Below, one piece after another: positions 1 to 64,000 of a DNA stretch of 64,000 bases (position 1 is its first letter; each line of letters opens with the position of its first letter). The position numbers and the translations under genes are program-made. The notes beneath the pieces were generated by a model. That model was given only the letters and a program-made list of their open reading frames with translations, had not been told where the DNA came from and made no database searches. This DNA is from Cladopsammia gracilis (Eukaryota; Cnidaria; Anthozoa; Scleractinia; Dendrophylliidae). The stretch lies in NCBI GenBank assembly GCA_022457155.1, contig JAJGOT010000047.1:1618501-1682500 (forward strand). The letters are read 5' to 3'.

Positions 1-1347
1 AGCATCTACATGAACAATGGCTAGCTTCAGTTCAATAACCAACAAATTTACGATTTTTTCAGATAAAAAAAAAAACTGACCAGATCTAAAGCTGAACAGA
101 AGGAAGGAGCACCCTTTTCCAGAAAAACCTTGAACCACTATGCCCCCCCCCCCCCCCCCTCCTGGGTGACAAACACAGCAGGACTAGCCGGGGGAGTGAG
201 TGGGGGGGGGGATTCTTGGTGATTCAGAGAGTACAAGACAGATAATGTCAGTATTGTCCATTTATTGATTTCTAAACAAATTTATCCTCAGTTTTTTATC
301 TGTCGATCGTGCCCAAGGTTATATTGGGTCAAGTTCAAGTACAAACCTCAATAGAAGTACATGTAAATGTTGTAAATATGCTTGTATTTGCTAAGAAAAC
401 ATTCTTTGTAGAATGTTTTCATGTAATTGTTTTTACTAACATTTATTTGTGCGTGCAGAATTGAAGAAAAAAATTCCGATAAAGAAGTACTAACTTGTGT
501 ATATATGCAACAAACAGGGAATTTTGCAAATTTCAAGTTTGGTGGCGATTTGACGTTCACGAATTGTTAGCATAACTTTACCCATGCTCTCAAGAGAAAC
601 AAAATGCTCTCAATGAATAGCAGGACGCGTACGGCGGGTAGCTAATAAAAAGCTAAACAAAATGTATTCATGAGAGATTTGAGGTGTTGGTCGAGACGAT
701 CTTGTCAGTATTAACGCTTTCAATTAAATATATGTTGCTGCCAAAAGTGCTCCCCTCGAATTCTAGAGAGTTCGTCGAGTTTCGAAAATTAGATTTTTCA
801 GCTGAAATTTGTTTCTTAAAAGTTGTGGGATTTCTTCCACGGGGACTCACGGAATGTTATAAATTCAAAAAGCTCGGAAGAGCAAATTGACTTGACACAT
901 ACAAAGCTTGTCGAGCGTGCATAAACAACAATGATATGATAATAAAGCTTACATAGCCGATTAATCGAAACCAGAAGGTTCCGAAATTGAGTGATGGTCG
1001 CATCGAATTTCACGATGTTTGATCGCAAAGCGAATAGCTCGAATTACAAGTGAACTGCTTTTCGAATAAATTGTCCATTATTTTTCTCATACAGAAGCAC
1101 AAATGAACGAAGAGCAGGTGAATATTTAAGCTTACAAAATGTATGGAGGTGCAAGCCAACATTAATGCAGATTCCGTGAACTGTGCCTCAATATCTTTTT
1201 AACTATTAAGCTTAAATGTTTGATTGCCCATGACAAATAAAACTCTTTGCCAGGTCCACTCAAAACAAAAGGATCAAAGTTATGTCAAACGAGAAGAGAA
1301 ACGAACTGTACGTGAGCGACGTGAGCTCAAATAGCTTGTTTATTTAC
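1..1347. other. Probable first intron of the calpain-like gene; no exon recognised
   Basis: This left edge lies downstream of a splice donor on the minus strand, so it is probably intron of the calpain-like gene. I searched the minus strand for the next calpain block (the glycine-aspartate-cysteine-tryptophan active-site motif) and did not find it. A C run (about 141-158) and a G run (about 202-210) are the only low-complexity features seen. Confidence 0.4.
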
Positions 1348-1506
1348 CTTAGGTCGCAGCCATTCAAAAGACTGTCCGCCCGGTAAAACCCGCTTCTTGA
1401 AAACTTTGCTGTCGATGGCTGGAAATTCAGGATCTTCGAACAGTTGTCCTCCCCTGCACTTGCGTTTGACCTGGTTGTAATCCTCGTACCATTGTTTGGA
1501 AGGCAT
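1348..1506 (-). CDS. Calpain-like cysteine protease, first coding exon (gene continues left of window)
   Basis: The exon encodes 53 residues from an ATG at 1506 to a splice donor (CCTAAG|GTAAAT on the minus strand), phase 0. The peptide contains QLFEDPEFPA followed by FEWLRPK, which matches the conserved N-terminal anchor just before the protease core of calpains (calcium-regulated intracellular cysteine proteases). The catalytic Cys, His and Asn are not in the window. A good acceptor (a pyrimidine stretch then TTTCAG) sits one base before the ATG, so the coding exon is probably preceded by a 5' UTR exon further right. Subfamily cannot be decided from this exon. The short motif match is distinctive, and the exon has proper splice signals on both sides. 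Confidence 0.72.
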
Positions 1507-2392
1507 TCTGAAACTAAAAAGGCCACATCAATTCCACCACAAAATAGACAAGCAAAATGGCAAGGCCAACAGCTAGAGCGACGCTTCGAAAGAACAACGC
1601 CTAGCTGGAGTCACGTAGGACAGCAGTCACGAACAATCGACAACGACATATGCCGTCTTTCTAGGCTAAAATGCAAGGCCGTCGATCGATAATGTCAGCC
1701 TCTTTCTTCTTGCAAAGTGCACAAAAAATAAATCTACCTTACGAAAGAGCTGTTACAGTTCAAAAACTCGGAGAATACTATGCAGATACGCCGGCCAAAC
1801 CCTCGAGCCCAGAAATGACATCGATGCCCTGCGCATGCACTGTTATATGCATAATAAAAGAATTTTTTAAAAATGGGGCCCCTCCTAAAAACCTGAGCGG
1901 TGGTGCGTGTCTTGCATATCTCTTTACCATATGCTAATTCAGATACAACTGATTGAAATTTTCAATTTTATCAAGGAGATATAATTAAAGTGCTGCAGGA
2001 AGCTTGTTTTCTGCAAAACCAAGCAAATCCCGGTGCTTTAAATTGTGCCACGTGATTTGCACGGCTTTTGCCTTCTTTCCTTCAGGACTATTAAAATTCC
2101 CAGGCAAATTGGCAAGTTACTTAGCTTGCACTCCGGGAAGCATTTAACCTCCGAACCGCTATGGAGTTTTGCATGTTTTTGACTTGTTTTAATATTTCCC
2201 TTTCAAAAAGGTCAAGTTCCCCTCAGATGTTTTACATTAGAAGTAGTTTGCCCCCTTATCCCTGGCATGGTGCGATCGATATCGCCAGATATCGCACTAT
2301 TCGAGTAACTTAGCACATGTACTCATACTAATGAACTACATTGTAGGTAAATTGTTGTAGTCGTTTCTTGATTTATCATCTGAGCTGATGAC

Positions 2393-2633
2393 CCGGGGGC
2401 GGGGGAAGGTGGGCGTACCACTATCTATGCTTTATGGCTATTTGATTTTCGAGCCGTTTTTGTCTGAAATTAACACTTTTGGTCTGAAAATGGATATATT
2501 TCGCTTTCTCGCTGAAAATAGGTAACGATTTTTTCCATTCTACCTTGACAAATGGCGAAATTTTAATGGTTACGTCTGAAAATGAGTAGGGAAAATCAGG
2601 GTTTTTTTAGGGGTACCTCCCCCGGGCCCCGGG
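2393..2633. mobile_element. Miniature inverted-repeat element with 9-bp target duplication
   Basis: The ends are GC-rich and roughly complementary: the left begins CCGGGGGCGGGGG and runs into GGCGTACC, while the right runs from GGGGTACC to CCCCGGG. Both flanks carry the same 9 bases, GCTGATGAC (2384-2392 and 2634-2642), as expected for a target-site duplication. There is no coding capacity. A 9-bp duplication would suit a Mutator-like family, but no transposase is present to confirm it. Confidence 0.6.
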
Positions 2634-3983
2634 GCTGATGACTCGCTGGCCTCCCATTTAAACAAAACGACAAACGACATAATGAAAACAACAGTATTTT
2701 TCCTTGTGTCGTTGTGTTTATGTTATTATGTGACCGTCAAACATCGATTTAAGTTGTGTTTTTGCATCGGACATGACCTCGCCGTTGTGTCGTTTCCAGG
2801 TCGTTTACATGTCGATTAGTGTGAGCCAGCCCCGGAGCCAGCCGGGCCAGTTTAGTGAATAGGGCAGAAAAGAAAAGCTGGCTGGTGAAGCCTTTCTTTC
2901 CACCCCATCCCTAAGTGGCCTGTTAGCAGGCTGTAAATCACTGAAAGCCCTTTTCCCAAGTCCTATCATTATGATTATTGTTACAATTTAAAACTAACTG
3001 TCAAATATACCAGAAAGGTCGCGCGATCTTTCTCCCGCTGGGCTACCAACAGACTACACAGGAAGAAATACGTTACGTGAGGGGAAGCGAGTTTCGCACG
3101 CCTTCTTTTTCTACTGCTAAATTTAGATCAATTTATAACTGCATACAACTAAATGAATGTTCATCGACGCGTGAATTCGAGTACGTGATCGTTAACAAAT
3201 AAAAAGAATAATCACCTAATCACCAAGAAAAGCCGGTTTTAATCTTGCGTGAAAACGATTTGACGGGTGTGTTTTGTCTAGCTCAGTATGTGGACAAACA
3301 TTTTGCATGCGTGGGGGTGGGAGAACGATTGATCAGAGTATACACGTAAACGTCGTAAATGGATAAGTTATCTTCGTTCTCAAATAAAAGCGAACGGAAA
3401 CGCTTCCAAGAGCAACAGTTAATAGAACCATTTGTCCCTTTCTGAATGTGTATGTTGCTTACATAGTTTAACTATGCACAGACCAGCATAATCGTTAGAA
3501 AGAGGCGTGGACGTGTTATTTTATTGGGGCGTAGTTGTAACAGTCAGAACCCCGGGATCAGAACAGAACAGGGCTCTTTTTCAGCGCCCTGAAACTAGTG
3601 GGCGGGAGCGGGGGCGTCTAGATAGGCGAGAAGCACGTTCTGTGAAATAAACACTTCGCGTCAGCGTGGAATTTTGGGACGGGTGCAGTGTTTCACATAT
3701 TTATCCCGCGCTCAGCCAAAATGTAATGGTGCATCAAGCGCCGGGGAAACTGGGAAACTCTTGAGATTTTGGGTAAGGCCGGGCGTGTCAGCCAAAACTC
3801 GTGCCGAGTATTTATTATCAAAATATACGGATACGCGGGTTCATATCGTACTTTTTTTTTTTTACCTTTATCGGACTAAACTCCGTTTCAAACTGCCAAA
3901 ACATACGGCATCTATGCTATATTACGTATAAGTAAGAGAAAATAATTGGTCCAATTAAAATCTCTTGGTATAAGTTGTCGAAT

Positions 3984-4053
3984 GGCGCCGGAAGTCGTTT
4001 GTCGCCGGAAAGTCGTTTGTCGCCGGAAAGACGTATGTCGCCGGAAGTCGCAT
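3984..4053. repeat. Short tandem repeat, about 18-bp unit
   Basis: Four imperfect copies of a unit like GTCGCCGGAAAGTCGTTT follow one another. Units vary by one A and by TTT versus TAT. No function is evident; each unit contains a GCCGGAA core resembling an ETS-family site, which may be coincidence. Confidence 0.7.
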
Positions 4054-4513
4054 GTCCCTTTGTTGCCGCCCTTGTCCTCGCCAAACAACCTCGTTCCCAG
4101 GGTTCTGACGTAAATGGCTGCGAAAATGCTCTCTGTGTTACCATAACTTGTGGATCCAGAAAGAAAGTTTTCTATTTCTTTCATGAAATTGGCGCTCTAA
4201 ATAATGTCCTGTATTTCCATATAATATTATAGTAATGGGCTTTCAGCCAATCAGAGCACGCGTATAGTATCTCGCTTATTTTATAAAACTTCGTTGAAGC
4301 ATTCATGTGATGTAGGGCGTGTGCATTATGATAGTATAATAAACTCGATCTTTAATCTTTAACAAATTACTCCTAAAACAGTGTAAAAAGACTATACCAG
4401 GAGAATAATAAATATGTGAAATTTAATATTAATATATACAAATTTACACAATAATGAACAAGAAAAAACATGTACATATATATATATATATACATATTAA
4501 AACAATAAACTTA

Positions 4514-4627
4514 TAGAGCGTTTTCATTTGACGTCACGGCGGCCATATTGGTGTTCCAAAACAAAACATTTCGTTTTGTTTCAGTAAACCAACATGGCCG
4601 CTGGTCACGTGAGTGAAAACGCTCTAT
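4514..4627. mobile_element. Palindromic MITE flanked by TATA, carrying CRE-like and CArG-like sites
   Basis: The ends read TATAGAGCGTTTTCA and TGAAAACGCTCTATA and the body is nearly self-complementary. It contains TGACGTCA and CCATATTGG (consensus CRE and SRF CArG box). Related copies lie at 26071-26245 and 62878-63052 in the same window. Non-coding. Confidence 0.75.
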
Positions 4628-4659
4628 AGTGTTCATCGCCGCTACGTGATTAAAATTGG

Positions 4660-4800
4660 TCTGATCGGCTAAAAGGTTAAGGTTATTCCATAGAGAAATA
4701 ACACTTGGATAAAATGAAAATTTGAAGCTGTCAACAGCGCACTGTAGGTGGCGATAAGGATGGGGATTTGGCAATCTTGAGTAATAACTGGGCAATACAG
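4660..4800 (-). pseudogene. Fragment of a non-LTR retrotransposon reverse transcriptase C-terminus
   Basis: A minus-strand open frame contains a stretch ending FSFYPSVISLWNNL, which resembles the conserved tail downstream of the reverse-transcriptase core of LINE-type elements (aromatic-rich, then LWN.L). Only some 45 residues match. The rest of the frame reads through the neighbouring MITE. No start, catalytic motif or poly-A tail was found, so this is a decayed 3' fragment. Confidence 0.4.
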
Positions 4801-7008
4801 CTACTGCATCTTGAGTGATCTCTGACCATAACTGCGCGCGCATTTCTTTGATCATTACATAAAACATTTTAACAGCATCGAATTCTAAAAAAGAGTCGTC
4901 AGGACGGAGTCCGTTAACTATCGACGGCTTCAGAAACACCCGCTCTCTTCAGTTACGATAACTTTTTTTGTACAGTATGACTCATCGACTCAGCGAAAAT
5001 TGCACCCGCGAAAATTTAGCTGCTTTTTTGGTGATTCGCCGCAAATTCTAAACCCCGCGAAAATAAAATCTAAAGAAGGCCATTCCGAAATGGATGCTAC
5101 TGAGAAGTCATTTCCTGTAGTGCTGTTTGCTCTTTGATATTGTACAAAGATGTGCTTGTGCTTGAGTATAACACTATCGGGCCATTCTTGTTCCCAGACC
5201 TCCACGGGCTTTTCAACCACTGACTAAAAGAAATGAGGGCTCTGAGGACCAAACGAGGGGGAGGGGGAGAGGGGCACTTCGTGCATATCGACGTCCCGTA
5301 ATTGGTGATATATTTTCACTGGGATTCCCGTGCTATGAAAATATATGAAAGAATCAGCCCGAGGCGATTGGGAGCGGGTAGCTCCCAAGGGAGAAGAATG
5401 GTCCATCGCTGCCGGGAGGAGGGTGGGCGAAGCTATGTGACGGTCGTCCCTTTCGAAAAGACTGAGGGAGGTTTTTGCGTGAGGCGAGCACCTTTATACT
5501 AAACACAAAGTATATGGCTACGTAATACGCCCCCCCCCCCCCCCCTGCACCACATACTGCACGGCGCATATATCTAATTAGGAATAGAGGAGGGACATCG
5601 TGTGCAAGTTCCCCAGAGAAAATAGAATCTTTTCCCACTCCTCGACATCGTAAGTCTGTTAATGTCTACCTTCACAAAAAGTCTGGGTTTCTAAAAAGTA
5701 CATGTTAGCCAAGTCCGTAATCAATAACTTGGAAACCTAATGTAATGGAACACCGGGGCCGCTGCGCTTTGGACTGAGTTAACCCTTTCAGTACACCAGC
5801 AAACAGAAAAACGAAGGCGCACAGAGTCATTCCGAGCACTAAAGAAAAAACATTGAAAGAAACACTACTAAGAGATGGATATTAGCGAAGCAACTCCGAA
5901 ATACCCCGTCCAGGGAAAGAGCAATGAAGGATATTAGACAATCCCTTCGAGGAAGCTTCGCAAAAAGGTTACCCACGGAAACAGACAGAATACAAACTAT
6001 CCGACGGACACTAAAAGATTATACAAAGCTAGAAAACAGACTAGAATTGATGTCCACTAAGATCGGGCTTAGAAGTGCTTTGCTTAAGACTGGGATAAAT
6101 TTAGCGCGAAAACCTCGCTTAAGGACGTTCGCGCTAATTGTTTATGCGCATCCCAGTACTGCGCACGCAATTCATGTCGCAACGCCATGCTACGTCATGC
6201 ACGAGCATGCGCAAGAGAAGAAACCTAAGCACATAAAGAGCTGGTAGCCGTTGCGTTAACATTGCTTAGATTTAACTCGCTTGGATGGTCGGTGACCCTA
6301 ATTTTTTTTTCTAGATAATTTTCTTTTCCAATCTTCTACAGATTGTCAAAAAATTAACAAAAAAAAATCAATGTAGGAAGTTTAATTTTTTTCCATTTTT
6401 CTACCCGCATGACATCAAATCCTTCCAACTTGCGGCTGTCCGAGTCTGATATGTTGTCGTTTAAAGATTCGATTCCCTTTAAGGGACCTTAAAATTTGGC
6501 ATAAAAAGTTGCATTTTAGAGATACATTTGCAATATTTTTAGACTAACAGACATTGGGGCCATAGTCCAGTATTAGGAAGACCAAATTTTCAAAATTAGA
6601 GTCACCTTTCAAATATTTTATCTCGAAAACGAAGTCAATGAGCCCCCCATTTTTTTGCATTTTTGACACCAGTAACTCATTACCTAGCTGTTGCAAAAGT
6701 TTTATAAAAAATCAATATTAGACGATTTTCGCGCGAACGTCAACAACGTTTCCCGTTCCACTTTCAGAAATCGTGTTACTTTTGTTTAAGTATGCCTGCG
6801 GAGTTAACCATCTTTGACACAAAAAGAGATGTGATAATACATAGTAACATCATAGTACTTTAAGTCATTCTAGGTTTTTCAAACCATTACTGTTCTCAAC
6901 AGAAAATGGACAGTTTTGAATTTATTTTGATGTTTAAGAGAAAAAAATGTTATTACTATTGGTTAGTCAGGAGATCAGAAGCAGTGCTACATCATCAAAC
7001 AAGCACTA

Positions 7009-7079
7009 GCACTGGTGGTTCAGTGGTAGAATTCTCGCCTGCCACGCGGGAGGCCCGGGTTCGATTCCCGGCCAGTGCA
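7009..7079 (+). tRNA. tRNA-Gly (anticodon GCC)
   Basis: The 71-base sequence starts GCACTGGTGGTTCAGTGG and ends GGTTCGATTCCCGGCCAGTGC plus the discriminator A. The acceptor arms pair (GCACTGG with CCAGTGC), the D arm has the GGTTCAGTGG box A, the anticodon loop is CTGCCAC (anticodon GCC), and the T arm has box B GGTTCGATTCC. There is no intron. An identical copy lies at 17702-17772 within the same duplicated segment. A short T run follows as a possible pol III terminator. Confidence 0.96.
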
Positions 7080-7410
7080 ATTCTTTTGTTCTAGTTTTGT
7101 GGAGTCGGCTCAATTTTTATGATTTTTAAGTAATGGTCCTAGTAAAACCTAGGCAACCTAACGGCAAGGAATGCAAAAAGGTGTTAATTGTGATATTGTT
7201 GAAACCGTCCCCCTCATTGGCTAAAACGTAAAAATCTACCATAACTTATCCAGTTAGTGCATTTATTTCTCTCTAGTTTACTTATTGATTCCCTTTTGGT
7301 GAAAACTATTGCGAGTTTTAATGCAACCGAAATCTCAGTCTATGTGGGAAATATGTAAAATTAAAAGCCTTTCTTGTTTTTTTTTCTACTTGTAATTCAT
7401 TGTTTGTGGC

Positions 7411-7414
7411 AAAA

Positions 7415-7449
<35 letters not shown>

Positions 7450-7450
7450 A
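7411..7450. repeat. Microsatellite (AAAT)n
   Basis: About ten uninterrupted AAAT units, in the part of the left duplicated segment (7121-7668) that is absent from the right copy. Nothing else is recognised in that 548-bp stretch. Confidence 0.95.
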
Positions 7451-8501
7451 TTGTTTTGGAGTTTCACGATTGGATGAAATCTTGTAGCACAAAAGAAACA
7501 TCACTTTAAAATAAAGTTCCAGTACATTTTATTTAAAAAACATGTTGTCCATAGGTTGATGTATTCTCAGTAAGAAATACCTAAACAATCTTATGTGGGG
7601 AAAGCGAAATGCCGCGGAACAATAGAGCATTGCCTAGTTCTTACACGCGTTGTTAATTAATATTATCAAATGAAAGATCAGTCAGAACTTGATATATTTT
7701 CACGCTTGGAAATTTTGGCCTCAAATCCGGCCACAGAAATGTCCACTAGTTACCAGTCTTCCTATCGCAAAATGCCGCTCCGCCATTTTTATGGCGACCC
7801 CACGGGACTCTTGTGGTCATTTATTTTGCCTGTTTGCGGAGGCCTGGTCCTGAAAATAACCTTTCGGCACTGAAATATAAAATCTACGGATTTCAAGCTT
7901 TGATTTGAGGTCTCACTCATTGAGTTTTGTCCATATTTCGTGATTTTTCATTCGCAGTGAAGAAAGGTTTCCAAGTCCAGTTGTAGTTAGAAGATAAAGC
8001 CTTGAGTCGCCTTCAAAAACAAGGGTAAATAAAGTTATAGCTTTCGTTTTGCTCAAAATAGAAACGGTAGAACCACAGAAGAGATATTGCTCGTTCATAA
8101 TTTCGAATCAAGCGTTCATAATTTATGCTTTATATGGGAAAAAAATTGTTTCAAAAATACTCGATTTTACTTGAAAGCAAACCTGTGACCGGCGGATGCG
8201 GCGAGCGATAGATGGGGAGCAAGAAGAGAAGACCCACACGGAGAGCGCTTGCATTTTCTCAGAATAAACGATACCCTTCGACAATATTATTTGTCAAGGA
8301 GTAAGGAGCTCTCTGCTCTGAGGAAAAGGTTAGAGCGCCTACAAAAAAATAGTGAGAAGGTACGAGAATCTGTGGATCAATTTCATCTTGAGGTGACCCC
8401 GCCAACCCAAAGCCATGCAACAGCATTTCAAATCGCGCAAAATACCTCTACAAGTAGGGAAAAAATTTCAACTGAAATCTCTGCTGAGGGTGAATAACAT
8501 T

Positions 8502-9120
8502 TACCAATACAATACAATACAATACAATAATCTTTATTTATGCTCGAATTGAAGATAGCAATAAGATGCTAATATCTCTGAGGATAAATGGCAAAAATGA
8601 ATAATTAAAAATAAATATCAAATAATTTTACAAATAAATAAATAAATACATATAATAGTATTGGTACAGAATATGAAAAAAGTAATTGATCAGATAAATA
8701 TTAATAAGATTAACCACAAAAGGTACAGCAGTCAGCATCAAATTTGAGATCAGAAATGGCCAATTTATATTTTCTTAACTCTGGAATAGCTCCAATTATA
8801 TTGTTAGAGGAGCGGAATTCCATAGCTTGCAACCATGATAAGAGTGAGAATGAAGCCCATAACTGGTGATGTTAACTCTTGGCACGGTTAGGATATCTAT
8901 GCCCCGCAGATCCTTATTACAATTTCGAAAAGTGAATAGCTTAGAAATGTATTCAGGACTTAAACCATGCAAAGCCTTTGATATAAGAATTAAAATATTA
9001 TGTATTCTTCTATGAAACAATGTAGGGTGCTTTCACTATCATTGTAAATAAAACATAAGGCACGCTGGTTATTTTTTTCTAGTTTCTCTGAATTGTGCCG
9101 ACCAGAGACCCTGATTGCTG
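8502..9120 (-). pseudogene. 5'-truncated non-LTR retrotransposon 3' end
   Basis: Minus-strand frames encode pieces of a LINE reverse-transcriptase tail: one with EKNNQRALCFIYND, the next (different frame) with LHGLSPEYISKLFTFRNC and SYHGCKLWNSAP. The order and motifs fit the region after the catalytic core. The element ends, on the minus strand, in an ATTGT microsatellite (8504-8527), a usual type of LINE tail. It lies inside the CAC...GTG element and is frameshifted, so it is dead. Confidence 0.7.
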
Positions 9121-10094
9121 CTTCTGAGGTAAATGGAGGTTCAGTGGAAAATAGAGCTCCTGCTCTTGACGGGATGTTTTCCACTGTTCTCAAGAATGGC
9201 AAGATGGCTGATATTTCTAAATATTTTGGTTCTTCTTAAAAGCTTAAAAAGGCAGACTCATGCAAAGGAGTATGAGAAAAGCAATGAAAATTTCATCAGT
9301 TCTCTATCTCTACTTTATGCTGGGGGGATCATTGGGAAGGTAAAGTATCAGCAAGGGAGATCAGCAATGGTCATGATACATACAGAAAAAAAAAACATGA
9401 AAGATTATCTCTCAAAGGAGAGAATAATATTTGGTTTTGGAATTCCCATTCCAAGACCACTTTCGTACAGTGCTCTCATGCGTGAATGTGAGAGAAACAC
9501 TAGCAATTTCTTCACCACTTTTGCTCCTGTGGGTTTTCAAAAGGTGAACATGATGACATTGGTCATAAATTTATGGCTGAGATGGCTGAGATGGCAAAAC
9601 CTACTAGAGTGTGCTTGAAGTACTTGTCTTAAACTGTTTAACTATAACTAGGAGTCAAAAGGTTGTACCGAAGAAAATAACAGAAACAATATAGCCCTTT
9701 AATCATAACGTTTCTTGTATTTTTAATTCTCAAGCTGACAAGTTACAGCAAAAAAGATCAAATCACAAGTTCTGAGAATGTCAACTTCTTTTAAAATAAC
9801 AAAACAAGTAATTGTATCTCAATGACAATCTTATGAGAACAATGTGAATATTTTGAGGTCTGCAAAGAGTTGTTACCCCTATGTCATCTTCCAAGTTTGA
9901 AGCAAAATCTTTTCAATAAAATTATTTCATATCAGAGTACTGCACAATTTTCACCCATTATTAGTGTTCAGTGTATAATATCAAAACTATTCTTTAAGGC
10001 TTTACAGTGTATTTATGTTGTTGCCTCAACTCATTTGCAACTGAAGACCGTACAAATGCATCCAATAAATACTGTGAAACAAACTGTTCCGGTT

Positions 10095-10730
10095 TCAGTG
10101 CTGAATGATACCAAAGGCATTCCAATACCCGTAATGGAAATTCAATTGCAAGGTTTCTTCTTTAAATTTGTATCTAACAATTCCATTCTTCCTGTCTTCA
10201 ACAATAAGTTTCACCACACCTTTTTCAGCTCCTAGCCCCTTTGTAAATGTTTGGCAGTCCTTGAATTTATTGAATAGAGCGCACAGTCTTCTCATATTTG
10301 AGAATGTTATTGTCACTGAACCAGGCTCCTCCAAAACATAAACACCATAACTTGTACGATTTACAATCCCTTTTTGCAATAAATGGAACACTTCCTGTGG
10401 CATCGTAACATCAAAACAGACCATCCAAGGATGGATTTTACTCATTCGTGGACAAAGACGGCGAAAAATGCCATTCTTAGCACGTATCATTGTTCGTTCT
10501 AACATTGGGTATACATGACTAATTTCATGCTGATGTCGATTTCGAAGGGGACCGTATTTTCCGTTCACAACAGCTTCAGCCACTTTCTCTAGCTCTTTGA
10601 ATGTTTGATCTAGATCTCTCAACTTGTGTACATTTGAAATCCGGCGTTCAAATGCTGATTTTTGGCCGCTCAATGCTCTTTTGATCCCACTAATAATTTC
10701 TACTTGGTCTGGCTCACTTTGAGCCGCCAT
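10095..10730 (-). CDS. Hypothetical protein of 211 residues inside the CMC-like element
   Basis: An uninterrupted frame from ATG at 10730 to a stop at 10095, starting only ~95 bp inside the right terminal repeat, the usual place for a transposon-driven gene. The product begins MAAQSEPDQVEIISGIKRAL, is rich in charged residues with a likely helical N-terminal third, and has a mixed C-terminal half with several aromatic residues. I recognise no domain, signal peptide or membrane segment. It could be an element-encoded accessory protein, a decayed transposase end or a captured host gene. The open frame is long for such AT-rich DNA. Confidence 0.45.
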   Translation of the reverse strand: MAAQSEPDQVEIISGIKRALSGQKSAFERRISNVHKLRDLDQTFKELEKVAEAVVNGKYGPLRNRHQHEISHVYPMLERTMIRAKNGIFRRLCPRMSKIHPWMVCFDVTMPQEVFHLLQKGIVNRTSYGVYVLEEPGSVTITFSNMRRLCALFNKFKDCQTFTKGLGAEKGVVKLIVEDRKNGIVRYKFKEETLQLNFHYGYWNAFGIIQH

Positions 10731-11631
10731 CTTGTTTCTTTGATATTTTTATTTACAAGGTCCCAATCCCCCGCGCGGCCAAAAAAAAAGTTGGCCGAAT
10801 TTGAGGCCAAAATTTCCAAGCGTGTTTTGTTCCCAAGATCACGAAATAGTATAGCATTGTAAATGCGCGGATGGAAAACCAAGGCCCAATTTTTAATCCA
10901 CAGGATGATTATATTGCCGGTCCATACGCTATTGCTTTTTTTTTTTTTTCATGCATGGGGAGCCATTTAAGTATTTTCACTCGCAGTGACGAGCAGGCGA
11001 GTGATGTACACTTTGTACTGGCCCAAAAGGAGTCGAGGGTCTCAATGCAATGGGGTTAACCGTTAGCCGTAAAACGACCCAAAATTTAGTCGTTAGACGT
11101 AAAAACCTGAAAAGTTTAAACCGTTAGGCGTAAAAACATTTCTAGCCACGATTTGTCATTTGCCAGCTCTTGTTAAGACTGTTATGTGAAACACTGGCTA
11201 GAATCAATCTGGAACGTCCAAAAAGAATCTGGAATGAAGTGATAAGTCTAAAATAAACCAATCACTGACCACCTACTCATTGAGTCATCTTCCAATACTA
11301 AATAAGTATAAATTAACGAATAAGCTAGCAGTATTTTGACAGGTCATCATAGATAAACTCATTGAGTACAAAACAAAAGTCTTTGACTAAAAAATCGACT
11401 TATTCAGTACGAACGTGAACTGAAAAAGTATGTATCGACGAATCAAAAGCTGCATATAAGATTATCCAATTTTCGTTCCTATTACGTTCATCGATCCATT
11501 CGTACACGTTTTGGCGCCTTATTATTCTGACTTAGCTCCAAAAAGATAATTAATTACAATATTCACGGTACACTTAAAATTATTCAGAAAAACTGTGCAC
11601 TGTATTAAATTCTTCAGAAAAAAAGGCAGTT

Positions 11632-11826
11632 TTGTATTCAAATATGCGTTTTCCCCGCACTAGCAAAGCCAAACGGTTACAAACAAACGCAGTTAGATCG
11701 TTGACGCGTATTTTCAAACACCGCTCTGGTACTGCGAAGTGTATCTATGTTTATGTTTCATGTGATGGTAAAATTAGCAACTCTACACTGTATATAGGTG
11801 GACAATCTGCTAATTTGCTAAAGTAA
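11632..11826 (+). pseudogene. Truncated copy of the antisense retroelement ORF (left arm)
   Basis: This is the left-arm counterpart of the 126-codon frame at 16412-16792. It is nearly identical, but a single base change turns GGA into TAA and stops it after 64 residues. The matching sequence continues beyond the stop. It reads inward, opposite to the reverse transcriptase of the same arm. Confidence 0.6.
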
Positions 11827-12536
11827 CGCTTTACTGGCGAAAATGCAAATAACTGGTTGCTAAAACAATATTTTACGTACCTTGCAAGGACGCAAAGAGT
11901 GAATCATGCTCCTATGAAATTATCCGCTGGACCCGCTAGATCCCATAAAAAAATCCTTGTCAGGCGGTCCTGCTGCCTTAGTTTTAGGCCGCTCTCCCGT
12001 TTTTGCTGTAGAAGCCATCCATGAAAACAATGATTCGACGGTTAAGACGTGTTCAAGGATGCAGATGAAACGGGCCGAGACAAGGCAATATTATCAGAGA
12101 ATAAGTCAGGGCTGCCGGTAAACCGGTCCCACGCGCGAAAGAAACAAAATCGGAACTAATTTGATACACTCTGATTGTCATCGTCAGAAGAAAAGCAAAT
12201 GTTCACTTTTGCAACATTCGTATTCCCTGAAGATTAGATGATCACAGATAGTATACGGTTCTTTTCCACTTTTTTGGTAAAAGGTTGGTCAAGACAACAA
12301 AGGAATGTGTAAACATATTCATGTTAAACACATTCATCCATTCACCTCGTGATAACTCGTGTCACGCTTTTATTTGCTTTTTACAATACTTTCTTGTGTT
12401 CAAAATAGCACTATCAGATATCGGAACAATTTATACTTTTTAAGCTGACTAGCTTTCAATTCAAACCGATCTAAGGGCCAAGGTACTTTAATAATGAGTC
12501 CATTTTGTATTTTGGCGTTCAAGACAAACCGAACTG

Positions 12537-12626
12537 TCTCAACGGGGCCAAGGTCTCGTGAAAGGTAGAATTCTGTACTTTTAAGTACAGAATTCTACCT
12601 TTCACGAGACCTTGGCCCCGTTGAGA
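12537..12626. repeat. Perfect 90-bp hairpin in the left arm of the Penelope-like element
   Basis: 44-bp arms (TCTCAACGGGGCCAAGG... and its complement) are separated by two bases. The corresponding place in the right arm (about 15896-15945) has only one of the two arms, so a local snap-back duplication happened in the left copy after the two arms formed. Confidence 0.9.
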
Positions 12627-12718
12627 AGTTAAAATGAGTTCAATTTATACGGAATAGATAGTAAATGGCATGCCTACACTGACTCCCTTTGTGGGGTTAT
12701 TGCGTCGCATTGGATCCT

Positions 12719-13791
12719 TCAGATTTTTGCTCGCACGAGCGTGTCTTTGAGGGATTTGCCTCTTTTGTATGATATTATCGGAGGTTTCTTGTAAATAGTT
12801 TTTAGCGGTGGCTGATTTTCTATTAAACTCCAGTTATCCATCACTATTTGTTTGAGATTTTGCACTGCTGGGTGGTACCTAGTGACAAAAGGCAATATCT
12901 TATCATGAGTCTTTTTCTTTTGTTCGAGTGCCGACCGTCTAAAGGCGAAAATGACTCCTGATAGTGACCTCTCTATGACTGTTTTTGGATACCCACGCGC
13001 TATAAGGCGTAGTTTGAAGTTAGAGAGGCACTCTTCAAATGTTATTTTTGAAGGGTTCGTTCTCAGTAGTCTAATTGCTTCGCCTTTGATAAAACCTCTT
13101 TTTACGCCTGGCGGATGGCAAGAGGTAAAGTGTGTATATTGAAAGGTTTCAGTCGGTTTGTAGTGCGTATTGATGTCCAGGATGGATTCGCTTTTAAACC
13201 TTTCCCCTTTGAATACAACTGTATCAAGGAAAATTATTTTGTTCTCTGATACCTCGGCTGTAAATTTAATGGTAGGGTGGAGTCTATTAGCTTGATCAAT
13301 AAATAGATTGACTTCTTGTATATTGCTGTCCCAAAGGGAGAAAATGTCGTCAATGTAGCGTTTCCATACTCTTGGCTTCGTTATATTGCTTTGTTGAATT
13401 ATTCTTGTTTCAATTTCCGCCATGAAAATATTTGCAAATGACACTGCCATTTTTGTTCCCACAGCGGTTCCATGAGTTCGGAGATAATTTTCGCCATAGA
13501 ACTGGAACGAATTCTACTGTAGGATTAAAACAAGCATTTCGTTTAGGAAACGTGTAGGTATCGGAGGGCTGTTATTGTGGAACTTTTCGTATGCTTTGCA
13601 CACTACTTCTATCCCTTCCTCCTGTGGAATGTTTGTATACAAGCGATAGTGAAATCCATCGAAACTAAAATAGCATCCTGGCCCATTTTATTTTTCTCTA
13701 TGAATTTGATGAAATCGGTTGTATCCTTAATATAGGATAGTTGTTTTTGAGCGATAGGTTGTAGTATTCGGCTAACAAAACTGTAAACCAA
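12719..13791 (-). pseudogene. Penelope-like reverse transcriptase, 5'-truncated and frameshifted (minus copy)
   Basis: The main open part (13462 to 12719, 247 codons) begins GTKMAVSFANIFMAEIE and contains the catalytic motif YIDDIF, then a palm and thumb region ending in LVRAKI. An upstream piece in another frame (13791-13609) contains QKQLSYIKDTTDFIKFIE, the finger region. The frames are separated by disruptions around 13470-13620. Sequence 5' to 13791 is missing. The motifs and their order are characteristic of Penelope-like elements, which use this enzyme for target-primed copying. No sense-strand GIY-YIG endonuclease follows the stop. Confidence 0.88.
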
Positions 13792-13799
13792 AGCAATGT

Positions 13800-15808
13800 A
13801 AATTTAGCCGAATTACAAAAACAATTTTCAGATCTTACAGATATTGTGTGTAAACATGTATTGCGGAATCCTGCAAAAGAAAATAAACCAGATGAAGTTT
13901 ATAACACTGTGTTCTCTGACCCTATAAAGAACGGCATAAATAGCCATATACACAAGAGCGATTTCTTATCTAAGAACACTGAAGACGCAATAAGCGTAGG
14001 AGAAACATGAAAAAAGGCGGGCAGCCACAGAAAGGGAGATAAATGTAAAATATCTTAAAAACCTCTCAAGCCATCGGCTAACTGACAGCCAGGTCAACAT
14101 ATTATCAAAGGGACTCAAATTCATCCCACCACCCGTGACAAACGGAACTAAAATAAGGCAAGGACTCTTGCGGGATTTTGAACAATTTGCGAGACGAATG
14201 CGCCTCCAATATATCTTTCACGGCCAAAATAAAGAAACTGAACCACATCCATTTCACGTCAACTCGAATTGGATTCTACCGGTTCAACCATCCGTTGCCT
14301 TTGAGAGCTATTTGGAAAGTATTAAAATACAACTCTCTGACGGATTAAAATAACAAAGCCAAAAAATAACTTGTCATGTAGCGAGGTAAAAGCCATCACT
14401 GAACTTAAAACAAACTCTGACATAAACCTTAAAAGGGCAGATAAAGGAACAACAACAGTCCTCATGAATAAAACGGACAAAATAAACGAGGCCCTATAGT
14501 GCAACTAAAAAATAGAGAGCACTACCAACCTCTCAAAATACCGATGGTTAGAGACACACAAGAGAAAGTTAACAAACTTATCTCTCTGCTACATCAGGGC
14601 AAGCACATAGACGACATGCAAATGACAAACAAATGGCTTTTACAAACTCCTGAACCGCCAAGATTACCAATACTCTATACGCTAACTAAAATCCACAAAC
14701 CTAAACCGGTCGGCTGACCCATCATCTCGGGCTGTGACGGCCCTAAGGAAAGAATATCTTCTTTTGTGGATAGTCTGCTGCAAAAACAACTATCCTATAT
14801 TAAGGATACAACCGATTTCATCAAATTCATAGAGAAAAATAAAATGGGCCAGGATGCTATTTTAGTTTCGATGGATGTCACTATCGCTTGTATACAAACA
14901 TTCCACAGGAGGAAGGGATAGAAGTAGTGTGCAAAGCATACGAAAAGTTCCACAATAACAACCCTCCGATACCTACACGTTTCCTAAACGAAATGCTTGT
15001 TTTAATCCTACAGTAGAATTCGTTCCAGTTCTATGGCGAAAATTATCTCCGAACTCATGGAACCGCTGTGGGAACAAAAATGGCAGTGTCATTTGCAAAT
15101 ATTTTCATGGCGGAAATTGAAACAAGAATAATTCAACAAAGCAATATAACGAAGCAGAGTATGGAAACGCTACATTGACGACATTTTCTCCCTTTGGGAC
15201 AGCAATATACAAGAAGTCAATCTATTTATTGATCAAGCTAATAGACTCCACCCTACCATTAAATTTACAGCCGAGGTATCAGAGAACAAAATAATTTTCC
15301 TTGATACAGTTGTATTCAAAGGGGAAAGGTTTAAAAGCGAATCCATCCTGGACATCAATACGCACTACAAACCGACTGAAACCTTTCAATATACACACTT
15401 TACCTCTTGCCATCCGCCAGGCGTAAAAAGAGGTTTTATCAAAGGCGAAGCAATTAGACTACTGAAAACGAACCCTTCAAAAATACATTTGAAGAGTGCC
15501 TCTCTAACTACAAACTACGCCTTATAGCGCGTGGGTATCCAAAAACAGTCATAGAGAGGTCACTATCAGGAGTCATTTTCGCCTTTAGACGGTCGGCACT
15601 CGAACAAAAGAAAAAGACTCATGATAAGATATTGCCTTTTGTCACTACGTACCACTCAGCAGTGCAAAATCTCAAACAAATAGTGATGGATAACTGGAGT
15701 TTAATAGAAAATCAGCCACTGCTAAAAACTATTTACAAGAAACCTCCGATAATATCATACAAAAGAGGCAAATCCCTCAAAGACACGCTCGTGCGAGCAA
15801 AAATCTGA
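13800..15808 (+). pseudogene. Penelope-like reverse transcriptase, longer but broken (plus copy)
   Basis: Successive plus-strand frames carry the N-terminal region (around 14105-14353, with IRQGLLRDFEQFARRM), a fragment with INLKRADKGTTT, another at 14499-14717 ending LTKIHKPKPVG, then the SGCDGP block, the finger region, the YIDDIF motif (about 15168-15190) and the end at 15806-15808. At least four frame breaks or stops separate them, including a stop replacing the residue after KPVG and a two-base deletion before the catalytic motif. It retains about 1 kb of 5' coding sequence that the minus copy lacks. Confidence 0.85.
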
Positions 15809-16411
15809 AGGCTCCAATGCGGCGCAATAACCCCACAAAGGGAGTCAGTGTAGGCATGCCATTTACTATCTATTCCGTATAAATTGAACTCATTAAGTAC
15901 AGAATTCTACCTTTCACGAGACCTTGGCGCCGTTGAGACAGTTCGGTTTGTCTTGAACGCCAAAATACAAAATGGACTCATTATTAAAGTACCTTGACCC
16001 TTAGATCGGTTTGAATTGAAAGCTAGTCAGCTTAAAAAGTATAAATTGTTCCGATATCTGATAGTGCTATTTTGAACACAAGAAAGTATTGTGAATGGAT
16101 GAATGTGTTTAACATGAATATGTTTACACATTCCTTTGTTGTATTTACCAACCTTTTACCAAAAAAGTGGAAAAGAACCGTATACTATCTGTGATCATCT
16201 AATCTTCAGGGAATACGAATGTTGCAAAAGTGAACATTTGCTTTTCTTCTGACAATGACAATCAGAGTGTATCAAATTAGTTCCGATTTTGTTTCTTACG
16301 CACGTGGGACCGGTTTACCGGCAGCCCTGACTTATTCTCTGATAATATTGCCTTGTCTCGGCCCGTTTCATCTGCATCTTTGAACACATCTTAACCGTCG
16401 AATCATTGTTT

Positions 16412-16792
16412 TCATGGATGGCTTCTACAGCAAAAACGGGAGAGCGGCCTAAAACTAAGGCAGCAGGACCGCCTGACAAGGATTTTTTTATGGGATCTAG
16501 CGGGTCCAGCGGATAATTTCATAGGAGCATGATTCACTCTTTGCGTCCTTGCAAGGTACGTAAAATATTGTTTTAGCAACCAGTTATTTGCATTTTCGCC
16601 AGTAAAGCGTTCCTTTAGCAAATTAGCAGATTTTCCACCTATATACAGTGTAGAGTTGCTAATTTTACCATCACATGAAACATAAACAAAGATACACTTC
16701 GCAGTACCAGAGCGGTGTTTGAAAATACGCGTCAACGATCTAACTGCGTTTGTTTGTAACCGTTTGGTTTTGCTAGTGCGGGGAAAACGCAT
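16412..16792 (-). CDS. 126-residue ORF antisense to the retroelement, possible GIY-YIG-like fold
   Basis: The frame runs inward from the right end, opposite in direction to the reverse transcriptase of its arm. It starts MRFPRTSKTKRLQ, is strongly basic, and contains KCIFVYVSCDGK then LYIGGKSANLLKERF. A VY followed about 12 residues later by YIG and then an arginine ten residues on is the spacing of GIY-YIG endonucleases, but the catalytic glutamate is not obvious, so this is only a suggestion. The left-arm copy has a premature stop. It may equally be a chance open frame in conserved non-coding sequence. Confidence 0.35.
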   Translation of the reverse strand: MRFPRTSKTKRLQTNAVRSLTRIFKHRSGTAKCIFVYVSCDGKISNSTLYIGGKSANLLKERFTGENANNWLLKQYFTYLARTQRVNHAPMKLSAGPARSHKKILVRRSCCLSFRPLSRFCCRSHP

Positions 16793-17230
16793 ATTTTAAT
16801 ACAAAACTGCCTTTTTTTCTGAAGAATTTAATACAGTGTACAGTTTTTCTGAAGAACTTTAAGTGTACCGTGATTATTGTAATTGATTATCTTTTTGGCG
16901 CTAAGTCAGAATAATAAGGCGCCAAAACGTGTACGAATGGATCGATGAACGTAATAGGAACGAAAATTGGATAATCTTATATGCAGCTTTTGATTCGTTG
17001 AAACAGACTTTTTCAGTTCACGTTCGTACTGAATAAGTCGATTTTGTTTTGTACTCAATGAGTTTATCTATGATGACCTGTCAAAATACTGCTAGCTTAT
17101 TCGTTAATTTATACTTATTTAGTATTGGAAGATGACTCAATGAGTAGGTGGTCAGTGATTGGTTTATTTTAGACTTATCACTTCATTCCAGATTCTTTTT
17201 GGACGTTCCAGATTGATTCTAGCCAGTGTT

Positions 17231-18210
17231 CTAACAGACACTGGGGCCATAGTCCAGTATTAGGAAGACCAAAGTTTCAAAATTAGAGTCACCTTTCAAA
17301 TATTTTATCTCGGAAACGAAGTCAATGAGCCCCCCATTTTTTTGTATTTCTGACACCAGTAACTCATTACCTAGCTGTTGCAGAAGTTTTATAAAAAAAT
17401 CAGTATTAGAAGATTTTCGCGCGAACGTTAACAACGTTTCTTAGTCCAATTTCAGAAATCGTGTTACTTTAGTTCAAGTATGCCTGCGGAGTTAACCATC
17501 TTTGACACAAAAAGAGATATGATAATACATAGTACATATATAGTACTTTAAGTCATTCTAGGTTTTTCAAACCATTATTGTTCTCAACAGAAAATGGACA
17601 GTTTTGAATTTATTTTGATTTTTAAGAGAAAAAAATTGTTGTTACTATTGGTTAGTCAGGAGATCAGGAGCAGTGCTACATCAAAGCCGAAACAAGCAAT
17701 AGCACTGGTGGTTCAGTGGTAGAATTCTCGCCTGCCACGCGGGAGGCCCGGGTTCGATTCCCGGCCAGTGCAATTTTTTTATTGTAGTTTTGTGAGTCGG
17801 CTCAATTTTCATGATCAAATGAAAGATCAGTCAAAACTTGATATATTTTTGTTCCCAAGATCACGAAATAGTATAGCATTGTAAATGCGCGGATGGAAAA
17901 CCAAGGCCCAATTTTTAATCCACAGGATGATTATATTGCCGGTCCATACGCTATTGCTTTTTTTTTTTTTCATGCATGGGGAGCCATTTAAGTATTTTCA
18001 CTCGCAGTGACGAGCAGGCGAGTGATGTACACTTTGTACTGGCCCAAAAGGAGTCGAGGGTCTCAATGCAATGGGGTTAACCGTTAGCCGTAAAACGACC
18101 CAAAATTTAGTCGTTAGACGTAAAAACCTGAAAAGTTTAAACCGTTAGTCGTAAAAAAATTTCTAGCCACGATTTGTCATTTGCCAGCTCTTGTTAAGAC
18201 TGTTATGTGA
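17231..18210. repeat. Right copy of the tRNA-Gly-bearing duplicated segment (uninterrupted)
   Basis: Starts directly after the right end of the Penelope-like element and matches 6544-7120, 7669-7700 and 10825-11189 in order with few differences. It lacks the 3.1 kb transposon and the 548-bp stretch found in the left copy. It carries the second tRNA-Gly gene. Confidence 0.88.
17702..17772 (+). tRNA. tRNA-Gly (anticodon GCC), second identical copy
   Basis: Identical over all 71 bases to the gene at 7009-7079: paired acceptor arms GCACTGG/CCAGTGC, box A, anticodon loop CTGCCAC and box B GGTTCGATTCC. A seven-T run follows closely and would terminate RNA polymerase III. The surrounding segment is duplicated too, so this copy arose with it. 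Confidence 0.96.
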
Positions 18211-21200
18211 GTTTGTGTCGTGTCCCAGAATGATCCTTAGACCCTAAATGTGTCTCCGAAACAATGGAAATTAATTTTTTACTTTTTAAAATATAAATTA
18301 ATTTTTAACATTTAAAAACACTGGAAATTACAATTATTCGCTTGTTAAAATATGTTCCAACCACTTCAAGTGACCTAATTTAACATTGACATAATTTTTA
18401 AAACACCTATTTTCAAATTACCGAAAAAAAATGGCAGTGAAATTTCACTTCATGTACACTTTAAGCTCTGGCAGTTGGGAGCCATTAGGCTTGTGAAGAC
18501 TTACCTTTACCTTTAGTATCAGTGCCATAGTAATAGCTAATAGACCTTTTTACCAATACGGCAGCCATATTGAATTTGCCCCTTGGCATCCCATAATGAC
18601 TATTAAAATTAATATATTCCTTTGTTAAAGGGCCGGGCTATGTCACTAAGATAGGAAGGGGAAGGGAAGGTGGCATAGCCTCTTTAACAATTGATTTCAA
18701 TGGTCATTATCGGATGCCGGGGGGGGGGGGGGGGGGGGCAAAATCAATATGGCTGCCAAATATAACGTTAACGATAACATTAAAAGCTCCATTGTTATGT
18801 AGAGCTTCGCGAGGTCTGGCAATCACGTATTTCTAGTTGTAAACTGAGTAATTTATGTGACTAATTTTATCTAATTAATTGCATGTGTATACGTATGTGG
18901 GCCTTCAGTCCTCTTAAAAATCATTTATAACATTAACACGGTACTATTGCAATACAATGTAACATTCGAAACTGAGTCGGAATCTAGGAAGACAAGCTTC
19001 TTCATGTAAGCAGCACGAAGCTTCTAAAATAGCAAGGAAAAATGTTGTCTTTTAGGGCAACACTAAAATGAAACAAGTAGAAATACGTTTTTTAAATCGA
19101 ACATCAGCGAGTCTGAGTATCATAATCGGTGAATATAATCAAAATATTCTCTTAGATGCGCACTAGAAAATGCGATACACACTAAAAAATGCCATTAGAG
19201 TGATTTTACTTCAACTGTGAAACAGAAACTATTAGTTAGTGTTTAACACTATCTATCACTATCTTTTACACTAGTGCTAGACCTTGATAGAGTGATTACA
19301 GTTAACCCGTGAAACACAATCTAACAATTAGTGTGTGATAGTCCAAATTAAACAAAAGAAAACAATGGAATTATTGTCTAATAGTGCGTACTAGTCTACT
19401 AACTGTTTCACGGGTTAGTCTAACTGTAATAGCTCTAATATTTGAGGATAATAGAAACTGATACGAAGTACTACGGCGTAAAATCCTACTATCTATTTCA
19501 CGTGTGAAGTAAAACCACTCTAAAAAATACGCACTTAGATACGCTCTAAAAAATGCCACGGAATTTTATTTGGCGGGTAAATGTGTCTGGCGACAAATAC
19601 CAGAATTCTCAACTGCGTCGATGCTGGTTTCTAGAAAGCGCGCCGTTTTTGTGTTTGTGTTAAAAGTAAAATAAGATAATACGTTTTAACTGGTTTGAAA
19701 CTAACAGCCTTTTCATCATTAGTTATGTTACGTTTATGAGAACGCCCTTTTAAAAAAATGAAATAACACTTCCCAAACCTTGTTTGCCCAAGAATTGCGA
19801 TAGTACAGTAAGAGGTGAGAAAGGATATAGCGAGCATAAACCCAGTATTTGCTTTTAATTTTAGTATAGCTGGACTGGATGATATCCATCGGGTTTGTTG
19901 CAATTCGAATACCGGTAGCTGTATTCAGAATTACACAATACCTGAAGTTATTATTCGACATATTCTAGAGTGCAAATACGCATCAAAACGAGTGCAAATA
20001 TGACACTTTATTACACTCTTCTGACCGCGCGCTAGGAAACTGAAACAGTTTCAAAACCTTAATTTTAGGAGAAGATCACTGTCGTATAATAAACAATTTA
20101 ATCAGCTTGAAGTTGTATAATACGGCTGGGCATTTTTACTCGTCAGTTTAACGGACTCGTAAATATACTCAGCCGTATTACACAGCTTCACGCTGAATAA
20201 CCTCTATATAATACGCGCGCTCTGATTGGTCCATAGCTATTGACTGTTATACCAGTAAACCACATGGATATAAAAGCAATATACCGCGCATTTCTACGGT
20301 TTATCGGTGCAATTAACCGCTTGGGATGATGGAATAACACTCCAAGGCTTGTAAATCAATAAATCGATAAGTGAACCTTTTCGATATTCCCATACATTTC
20401 CTCTAAATTTAAAAATACGAACAACGGTCACACAGTTTGTGTGGGCTCCCTGTGGAATAATCTGATGCAAAAACTCCGAAAGCTTCGTACTTTCCTTTTA
20501 AATTCACCTTGATCATAGCTGCAAGAATAAGTTTTGTCTAGGTAGAGAAAATGATTGTTCAGTGTAAATTGAAAGAAAGGTTTTAAATATGTAAGGCAAC
20601 ATCAAGAGAGAACATCAAAGAATGAAAGAAGTTTTCCGTAGTGTGTAGAGATGTTCTGTCTGTGCACAGGGAACCATTATTATTAACTATCAACTCTCCT
20701 CTCTTCTCGTGGCCGTTAAATTGAAACCCGAGATTCTCCCTCGAGGATAGCTAATAGTTAATGGTAATGGTAATGGAAACTTGAGTTAATAATAATGGAA
20801 ACTTAACTTAATAGGCGCGTCGTATTCACGAAGCGGCAACGTGCAAGGTCAACCGTCTTCGCTCTGATTGAAATCGCTTCCCGAAAAAACAAAAAGACAC
20901 AGGAACACAGGTAACACAGGTAAAGAGCGGGGGTTCCCAGGGTTGTTAATAATTAACCGTAAATCCCTTATTGGATGTCCAGTAATCGTTTCGGGCAATG
21001 ACAAATCGATTTTGAAAATTTTCTCGTTGGGTACTCCTGTTAAATGATTATGTTATAGCTAAACAGCGTTTGGGTTCACTGTGGTCTGTAGTAGATATAG
21101 ATACAGTTTCAATTGGGATTTATGGCCGATTTTGGCTCCTGTTCCAATGTATTAGTTTAATGCACGTCGATACATGGCCAAAAACCCCTGAAAATCTGGG

Positions 21201-22401
21201 GCGAAAACTGGGAAATGAAAACCTGGGGAAAAACCTTTATTAAGCGGTCACCCTCGGGGAATAGCCAACTGAACGCTTAATAGAAGTTGACCGCTTAATA
21301 GAGGTGTTCTGAATTTAGCATGTAATATGGCAAAAATTCTGAAAATTGAAAGTTCTAGAATGCGAAATTGCTCACCAGATGTTTATTTTATTGCTAACAG
21401 CAACAGGAATACAAAATGTGATGAAAAGAAATTAAGTAATTGCATGTTCACGGAAGTTCATGCTTGGCTATCGGAATTTATAAATGTTGTTCGTAAGGCA
21501 AATCTTTGTTGTGAACCATATCATCAAAAGTTTTGCCATCACATTCAACATAAAACGAAAAAAAATCAGTTACGGCTGTCTATGATTTGGGGCCGCGTAG
21601 CTTAATTTCGCGAAGCAAGTCACTCACTTTGTTTGGTGTAAATGAAAGTTCTTCCTGACCATTTAACTTAGTGAAATACAATCAAATTCATTTATTTCGA
21701 GAAGGGTCGCGACAAGTGTACTCAGTGGAAAAGAACACGCCTTGTTTAGACGATGAATCTCTAGCTGATGAATCTCATGAACAAAATATAACCACCGGCT
21801 TCCCCATTACATCAGCCCCGGCACGCTTTTATCCGCCCTATTTGCGCTCTCAACATGCATGTATTTGCTTTCAGTTCTGATTAGTTCATTGCATTGTCTG
21901 CGTCTGTTGAGATTGGACAGAGAGATAACTTCATTAGGTTTTAAGGCACTCGTTTTATTTCCTAAAAAAATGAAAAGACTATTTTTTTATGTACTGATCA
22001 GTTCATTTTTAAATCGGTTCTATTATCCATTGGTTTCTTCATTTTCATTATATCATGCACACCAGTGTGAATGATGTTTGTTTGCGTGTGTGAAGTTTTG
22101 TTTCGTGATTCTTGTGACCACAGTCGCTCATTATAGATTTTCGCTACGACCCACCATTCATAAAAAATTTAAACGAAATCCTTTTTCAAATCACTGACCA
22201 ATTTAAAACCGCGGAAACTGAGAAAACAATCTTCACGTTTTCTTTCTTAACGCAATAGTTAACATATTTACTCGGTAAAGATGGCAATATCTCCCGCGTT
22301 TTCCTGAGTTTGGCGATTTCTCGCTTGCAGAACTTTCGTTGAGGCAGTCACGAGTTTTCGCATCTTCTCCGGGCAAGTCAATATTTTGTTTTAAAATCAG
22401 C
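18211..22401. other. Intergenic region and 5' flank of the channel gene; foldback repeats only
   Basis: Three foldback-like stretches are seen: 18550-18765 (arms with CAGCCATATTGAATTTGCCC, and a G run at about 18719-18738), about 19155-19555 (arms with CACTCTAAAAAATAC-like sequence), and about 20085-20205 (arms around AATACGGCTG). A frame at 21327-21605 has no recognisable domain. The channel 5' UTR must lie near the right end: a 9-codon upstream ORF (ATG at 22281, stop ending 22307) precedes the real start. Confidence 0.45.
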
Positions 22402-22632
22402 ATGGAGGATATTCACCTGGAGAATGGTGTGTGCTCCAATAAATTGCTGGTGAAAGCCGCAGGTACATCACAAGTTGTTATAACAGTTCAAGGACCAGAA
22501 AAAATGCTGGAAGACAACCCTCGTTCTTTGGCAGTTGTACCCGACCCCACACACAAAAGAGGACGATTAAGGCAGGCCCCTTCATATTTATTAGGGAAAC
22601 CTCTGCACGATTTCGACGCTACGGGGAACGTT
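22402..22632 (+). CDS. Channel exon 1: N-terminus (residues 1-77)
   Basis: Begins MEDIHLENG and ends [15 protein letters not shown] at a canonical donor (GTT|GTAAGT, phase 0). The last block matches the conserved cytoplasmic stretch before domain I of sodium channels. Intron 1 (22633-26338) follows and holds a short hairpin (22919-22950), a TTAA-flanked MITE, a hAT-like MITE with a tRNA-like insert and two further MITEs. Confidence 0.85.
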
Positions 22633-25600
22633 GTAAGTATACACGCTATTTAATTCCCCGCTACATAACATTTTTGTAATTGTCGTCTTAGGATAATACG
22701 TCATCGGCATAGCATTCTTTAACTCAACAAACAATCTTGGAAAAATTGCGGGACTAAATGGGGTCTGTATTTCGCCCATGTTTTAATCGTTGTGCAAAAT
22801 GCATTAAAAAAATACTATAATGGAATTTTAATAATGTTTAGTTGATAGTTGCTAAGTGATTGAAGCGTTTATCAAACTGGGAAACAAGATCTATTATACT
22901 GGCGACAAAACTGTGTTTCCTTTTGAAAAGAAGGAATTCTTTTCAAAAGGCTTGTGCTGGTAGCTAAAATTTCAGTCAAAAACACTTCAGTGAAACGATC
23001 CCTAATCAATCTTCCAACATTACGGTAAATATTTAATGACTTTTATCGATTCACAATGAGCTTTGTACTTCTAATCATATTCAACTGAGTGGAAACGCAA
23101 AAACAATTAAATCAATATTTCTGTGTGTGTTCAATAACCGGCGTGTTATTTGGCAAGGTGAACCTACAAACTTGGAAAACACTGTTAGAATTCCAAGTCA
23201 CTCTGGTGTACTCATTGACATGATCCGCTGGCAAGGTTAAAATCTTTTACATTTTACTTCAGTTTTGGTAACGTGACTAGAATGAATAAACGGTGGTATT
23301 ATTACACATACGGCTTAAAATTATTGCAATGAATTAATTATACATTTTCTAAAAACATGTCAGCACCAGCTCAAGTATTCGCATCTCCTTACTGGTTGCG
23401 GAAATTGTATTTTTACTTTCCAAGAGCTTGATATAGTTTTTACTGTATTCACTAGTTTGAAATTTATATCATATCACTTAAGAGCGATCCTCGAGTAAGT
23501 ATCAAAAACCAGTGAATCAAAACGATATCTATGGAGTCCAATTATTTTCTCTTGATGGAGTTCAATCCCGGCCAAAATTCGATGTTTTAGTTTACATTAT
23601 ATTCTTCTTCATGCATGTTAGGCTACATTATATAATTCGATATTCAACTTTGCATATTCCATATTCAACCTTCACGAATGTACGTTTTAGTTTTCATTTT
23701 CCACATTTCACATTACGCATTCGGCATGCGATATTATTTTAGAAGCGTGGGTTATCCATGTGGAAACATTCGCGTCATGTGATTGGCTGTTATCTAACTC
23801 CTTGGGATCTTTGCAGTCTTGGTGCCTTGGTAACTTGAAAACTCTTTGGTTAATTTAGCCTCCAGACTTAAATGTTAAGTAATGCTCCACATAAGAACGT
23901 TAGCAAACTCCATTGTTCTGCGGCATTGGCTCTTTTCCACATAGAATATCTTTGATTTCAAAAATAGAGGAGGAGCTGATGGTTAATAATTATATTTATT
24001 TTAATTACAATAATAAAGAAAATCCATTTGCGTGAAATAAGTTTTAGGAAATGTTCGTACTTAACCAATCAGAATACCAGAAGACAATAGCTAATAATTT
24101 TGTTTCTTTGATGAAGTTCCCCAAATACAATATCTTTTAAAAATTGCATGTTGTGCCATTGGGTCTCAAATTACTTGAAACCTTACAAAAATTAGACTTA
24201 ATGCACCTTGAACCTTAACTTTTTAGCGGTTTTTGAGTTTAGGCCAATGAGATCACTAGTTGTAACAATGAAAAAAGTTGACATTCCATCGTGCATTGCC
24301 GTTCAGCGCTATCCTTCTTATGCGGATCATTACTTAATTCATATTTTATAAGCATTATTATCTGTAGTTTTTCTGGTTTAGTGTATACGTATGTTCTTGT
24401 AAAAATGTACGTATCTATTGTATGAGTAAATGAATTGATTGATTGATTGATTGATTGGTGCCGGTTTAAAAATAACTTGAGACAGATTACCTATGGAATA
24501 GGGCATGTATGGGTGATGGCCTCTCTTACCCTTTATCCGACCTCTCTTGATATTGGTGATTTATTTTCCACGAAATCTTCGTGGGAACCACACGCATTTA
24601 AAGGGACACTGTCACCTATTTTCAGTATCACTTTGAAAAGCCAAAAAACGTATTTCTTTCAATGGAAACCTTAAAATAATGGTCCAGTTTTGTTAACAAA
24701 TACTCTACCAGTGCACAGAAGCTAGTATTCGTTATCTTTGGCTGCGGATGGCCAGGATGAAAATGGATTGCAACTTGAAAAAATTGGCCAATGCTTTCAA
24801 GTTCCTCCCAAGTGTCATGGAAAAATCGCAGGAAAACTTATTATGGTTTGTTCTTCCTTGAAGAAATCACTTGATATTATCTTCTTGGTGTTCTAAAAGC
24901 AATTTTATGTTTGAGCAAAGGTACTTTGTCATATATTTAGTGTATTTTGACCAAAACACAGCAAAATCTGCATGACAATGCCCCTTTAACATACAAGTTT
25001 TCACATTCAACATTGTAGATTACTCATTTGACATACTCGATTTTTCGGGTGTTACCGCACCTTTTTCCCTAGGTACTTGGTGTATCCCTGATCATAACGT
25101 ATGGTACTTCATGTATCCCTTATTGTAATGTATTTAGATACATTGCAGTGTAATTTAGGGTCGGATTACAGTGTCTAGGGTTAGTATTTAGGGTATTTAG
25201 GGTTAAACACTGATTCCAGTATTTCCAGTGTATCGAAAGGGTTAGTTCTTATATATGGTCTGGACTGGCAGCATGTTATCTTATATCACTTAAAAATTAC
25301 AATTTCCGGCAGCTAGTCCTCGGTGGTACAGTGGATAGTGTGCATGGAGTAGATCATACGGCCCGGGTTCGATTCCCCATTCTGCTGTTTTTATCTCCTT
25401 TTTCTACTACAATAAAAACTAAGTGTTTAAATACAAAATAATAAGGGATACACCAAGAACATACCCCTTTTTCGTATTCGGCTTCATTCGACATCCTACC
25501 GCAATCCAGGAAAGGATGACACCATGGACGCACATAGCGCTCACCCCCTCTCCAAGAGTAGAGTGTCAAAAACCTCTCCAGGTGAGTGCAGTAGGGAGGT

Positions 25601-28600
25601 GACGAGACGCATGCGTGACAACTTTAAAAGCATTCCAAGTGTTATATTTTCATTCCAAATAAGAATGAGATTGAGTGGCCAGGTCGCCCCTCCGACACCT
25701 CTCTACCCGAGCGTCTGTCTAGTACCGTTTTCCCCTTTTTTATCGCTTAAGGTATCTGTAGAGGTCAATCATGTACTTTTTATAGAGCGGTTTTCAATTG
25801 AGTGTCGAAAGTAATTTCAAATTCGCGATTGCTTTGTCTTTTTTATTGTTACGCTTTAATTGGCTAAAACATCTCGTGCCATTTTATCAACCAATCAAAA
25901 GTTAAACCAAAACCAATCTTGACGTTAATCGTGACATACTCGCATTCGTTTTCCCGCGCTTGGCGCGGGCGACATGTATTTACTTTGAGTTCTGATTGGA
26001 TCGTTACATAGTCTGCGTCTGTTGTGATTGGCCAGATTAATCACTTTGACACTCAAGTGAAAACCGCTATAGAGCGTTTTCACTCACGTAACTAGCGGCC
26101 ATATTGGTTTACTGAAACAAAAGAAAATGTTTGCATAAAAATAGAGTTCAATTCCCGGAGGATTGGTTTGGTAAACCAATATGGCCGCCGTTTCTTTGTT
26201 TTGGAACACCAATATGGCCGCCGTGACGTCATATGAAAACGCTCTTTATTACTCGAAAGTGTTTCCCTTTAGTTTTTATTTTCTGTTTCCAATTACCCGA
26301 ATGGGTGGTTAAACTTTGATCTCTGTTTCCATTCACAGTCGCCAGCTAAACCATCCGAGGACACATTCTTGGTTCTTAGTCGCCGCGCTACACATGTCGA
26401 CCAAGCTTACAGATTTAACATGTCTAAATCACTATTCCTGTTTGACCCTCTTCATCCCCTCAGGCTCTTTGCTATCAAGATCGTCACGCATCAGTATCCT
26501 TTGGCAGATAATTAAAAAAATGGCTAAATAGTTTTGTTTGTTTTGAGAATCCCCAAATATTTAGCAAAATCCCATTCTCCGTCGCAACAGCTTTTGGAAA
26601 AATCCCATTAAGTTAATAATGGTAATTGAGCTGAGTGGAGTGCAATTTGGTCTGAAATCAGACGCATGATTTCAGACCAAAATTGCACGACACGAAGTTC
26701 AATTACCACTTTATTACATCCATTTTGAAATCGCACAATTTAATTGCCCAAATACAGGATTTAAGTCAGTACTATATTGATGCGACTTATAGATCCGATT
26801 TAGAGGAAAACATAGTGCGATTCGGGAATAAATCGCACTGCTGAGAAAAAGATGCGATTTAGAGCAAAAAACGATGCGATTCAGGGATAAATCACATTGC
26901 CGAGAAAAAGATGCGATTTGGAGCAAAAAATAGTGCGATTCGGGAATAAATCGCACTGCTGAGAGCCAATCAGATTGCAAGGATCACCAGTGATTTCAAA
27001 AAGGATGTAATAAAAGAACAAATCAAAACTTGATTATTTGAAATATAACGCCTTCTGGCTTTTGAAGTCATTACGATTGCAAAACGTCTAACTAGCAGTC
27101 CATCTATATCAAGACCACTTCTTCTAATGAGATCCCATTCATCCTTGGACTTACGTATAAGAAAGAGTGGAAGCATTCAATTCCTCTTCCTTAAGGCCGG
27201 CACACACTAGAGGACATGTTGCGGGGACATGAAGCGGGGACATGTTGCAGCGACAGTTTTCCTCGTGTGACATCCCGTTTTTTCGAAAAACTTCTGTTGC
27301 GGGGACACAATTTTGTCCCCGCAACATGTTGCATGAAATTCAGCTGGTTTGAATTCGTGCGTCATGAAGCGGGGACAAAATGACCCCCATTTCGATGTCG
27401 GATCGTGTGCACTGCTCTTGCAAACTGTCCGCGCTACAAAATAGAAATGAACCAATGAAAACGAGCCATTGATTATCCCATGAGTCTTCAGTATTAGGTG
27501 CCCTCAGTGATTTATGTGATTTTTATACTTCAATTCGCTATGTGTGCACCAGCTTGCGAACTGTCCCTGCAACATGCGCCTATGCTGTGCACACGAAGGG
27601 GCTTGTCCCCGCTTCATGTCCCCGCAACATGTCCCCTAGTATGTGCCGGCCTTTATATTTTCATCGGTATACTAACTAAAATGTTTTATTCACTGTTATT
27701 GTTTACTTCGGTATTTTTCAAGGGATGTTTGCTTGATTTACGTCAAGAAAAGGAGTTCCAGAATCATGAAATCCAAGTTAGGAGACCAAAAGGAAAGCGA
27801 ATGTTTCTTTAAGGTGGTCAGACACGAGGGGTCATGTAGCAGGGACATGTCGCAGCGACATGTAGCAGCGAGAAAAAATTGTGTAGTACACACTGAGGGA
27901 CATGTAGCAGGGACGTGCAGCGGGGACATGTAGCAAGGACAAAATCATAGCGCTTGCACACACATGAAAATGTTGCGGGGACATGTCTCAAGGACATGTT
28001 GCAGCAACACGTCCCCTCGTGTGAACGGATACTTTCACAATTGTGCAACACCAATTTTTGGGACATTTCGTCCCCGCGACGTGTCCCATGAAGTTCAACA
28101 AGTTGTACTCCGTGCGACATGTCGCGGGGACATAATTGGTGTTGCATTATGAAAGTATCAGTTCACACGAGGGGACGTGTCGCTACAACATGTCCCTGAG
28201 ACATGTCCCCGCAACATTTTCATGTGTGTGCAAGCGCTATGATTTTGTCCCTGCTACATGTCCCCGCCGCACGTCCCTGCTACATGTCCCTCAGTGTGTA
28301 CTACATAAATTTTTCTCGCTGCTACATGTCGCTGCGACATGTCCCTGCTACATGACCCCTCGTGTCTGACCACCTTTAACATCATACGACGCAATCGTCA
28401 AAACGTGACCATTCTTTATGACCATTTCTTGACTTCATAATAATGTATCCCTATAGCACAAAACATTTTGAGCGGATATTCATGCATATTATCATGTACT
28501 AACAATAACGATTTCAGAAACACTATTCTTAACTGTCTCGAAACAGATATTTTGAATTTTTTGTCATTTTTATCATCCTTATAAACTGTATTTGTCTCGC

Positions 28601-31600
28601 CTTGAACCATCCGCCTGAAGAAGCCGAGTAAGTAAGCCTCGTTTGAAAACACCTCCTTTGCAAACGTGCATGCTTAGAAGAACTGAATTGTAGAACCAAG
28701 AGTACTGTAGCTGTTAACAACACTTAATGGTTTTGAATTAATTGCAGATACATTTTTGCGTTTATTTATACGTCTGAGATGTTTCTGAAAATCACCGCAC
28801 GAGGATTCGTTCTCCATTCTTACGCTTACCTCAGGAATCCGTGGAACTGGCTGGACTTCACAGTAGTTATTATGGGGTATATTATTCACTTAAGTTTGTG
28901 TGTTTAGTAGTTTGCGGAGATGTTCTTTTATCAGTGTTCCCGGCTTTTCCCAAGAAATTATAACTTGAGAATCTCAACAAACGCAAATTGACCATTCCTC
29001 CCTCGGGAACTGAGAGACAGAAGAACAGATTTATCCCACTGTCAGGCTTTTGTCTTAATCGACGCGGTTGCACTTCGTGTTTATTCTTTATTCGTTGCAT
29101 ACTTATTCTCACTAAATGTTTATGCATTGTAAAAACCATGTATACATTTTTATCTCCAAAATGGTTTTTATTACCATTATATTAGAAACTTTCTTGAAAC
29201 TGTGCGCCATTAAGTAACATCTGGAATATTTATGAAAAACAAAAATATCTTCTTTTGAAGGCTTGATTCAATGTTTAATATCTAAAATCACAATGCAAGT
29301 TTGAAGATAATACATAGCAGACACAATTAAGGTTACAGTGTACCTTCGGGGGTGTCTCCAGCATAACAGCTCTAGCGTCTTAAGATTACATTTAATATAC
29401 CTAAACCCAGATATCAAATTAAAGCTTATAGAGCTGGCTATCTAAATATGGAAATCATTTGGTAATAAAATGAATTGTCGAATTTTTTACGACGTCTAAA
29501 TTCGAACGTCCGAATCAGCTTTAAAACGCTATAACTCAAAGCGATTATTATATTTTGCTAATTTGATTTGTTCTCGGATTTCCGGACACGAAGCGCTAAA
29601 AAAACGTGTCGGCGATTTTCCATATTCAATTGCAGTGAAAAGTTACAGAATATTTTCGAAAAGGGGAGAAAAAAAATGGAATGATCGCACGGAAATGCCT
29701 CTTTGCGAAAAAGTTTTCGGAATTAAAAAATTCGCCGACACGTTTTTGTTGATTATATGTTAGCCTAGCTTCTGTCCAAAATTAAGGAAAATCGAACAAA
29801 TTCCCTTTGAGTTGTAGCTGTTTAAGGTGGTTCGATACAGTTTTCTGGAGACCATACCAGCATTTTTCAATCGGCTTTTAAGCGATCTTCTCCAAGTCAG
29901 ATCAACGTGAAATTTTCACCACTAACTTGTTTTGAATTGAAGTTTGGCAAAATGTATTTTCTGGTAACATCGATATTACCATGACAACGATAAACAAGAA
30001 ACTTAGAAATCAGTCAAAGTGAAATTTAGCGCGTTTAAGATCTCGCATTGAAAATCCCACATAGACATCTTAAAATATGGTATATGGCATATATATTTTG
30101 AAAGAATAAAAAAATTCTGTATGTTTGAATTAAAATAAATCGCAAGAACATTTTAAACCGTACTTTTTGTATAGAAGTAATATATGAACCATGAGATTAA
30201 CACTTGTTTCGTGAAATTACTTCCAAATAGTGTCATAATGTAGCTTCATGTTATGTTTGCACGCCAGGAAAGTTTTGTGTACTTTCTCCTTTGCGATCTT
30301 GAGAACTACCATTTTTCCTAACATCGCTCCGTGTGTAATTTTTGGGTAGTTTTCGATTTCGATCGATTTTGCGAAAATCTCAGAAACGGCTCTATGGATT
30401 GTTTTAAAAAAATCACCACGTATGCTTGGTGATGTGAAAAATATTATCTCAAAGTTTCATTGGCATTGATTTATTAGAACACCTTGAAATTTAAAGATGA
30501 AGACGACGTTCAAAGTGGCCGATAGTTGGCGTTACAAATTCGGCATGGTTGTTAACTTATGCTAATGATTTCAAATCAATGCGCACCACATTCCTCCATG
30601 ATTAATACATTTCATTGTAATCTGCTTTGCATCTATTACACGCAAATCGTGCCTCGCGCGTGCTTATTAAAAAAATGCGCGCTACATTCCTCAGTGATTA
30701 ATACATCCATTGTGCGCTCTATAATGCAAATTTCTTTGCAACTGTTTTCTTTTACGTTCAAAATGCCTGCTGTGAAAACGTCTTTGAAACGCAAAAGGGC
30801 ATTAATTGCGCAAAATAATCATAAAAAGAGACCTCAGGATGTGAATCAGGAAAGAAATCAAGACTAGCAGCAGAAAAAGCACCACCACGAGTGACAAAGG
30901 ACAAAAAAATCCTTTGTAAAATAATCAATTTTTTTGAAGAAAGACGACACTAAATGTTGCACCGGGCTATGTTGTTAAAAGTTTCTATCAGTCACAAATG
31001 CAATAATTCTAGGTTTTTACATGTACTCAGGAACGTTAAATAATAATAGTTATGTAATGATAGGCTTAATTATAGTGCACATGATCCTAACGTTAACAAA
31101 CACGCGCGAGGCACGATTTGCGTGTAATAGATGCAAAGCAGATTACAATGAAATGTATTAATCATGGAGGAATGTGGTGCGCATTGATTTGAAATCATTA
31201 GCATAAGTCAACAACCATGCCGAATTTGTAACGCCAACTATCGGCCACTTTGAACGTCGTCTTCATCTTTAAATTTCAAGGTGTTCTAATAAATCAATGC
31301 CAATGAAACTTTGAGATAATATTTTTCACATCACCAAGCATACGTGGTGATTTTTTTAAAACAATCCATAGAGCCGTTTCTGAGATTTTCGCAAAATCGA
31401 TCGAAATCGAAAACTACCCAAAAATTACACACGGAGCGATGTTAGGAAAAATGGTAGTTCTCAAGATCGCAAAGGAGAAAGTACACAAAACTTTCCTGGC
31501 GTGCAAACATAACATGAAGCTACATTATGACACTATTTGGAAGTAATTTCACGAAACAAGTGTTAATCTCATGGTTCATATATTACTTCTATACAAAAAG

Positions 31601-34600
31601 TACGGTTTAAAATGTTTTTGCGATTTATTTTAATTCAAACATACAGAATTTTTTTATTCTTTCAAAATATATATGCCATATACCATATTTTAAGATGTCT
31701 ATGTGGGATTTTCAATGCGAGATCTTAAACGCGCTAAATTTCACTTTGACTGATTTCTAAGTTTCTTGTTTATCGTTGTCATGGTAATATCGATTTTACC
31801 AGAAAATACATTTTGCCAAACTTCAATTCAAAACAAGTTAGTGGTGAAAATTTCACGTTGATCTGACTTGGAGAAGATCGCTTAAAAGCCGATTGAAAAA
31901 TGTTGGTATGGTCTCCAGAAAACTGTATCGAACCACCTTAAAGTGTACCCAACAAGCGAAAAATTAACTTTGAGAAAACGGCGCTTAAAAAAACATATCG
32001 CTTAATAAACAAACTCCGCCCACAAAAGTTACACCGTTATTTCTCCGTCAATTTTCACTATTTTTCGATACTTTTTTTTTTGGATGAAAGTTCATTCTGT
32101 AAACTTTATTTTAACGCCAAAAAAAAAATTTCAATAAATTTTCGATCTGAAGGTACAGTGTAACCTTAAGTAATGCTCCACATAAGAACGATAGCAAACT
32201 TCATTGTTCTGCGGCATGGGCTCTTTCCCACATAGAATATCATTGATTTCAAGAATAGAGGAGAAGCTGATGGTTACTAATTATATTTCATTATTAAAAT
32301 AAAGAAAATCCATTTGTTTCAAATAAATTTAAGGAAATGTTCGTGCTTAACCAATCAGAATAGCAGAAGACAATAGCTAATAATTTTGCTTCTTTTATGA
32401 AGTTCCCCAAATACAATATCTTTTAAAACTTGCATGTTGTGCGATTGGGTCTCAAATTACTTGAAACCTTAAAAAAATTGACAAAATGCACCTTGAACCT
32501 TAACTTTTTAGCGGTTTTTGAGTCTAAGCCAATGAGATCACTAGTTGTAACAATGAAAAAAGTTGACATTCCATCGTGCATTGCCGTTCAGCGCTATCCT
32601 TCTTATGCGGATCATTACTTAAAGTGAATTACAGGGCGCGCGTTTTCAAGGACGTGACTAGTTTTTGAACATCGGTATCTGATATACGTTAATTTTCTCT
32701 AGGTATGTCACGCTGTCGCCAAATATTGCTAACTTTTCGGGAATACGGACAGTTCGTGTTTTAAGAGCCCTGCGAACAATATCCGCTTTGAAAGGTGAGA
32801 CACTTCTTAAATAATTTAATCAAGTATTTAATATCAATATAACGCAATGTTACGTCATAACTGGAAGTAAAGTATGCTCTGGCTAATTTCTAAGCCGTGT
32901 AAGGTGTTTGAGTCAAGGCTGACACTCAGACGTATCTGGAACGGCACTTGGGAATATGTCTAGAGAAGCAATTTATTGCATTACGTCTCTTTCAGAGATC
33001 AAGAAAAAGACCCCACTTCTTTTTATCTCACTTGAAGATGGCTTTTATTCGGTGTACAGTACATATAGTGAAGTAAAAATATCTAAAATGTTTGGTTGTC
33101 GAACTACAGAAAACCGCATGCTGCCAAATGGAGCGTTTGCACGTGACGTCAAGGCGGCGATATCAGTGTGCCAAAACAATAAAATGGTGGCCATATTGGT
33201 GTCCTAAACGAATCCTATGGACTTTAGCCCTATTCTTATTCAAACATTTCCTATTGTTTAGCACTCCAATATGGTCGTGGGACGCACTGACCAATCGGAA
33301 AGCGTGAATTCAGTTGGCGGGCACGCTTCCTCCCAAGTTGAGCACGATCAAATGTAATCTTGTCGCTTCGTGTTTATTACACGAGTCACGAGTGTAAAGT
33401 TAGTTACAAAATAAGATTTTATTCACTTTATTGCTTCACATGTATCCGCAGTTACGAAAATAATTATAAGAATTAGCTGGCAATATCGTGGAAACTTGTA
33501 AAAAACGTTTGTTGCGCGCGTGCTCACGGTTAGGAGCGTCGCACTGTAAGCTGTCATGCTCAAGTAGATTACGGCCTGGGTCAAGAGCTTTGACCAGGAA
33601 AAAAACGGTTTAAATAACTTTTACAAACGGAATGGAACTAAATCGAAATTTGGCACATAGAAAGATGTTATCGTCCCAACATTTTTAAGTATAATAAGCT
33701 TTGGCATAGGTCACGTAACATGCCACGTGGCCATTTGTCTAAAAATAGCAAATATTTGACGAATTGGTGATGGGTTTAAGAGAAAACATCAAATAAAAAT
33801 GCTTTTCTGATGTAGATTAAATATCTCCAGCCCTTCACGTTTGGAATGAGTGTCCATTAATCTCTAAAAAAATATGAGGACAAAGGTAATTTCTCAGTCC
33901 AAAATTCAACCTATAATCATTTATAATTGAGGATAATCATTCCAAACGTAGAAGGTTAAATATGTTAAACCTCCATCGGAAAAGCTAATTTATTTAACTA
34001 TACAAAGAAAATTCGCTACCAAATCGCCGATTTACGTAATTTTAAAATTTTGATCACGTGACATGTCACGTGACCAAACTTTTGCGTCAAAGGGAACCTC
34101 CATTTTCAGAAGAAATTGACGTTAAATTGTTGAAAATAAAGTCGAGATTTAAAACTTTTAAAAAACAGGTGCAATTATAATTTTAGTGAACAAATAGAAT
34201 GGATATAAGTATCGCCTAGTTTGGCATTTAAATTTCCCGCGCGCCGCCATTTTGAATATTTATGACGTGTCACGTTGCCGCTATTGTTAAAGGCTGGTTC
34301 TCATATAATCGTCCCGGTCGTCCCGGTCGTCCGAGTCGTTTCAAAAAGTGCACGGACGACCGGGACGATTATATGAGAACACTTCTGAGACGACCCGAGA
34401 CGATCGCAAACGACCCGGACGACTGGGACGATCGCGGTCGCTTGGATAGGACTGTGTTCTATCCGGACGATTGGGACGATCGTGAATAATTGCGGACGAT
34501 CATATGAGAACTACTCTCAGTCGACCGGGACGACTAAGGCGATCGAAGCGACCCAAATCTACCTCAGAATGTAGTATTATTGCCCAAAACATGTTGTCGG

Positions 34601-37600
34601 ACACGGTTTACGACTGCGCTATTGACGTTCGAGACGACTGGGACGATCATATGAGAACCCAAATCACATGAGTCGTCCCGATCGTCTGAGTCGTTTGCAA
34701 AAAACTTATGAAACGACTCGGACGACCGGGACGACCGGGACAATTATATGAGAACCAGCCTTAAGAATCGACGTTCTTTTGTATGCAACAATTGGACAAC
34801 CGTAACACGTCATAAATATTCAAAATGGCGGCGCGCGGGAAATTTAAAAGCGAAAATAGGCAATATTCATATCCATTTTTTTGTACACTAAAATTATATT
34901 TGCAACTGTTTTTTAAAAATTCCTAATTTAGACTTTATTTCCAACAATTTAACGTCAGTCTGTTATAACAATGGAGGTCCCCTTTAAGGCAAAAGAAAAC
35001 ATCAAGATTAACATTCAGGGAAAATTTCATTCTCGATGAAGATATTAAGTGAACACACTTTAAACCCAGGCCTTAAACTGCTTGAGTGTGACACACTGGT
35101 AACAATAAGCGATCACTTGTCCATGATACCATAATTCTTAAATTTATCAGTCGACGACTTTTCCTGGCATTTTGGATGATTGCCGACATGAGACATGAGG
35201 TTCGACCGTCATTTATATGTTCTTTTGACAATACCATCGACCCCATCTTCCGTTGACTATTTCAGGTTTGAAGGCGATGGTTAACACGTTACTCCGTTCC
35301 TTGAAGCTGCTGAAAGATGTTCTGGTTTTGTTCGTGTTTTTTCTCGCTGTCATGGCGCTCATTGGACTGCAACTGTTCGTAGGTCATCTCAGAAACAAGT
35401 GCGTGCTGGACATCAACGATTATAATAAGTTCACAATATCGGACCGGGCAAATAACCCAAGTAAGTCCTAGTTCTAGCTCGTGTTATATTTGCAAGTGGC
35501 TTGGAGGCACGTTCGTAGCGCGAAGGACTTGTGGTGGTTCTTAAGTTATCTATGCTATAATGGCGATGCTTAGACAAAAAATCTCACCCTTTTTACTCCA
35601 CATTCAAGTAATACTCCTCGTCAGGAACTTTGTCCGGCTAGTCGGTTCATGCTACAGAAACATGTGTATAATTCGTAATTTCATAAAAGTCTAGAATATG
35701 TCGAGAGTATTATCAGTCCCGCGATCCCGGCCCAGTTTCAATCGTTGTTTTAGATTGTGATTTTAAGATTTTATATTTTAAGTAATATTGAATTAGAATA
35801 TTATTTTTTTCTTTAATATTGATCGCATTTATATTTATGATATATTTTTTTGTATATTATTTCCATTTTATTGTAAGTTGTTGTATTAAGGAGCATTTGA
35901 ATATAATTATATAGCGGAGCTCTCGCGGGCCGAAGGTCCCCTCGCGGAGCTCCATACTCATAGAACCAGGCAAAGAACCATGCTCGTCATTTTTCCTGGT
36001 TATGACTAGCGGATTGTTTCGCGGGCGCATCCGTCCGTCCGTAAGTCGCGCAGGGCTAGCTCGCGACGTTTATGACGTCGCAAAACATGCGCGCATAACA
36101 TCACGCAACATTCGGGATCTTAGTAATATTGAAACCAAAGCACGGTTTGCTACTCAAGACAGGTTTCACATTTCTCAAAAAGTGATCAAAACCTCATTTG
36201 AGGCTGCGTAACTCTGCAAGACAAGAGTGTTGGAAGGAATATAGAGCTAAGTGGTTATTTTAAAACCTGATTTCGTCTTAGGACAATTCAGGCTAGTAGA
36301 CCGTCGTAGCATTTGTTTAGAGCCAAAACTCCTTTAACCCATTGACGGCCGTGCCGCCAAAACAGGCCGTGATTTTGCAATGACACACATTTAAAATATT
36401 CAAAATAGAAAGAGAAAGCTTTAAAGAATACTCAGAAGAAGAAGAGCTTTAAGCGATAAAATCTTGCTTCGAGGAACTTTAGAACACGCGAAAAAGCGGA
36501 GTTTACATTTTGCTATGGGAATTAATGTTGATATCAATTTGTGTTTGACTTTTTCTTTGCGTTCTCGTTAGTTTTGGAAAAACGTACTCAAATTCAGTCG
36601 GATTGGCATCTTGAATTTCGCCATGTGCTTAACCAAACAGCTCCTCGATGCTCTTATGGTACGCTTTTTGCTTTTGGACATAAACTAACGGATATTTGAA
36701 TAAAACTTTTCGAAAGGAGATTTTGTTGTCCATTTTTATGTGTTTGTTCATTCATTAGATAGGTTGAAAGGCGATTTTATGTAAAAAAAAAAAAAACAAC
36801 AACAACAAGTCTGTGTATTTTTTGCAAGTTTCTCGGGCAATTTTCGATACTGACTCAACTGGTGTATTTTATTCGCAAATTAGTCATACTAGTTATTCTA
36901 GACCGAGAAAAAGTTTTTTTTAGCTTTTGTGCAGTCTAAATGTACTGTGCAGACGGCAGACGGCAGACGGTCGTGTGATATTTTTACGTATTGTTTTTGA
37001 GAATTGCTAAAATTGAAGATAGCCCGGTCGTCAATCTTAATTCTTGTGCTTCCGATCTTTCACCTAAGTTAAGCTTATCATTAGCTTTCTGTTCAGAGAG
37101 CTCCGCTGTTAGGCTAAGCCTATATATATCATAGAATATATAGAGTATATAGCCTATAGAATTTGCGCCATATAAGTCATTCAATTATTATTATTATTAT
37201 TATTAAATTATCAATCTGTGAAAAATGAAGCGCTATTTAAGCGGCGCTTACACAGCTGATAATTCTTGGTTTTCACATGACGTCATAAAAATTAAAAAAT
37301 CTAAAGTATACGTCCTACAAAGTTGTTTCTAACATGGTATGTGGATACAAGTGTTATAATCTTTCACAAAAAGTTTCAGGTTTTAACGATGTTTTGCTTC
37401 CGATTTACAAAGGTTTTAAATGTGTCACGCAATGCGTCACGTTATTTCAGATAAGCCGCGAAAATAAACAAAATTGAATCAGCTGAAAGTTATTGTTTGC
37501 ATTACAAGTGCTTATAAGACGAGTTTATTGAGCTTATAGCAAATACAGTATTTTTGGATGTGATTTTTGATGTAATTAAGACTTTGAATTTTTGGCCGCC

Positions 37601-40600
37601 ATCTTTGTGCCCCTGAGTGGGGCACAAAGATGGCCGCTCCATACATTTCTTACTAAAAATATCTAATACTCGTTCGCCTATAACTCTTGAACGAAATGCT
37701 TTTGTGCTTCAAAATTTGGCCAAGATGTGTAGTTTTAAACTCTCTACAATTCCATAAACATTTTGGATTCGAAATCTATGTTTTAATGCATCTGAATTTT
37801 GATATGACGTAAGTGAAAGCCAAGAATACAATCAGATAAACCAAAATCATTACAAAGCGCAATGTAATTACAGCAGAATATAACACAGCAAAATCATAAG
37901 AGAGTTAAATGGTTATTTTCCAGGTTTTTGGTATCACGAAGAAGGTAATCCAGTCATTTGTGGGAATAGCACCTCAGCAAGGTACATGTACAACACAAAC
38001 ATACGAGGCATGTTAATTTTCCCATCGCGTTCGCGGCATCAAACTAAAGCGGTTCGAATTTGTTATTGGTTCTCGTCCTTGTTTTGAAATTTCAAAACCT
38101 CACATTGATTTAGAAGACGTGAATATAAACCATACGTTTCTGAAAGAGGAAAATCTTTTACTTTAAAGCCGTGGAACAACCTACCCAGTGACATAAAGAA
38201 CAAATGTAAGGCACTAACTCAGATTGAAACTATCTTACTGAATCATTTCAAAGAAGAAAAATACGGGATCAATATCATGCCGTAAAAATATTTGTTGATT
38301 TACTAGAAGAAATCGTCTTATGGTTATTCTTCAAGCTTCGTCTACAGCTCGTGATTCGTGAGTACTACAGAATTTAAAAGTTTCGTCATGAAGTGCATGT
38401 CTGACTAGATTTGAGAAAAACGACATTGTTTAGAACAAAGGGCAATGAACTGGTGTTGCTATGATAACCGCCGTTGCTTGGAAACCAGTGAAAAATAAAA
38501 CTTAAATCCCACGTCATAAACTTGGTGAAGTATGAAAGCAATCGAAGTATGTCCTCTCTGCGTAATTTTGATGTTAAAACATGCCGCAACGGCAAAAAAA
38601 AAAGAGCCTTGTGAGTCTTCTTAAAACCGTGGACTGCGGTAGTTTCTTGGTGTTGCGGATGGTGTGATCACCAAATGTCCCAAATGACGTAAAAGAAAAG
38701 ATTCAAAAGACACTGAACAATGCCCACACCACAACACAAAAGCTAACCAACAATGGCTTCCGCAACATCAAGAAACACCCTGGACTGCTAATGGGAAATA
38801 TGCCAAATATGTTTTAAATATTTTCGCATGTTGAAGGTGCCCTTTTTGCATGGCATTTTGTAGGTCCTGTCCAGTAAATTACACTTGTTTGCCCGATGCG
38901 GGTCCCAATCCCGATTATGGATACACAAATTTTGATCACATGGGTTGGTCTCTGGTGATGTCATTTCAACTTCTCACCATGGACTTCTGGGAAAATATCT
39001 ACAACAAGGTAGGCACAATCCATTTTATTTTTTCTGGTGTCTCACAGATACCATTTTTCTTTCTTTAGTTGAAATTTCACAACCAAAATAGACCAAAAAC
39101 TCAAATTATGAAATCTTAAATAACTTTAAATAGATAGCTTATACAGCCTGCCGTTAAAGATTGCAAAGATAGAATTGGATGAACAAAGACACTCGCCAGT
39201 TTAGCAATATCTGTATTACAGAAAATGTCGCAAAGCACACTGGTTGAAGGAGTCCCTTTAAACAAACATCGTGTATAAATTGTTATGTAATATATCAAAC
39301 ACGAGGAACAGCGTTTCATCAGATTTCCAAACACCGAGAAGTGGATTGGAAAAACGAGGCGCAGCCGAGTTTTTTTAAACCACTTCAAGGTGTTTGGAAA
39401 TCTGATGAAACACTGTTCCTCGTGTTTGATATAGCTTCTCAAACTGATCGTTAAATGCGGAGAAAACGAAGGAATAAAATCGCCAAAATCTATGCAAATT
39501 AAGAAACGATTTCAAAACCTCCTTCACGGTAGTGATTTCCTTTGTGTTCTCGTCATGAATTATTAATGAGTTTGAGAATATCATTTGATTATTTTTAGGT
39601 TCTTGCATCCAGTGGGATTTGGTGCGTTTTTTACTTCCTTGGAGCCATATTTTTCTGCTCATTTTACCTTTTAAACCTTGTTTTAGCAGTGGTAGCTTTA
39701 TCTTATGAACTGGAGATCAACTCTGTCAACAAAGAGGTAATATATTTTTTGCATTTTTAAGATTTTTGTCTTCTTCATTTTGCATACTCCAGTTGAGGGT
39801 TAAGCCTAAAGAATACCGTTCAGAAGGACGTCGGACACCTTATTGAAACACCTTAATGAAACACCTCATTGAAACTTATATAACGGAGTAACTGGTTAGC
39901 TTTCAATCAAATGAAGAATGATCCTCGCAGTTGTGAACGCAATTTAAGCAATTGCGAAAAGAAGCCTGAAAAAAATTCAGGACTTCAACGGGGTTCGAAC
40001 CCGTGACCTCGCGATACCGGTTAGCTTTCAGTTGATGTTATGGGTAGCAGTTTATATAGTTAAATTTAGGCCTGAACAACCCGAGCAGCTAGGTGGTACA
40101 GTGGTACAGTGGTACGGTAGGCTATCTAAGCCTAAGCCTAGCTGAGATCACAGGTTCAATCCTGAGTGGGGTATTTTAGATTTTCTTTTTTACACTTAAA
40201 AAATTTATTGAAAATAAAATTCTAAGTGTCGACATTACGTTATATAAGTCTTAATAAGGTGTCCGACGTCCCTCTAAACGGTATTCTTTAGGCACAACCC
40301 CAGTTGAGTGAGTGCAGGGTCACCAGGGTTTTGCACATTGACTTAAAACCGTGGTAAGCCTGGTAAACCATTATTCTGGCGAAATAAGGCTTCTCCCTCT
40401 TTTTCACTCGTGAATACGTGAAGCGTAATGAACGGGTTATCGATGGCAGGACAGATATGCAAATTTTCACTCCTTCACTCCGTCCATCACAAGGCTGCAA
40501 CTTGATGACGTAATGTTTTAAATTAGTTTTGTTACGAATGCGTTGCGTAACAAGAACAACGTGAATTCAGCGATAACAGTACCTATAATTTATTTTAAAC

Positions 40601-43600
40601 GAATTAAATAAATAAAAATAAATAAAAAATTATCGAGCCATGTTTACATTGCGTTACGCGTTGTGTAGATAAATTTGGTAATCTTATCGAAAGTGTTGAT
40701 TGATACAACAAAGCCTTCACGAATTTGACTAAGCAGATGTTTTAATTCAAAATTTCTATTTGACTATATTTCGACACCTTTTCACAAGGAAGAGTCGCTC
40801 AAATATGAGCCAGCGATGTGTAGAGCATTTCTTATCCTAGGTACTTGGTGTATCCCCAATCATAATGTATGGTACTTCATGTATCCCTTATTGTAATGTA
40901 TTTAGATATTTGGCAGTGTAATGTCGGGTCGGATTACAGTATCTAGGGTTGAAGCCTTGATTTAAGTATTTAGGGTTAAGCACTGATTCCAGTATTTCCA
41001 GTGTATCGAAAGGGTTAGTTCCTTTATATGGTCTGGGCTGGCAGCATATTATCTTATATCCCTTAAAAATTACAATTTCCGGCAGCTAGTCCTCGGTGGT
41101 ACAGTGGATAGTGTGCATGGAGTAGATCATACGGCCCGGGTTCGATTCCCCATTCTGCTGTTTTTATCTTCTTTTTCTACTGAAATAAAAACTAAGTGTT
41201 TAAATACAAAATAATAAGGGATACACCAAGTACATACCTTTCTTATTCACCAGTTGGCTCACAGGAGCCTTTGATTTAATATATATATTTTTTCTCTCTT
41301 TTTTCTTTTCATAAGAATGAAAGACGAAAGCGTGAAAACAAAACCGCCATGTCGTATCCTGCAGACTCCGATACCTTGGAACACCTTCATCCTCTGACAA
41401 CAAGAGTTCAAGTACTCATAAAAACTATCCACTCTGTAAGGACTCAAAAGAAAATCGAAGAGATTACCTTTAGAACTCCTAAAGAACCCGAGCCTCCAAC
41501 ACTATTTCGCCTCATCGCGAGCAAAAACTCGTTCAAAGAGATTCTCGATGAGAAGCTTAAGGACGAAACATTCCGCACAGAAATGACGTGGAAACGACGT
41601 CTGCAAAGGATGATGTGTGACGTCCTCGGTCACCCTTCTGTTGAGATGTGCATTATGGGATTCATTCTCGCAAATACAGTGGTTCTGGCTCTGCATCACC
41701 ATGAAATTGACACGAAGTTTAAGAAAGTCCTCGATGCTCTTAATCTTGTAAGTATGTTTTGACCAGATATAATTATAAGTCGTATTGACAACAAGTTTTA
41801 TTCTATGGTTGAAATGGTCGACAAAAAATAGAAAAAGAAAAGGAGCATTCTGATCAGCTCCCTAAGGGGTCCGCTAACGAAAGTTGATATCTAATAAAGC
41901 GATGGGAAACTTGACGATACGTTTGAAACTGAACATAATCTGGATACTTATGTCTTTGACCAGGCCAGGGTCTTGTCTTCAGATGATTTTAGGGTCTATG
42001 AGGAGTTTTTTTATCTTTGATACAAATTCGCAGGCCAATTCCGATTCCTTTCAAACCTAATTATACAGGTTAGCGATGAGAGAGAATCTCGCGCTGTTTT
42101 TCTCGGTGCCACTTCTGATCAATAATCAGTATTTAGATATTATCACGAGTGAAGGTCATCAAATCTAAACCATCTGCAATGGATCACACGACACATCTCT
42201 GCGGTTTGGCCAATACCTTACGCATGCGCACAGCCATATCAGCCCGGCAGTGGACATGTACAGTGTGGAGCTGGCGCTTTGCTGTGCATGCACACGCCTC
42301 GGCAGTAAAGGGAATCTGAAAACGGCTTTCAGGTCCTATAGGGGTCTGATGTCTATGCCATGCTGATGAGTCCTAACAAGGACGAAACAGTTGTCCATGG
42401 CTGCCACTTCCGGGGTGATATGGCTGTGCGCATGCGTAAGGTATTGGCCATACCGCCGAGATGTGTCGTGTGACCCATTGCTTTCAGATCGTTTATTTAT
42501 CAAATCTGTTTCATAAGAGGTGCTAACGCTAATTACTATCAGTTTACCTTTCCACTCGCCATTTTAGCCGTGCTTTCTCAGTGTTGAGCTTTCACTGAAA
42601 TTGCTCCTTTACGTTCCAACATTGGATGGAAGGGGGGAGGGAGAATGTCCATGTCTGTTTTTTTTAATAGTTCTGGAATGGTTTCAGCTATGCCTTCTCA
42701 ACTACTTCTGACTGTGACTGTAGCTTTTTCCTGAATATTTTCCAGATGTTTACCGTCATATTTACTGTGGAGATGACAGTGAAACTTGTTGCCCTTGGTC
42801 CGAAGTATTACATCCAAGGCAGATGGAACATATTTGACGGTATCATTGTTATCGTCAGCTTAGTGGACACGGGGCTTGAGTTAGCGGACTTCAAAGAATC
42901 CTCTGGGACAAGTGTCTTCAGAACATTTCGCTTGGTAATAAATACGTAAATTTCTTGAACTGTTGCAGTGCGAATCGGAAAAGAGAAACACTTCGTGCTA
43001 TGCTGAGCATAATTGACAAACTAATATAATTACAGAATTTACTGGGACTCTGAGGAATGCCACACCTACAGTGAAACGACTACCAATTATTAATTCTAGA
43101 AAGCTGGTTTGCTAAGAGCAAGCACCACTAAACCTATGCCACCGCAACAGCCACCTGCATCTCACAAACAACGTATCTAGCTACTTATATTTATATATTT
43201 TGATCACTGCAATATTTCATTGCAAGTGACTGATTTTCCTTTGCGACACAATTCAATCTCCAGAAAAATTATAATGTTCACGCTTTTCTGATTCACACTG
43301 TGTAATCCCGTCTAATATTAATATACAACGAGAATTGACTATCAACGGTTTGGATTGCGAACTCTCATTCGTCATCCAATTTAATGAACTGTAATCCACT
43401 CCATCCTTGTGATACTAAACTTTGTCACCAAACTACTTGTTCTGCTCTTCCAACGAAGCTAATTAAGTGGCAAGTGATCACAAACAAAAATATAAATTGC
43501 CCATATTTTATCAAATTCCTCCAACTTTTAATTTACTTTAAGAAATGTATGCACACTAGTAAGAAGCATTTAAACTTGTATCTCACAGTTCAGAATCTTA

Positions 43601-46600
43601 AAGCTGGCTCAATCCTGGAAGACGATGCGCAAGCTGTTAGCAACAATCGCCAACAGCGTCGGACCAATCGGAAACATCACCCTCATCCTGGGTCTTGTGA
43701 TCTACATCTTTGCTCTAATGGGGATGAAAATGTTTGGCAAATACTACACGCCGGACAAGTTTGGTGACGATGGAGTGCCACGCTGGAATTTCAATGATTT
43801 TTGGCACGCGTTCATGATGGTGTTCAGAGTGTTGTGCGGGGAGTGGATCGAGCCTGTCTGGGATTGCATAAGGGCGACAGACAGTCCCGCAGCTGCGATT
43901 TCTTTCTTCATTCCAGCGGTTATCATAGGGAATTTTGTTGTAAGTTATTAAAATATAGAGTAGAATTTCGACAACTCGAACCGTCACGGGGAAACGCAAA
44001 ACCAAAACCAAAACCAAATTAGAGCACTTTTCAATTGAGTGTCGATTGCATTTGCATTGCTAAGCTTTGTGATTGGCTAAAAAATCTCGCGCCATTTTCT
44101 CAACCAATCAGAAGTAAAACCAAAACCAATCGTGACTTGCTTGCACGCGTTTACCCGCGCTTGGCGCCGGCCACATGTATTTGCTTCGAGTTCTGATTGG
44201 TTCATCGGATTGTCTGTGAGTTCTGTGATTGGTCAGAGTAATAACTTTGGTTTTGGTTTTACGACACTCGATTGAAAACCGCTCTAATCACTCGGGCCAA
44301 TCACAACAGACACAATAAACCAATTAGACCTCGATGCAAAGAGGCAAATACAGATAGCCGCCGCCAAAGCGCGGGAAAGCCAAAAGCGCGTGCGAGTAAG
44401 TCATGATTGGTTGATAAGGACGCGGGGTGTTTTTCCCAATCACAACGCCTAGCAATGCAAAACCAAAGCAATTACAAAATTACTTTCGACACTCAATTGA
44501 ACACCGCTCTATCGAGAGTTCGAGTTATCGATGGTTAAGTTCTGCAGTGATAAAGTGAGTAAGGGAAAACTCTATATCGAGTTACAGGGAGTTTGAATTA
44601 CAGAGATTCTACTGCTAAAGACTAGTTACGTTTCATTTGTTAATTATGTCGAGCACAGACATTTTACCGTTAGAATAATGTTATTGACTATCGAAAGTAA
44701 TTTAGGTTCGCTCTAGAGCTAACGAAGGCCTAACGCTCGAAACTTCAGCTTGAACCTCTTTCAGTGGCCAATTTATCGACTCAGGTGATAAATTTAAACC
44801 AAATTTTCGTGTTTCACTCTCCATCAACGCAGCACCACAGTTTATTTAGAAACTAATTCCTTTATTCACTAAACGATTTGTAGGAACTTGTAAAATAATT
44901 TCTTTGGCTCCCCAATTGCAGTTTTTTAAGGTAGCACTTCTACATTATCTCACATGTTAATGTAAACATTACAATCAATCCAGGATTACTCTAGCCTTTT
45001 CTCGTTGTCCTCCTGTCCAGAAAACAGTGCGTTGTATGTAGTTAACTTAATGCAGGAAATGTATTGTATTCAGCAAAACTGAAAATGTAATTTGAACAAT
45101 AGGGATATGTTAACATAAAAAAATTCCTTTATTCACTGGGTCACACTGTGTCACACCCAGGGTACTTACCAGATTGTTATGTCGACATCCACACTGTGCT
45201 TTAATAAAATTATCTCACAAGGGGGGGGGGGGGGGGGGGGGGGACGGGGACGGAATAGGAGACGTCTGCGTCTGCGCACAGGCTAGTAATTTAGCGATTG
45301 CCTTGGTTTGCTTGATGATTGGCTACAAAATCTCACGCCGCTTTCTTAACCAATCAGAAGTAAAACCAAAACCAATCGTGACTTGCTCGCACGCGTTATC
45401 CCGCGCTTGGCGTCGTTTTCATTGTAGGTTTAGCATCTCCAACTTACATGGGCAACATTGCTGTAATTCTCTGCTGCTAGGGTATATGATCTCAATTCTG
45501 TACTTATCAGACTATGCCTCAAAAATTCGAAATCTATGCTTTCTGTTTATTTCATAGGTGCTTAATCTATTTCTCGCTCTTCTTTTGAACGCGTTCGATA
45601 ACGGCGATGATGACGAAGGAGAAGAAGAAGACGAGAACGACAGTGACAAGGAAGAACCCAAGTTTAAGCAACTTCTTGCCAAGCTAACACAAACGAAGAA
45701 AACTGAAGTGTTTCCGGTGACTAATTCGCCATTACGTCAGGAAATGTGCTCTTCTTGGCAGGAAATGCAAACGGTTTTAAAGGAAAGCGAAGGCAGGAAC
45801 TCGGGAAGGTTTGCTGCTATGACAGTAGGTGCGTACGTATAAAGAAATTTTTCTCCGTGTTTAAGGATTTTTGGTATACGGGTTTCCTAAATATGAATTT
45901 TGAAAAACTAAATGAAGTATTAACAAGCCTAGGGGCCCACAACTGTCAGATTAACCTTGTCTCTGTAGCAAGAAGCGACTATAAAAAGTACTGTGTTCAC
46001 ACTAGGGCGAAACATGTTCAGTCTGATTACGAATGAAACATGTTTCACTAGGAAATTTGTTTACATCAGGCATCACTGATGCCTGATGTAAACAAATTTC
46101 CTAGTGAAAATTGGGCGAATCATGATCGAAGGTCTTGAGAAGTGAAATACAACGACAATTCATACAACAGAACAGCGAGTGTGGCCATTCAAATGCGAGT
46201 GAAAGCTATAGCTATTGAGCAGTACTTCCCTGTGGTGCTGTTTATTGTATTGCTGAAAGTAGTTCTAACTTTTGAGTCTATGGATGATATAGTGCAATGT
46301 GACCGGGCAGTACTCTTCTGTATGCTGGTGTATAATGTGATTCACGGTGATTTGAACTTTAAAGTTTGCAAAAGGAATCTTAATTGTGACCATTTATATG
46401 AAAGTTACTTGTTGTACAATGTAGCTATGACTTTTAAGGAACCTAAATTGTAATCATTGAAATAGAAGCAGCTACTGGGCATGAGAATTGAACAACGAAC
46501 TTTTAATTTCGTTTTTGGGCTCTCTTTAATTTTTTTTAAAGGCCCTTTGTATCTTGTTTTTATTTCAGTTAACAGTACGCCTGGGCAATCGAGCCCATGT

Positions 46601-49600
46601 CGTCAAAGCCCATCTCAAATGGCCGAAGTGCAGGACTGTTTTCCGGAATGCTGTGTTTCTCCTTTCACGAGTTGTGCCTGTTGTAAAACTTCCAGGTGTG
46701 ACCACTGGCTGCAGTTTCGCTGGCGCACGCGCATGCTCGTGGAGCATAGATACTTCGAGTGGTTTATTCTCTTCACGGTGCTTATAAGTAGTTTGGCACT
46801 GGTGAGTGATTAGTTATATTGGAACGCTAACAGTGAAAGTTTACTTATCAACTCTAAAGCTGTGTTCACATTAAACCCGAAAAATGTTTCGAGTAAACAT
46901 GTTTCAACAAAGCATGTTTGTTAATGCATTGTTCACATCAGATGTCAGTTTCAAACACGTTTCATGCCTGGTTGTGTATTTGATGCGGTTCTGCGGTACT
47001 CGCATAAATGGAGCGCGAAATTACCATAACATCTTCATTAATTATTTGGATTACTGTCAATTTTTAAGCCCTTCGGAGGAGAAGCCGCTTTCGAGCGTTT
47101 AGCGAGCAGACAGCATTTGCGCTATGTTCGGTACAAGAAGAATTGTTTGTAAATTTTGTTTTGCGTTGCGCTTTTAGCCGCTGTCGTTAAGTTTCGTGGC
47201 GGTGCTCTCCCAAATATTCTGCTTTCAACCCATCGCCAATAACTGCCGTTTTATCGCTAAATCGGCCCATACTTCAACTAAACATTTGGTCTCATAGTAG
47301 GCCCAATTTTGGATCTTTTGGGCACTCGCCTCCTCTCCGCATGCCTGCCATTTTTAACATGTTTATTCTGATCATGAACGAAACTACCTCGTGATGTAGT
47401 TTCAATCATGATCAGAATAAACATGTTTCGATCATGATTCACGCAACGCACCGTCTGATGTGAACACTTTTCAGAGCGAAACATGTTTCTTTCGTGATCA
47501 GACTAATCATGTTTCGGCCTGGTGTGAACACAGCTTAAGTATAATAAGTTAAATAAGTTAGGTATAATAATTATAATAATATATAGTATAATGAGTTAGG
47601 TATAATATAATAATATATTGTATTAAGTCTATTAATAATAAGTTATGATGATGACAATGCATTTATAAAGCGCAGTTTCTATAAGCACATGTTCAATTGC
47701 ACTTTAAAATGTACAACAATGGTTCGGAGATGTTATCAGATCACTTCTCATAGCACACAAAACAGACAAACATGTAGGTGATAACATGGGTACGTGGATG
47801 ACGAAATTTCTCGTTGAGTGTTCAATTAAGAGGGATTGCAGCGAACGTGTTAGTTAGTTGAGTTGAACGCGAGATTTGTTTTTCGAAAATTTCCCGAATA
47901 TTGTGCGAAAGTCATACGAAAGTTTCAGATCATTTTCTAAAATTATTTAAAGTTGAACGGAGATTTCCGAGCAAGATCTGAAGATGTTCCACGCACCACT
48001 TTTCACGAGGTGATACCAATATTAATAACCAACTAAAAAAAATAAACGGTAAAAACTATTGCTACAACAGGTATGGGTAAAGCTGAGACGGAGCTGAAGG
48101 TTTGTACAATTGACTTCTTCTTATGGGTACCTCCATTACACTTCCTTATTTCAGACAGTTCCCTTGGTAACAAAAAACCAAAACTCATATAAAATCTTAG
48201 CTGGTCTGTCTTTATAAAAAGGACACTTCAGTCTGTCTCTTCGTTGCATGAATTAAAAGGGCAGAGGTCCGTATAACAGAAATCAAGCTTAAGTTTATAA
48301 ATTTTCTGTGGTCTGTTTGGGGCCAAGTGAAGTGATTGTGATAATTAAGGAGGGGTCCACAGGTGTGTCGCACTCTAAAGAAATTCGACTTTTTTTCAGT
48401 TTAAAATTTGACTTAATTGCATGTTTAAAAATTACTGTCCCCTTTTGTCTCTTTCTCCAGGTCTTTGAAGATGTGTATCTCCCAAGCAAGCCCGATCTTC
48501 AGAAAGCACTGAATGGCTTGAATTCTTTTTTTGCGTTTATCTTCACGCTCGAGTTTGTTCTCAAAATCATCGGACTGGGAATGGTTGGTTATTTTTCCTC
48601 CTTTTGGAATTGTCTCGACTCGTTAATAGTTGCGGTAAGTGTTGCACCCTATCTGTTATCTGGGCAGCTATTACCGATATGTCGATTGACTATGTTGATC
48701 ATTCAAATGTGTATCACAAATAATTGTTACTGACATTAAAATAGATAAAATAAGTGCGAGGAAAACGTAGAATGGGAGTAGAACTCTGGCAATATTGGAC
48801 TAGAATTAAATGTCTGGCACTGAGGTAAATGTTAACCGTCTGGTCTACTCGTGCGTGAAATTTCAAATTTTACTTTAGATTTCGCTGGTTTGTGTGTTTC
48901 AAGACCAGAACTTGGCATTTGTTCGCTCCTTACGAACAGTAAGAGCTTTGAGGCCTCTGAGAGCAGTTTCTCGCCTGGAGGGAATGAAGGTAAGACCTGC
49001 AATGCATAGCATCGGCAAGCTTATAACCGACTCCATGATAGGGACTATCGAAAACGTGTCGTTTATGGCACTCGAGAGGGCTCGATAACGGCACATTTTA
49101 TAACCAAAGAAAACCATGTCCCTGCCCTTCCGTTTCTTAGTTGTTTCAAGTTATGCTCATGCCGTAACAGGTTACCATAGTGCAGGGCGGATCCAGGAAT
49201 TTCTGAAAGGGGAGTCCAGGTGCATGTCCCCGGAAAATTTTTCCGATTTTACCCTCTAAAACACCATTTACGGCATTCCTGAGAGTCGACAAGCGTTTCT
49301 TAAGTAAAAAACTTGACAGTCAGTCAATTGGTGGAAGTGAAACAACTATGTGTAAAACAATTTTATTCTATTATTTTTATGAACCACATGGGAGACACAG
49401 GTCTGATAGGGGGGTCCGGACCCCCTCGACCCTCCTCCTGGATCCGCCACTGTAGTGACAGTATAACCTGCTAAAGACACCCTTAATCCATCAAAGTACA
49501 AGTGATGGAAATTGCTGGGAACTATTGCTGGCCACCCGGGCGGGCCACCTTAAAGAACTGCGACTGTAATGTAACTCATATGATGTTTTACATTTCCAAT

Positions 49601-51635
49601 CCGCCTTTTTAGGTTGTCGTAAATGCGTTATTTTCCGCCATACCTGGAATCGGCAACGTGCTGTTAGTTTCTGTCTTGTTCTGGTTGATATTCAGTATTC
49701 TGGGTGTTCAGCTTTTCGCCGGAAAGTTTTATAAGTGTCAAGATATGAACGGCGAGCGCGTTCCGGCGGACATTGTGCCTAACAAGACCGAGTGTATCAA
49801 GTATCCTGAGAAATATCGATGGATAAACTCAAACGTGAATTTTGATAATGTCATAAACGGCTTTCTGGCTTTGTTTCAAGTGGTAAGTACTGTTTATGAT
49901 TTGTCTTCTTACTGGATTCTATATATGTTTATGTTACTGTTAGCTTTTCTCTTTAACCGTGGACAAACCACAATAAAACTGAATTGTGTTGCAGCAACGG
50001 ATCAATAGAAAAGTTATTCGCTATATTATGTAAAAAAGATTGTGGACGACTGCAGTGTTTTCAACATTTCATGCAGCAGTTCTGTTGTCACCTTTGCAAG
50101 GTGTTATAACTACAGTAAACACTCACATATAAGATCAAGATATAATTATCCAAGTTAGCTTAAAAAGTCCTTATATATTTGGTGTCTATTGAGAATTTAG
50201 GTAATGTAGATTCTTATTTTCTTAAGAGGAAAAGATGCTTGATGCTGGTCCAACAACTAGTCTATATGGGTGTGGTCTCTTTCTGTTCCAGCATACTTGC
50301 GAACTTGTTGATAACTAGCTGTTACTGTTATTGATAGTGGTCTACTACTCACTGAAACTATACAAATCTATAATCAAGAGAGGCAATTATTTGTGGGCAC
50401 TCAGTACAGTATACTCAAATTTTATATTGAAATTACAAGAGATTCTGCACTTTCTGATTGCCGGATGCCATAAAAATCCCAGTTTTTATGATTATTATTT
50501 TATTTTTTTCTGATTTTCCAAATAAGAACCTGTTTGAATTTTAAGCTCAACAGGTTCTTATATAATAAGGGTTTAAATGCCAAGATTTTAGCCTACGGGT
50601 TCTTTAATTACAAGGTTCTCATACGCGGGTTTTTGCTGTAGTTCCTTAACCTTCGGACGTACGTAAGTAACATGTGGTCAAGCCATTTTTGAATAAAAAT
50701 GCGTGTTTTTTACCTTTTATCAGTGAAAAAAAAAATATATATGTAAAATGCTACCAAAAGCATCAAAATGTTTAATTGCTTGCTTGTTTTGCCCGGCAAA
50801 TGAAATGACACGTTACTGTAGCCATTCAATTTTATAAAAAATAAAATTAAAACAAACAAGACAACATTGTTGTCATATACAAGAACAAAGTTTGGAATCC
50901 GAATTCCCGAAAATTGCCGAAATTGAACTCTCGAGAAAATTACGCGCCACACGGAATTTCACCACTCAATTTCTACTTCACTTTTACTTTCTAAGGGCTG
51001 GTTCCCACTAGCGACGTAAGCGACGTAAGCGGAATCGGAATTGCAAGAAAGTTACGATCTAGTGGAAATCAAAACGACGTAAGCGGATATTAATCGACGG
51101 AAGCAAAAGCGGAATCGGAAGGAAAAGGAAACCTTCTGATCCTTCCGATTCCGATTCCGGTTCCGTCGAGCTTTCGATTTCGTTTGCGACTCTGTTTTTT
51201 TTTTATTTACACAAGAATGCAAGGTTCCTTATCCTGCCGACTCCCGATTACGTCGCTATTGGGGACCAGCCATAACTCTTGCACGTCTGATTTTCTATAT
51301 ATAACAGGCTACTTTTGAAGGCTGGATGGAACTGATGTATGATGCAGTGGATTCCAAAGAGGTTCGCTTGTTTATGACCTTTAAATAAGATTTCAATCTT
51401 ATAAAATCTTATAAAATCTAAGTGAGATCATTCCAATGAACGCTCTTTTGCTGTGTTTTGTATTAAAGTTTGCTTTTGTGCACTCTACGAAATGATATTG
51501 AATAAAATGACCGGGGGGCGGAGGCGGGGAGAAAATGTTACAGACTGAAAGCAATTCTTGGCAAAATATTAGGGGAGGGGGAGGGGATTACAAGACAACA
51601 ATACAAATTTTAAACAAGACTATACACTTAACAAT

Positions 51636-51669
<34 letters not shown>

Positions 51670-51712
51670 GACTACTACTACTACTACGACTACTACTACT
51701 ACTACAACTACG

Positions 51713-51781
<69 letters not shown>

Positions 51782-54700
51782 ACGACTACGACTACGACTA
51801 CGACTACGACTACGACTACTACTACTACTACAATCTTTATTTCATCACGGTGTCATGTCAGTAAGATATATTACTACAGTTTTTTTCTACAGTTTATTAT
51901 TTATTTATTTTTATTTTCTACAGTTTATTTTTTATTTTATATTTCTACAGTTTTTTCTTTAATTTTTAGGTGGATGAACAGCCCGAGGATGAGATTTATC
52001 TTGGCGCCTACGTTTATTTTGTCATCTTTATAGTTCTCGGGTCTTTCTTTGTACTGAACCTATTTGTTGGAGTGATAATCGACAATTTTAACAGCTTGAA
52101 GAGAAGGGTACGTTATTGTTTACAAAAACAGTCCACATCCATTTAAAGATTTAACGAACCTGCAATGTATACCCTCACCCTAAGCATAGCAGGACAAACA
52201 TCTGAAACATCTAGATTTATCCCGGGGAGAAAAAAAGCAGGAGACAGAGAAGGGGAAGGAGGAGAAGAAGGAGAAGGGAGGAAGGGGAAGGTTATTCGTT
52301 GTTACGTTTAGAGTACCGAATATCGTTTAATATACATATTTTAACAGTATATCATTTAGACGGTGCTTTTTTAAGGTAAAGTACTTTCTGAGCTGTCAGA
52401 GGTCGAACCTTTAACTGTTTAAAGGGACTTCAAGAGTATCTTGTGAGTGCTACTTAATTAGTACTTTGTAATTTCTCCAAAACATATATAATTGACGCAG
52501 TAATTGGGCTCGTATAATTAATGTTGCGGACGTTTTCTTACGTAACGTGTCGTATTTATTTGAATTAAAGTCCCCTCTTACTTAATAAAGGCCGTTTGAA
52601 TTAACCGTCAATCATGATATGTGATAGGAATTTGACTGAGTGGAGTACAATTCGGGGAGTAATCGCGCGAGTAATTTCAAATCGGCCGTGCGCGTAGCGC
52701 GAGGACGATTTGAAATTACGAGCACGATTACCCCTGAATTGTACGACACGAAGTTCAATTACTAATTAATCGAATCAATAACAAAATTCGAGATTAAAAA
52801 GTCTGTGTGGAGTTCTTTTGTACTCAAAACATCAAGGTTATTTTTTATCAGTTTGAAAGCAGGAGGAAACAGCGAGAAAAAAAAACCATTTAAGTACACC
52901 TGATTGATGCGCGCGCAACATAGGTGTCCAATTACAGCTATGCAATTACAAAAAGTTGAAATTGGATAGCTGTAATTGGACACCCACGTGACCATGCGCC
53001 AATTACGTGAGAAATAGGCGCGCGGATGACCAATCATAATCGAGGATTTTGTTATTGATACGAATAGCATAACAATAGTGCCATCCAGTCACGGTTCAGT
53101 GATCGGAATGTTCCATTGTCTATTCATTGTTTTGGAATTCCCACTGTTCTCCATGCCATCCAGTCACTTATTGTTTTGACATATCTGTGACGTTATGCAA
53201 AGGGCCTATTGGTGACTTAACTTAACCATTAGTTGTTTTAAAGAAATAACAACTTTTGCGCGCTGTTAAGCTTGTCAGACATTATTTTCTAAATTGACAG
53301 TCCTTCGATCGATGGAAGAAATGTCCAGGTCTTTGGTAATTTAACATTCGGGATATATATTTACAGTACGATGAGCTGAGCTGCATGGGAATGCTTCTGA
53401 CCGATACTCAAAGGAAGTGGGTAGATATCCTTAAGAACTCAGCCAAGAAGAAGCCGTTTGACCACAGTATCAGACCAAAGGTTCGTATATTGCAGTTGTT
53501 TTTATGCAGTGAAATTAACCTGTGCTTTATTATAATCTCGCTTTAAAATCGACGGATTTACAGCCATGCTCCGTCACGCGTGACCAGTAATCCACAAGAC
53601 TGAAATGAACATTTGAATATTTCTTTGTAACGTCCGAGATTTGAATAAAACCAGAAACCCATAAGGGGTTGAAACGTGCAACTGTCTCTTGTACGCTTCA
53701 AAACAAGCTTCCGATTATTCAATTTGCCAAGAAGTTGTTACAGCCATATTTGGCAAATCAAGATAAAAAATTAAGCAATCTATTCGCTAGAACAACTTGC
53801 TTCCAATCTCGAGAGACCGAGGGGTTTCCAAATATGGTACTAAGCAAAAAATGAATATTCGGAAGCTGTGAATGGGCGTTACACGTTTCAACCCACTTAT
53901 GGGTTTCTGATAAAACCTTGAAGATCTCTCTGGAAAACACTTTGAAAGTCACGAGTTAACGGAAAAATAACTTCGCTACACGCGTAAAAACCTTAATATT
54001 GTTTGGATGTGCAACATTTAAAATAAAATGATCTTTTGTTGCTCTTTGTTTCCGAAAATACGGTTAAATTCTCACGGGAATTCCGTAGATAGAGAATGCT
54101 AAGCCGAGAGGTGAGGGTTCTCTCCAGTCTCTCAGCCATGTCAGGGACCGGAAAGAAGTGCTATGAACTCTATCAGAGAACAAAGTCACAGGATCTGACT
54201 CTTCATTATTTTTATAAGTCAAAGAATGAAAACTTAACACTCGCATAGCTCTCTGAATCTTAGATTCGCAAACTTGCACGTTACGAACAACAGTTAAAGG
54301 GGCCCTCTGGTTGGATTTTGGCAAAAATGTTAAAATTCGTCAATTTCTTTTATTACCTCTCAATGACTACTTGAATCTATCTAGTTTCACAATATATATT
54401 CATTTCTTTGGCAAATTAATTTTTTCCACCATAAAATTAGGGCCTTTTTGTGGGTGGCCCTTAATATTTTTCAAAGAGTATTTAAGCAATTGCCACCAAA
54501 TTTGGTAGAAAAATTCTTTATGTACTACTTATCTGCAACCCTATTAAGTAGAATTTCATTTTCTCAAATAAAACTGGTTTTATAAGAAATTTGCCTTCTA
54601 AAACGTTTGATTGGCTACCATGGTGACCAAAATGGTCCGAAGGCGAAAACACTCAATTAGGTTGTACTCCATGTCATAAAGATTTATTGTACCAAAAATA

Positions 54701-57700
54701 AAGTAATTTTTATGAAAGCAACTTGTCAAAAAGTGAGGGGCTGTAATCTAACATCCAAAACAACATTTCTCAGAAGATTGTTAATTATTAACCTAAAATA
54801 AACAAATCATTAACACTGGTTATCCCATGTGGTAGACAGTGACCTTGATGTAGTCCGTACAAAGTTTATATCAAATTGAATGAATTGTCAATGAAATATG
54901 ATTTTTTTATTAAGCAGCCAAAATCTTACCAAAATCCGACCAGAAGGTCCCTTAAGGTTTAAAAACTGATGTCGAAGCTTATCCAGAATGGCAAAATACA
55001 CCAGCTACCACAAATCTTTACCTTTCTCTAGTGATATAGACTATTGAATTGTCCAAAAACGGCCGAAAAATGGATCTTTTAATCAAAAATATTTTTGCTC
55101 GCTTCGCTCCAATGATTTCCCACATCAAGTTGACGGCCGCACCGGAAATCAGCTCTTTATTCTAAATCGTCCTCGCACTTGTACTCGCTCGGCCGATTGA
55201 AATTACTCACCCACTTACTCCCTTAAGTATACTAGTTACAATTTGAAATATTTTTCAACGTTATTCCCCCCATTTTTTTATTCACAGAACACGATACAAA
55301 GGATAATGTACACCATTGTCACAAATGAAATGTTTGAGATAGCAATCCTGGGTATCATTATGCTGAACATGTCCATAATGATGTGGCAACATTACGACCA
55401 GCCTCTAATCATTACAGTTACACTTCATATCCTTTCCAGGCTATAATAAATATATATAAATAAATTAATAAATAACTAAACAATTAACTAATTAATTTTC
55501 AGTTGACTAAGTTCAGTATGTTTTTTGGTATTTTATATTAATTTCTGTTTTGTATGGTTTTTTTTTGTATGGTTGTTGTATGTTTTTTTGTATGTATTTT
55601 TATATGGTTGTTGTATGTTTTTGGTGTGTATTTTCTACGGTTTTTGTATGTTTTTGGTATGTTTTTTTTGTATGATTTTTGAATGTTTTTATTATGCATT
55701 ATTGTATGTTTGTTGTATGTTTTTGATATGTGTTTTCGTATGGTTTTCGTATGGTTGTTGTATGTTTTTTGGTATGTGTTTTTGTATGTTTTTGGTATGT
55801 ATTTTCGTATGGTTGTTGTATGTTTTTGGTATGTATTTTTGTATGGTTGTTGTATGTTTTTGGTATGTATTTTTGTATGGTTGTTGTATGTTTTTGGTAT
55901 GTATTTTTGTATGGTTGTTGTATATTTTTGGTATGTATTTTTGTATGGTTGTTGTATGTTTTTGGTATGTATTTTTGTATGGTTGTTGTATGTTTTTTGG
56001 TATGTATTTTTGTATGGTTGTTGTATATTTTTGGTATGTATTTTTGTATGGTTGTTGTATGTTTTTGGTATGTATTTTTGTATGGTTGTTGTATGTTTTT
56101 TTGGTATGTATTTTTGTATGGTTGTTGTATGTTTTTGGTATGTATTTTTGTATGGTTGTTGTATGTTTTTGGTATGTATTTTTGTATGGTTGTTGTATGT
56201 TTTTGGTGTGTACTTTTATATGGTTGTTGTATATTTTTGGTATGTGTTTTTGTATGTTTTTTGTACGTTTTTTGGTATGTATTTTTGTATGGTTGTTGTA
56301 TGTTTTTGGTATGTATTTTTGTATGGTTGTTGAATGTTTTTGGTGTGTATTTTTGTATGGTTGTTGTATGTTTTTTGGTATGTATTTTTGTATGGTTGTT
56401 GTATGTTTTTGGTGTGTACTTTTATATGGTTGTTGTATATTTTTGGTATGTGTTTTTGTATGTTTTTTGTACGTTTTTTGGTATGTATTTTTGTATGGTT
56501 GTTGTATGTTTTTTAGTATGTATTTTTGTATGGTTGTATGTTTTTGGTGTGTATTTTTGTATGGTTGTTGTATATTTTTGGTATGTATTTTTGTATGGTT
56601 GTTGTATGTTTTTGGTATGTATGTTCTACGGTAGTTGTATGTTTTTGGTATGTTTTTTTTTTGCATGATTTTTGAATGTTTTTATTATGCATTATTGTAT
56701 GTTTGTTGTATGTTTTTGATATGTGTTTTCGTATGGTTTTCGTATGGTTGTTGTATGTTTTTTGGTATGTGTTTTTGTATTTTTTTTGTATGTTTTTTGG
56801 TATGTATTTTCGTATGGTTGTTGTATGTTTTTGGTGTGTATTTTTGTATGGTTGTTGTATGTTTTTGGTATGTATTTTTGTATGGTTGTTGTATGTTTTT
56901 GGTATGTATTTTTGTATGGTTGTTGTATGTTTTTGGTATGTACAGTATGTTGCCCAGTTTCCGGCCACTTTAGTTTGTAATCGCTATAACTTCTTGTTTT
57001 TGTACGGAAAATGTCTCAATTTCCTTTCAAAGGCAGTTCATTTACTTACCTTTAAAATGTTCAATGGTTGGCGGCTTTCCTCAAGTATTAAAGAAATTAT
57101 ACCATTTTTCGCAAAACCAGTAAGTTGCCCAGTTTCCGGCCAGCTAGCCCAGTTTCCGGCCACCGACGTAAAGTAAATTTTCCTTGAATCCTCTCGACTT
57201 AAACCGACTTGTAAGTCCCTTGATAATAGTGGTCGCCTAGTTATAAATATCAGGCAAGTTTCAATATTAAGCTTTGTCATCTACCGTTTACTCAATATTC
57301 AAAATATGTATGACCTCGGTGACCCGGAAGCGTGTCTTCCACGGTATGTTGACAGATTACTAAAACAAATACATATGACTTACGCACTTTTAGTCACGCT
57401 ATACATGTATTAGCTGTTGTTAATTCGTAATCTTTGTTACACTTAAACATGTATCTTTAATTTCTCGACCAGGAAATTTTAAAATTCGGTTCTTTCACTC
57501 AATAAGAAATAGGTTTTGAACAATGTGTCATTTAGTGGCCGGAAACTGGCACACTAGGTCGAAATCTTCGCTGAAAGTTTGACTGCTAAAATTTCAGAAA
57601 CAGCTGTATTTTAGCTGACAATGATAGATTCTCTTATTACTTTCATCTTTAATCTAACGTTTGTCTAAAAATTATGAAGCTCCTTGAAATATTTCCCGTG

Positions 57701-60700
57701 AAACGAACTATTTGTTTATCTACGGTAGTTTTGATGTGCAGTGAAACGAACCAAAATTAATCGATAAACGTTTAATCACCTAGACAAAACCTGTCTTTCC
57801 TCGGCCGTTCCTTGCTCAGAAAGAGCGCCAAAACCACCAATGTATAGCGAAAATGTTCGTCTTTCTTTCGGAACGCTTCGGAAACTACATAACCGACGTA
57901 AGTTTTTTTTGGCCGGAAACTGGTACTGGCCGGAAACTGGGCAACACACTGTATTTTTGTATGGTTGTTGTATGTTTTTAGTATGTATTTTTGTATGGTT
58001 GTTGTATGTTTTTGGTGTGTATTTTTGTATGGTTGTTGTATGTTTTTGGTGTGTATTTTTGTATGGTTGTTGTATGTTTTTTGGTATGTATTTTTGTATG
58101 GTTGTTGTATGTTTTTGGTGTGTTTTTTTGTATGGTTGTTGTATGTTTTTGGTATGTATTTTTGTATGGTTGTTGTATGTTTTTGGTATGTATTTTTGTA
58201 TGGTTGTTGTATGTTTTTTGGTATGTATTTTTGTATGGTTGTTGTATGTTTTTGGTGTGTTTTTTTGTATGGTTGTTGTATGTTTTTGGTATGTATTTTT
58301 GTATGGTTGTTGTATATTTTTGGTATGTATTTTTGTATGGTTGTATGTTTTTTGGTATGTATTTTTGTATGGTTGTTGTATGTTTTTGGTATGTATTTTT
58401 GTGTGGTTGTTGTATGTTGTTGGCATGTTTTGTACGGTTATTTTTCCATTTTTGGTATGATTTTATATTGTTATTTTTTTAAGTTATTTGTATGCAAATT
58501 TTGTATTTTTGTACGGTTGTGTGTTTTTGGTACGTATTTTTGTGTGGTTGATGTATGTTTTTTTGGATGATTTTTGCATGTTTTTATTATGCTTTTTTGC
58601 ATGGTTGTTGTATGTTTTTGGTATGTTTTTTTGTATGATTTTTGAATGTTTTTATTATGCATTATTGTATGTTTGTATGTTTTTGATATGTGTTTTCTAT
58701 ATGGTTTTCGTATGGTTGTTGTATATTTTTGGTATGTGTTTTTGTATGTTTTTGGTATGTATTTTTGTATGGTTGTTGTATGTTTTTGGTGTGTATTTTT
58801 GTATGGTTGTATGTTTTTTAGTATGTATTTTTGTATGGTTGTATGTTTTTGGTGTGTATTTTTGTATGGTTGTTGTATGTTTTTGGTATGTATTTTTGTA
58901 TGGTTGTTGTATGTTTTTGGTATGTATTTTTGTATGGTTGTTGTATATTTTTGGTATGTATTTTTGTATGGTTGTATGTTTTTTGGTATGTATTTTTGTA
59001 TGGTTGTTGTATGTTTTTGGTATGTATTTTTGTATGGTTGTATATTTTTGGTATGTATTTTTGTATGGTTGTTGTATGTTTTTGGTGTGTATTTTTGTAT
59101 GGTTGTTGTATGTTGTTGGCATGTTTTGTACGGTTGTTTTTTTATTTTTGGTATGATTTTATATTGTTATTTTTTTAAGTTATCTGTATGCAAATTTTGT
59201 ATGGTATGTTTTTTTGTAATGTTAATGGTATCGTCTATTTTGCATGTTTTTGGTTTGTTTTAAATGGTTCGATTTCTATATAATGGTTTTCATTCTTTTT
59301 TTCCTTACTTAATTCTTTTCCAGTTCTTCGTTAATTATTTGTTTACTTACTAACAAGTTTAGGCATGTAATTCACAGAACAACTGATTATATAGCTTGTA
59401 CTGGGAATTCTCTGGCACGTGACATCACAGAATAATCTAATGTAGAATATTTCCTTAACAACAGCTGTGACTGTGTCCAGTAAACACAGGGGTTTAACTG
59501 GTTTTTCACTACAGTCTTTATCTTGGAAGCTGTGATTAAGCTCGCCGCTCTGCGGCAACATTATTTTAAAAAGGCCTGGAACATATTTGACTTCGTTATC
59601 GTAATCAGTTCAATCATTGGTAGGTGAAAAAAAGTGGAACAACTGGCGACTCTTGCATCGAGTAAAACGAATTTGCAATATGAAATATAAAATATGTAGC
59701 TGTAGCTTACCTAGGCAGACAACTTCCCTCAGTTGCCATTCTGCTATGATACCTAACCAGTGCTCTGCATGTAGGTTACATCTAATGTGATTATTCAGGA
59801 AGTAATTCCATTAACCAAAGGAAGAATTTGAGATCAGAAAGTCATTTTTTTTACGACAATTAGAAAAATCGACTTTTATAAATATTGTCTTACTTCTACC
59901 ACGAATATATATTGAAAACTTCCCCTCCCCTCCAACTCCCCTATTCAATGTTGCACCGCTGGTCAGCTGCAGGGAACAAAATGCAGCATTGATTGGAACA
60001 GTTACGGGTTGGGTGTGATTCTTTTTGTCCATGGTACCAAAAAATGCACTTGAAAATGACGGTGTCTCAACACTTTTTTTTTTGCCGATTATAGCTTAAT
60101 AAATAAAAATATTAACTCTAAGAAGAATTCTAAGCTAAGGGTTCTCCTTACGATTGAGGCGAAACGAAACGAAGATTATACTAGTCACTTAGTGAAACAA
60201 GAAAGCAAATAAAGATCCAGTGAAATGAGATTAAATGTAAAATGTCGCGGCTTTAATACCTTTATTCGCACGACCTGCTCCCGTCTGACCTCGTAGCTCA
60301 GTCGGTCAGACCGCTGGAAGATCTAATCCCGGAGGTCGTGAGTTCGATTCTTGTCTGATTTTTGTATACAGTTTATTCCCTTTATCTCCACATCGTTACT
60401 TGGACTAATGTAGTTTAGAAGGATTTATAGCAGTACAATACAACACAACCAACGCAACGCAACGCAATGCAACATTTGTTTAAACAGTTGTATCTTCCTT
60501 CTCAGCAGTGATAAAAATTACATTTCTCATTTGATCTCACTTCATGCGAGTAATGATGTGACGTGGCTCACACACATTGTTTACCATAGATAACGATCCA
60601 GCATCGTTAATGAGCAGTTAGATTCAGGGATCATACAGTGTGTAGACTATGTCATTGTTTGCAACTCTATTAAGATGTGAATTCTACTTTAATACCACAT

Positions 60701-62057
60701 TTTCTGAAATGAGATAGCAAATATAAAGCTGAAGCGTTTTCGAGTCACATTTCCATTATTAACCTCGTTTTCAGGTTTGGCGATGGACGAACTCACAACT
60801 GGTGATAACAGTGTCGTAAATCCCAGTCTCCTGAGGGTTTTTCGCGTCGCTAGAGTAGCCAGGTTGCTAAGAGTGCTACAGTTTGCGAAAGGCATTCGTC
60901 AGCTTTTGGTGGCGCTGATAATTTCTCTACCAGCTCTCTTCAACGTTGGAACATTACTCTTCTTGGTCATCTTCATATACGCCGTCATTGGAATGTCCAC
61001 GTTTGGTCATGTTAAGAAACAAGGTAACTTGGACGATACAGTTAACTTTGAGACTTTTGGTCGATCTATGATGTTGTTATTTCGCTTGTCTACCGGCGCT
61101 GGTTGGAATGATATTCTGGAATCTCTAATGCTTCGAGAACCCGATTGCGATCCCAACTATGGGGGATTCCCCAACGGTAACTGTGGGTATCCCGTTGGAG
61201 CTGTCATCTATCTTGTGTCTTACATCTTCATTGTGTTCCTTATCATTGTGAACATGTATATTGCTATTATCCTTGAAAATGTTTATCGATCGCAAGAGGG
61301 TAGACTCCTCATTACAAAAGAAAACATTGATAGTTACTATGAGAAATGGGCCTCTTTTGCGACGAACGGAAAGCAGTACATTCAAGTTCGTCAGGTTTCT
61401 GACTTCGTAGCTCTTCTCGACGAGCCGTTAAAAATAGCCAAGCCGAACGAACAAGAGCTCATTCGAATGGGAATCAACGTGCGAATGGGGTATCGGGTGG
61501 AGTGCTTCGATCTTCTTCGGTGTTTGGTGAAGCATTCGTTAGAAAAGCACGGCGAGTCACCACTTGCTTTTGAGGAAATCGCTTCCAAATTGGAAACCCA
61601 TTTTAGGAGGCAGGTAGTTAGGAAAAAGTCATCAATGAGCAAATCTCACTCAATGTCCAATGAAATGGAAGACAGCGCGAACAGCAATGGTTCGGATATA
61701 CAGGAAAAACCGGCTTATTCATCAAGGAATATCCCGTCACCGAGTAGAAAATATACGAATCCATTGTCAACTGCCATAGTCGTTCGTCGAGCTATCAGAC
61801 GTTTTCTGGACAAACGCAGTAAGCATGGGGAAGCGACGTTTCAAACGTCTCAAGGTTTTTCTGGAGATCGTGTTCGCAAGTGGTCATGTAGCCCACTGTC
61901 GTCGATTTCTAGCGACCAGGAAATTTGTGATTTCATGTTTGGCCTGGACATCGCTCCAGGATGCAGATCTCAGATTTCTGTTGATAGCGGTCGCAGCAGT
62001 ACGACCAACTCTCCCAGTTCGTATGACCCATATGATTCAGAAGGGGACAGTGTATAA
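22402..62057 (+). CDS. Nav2-type voltage-gated cation channel alpha subunit (DEEA pore), complete, 23 coding exons
   Basis: This plasma-membrane channel has four homologous domains of six membrane segments each. I joined 23 exons whose reading phases all agree, giving 5115 coding bases and 1704 residues, a normal length for invertebrate sodium-channel relatives. Each domain shows an arginine-rich S4 voltage sensor and a pore loop. The selectivity residues are Asp354 (TMDFWEN), Glu700 (CGEWIE), Glu1089 (ATFEGWM) and Ala1386 (STGAGWN), i.e. D-E-E-A rather than the D-E-K-A of sodium-selective Nav1. DEEA channels of the Nav2/BSC1 group, such as Nematostella NvNav2.1, are known to pass calcium as well. 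The III-IV linker has MLL where Nav1 has IFM. A C-terminal EF-hand-like region and an IQ-like segment follow. The ATG at 22402 is chosen because it is the first in-frame ATG and leads into the conserved [10 protein letters not shown] block. The product and structure are secure; permeability is inference. Confidence 0.93.
23879..24333. mobile_element. TTAA-flanked MITE, family A copy 1
   Basis: Ends GTAATGCTCCACATAAGAA and its near-complement TTCTTATGCGGATCATTAC, with TTAA on both sides (23875-23878 and 24334-24337). A second copy of the same family lies at 32170-32618. TTAA target duplication is the hallmark of piggyBac-type transposition; no transposase is encoded. Confidence 0.85.
25078..25465. 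mobile_element. hAT-like MITE carrying a tRNA-like segment, copy 1
   Basis: The ends are inverted repeats (GTACTTGGTGTATCCCT at the left, AGGGATACACCAAGAAC at the right) and both flanks are CCTTTTTC (25070-25077, 25466-25473), an 8-bp target duplication as made by hAT transposases. Inside, at about 25317-25388, is a tRNA-like stretch with a box A (TGGTACAGTGG) and a box B (GGTTCGATTCC). Arm pairing is poor, so it is not a working tRNA. Copy 2 is at 40836-41238. Confidence 0.85.
25783..26068. mobile_element. MITE with AGAGCGGTTTTCA ends, copy 1
   Basis: Inverted ends AGAGCGGTTTTCAATTGAGT and ACTCAAGTGAAAACCGCT enclose several CCAAT-like boxes. Related elements lie at 44021-44285 and 44286-44510. 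Non-coding. Confidence 0.7.
26071..26245. mobile_element. MITE with CRE-like and CArG-like sites, copy 2
   Basis: Same family as 4514-4627 and 62878-63052: ends AGAGCGTTTTCACTCACG and CATATGAAAACGCTCT, with CCATATTGG in both arms and TGACGTCA near the right end. It sits only ~90 bp before exon 2 and just after another MITE. Confidence 0.8.
26339..26493 (+). CDS. Channel exon 2: approach to domain I S1 (residues 78-129)
   Basis: Acceptor TTTCCATTCACAG; encodes [16 protein letters not shown]... through [20 protein letters not shown], the counterpart of the conserved segment just before S1. It ends in phase 2 at CA|GTATCCTTT, a U12-type donor. The following intron 2 (26494-28546) is therefore probably a minor-class intron. 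Confidence 0.88.
26610..26710. mobile_element. Short palindromic MITE
   Basis: Arms GGTAATTGAGCTGAGTGGAG... and ...GAAGTTCAATTACC enclose a near-perfect centre (TGGTCTGAAATCA / TGATTTCAGACCA). A relative lies at 52628-52764. Non-coding. Confidence 0.65.
26798..26964. repeat. Tandem repeat, 59-bp unit, about 2.8 copies
   Basis: Units share GCGATTC.GGGATAAATC and GATGCGATTT.GAGCAAAAA and differ at a few positions. It lies inside intron 2 of the channel gene. Confidence 0.75.
27195..27651. mobile_element. Foldback element with ACATGT-rich arms, family B copy 1
   Basis: ~50-bp inverted ends beginning GGCCGGCACA.ACTAG.GG, followed by repeats of GGACATGTTGCGGGGACATG. Flanked by TTAA on the left and TTTA on the right, probably a decayed TTAA duplication. 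Non-coding. Confidence 0.8.
27813..28375. mobile_element. Foldback element with ACATGT-rich arms, family B-like, TTAA-flanked
   Basis: Two arms of roughly 260 bp that begin GGTGGTCAGACACGAGGGG and are almost complementary, separated by ~40 bp. TTAA lies on both sides (27809-27812, 28376-28379). The arms contain more than ten ACATGT-type motifs such as GGACATGTCT. It ends ~170 bp before exon 3. Confidence 0.85.
28547..28627 (+). CDS. Channel exon 3: domain I S1 (residues 129-156)
   Basis: Encodes [19 protein letters not shown] then NHPPEEAE, the first membrane helix and the start of the S1-S2 loop. The preceding acceptor is the U12-type AAACAG. The donor is canonical (GA|GTAAGT, phase 2). Intron 3 (28628-28747) is only 120 bp with nothing notable. 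Confidence 0.9.
28748..28876 (+). CDS. Channel exon 4: domain I S2-S3 (residues 156-199)
   Basis: Encodes [19 protein letters not shown] and then [16 protein letters not shown], matching the S2 helix and the highly conserved NPWNWLDF start of S3. Acceptor TTAATTGCAG; donor GG|GTATAT, phase 2. Intron 4 (28877-32702) is filled by nested TTAA-flanked elements and the long palindrome. Confidence 0.93.
29331..32165. mobile_element. Outer TTAA-flanked element enclosing a nested palindrome
   Basis: Ends GGTTACAGTGTACCTTC and GAAGGTACAGTGTAACC are inverted repeats with one mismatch further in; TTAA lies on both sides (29327-29330, 32166-32169). No transposase. Inside lies a second TTAA-flanked element (29826-31937). 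The right TTAA is shared with the MITE at 32170-32618. Confidence 0.75.
29826..31937. mobile_element. Long foldback element: two 837-bp arms around a 438-bp loop
   Basis: The arms (29826-30662 and 31101-31937) have equal length and are nearly identical as reverse complements; only scattered substitutions are seen. The ends read GGTGGTTCGATACAG / CTGTATCGAACCACC with TTAA outside (29822-29825, 31938-31941). The loop holds a 34-codon basic ORF (30763-30867) starting [12 protein letters not shown], of unknown significance. Transcribed as part of channel pre-mRNA, this would fold into a very long hairpin. Confidence 0.9.
32170..32618. mobile_element. TTAA-flanked MITE, family A copy 2
   Basis: Same ends and closely matching body as 23879-24333. 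TTAA flanks at 32166-32169 and 32619-32622; the left one is also the right flank of the outer element, so one inserted beside or into the target of the other. It ends ~80 bp before exon 5. Confidence 0.85.
32703..32794 (+). CDS. Channel exon 5: domain I S3-S4 voltage sensor (residues 199-230)
   Basis: Encodes [11 protein letters not shown] then [18 protein letters not shown], with four arginines at every third position, the S4 sensor of domain I. Acceptor TTTTCTCTAG; donor AAAG|GTGAGA, phase 1. Intron 5 (32795-35265) holds a MITE relative at about 33130-33260 and a nested pair of TTAA-type elements. Confidence 0.93.
33573..35072. mobile_element. Large inverted-repeat element with nested insertion in intron 5
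   Basis: Ends GGCCTGGGTCAAGAG (left) and AAACCCAGGCC (right), flanked by TTAC and TTAA, probably a decayed TTAA duplication. Inner arms around 34090-34268 and 34789-34990 are reverse complements (for example CCGCGCGCCGCCATTTTG). The element at 34291-34760 sits between them. Confidence 0.65.
34291..34760. mobile_element. TTAA-flanked foldback element with GGTCGTCC repeats
   Basis: Left end AGGCTGGTTCTCATATAAT, right end its complement ATTATATGAGAACCAGCC, with TTAA on both sides (34287-34290, 34761-34764). The body is made of repeats like GACCGGGACGAC on both strands. An open frame in it (34262-34489) is a by-product of the repeats. Confidence 0.8.
35266..35460 (+). CDS. Channel exon 6: domain I S4-S5 linker and S5 (residues 230-295)
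   Basis: Encodes [18 protein letters not shown] then [17 protein letters not shown] and HLRNKCVLD, the S5 helix and start of the extracellular turret with its conserved RNKC. Donor A|GTAAGT, phase 1. Intron 6 (35461-37923) holds a possible 1.2-kb element bounded by AGCGGAGCTCTC / GAGAGCTCCGCT (35913-37110, weak) and an (ATT)n run near 37183-37206. Confidence 0.93.
37924..37981 (+). CDS. Channel exon 7: domain I extracellular turret (residues 295-314)
   Basis: A 58-base exon encoding [18 protein letters not shown], the loop before the pore, with a potential N-glycosylation site (NST). Acceptor TTATTTTCCAG, donor AG|GTACAT, phase 2. It is needed to join exons 6 and 8 in frame. Intron 7 (37982-38863) contains a LINE fragment and no other feature seen. 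Confidence 0.85.
38160..38275 (+). pseudogene. Fragment of a non-LTR retrotransposon C-terminus
   Basis: A plus-strand frame reads [18 protein letters not shown] and continues to [10 protein letters not shown], the typical end of LINE reverse-transcriptase proteins (WN.LP..I). Only ~39 residues are present, without catalytic motifs or a tail. Confidence 0.5.
38864..39008 (+). CDS. Channel exon 8: domain I pore loop, selectivity Asp354 (residues 314-362)
   Basis: Encodes four cysteines or aromatic-rich turret residues, then [16 protein letters not shown]. The Asp in TMDFWEN aligns with the D of the DEKA/DEEA ring. Acceptor TTTTGTAG, donor AAG|GTAGGC, phase 0. Intron 8 (39009-39598) contains a ~145-bp foldback (39292-39432). 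Confidence 0.94.
39292..39432. repeat. Foldback repeat in intron 8
   Basis: Arms ATATCAAACACGAGGAACAG and CTGTTCCTCGTGTTTGATAT extend inward through TTTCATCAGATTTCCAAACA, giving ~44-bp arms around ~50 bp. Non-coding, MITE-like. Confidence 0.8.
39599..39736 (+). CDS. Channel exon 9: domain I S6 (residues 363-408)
   Basis: Encodes [20 protein letters not shown] then [14 protein letters not shown], the pore-lining S6 helix with the conserved Asn near its end. Phase 0 on both sides. Intron 9 (39737-41315) holds two inverted-repeat elements carrying tRNA-like stretches. Confidence 0.94.
39798..40299. mobile_element. 502-bp inverted-repeat element with 9-bp target duplication and two tRNA-like segments
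   Basis: ~45-bp inverted ends (GGTT...CCTAAAGAATACCGTT and GGACGTCGGACACCTTATT within) are flanked by CCAGTTGAG at 39789-39797 and 40300-40308. Inside is a minus-strand tRNA-like stretch (box B GGTTCGAACCC read on that strand, about 39981-40031) and a plus-strand one (about 40082-40175, box B GGTTCAATCC). The 9-bp duplication suits a Mutator-like group; assignment is inference. Confidence 0.82.
40836..41238. mobile_element. hAT-like MITE carrying a tRNA-like segment, copy 2
   Basis: Same ends and body as 25078-25465, with its own 8-bp target duplication TTTCTTAT (40828-40835, 41239-41246). The tRNA-like part is at about 41092-41163. It ends ~75 bp before exon 10. Confidence 0.87.
41316..41747 (+). 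CDS. Channel exon 10: I-II linker and domain II S1 (residues 409-552)
   Basis: Begins [12 protein letters not shown], a basic cytoplasmic stretch, and ends with [20 protein letters not shown] and [10 protein letters not shown], domain II S1. The I-II linker (~110 residues) is short compared with vertebrate Nav1 channels. Acceptor TTTCATAAG, donor GTAAGT, phase 0. Intron 10 (41748-42745) holds the hammerhead-bearing element. Confidence 0.92.
42176..42481 (+). mobile_element. 306-bp inverted-repeat element carrying a hammerhead ribozyme
   Basis: The arms (42176-42253 and 42404-42481, 78 bp each) are reverse complements with few mismatches and begin GCAATGG. The ~150 bp between them includes the ribozyme at 42357-42401, abutting the right arm. 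No target duplication could be made out. No coding frame. Confidence 0.8.
42357..42401 (+). ncRNA. Type I hammerhead self-cleaving ribozyme
   Basis: All conserved parts are present in order. Stem I strand GCCATG (42357-42362) is followed by the core CTGATGA (42363-42369). Stem II is GTCC/GGAC with loop TAACAA (42370-42383), then core GAAA (84-87). A two-pair stem III C-A/T-G has loop GT, then the cleavage triplet GTC ends at 42395. The other stem I strand is CATGGC (42396-42401). Predicted cleavage is after C42395. The very short stem III resembles the minimal hammerheads of Penelope-like elements and animal retrozymes, which often act as dimers. It lies in the sense orientation of intron 10. 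Activity is not shown. Confidence 0.88.
42746..42934 (+). CDS. Channel exon 11: domain II S2-S4 start (residues 553-615)
   Basis: Encodes [19 protein letters not shown] (S2), [16 protein letters not shown] (S3) and SVFRTFRL, the start of S4. Acceptor ATATTTTCCAG, donor TTG|GTAATA, phase 0. Intron 11 (42935-43588) shows no feature I recognise. Confidence 0.94.
43589..43939 (+). CDS. Channel exon 12: domain II S4-S6, selectivity Glu700 (residues 616-732)
   Basis: Encodes [17 protein letters not shown] (rest of S4 and linker), [20 protein letters not shown] (S5), then [16 protein letters not shown], the pore loop with the E of the ring, and the start of S6. Acceptor CTCACAG, donor GTT|GTAAGT, phase 0. 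The ORF reading through 43384-43767 in another frame is a shadow. Intron 12 (43940-45557) holds two MITEs and a G run (about 45221-45243). Confidence 0.95.
44021..44285. mobile_element. MITE with AGAGC...GCTCT ends, copy 2
   Basis: Ends AGAGCACTTTTCAATTGAGT and GACACTCGATTGAAAACC followed by GCTCT; related to 25783-26068. Contains CCAATCAGAAG and GATTGGCT boxes. Directly abuts a second, inverted relative. Confidence 0.7.
44286..44510. mobile_element. MITE relative in inverse orientation, copy 3
   Basis: Shares the body of the neighbouring element in reverse and ends CACTCAATTGAACACCGCTCT. The left end is less clear than the right. A further partial relative lies at about 45290-45425. Confidence 0.5.
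45558..45828 (+). CDS. Channel exon 13: domain II S6 end and II-III linker (residues 733-823)
   Basis: Encodes [16 protein letters not shown] (end of S6 with the conserved Asn) then a strongly acidic stretch and a serine-rich linker. I chose the donor G|GTGCGT after ACAGTAG because only this phase (1) continues into exon 14; two nearer GT sites (GTTTGC, GTAGGT) give the wrong phase. Intron 13 (45829-46568) contains a perfect hairpin (46043-46109). Confidence 0.85.
46043..46109. repeat. Perfect 33-bp-arm hairpin in intron 13
   Basis: TTTCACTAGGAAATTTG... and its exact complement are separated by one base at the centre (CATCACTGATG). It is surrounded by decayed sequence related to the MITE at 46858-47534 (GGGCGAA.CATG motifs on both sides), so it is probably the core of such an element. 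Confidence 0.9.
46569..46801 (+). CDS. Channel exon 14: II-III linker end and domain III S1 (residues 823-900)
   Basis: Encodes a linker with a cysteine-rich block (DCFPECC...[10 protein letters not shown]) and then [20 protein letters not shown], the conserved VEH..F entry into domain III S1. Acceptor TTTTTATTTCAG, donor CTG|GTGAGT, phase 0. Intron 14 (46802-48460) holds a MITE (46858-47534) and is otherwise unremarkable. Confidence 0.92.
46858..47534. mobile_element. MITE with GCTGTGTTCACA ends, TTAA on the right
   Basis: Inverted ends AGCTGTGTTCACATTAAACC and GGTGTGAACACAGC, with CTAA at the left and TTAA at the right. Many ACATGTTT motifs lie on both strands, and an inner hairpin lies at about 47358-47427. 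Non-coding. Confidence 0.7.
48461..48634 (+). CDS. Channel exon 15: domain III S1-S3 (residues 901-958)
   Basis: Encodes [17 protein letters not shown], then [18 protein letters not shown] (S2) and [11 protein letters not shown] (S3 start). Acceptor TTTCTCCAG, donor GCG|GTAAGT, phase 0. Intron 15 (48635-48878) shows nothing notable. Confidence 0.94.
48879..48989 (+). CDS. Channel exon 16: domain III S3-S4 voltage sensor (residues 959-995)
   Basis: Encodes [14 protein letters not shown] then [18 protein letters not shown] and LEGMK. The sensor has six arginines spaced by three. Donor AAG|GTAAGA, phase 0. Intron 16 (48990-49612) contains a MITE with ends GGCGGATCCAGG / CCTGGATCCGCC (about 49183-49453). 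Confidence 0.95.
49171..49454. mobile_element. MITE with GGCGGATCCAGG ends
   Basis: Left end GTGCAGGGCGGATCCAGGAA and right end TCCTGGATCCGCCACTG are imperfect inverted repeats. The CAGTGGCGGATCC end type is common in hAT and mariner MITEs of marine invertebrates. Target duplication unclear. Confidence 0.55.
49613..49882 (+). CDS. Channel exon 17: domain III S5 and turret (residues 996-1085)
   Basis: Encodes [18 protein letters not shown], then [20 protein letters not shown] (S5) and a turret with NKTEC (potential glycosylation), ending [16 protein letters not shown], the start of the pore helix. Donor GTG|GTAAGT, phase 0. Intron 17 (49883-51307) holds one MITE near its end. Confidence 0.95.
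50995..51271. mobile_element. Foldback element with GCTGGTTCCCACTAGCGACG ends
   Basis: The left arm starts GGGCTGGTTCCCACTAGCGA and the right ends TCGCTATTGGGGACCAGCC, with repeats of GCGGAATCGGAA and their complements between. It resembles the element at 34291-34760 in design. Flanks CTAA and ATAA may be decayed TTAA. It ends 36 bp before exon 18. Confidence 0.65.
51308..51361 (+). CDS. Channel exon 18: domain III pore loop, selectivity Glu1089 (residues 1086-1103)
   Basis: A 54-base exon encoding [18 protein letters not shown]. The residue after ATF is glutamate; in Nav1 channels it is the lysine of DEKA. This makes the ring DEEA. Acceptor ATATAACAG is good; the donor GAG|GTTCGC is weak but keeps phase 0 into exon 19. 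Intron 18 (51362-51969) holds a trinucleotide array. Confidence 0.92.
51634..51830. repeat. Trinucleotide array (CTA)n with a (CTACGA)n block
   Basis: About 200 bp of CTA/CGA triplets: mostly ACTACT in the first half, alternating GACTAC from about 51755 to 51818, then pure CTA again. The tyrosine-aspartate ORF over it is an artefact of the triplets. Confidence 0.95.
51970..52107 (+). CDS. Channel exon 19: domain III S6 (residues 1104-1149)
   Basis: Encodes [20 protein letters not shown] then [19 protein letters not shown], a near-perfect S6 with its conserved cytoplasmic end. Donor AGG|GTACGT, phase 0. Intron 19 (52108-53366) contains a foldback (52628-52764) and a second short one near 52915-52990. 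Confidence 0.95.
52628..52764. mobile_element. Short palindromic MITE, relative of 26610-26710
   Basis: Arms GGAATTTGACTGAGTGGAGT... and ...GACACGAAGTTCAATTAC with a centre GAGTAATTTCAAATCG / CGATTTGAAATTAC. Non-coding. Confidence 0.65.
53367..53480 (+). CDS. Channel exon 20: III-IV linker, inactivation-gate region (residues 1150-1187)
   Basis: Encodes [18 protein letters not shown] then a lysine-rich stretch ending SIRPK. MLL (1158-1160) occupies the place of the IFM inactivation particle of Nav1, followed by the conserved T and Q. Acceptor TTTACAG, donor AAG|GTTCGT, phase 0. Intron 20 (53481-55287) holds one hAT-like MITE; the rest shows nothing recognisable. Confidence 0.92.
53652..53909. 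mobile_element. hAT-like MITE with CAGAAACCCATAAG ends
   Basis: Inverted ends CAGAAACCCATAAGGGGTTG and CAACCCACTTATGGGTTTCTG, flanked by ATAAAAC-type duplications (7-8 bp shared). A truncated copy of the same family lies at 63858-63947. Confidence 0.78.
55288..55426 (+). CDS. Channel exon 21: domain IV S1 (residues 1188-1234)
   Basis: Encodes [35 protein letters not shown] (S1) and [11 protein letters not shown] end the exon at CTTC|ATATCCTTT, a minor-class AT donor, phase 1. This joins to exon 22 with exactly the residue number expected between S1 and S2. Ending at a weak GT (ACA|GTTACA) would lose residues. Confidence 0.85.
55510..56940. repeat. Minisatellite block A, ~34-bp unit
   Basis: Tandem units of the form TATGTATTTTTGTATGG plus TTGTTGTATGTTTTTGG, with 33-36 bp variants. 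The plus strand has almost no C. Because 34 is not a multiple of three, several frames stay open on both strands and give long false ORFs. A longer irregular stretch (GATTTTTGAATG... to GTATGGTTTTCG) appears at about 55670-55755, 56660-56750 and again in block C, showing higher-order duplication. Confidence 0.95.
56943..57951. mobile_element. Tc1/mariner-like non-autonomous element inserted in the minisatellite
   Basis: Inverted ends CAGTATGTTGCCCAGTTTCC and GGAAACTGGGCAACACACTG with TA on each side (56941-56942, 57952-57953). Removing the element and one TA restores an exact minisatellite unit (GGTATG-TA-TTTTTGTATGG). Several extra copies of CCCAGTTTCCGGCC lie inside on either strand (for example about 57127-57163 and 57536-57549). 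No transposase frame is seen. Confidence 0.88.
57954..58440. repeat. Minisatellite block B
   Basis: Continuation of block A beyond the mariner-like insertion, same 34-bp unit, ending in a distinct tail (GGCATGTTTTGTACGG then a TTATATTGTTATTTTTTT stretch). Confidence 0.93.
58500..59215. repeat. Minisatellite block C with duplicated tail
   Basis: Same unit family; starts with irregular units, repeats the GATTTTTGAATG stretch seen in block A, and ends with the same tail as block B (59113-59205). Blocks B and C are therefore a higher-order duplication of about 0.7 kb. Confidence 0.93.
59488..59619 (+). CDS. Channel exon 22: domain IV S2-S3 (residues 1234-1278)
   Basis: Encodes [20 protein letters not shown] (S2), [20 protein letters not shown] (S3) and SIIG. 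An in-frame stop at 59481 upstream means the exon cannot start before 59484; AC|AG at 59487 fits the phase of exon 21. Donor ATTG|GTAGGT, phase 1. Intron 22 (59620-60774) holds a tRNA-like repeat at 60289-60357. Confidence 0.88.
60289..60357 (+). repeat. tRNA-like sequence, probably a SINE head
   Basis: Box A TAGCTCAGTCGG and box B GAGTTCGATTC are spaced as in tRNA genes, but the acceptor arms (GACCTCG versus TTGTCTG) do not pair, so it is unlikely to be a functional tRNA. Short direct repeats near 60435-60475 (CAACGCAACGCAACG) may be its neighbourhood only. Confidence 0.5.
60775..62057 (+). CDS. Channel exon 23: domain IV S3-S6, selectivity Ala1386, and C-terminus (residues 1278-1704)
   Basis: The exon holds, in order, [17 protein letters not shown] (S4, five arginines every third position), S5 with [20 protein letters not shown], the pore loop [13 protein letters not shown] (the A of DEEA), and S6 [21 protein letters not shown]. 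An EF-hand-like region follows (about residues 1455-1550, with YEKWASF and [11 protein letters not shown]). The serine-rich tail has the segment [12 protein letters not shown] (about 1613-1624), which takes the place of the calmodulin-binding IQ motif but has Arg for the Gln. The stop is at 62055-62057. Acceptor CTCGTTTTCAG, phase 1. Confidence 0.96.
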
Positions 62058-62640
62058 TGGTTATCAGACGCGTTTCCAAGAGAACATTTCATGGTATAAG
62101 AATATTGATAGGACAATTGATACTCTTGGTTTCAAACCATTTAGGCCATCGTAACTTGATTAGAAACAAGAGGCTCCAAGTAGCCTATACTCATGCGCAT
62201 GCGTAAGAAAGTTTTATGATAAGAAACACGATAAGAAGATGTCCGACATGGCAAAGAGTACTCCTTTCATTCAGTCATCGTTCCAGCAAACCACGTTGTT
62301 TACTATTGATTGTTTTGGAAATGAAGGCTGTACCACAATGAAGTCAGTGATTCTTCCAAGTCTTATATATACCAAACGTGAACATTACTAATGTAAGTAG
62401 GGTTGTAGGAGACACTGTCGTGACACTTAAGTAACGCTCTTTTACCGGAAGTGAGAGTAGACGGAAGTCAGTAAACAGGAAGTGTAGTGGCAAAACTATG
62501 AACCGGAAGTGCACAATTCAAAATATGCGTGCGTAAATTTGCATGCAAAATCGTGACAAAAAATAAAAATAACAATAATAACAAGAAAAACGGAGCCGAA
62601 ACCTTACCTCATGCCGCTTCACGCATGAGTAATAAAACAC
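62058..62640 (+). other. Channel 3' UTR with candidate polyadenylation signals
   Basis: Two AATAAA hexamers follow the stop, at 62562-62567 and 62631-62636; either could end the message. Between 62440 and 62515 there are four GGAAGT motifs (ACCGGAAGTG, ACGGAAGTCA, CAGGAAGTGT, ACCGGAAGTG), ETS-like if read as DNA. Extent of the UTR is inference. Confidence 0.5.
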
Positions 62641-62668
62641 AAACAGTGGTAATTAATGTATACGTGTA

Positions 62669-62842
62669 GTTCAAAAGAGGGTCTGGAACCAAGATTAAGG
62701 AAAAGCAATCTTAACAGTAATTTAACAGTACGGACTGTCAGTCCTATGAATCTACAGCTAATAAAACATCAGCTTCTCACTGCTGACGTTAACGTCAGCA
62801 GTGAGAAGAGAGATCTTGGTTCCAGACCCCCATTTTGAACTA
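62669..62842. mobile_element. MITE with TAGTTCAAAAG ends and a perfect central palindrome
   Basis: Ends TAGTTCAAAAGAGGGTCTGG and CCAGACCCCCATTTTGAACTA. The centre (62773-62808) is a perfect 36-bp palindrome reading CTTCTCACTGCTGACGTT and its complement. Non-coding. Confidence 0.8.
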
Positions 62843-62877
62843 GATATATAGTTTTTAAACACTGAAACGGTTCCAAA

Positions 62878-63052
62878 AGAGCGTTTTCACTCACGTGACC
62901 AGCGGCCATATTGGTTTACTGAAACAAAAGAAAATGTTTGCATAAAAATAGAGTTCAATTCCCGGAGGATTGGTTTGGTACACCAATATGGCCGCCGTTT
63001 CTTTGTTTTGGAACACCAATATGGCCGCCGTGACGTCATATGAAAACGCTCT
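62878..63052. mobile_element. MITE with CRE-like and CArG-like sites, copy 3
   Basis: Almost identical to 26071-26245 over its whole length, including CACGTG, two CCATATTGG boxes and TGACGTCA. Flanking bases are A-rich on the left and TATA on the right. Confidence 0.82.
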
Positions 63053-63230
63053 ATAGAAAATATATGTTGCTTAGCATACGAAAAGTCAAGTTTGTTATAA
63101 AAATGCGTTGGTTTACCATCATTGTTTATCACCGTTGTTTATCACCGCTGTTTGTGTTTTTTTTAATTGAATTAGAATGACTTGAGTGCTTTTAAAATCA
63201 ATTCACGTCGTAGAGCCTCCTGTATTCTTC

Positions 63231-63439
63231 GGCAGGGGTAATTTGTCGAAAGCCGAACGCCGAACATTGTTCTCACCCACAATAGTAAATAAAAGCTAAC
63301 CAATTTGAATCAGTGCTTAACCCTAAATACTGTAAATCAGTGCTACAGTATTTAGGGTTAATCACTGATTCAAATTGCTTAGCTTTTATTTACTGTTGTG
63401 GGTGAGGACAATGTTCGGCGTTCGGCAAATTACCCCTGC
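63231..63439. mobile_element. Near-perfect ~100-bp-arm foldback
   Basis: The left arm begins GGCAGGGGTAATTTGTCGAA and the right arm ends GGCAAATTACCCCTGCC. Arms run inward through CCGAACGCCGAACATTGTTC and AACCCTAAATACTGTA and are complementary with few mismatches around a loop of ~10 bases. Confidence 0.85.
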
Positions 63440-63589
63440 CGTGTATTCTTTGTATAAATCCCCCCGGGGGGATCGGAAATGTTGAAGGGAACCCCTAAAA
63501 GGTACCAGAAACACGTTTTGTTGCTGAGGCTAGAAAAATCAAAAATTAAATCGATGTATTTATCACGCGAGTGCTAATTGTGCACACTT

Positions 63590-63770
63590 TTCCAGGTCTA
63601 ATTGGAATTTGGGAGTGTTGGTTTTTAAGGAGAGGGGAAAACCGGAGTACCCGGAGAAAAACCTTTCGGAGCAACTCAACCCACATATGACGCCGGGTTG
63701 AAGACGCCGGGCCGGGAATCGAACCCTGGCCACATTGGTGGGAGGCTAGTGCTCTCACCCACCCCTGCTC
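63590..63770 (-). repeat. tRNA-derived SINE-like repeat (minus strand)
   Basis: On the minus strand the order is GTGAGAGCACTAGCCTCCC, then GGTTCGATTCCCGGCC (box B) and CGGCGTCATATGTGGGTTGA. This composition is familiar to me from coral genomes as an interspersed repeat, but I cannot confirm the family here. Confidence 0.55.
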
Positions 63771-63857
63771 CCCTAAGAGGTACTAATATATTCTGAAGAA
63801 CTGTTCCTGTCAGTTCCTGTTTCTGACAGTGGTCTTGTTTGATTCAAACACCCCAAC

Positions 63858-63947
63858 ACAACTTCTTAGCAAATTGAATAATCGGAAGCTTGTTTTGAAG
63901 CGCGTACAAGAGACAGTTACACGTTTCAACCCACTTATGGGTTTCTG
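63858..63947. mobile_element. Truncated copy of the 53652-53909 hAT-like MITE
   Basis: Matches that element in reverse: CGGAAGCTTGTTTTGAAGCG, then TACAAGAGACAGTTACACG, then the end CAACCCACTTATGGGTTTCTG. The other end is not present. Confidence 0.75.
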
Positions 63948-64000
63948 ATAGTACCTAATAGATAAATGTATCCGATGTTTTTTAATAGCTAAAAGTAGCT

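What the first reader, a model, noticed from the sequence alone, without database searches (positions are those of the whole stretch)
42176..42481. Complete type I hammerhead ribozyme inside a 306-bp inverted-repeat element in a channel intron
Seen directly: stem I GCCATG/CATGGC, CTGATGA, stem II GTCC-TAACAA-GGAC, GAAA, a minimal stem III and GTC before the cleavage point (42357-42401). Hammerheads with such short stem III are known from Penelope-like elements and animal retrozymes, where they sit in direct terminal repeats. Here the ribozyme lies inside 78-bp terminal inverted repeats, a different architecture. In sense orientation within intron 10 it could cut the channel pre-mRNA or process a small RNA.
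Basis: partly seen in the sequence, partly recalled or inferred. Interest (0 to 1): 0.88.

Follow-up and report, generated by a model that had tools for sequence, protein, structure and literature searches.

The report
Ribozyme jumping gene inserted head-to-head
A short non-coding repeat that carries a hammerhead ribozyme sits in an intron of a sodium-channel-like gene, and its mirror-image ends are joined at a different point in each of the 18 mirror-ended copies compared, so it was likely copied in from RNA by a Penelope-type jumping-gene enzyme working from both sides of a cut, and it is probably not a switch for the channel.

Summary
Window 42357-42401 matches Rfam Hammerhead_1 above the curators' cut-off, between inverted arms, in sense orientation in an intron of a sodium-channel-like gene. 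The insertion is larger than reported: 42167-42498, 332 bp, flanked by a 9-bp target duplication (ATCAAATCT). The inverted repeats are not fixed terminal repeats. In the same genome, copies of the family share a nearly fixed 3' end about 130 nt past an ATG inside the ribozyme, are variably 5'-truncated, and are sometimes partial dimers. In 18 of 49 non-redundant copies the 5' end carries an inverted piece of the 3' end; all 18 junctions differ. A target duplication (score 7 or more) flanks 11 of 18 such copies, 6 of 31 others and 4.1% of mismatched pairs. Published Penelope-like elements show the same traits: head-to-head inverted pseudo-LTRs, 8-10 bp duplications, and an enzyme that extends both strands from an internal start. 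I read the feature as a non-autonomous Penelope-type hammerhead element inserted head-to-head. Priming from both sides of the break is inferred; fold-back priming is not excluded, and no autonomous partner was found. Cleavage of channel RNA is untested and likely weak.

The parts
42158..42166 (+). 5' target-site duplication ATCAAATCT
   Evidence: exact 9-nt match to 42499-42507
42167..42253 (-). inverted copy of the element's 3' end (5' cap, truncated before the ribozyme)
   Evidence: matches reference-copy positions 225-320 in reverse; inner end placed by comparison with other copies
42254..42498 (+). 5'-truncated sense copy of the element (body)
   Evidence: matches reference-copy positions 76-326
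42357..42401 (+). type I hammerhead ribozyme, predicted cut after 42395
   Evidence: Rfam RF00163, 38.5 bits, E 3.5e-6
42366..42473 (+). short frame opening with the ATG inside the hammerhead core (MSPNKDETVVHGCHFRGDMAVRMRKVLAIPPRCVV*); resembles the Penelope layout in which the ORF starts in the hammerhead
   Evidence: translation; layout of the Anolis element in PMC11167929
42404..42498 (+). 3' arm, ending at the family's nearly fixed 3' end, +133 from the ATG in this copy
42499..42507 (+). 3' target-site duplication ATCAAATCT
42671..42949 (+). open stretch holding the next channel exon downstream of the element (exon start about 42746, by eye)
   Evidence: Pfam Ion_trans, E 3.3e-15
43574..43948 (+). 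open stretch holding a further channel exon; sodium-channel-like
   Evidence: Pfam Ion_trans E 3.2e-29; best solved-structure matches are sodium channels, E 9.1e-43

Best explanation
The feature is a 332-bp insertion of a short non-coding hammerhead-ribozyme retroelement, flanked by a 9-bp target duplication, that was likely put in place by a Penelope-type reverse transcriptase primed from both sides of a staggered break, so that two copies of the RNA's 3' end would meet head-to-head. Shown: a nearly fixed 3' end, variable 5' truncation, partial dimers, a different inner junction in each of 18 head-to-head copies, and a target duplication around 11 of those 18 pairs. Inferred: an enzyme made elsewhere in the genome by a Penelope-like element cuts both strands, starts copying at an internal site about 130 nt past the ribozyme's ATG on the RNA, and each of the two DNA ends is extended for a different distance. 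The two unfinished copies are then predicted to be joined by end joining, often with 0-4 nt of shared sequence. The ribozyme's work would be to process the element's own multi-unit RNA. In this intron it would be a passenger, at most a weak cutter of the channel pre-mRNA.
For: (1) Same 3' end: distance from the hammerhead ATG to the end of ..GGTTT has median 129 nt over 29 readable occurrences (range 121-143; only copies with an intact GATGAG[TC]CC were measured). (2) 5' ends differ: copies start at many positions of the reference copy. (3) 18 of 49 non-redundant copies carry an inverted piece of the 3' end at the 5' end; the 18 pairs of break points all differ (coordinates). (4) Target duplications: score 7 or more in 11 of 18 head-to-head copies, 6 of 31 others, 4.1% of 2352 mismatched pairs; Fisher 0.005. 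One duplication around the pair means one event. (5) Junctions with 0-4 shared nt in 7 of 10 examined. (6) In 9 of 11 readable cases (of 12 printed) the two outer ends stop at slightly different bases (judged by eye). (7) Precedent: the Anolis Penelope protein cuts and extends both strands and starts copying internally 111-118 nt into an ORF that begins in the hammerhead (PMC11167929, parts 1-2 of 4); Penelope copies in Adineta have head-to-head inverted pLTRs and 8-10 bp duplications, though some have none (PMC3846280, passages). (8) In the same genome a related hammerhead unit (92% over 112 nt) lies directly before a Penelope ORF remnant (L067); its homologue P0013 (50% identity over 73%) has GIY-YIG above and RVT_1 below Pfam's cut-off.
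Against: No intact autonomous Penelope element with this 3' end was found; protein searches of the genome did not complete (17 tries with the L067 protein, 2 with P0013). Arms within one element are slightly more alike (0.890) than arms of different elements (0.871), above all 5000 permutations, which also fits copying of one molecule on itself. The duplication result depends on the threshold: at score 6 head-to-head and other copies do not differ (11 of 18 and 14 of 31, Fisher 0.38, control 16.5%), and with 30-nt windows the score-7 contrast is weaker (12 of 18, 10 of 31, control 9.7%, Fisher 0.036). Seven of 18 head-to-head copies show no duplication at the main setting. In L012, L070, L083 and L084 the outermost bases of the inverted piece are missing or unreadable. 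Two of 10 junctions carry 8-10 unassigned nt and one (L010) was misplaced by the automatic count. No RNA data.
Confidence: 0.58

Rival explanations
1. Same element and enzyme, but the inverted 5' piece was made by fold-back (self-primed) synthesis on the element's own cDNA or on an antisense RNA, not by a second priming event at the target.
For: Self-priming is proposed for Penelope in PMC3846280 (passages). Arms of one element are slightly more alike than arms of different elements (0.890 against 0.871, 0 of 5000 permutations as high); at the two commonest variants 10 of 13 and 10 of 12 pairs agree (expected about 51% and 65%).
Against: Fold-back needs complementary priming at the turn, but 3 of 10 junctions have no shared base and two carry unassigned bases; it predicts identical outer ends, yet 9 of 11 readable pairs differ (by eye); 3 of 13 pairs disagree at the A/T variant.
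Confidence: 0.27
2. An animal retrozyme moved by a LINE-type enzyme, with the inverted ends arising by occasional twin priming.
For: A true dimer (L007, period 351-365 bp) and partial dimers, 5' truncation, one internally inverted copy (L077); PMC7229834 names LINEs as well as PLEs as candidates (passages).
Against: Twin priming inverts the 5' part of one RNA (recalled); here the inverted piece is a second copy of the 3' end in 18 of 49 copies. Minimal stem III and the ATG-in-hammerhead layout are Penelope traits. No poly(A) tail at the common end in the flanks printed.
Confidence: 0.1
3. A recruited host ribozyme that cuts the channel pre-mRNA and regulates the gene, or makes a small circular RNA there.
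For: Sense orientation, complete core in this copy, stems I and II kept in the predicted fold of the whole hairpin.
Against: One of many scattered copies; core intact in only 23 of 41 copies that span it. Single minimal hammerheads are described as needing a partner or protein (PMC7761336, PMC11167929). The isolated 73-nt piece does not fold better than shuffles (z 0.01), though that test does not score the hammerhead core. Conservation of this insertion in relatives was not tested.
Confidence: 0.04
4. A miniature DNA transposon (MITE or fold-back element) with terminal inverted repeats that captured a ribozyme.
For: Inverted ends and a short target duplication in the window copy.
Against: Junction between arm and body differs in 18 of 18; in 31 of 49 copies no inverted 3' piece was detected; duplication length varies from 7 to 12.
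Confidence: 0.01

Closest known systems
Penelope-like elements (Penelope/Poseidon type, EN-containing)
   Same: Type I minimal hammerhead with the ATG in its core, common 3' end downstream of the ribozyme, 5' truncation, tandem or partial tandem units, head-to-head inverted ends, short target duplications.
   Different: No reverse transcriptase or endonuclease gene; about 350-365 bp per unit in the one dimer measured; the head-to-head pair is the whole insertion.
Metazoan non-LTR retrozymes (Cervera and de la Pena 2020)
   Same: Short non-coding units with a type I hammerhead, size within 170-400 nt, presumed mobilised in trans.
   Different: The published text does not contain the word 'inverted'; G+C 0.52 here against under 45-50% stated; stem III minimal; mostly single or partial units here, not long tandem arrays.
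Adineta vaga Pen2a/Pen2 insertions with inverted pLTRs
   Same: Inverted pLTR joined head-to-head at the 5' end, 8-10 bp duplications, solo pLTR insertions.
   Different: Coding elements of several kb; self-priming was the authors' favoured reading.

Membership tests
Rfam Hammerhead_1 (RF00163) | covariance-model score at or above the gathering score | tested here: met
   38.5 against 34 bits
Metazoan retrozyme | tandem units of about 170-400 bp each with a type I hammerhead | tested here: inconclusive
   one dimer with two hammerheads (L007, 351-365 bp) and several partial dimers (L013, L014, L015, L017, L080, L094); most copies and the window copy are single
Metazoan retrozyme | G+C under 45-50% | tested here: not met
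   0.521 for 42167-42498, window 0.379
Metazoan retrozyme | abundant linear and circular RNAs | not testable with these tools
   no RNA data
Penelope-like element | ORF with RT and GIY-YIG endonuclease | tested here: not met
   tblastn of nine Penelope-type proteins hits the window only at 12.7-15.5 kb, not in the element; the frame from the hammerhead ATG is 35 codons
Penelope-like element (non-autonomous derivative) | head-to-head inverted ends within one target duplication | tested here: met
   18 of 49 copies head-to-head; duplication (score 7 or more) in 11 of 18
Penelope-like element (non-autonomous derivative) | common 3' end a short way past an ATG inside the hammerhead, as in the Anolis element | tested here: met
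   median 129 nt, 29 occurrences; Anolis 111-118 nt plus a 30-40 nt tail (PMC11167929)
Penelope-like element (non-autonomous derivative) | autonomous partner with matching 3' end in the genome | tested here: inconclusive
   related hammerhead unit beside a Penelope ORF remnant in L067-L069; genome-wide protein searches unanswered
MITE / TIR transposon | conserved terminal inverted repeats and fixed-length duplication | tested here: not met
   18 different junctions, duplications 7-12 nt

The most novel reading that the evidence does not exclude
Short hammerhead 'satellites' of Penelope elements insert by two-ended target-primed reverse transcription: both strands of a staggered break prime their own copy and the copies are joined in the middle. 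The inverted-arm copies in this genome would be a fossil record of that reaction, would name the machine that moves animal retrozymes, and would explain the long-noted inverted pseudo-LTRs.
Probability: 0.42. Interest if true: 0.78.

Novelty: new variant of a known kind. Interest (0 to 1): 0.56.

Why it matters
Which enzyme moves animal retrozymes is left open in the papers seen (PLEs are 'a strong candidate', PMC7229834; 'likely candidates', PMC7761336), and how Penelope elements come to have inverted ends was left unresolved (PMC3846280). A ribozyme-only family with the Penelope insertion signature ties the two questions together and gives many short, independent junctions on which to test one-ended, fold-back and two-ended models.

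Tried and rejected
Fixed terminal inverted repeats (MITE): rejected because the arm-body junction differs in 18 of 18 head-to-head copies. Nested separate insertions: unlikely where one duplication flanks the pair. Arm-to-arm identity as a test of one template against two: inconclusive, 0.890 within against 0.871 between. Arm length (L010, L012 have inverted arms longer than one unit): not decisive, because both arms share the 3' end by construction. L021 seemed to join a hammerhead unit to a GIY-YIG piece, but that piece lies in a neighbouring repeat with its own inverted ends. L049-L066 seemed to be full Penelope elements; the three whose ends were read (L067-L069) are a roughly 3-kb DNA-transposon-like repeat (ends GGCCCTGTTAGGG) that carries a captured Penelope/hammerhead piece. 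A motif scan of 97 homologues for the short N-terminal peptide found none; they were limited in length to 0.55-1.75 times the query, so full-length proteins were not among them. Host species was not identified; the only homologues of the Penelope piece with an organism name (3 of 97) are from the coral Oculina patagonica, which proves nothing about the host.

Copies: 61 loci were fetched for the family (L001-L036, L070-L094). One search used 49; dropped were six that share flanks with another locus (L005, L006, L011, L014, L087, L088) and six with a different or unreadable 3' end (L019, L021, L026, L027, L029, L035). One search was a first pass on 33 copies, including those last six and L014. 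One search used 10 head-to-head copies, L021 among them. One search used 18, without L021. One search used 55 loci, 41 of which span the ribozyme. Two window widths and five thresholds were tried; the report gives the main and the contrary ones. One search timed out and gave nothing.

Full report
What is there. The window holds one hammerhead ribozyme above Rfam's cut-off, at 42357-42401 on the + strand (38.5 bits, gathering score 34, E 3.5e-6). It lies between inverted arms of 78 nt, 94% complementary. The surrounding gene is of the voltage-gated sodium channel type, on the same strand. The core is complete: CTGATGA, a 4-bp stem II, GAAA, a minimal stem III (C-AGTT-G) and GTC before the predicted cut after 42395. 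In the predicted fold of 42165-42495 the arms form one long hairpin with ribozyme stems I and II kept near its tip (-204 kcal/mol against -111 for shuffles). That strong fold follows from the inverted arms and says nothing on its own about function.

The true boundaries. The insertion runs 42167-42498 (332 bp) between two exact copies of ATCAAATCT (42158-42166 and 42499-42507). The left 87 bp is an inverted copy of the element's 3' end that stops before the ribozyme; the right 245 bp is a sense copy whose own 5' part is missing.

The family. A search of the same 878-Mb genome found 1393 first-look candidates, of which 40 were scored; two further queries gave 1142 and 1297 candidates, 40 scored each. 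These are the best matches, so older copies are under-represented. I fetched 61 family loci and placed them on one real copy, from L003. They mostly share the 3' end: the distance from the ATG inside the hammerhead to the end of ..GGTTT has median 129 nt over 29 occurrences, range 121-143. Their 5' ends differ widely. L007 is a dimer with two hammerheads (period 351-365 bp, by where one measures); L013, L014, L015, L017, L080 and L094 are partial dimers. A second group has another 3' end (L021, L027, L029, L035). The hammerhead core is intact in 23 of 41 copies that span it; 17 of the 23 have the self-complementary stem III sequence CAGCTG, and the window copy has CAGTTG.

The inverted arms. 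In 18 of 49 non-redundant copies an inverted piece of the 3' end caps the 5' end. In the second sample, fetched with a query from the 3' end only (plus one locus), the count is 9 of 23. The 18 pairs of inner break points are all different. In four caps (L012, L070, L083, L084) the outermost bases are missing or unreadable. At ten junctions examined base by base (L021 among them) the overlap is 0, 2, 0, 4, 2, 1 and 0 nt in seven; two carry 10 and 8 unassigned nt; one (L010) is about -1 nt from the alignment but was misplaced by the automatic count. So the inverted repeat is made afresh at each insertion.

Target duplications. With windows of 18 nt outside and 8 nt inside each boundary, and a score of matches minus twice the mismatches (at most one mismatch), a score of 7 or more is reached by 11 of 18 head-to-head copies, 6 of 31 other copies, and 4.1% of 2352 mismatched flank pairs (Fisher 0.005 between the two kinds of copy). 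At score 6 the two kinds do not differ (11 of 18, 14 of 31; control 16.5%); at 8, 9 and 10 they do (Fisher 0.019, 0.020, 0.014). With 30-nt windows the score-7 figures are 12 of 18, 10 of 31 and 9.7% (Fisher 0.036). The window copy has 9 of 9. One duplication around the pair means that both arms entered in one event. That head-to-head copies have duplications more often than one-armed copies is what joining of two primed ends would give, with one-armed copies ending in a less orderly repair; this last step is inference.

One template or two. Arms within one element agree at 0.890 on average and arms of different elements at 0.871; no permutation of 5000 reached the observed mean. So the arms share ancestry a little more than chance, as expected for copies of one RNA or of one active variant, but also for fold-back synthesis. 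Against fold-back: three of ten junctions have no shared base, and in 9 of 11 readable cases the two outer ends stop at different bases, for example ..GGTTT against ..GTTTATTT in the window copy (read by eye, with some ambiguity where target and element share bases). I therefore favour two priming events, without excluding fold-back.

Link to Penelope elements. In the papers seen: the Anolis Penelope protein cuts and extends both strands, starts reverse transcription internally 111-118 nt into an ORF that begins at hammerhead stem II, and its hammerhead cut only when protein was present (PMC11167929, parts 1-2 of 4). That paper also found that ribozyme mutants did not lose insertion activity in vitro, so the ribozyme is not needed for the insertion step there. 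Adineta Penelope copies have head-to-head inverted pLTRs, several with 8-10 bp duplications and some with none, explained there by self-priming (PMC3846280, passages). A curation guide notes inverted pLTRs as a Penelope peculiarity (PMC8969392, passages). The window element has the ATG in the same place and its 3' end 133 nt on. In the same genome a DNA-transposon-like repeat of about 3 kb carries a head-to-head pair of related hammerheads next to a Penelope ORF remnant; the remnant itself has no Pfam match, but its homologue P0013 has GIY-YIG above and RVT_1 below Pfam's cut-off in one protein. An intact autonomous partner was not found; the protein searches of the genome that could have shown one did not complete.

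What is new. The papers seen state that Penelope elements are candidates to move retrozymes, not that they do (PMC7229834 parts 1-3 of 6 and passages; PMC7761336 passages; PMC8969392 passages). In my searches of the held library (listings only and several of them capped) I saw no report of a ribozyme-only family with head-to-head insertions; the library lacks many papers, including three I looked for, so this is not proof of absence. The kind is known, the combination looks like a new variant.

Function in the channel gene. There is no evidence for it here. The copy is one of many, single minimal hammerheads are described as needing a partner or protein, and nothing here tests cleavage or conservation of this insertion.

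Noticed in passing
window 11190-17230: A 6-kb palindromic repeat: arms of about 2.5 kb, 97-100% complementary, with broken Penelope-like reverse transcriptase frames (KRYIDDIF motif) on both arms and a 1-kb unique centre; itself a head-to-head arrangement, probably recent; no hammerhead at E up to 5.
   Followed up: partly
window 6544-7101 and 17231-17794; 10825-11189 and 17847-18210: Direct repeats of unequal identity (93-96% and 99-100%) on both sides of that palindrome, one pair with identical tRNA genes at 7009-7079 and 17702-17772; a duplicated target region or an assembly duplication.
   Followed up: no
L049-L069 (e.g. L067:461-3474): Repeat of about 3 kb with ends GGCCCTGTTAGGG/CCCTAACAGGGCC (read in three copies) that has captured a head-to-head hammerhead pair and a Penelope C-terminal ORF remnant and spreads them.
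   Followed up: partly
L009 (C1309:1-9500): A hammerhead copy repeated in a long tandem array, most spacings about 1176 bp.
   Followed up: no
L037-L040, L045 (contig C71): Hammerhead hits of 52-56 bits at five places on contig C71 about 12-20 kb apart, in a different family; no ORF of 120 aa or more in the one locus listed, L040.
   Followed up: no
L077:379-620: A copy with an internal, not 3'-terminal, inverted segment, like twin priming of LINEs.
   Followed up: no
window 12536-12627: A 44-bp perfect hairpin with a 2-nt loop; only below-threshold microRNA-family matches.
   Followed up: no
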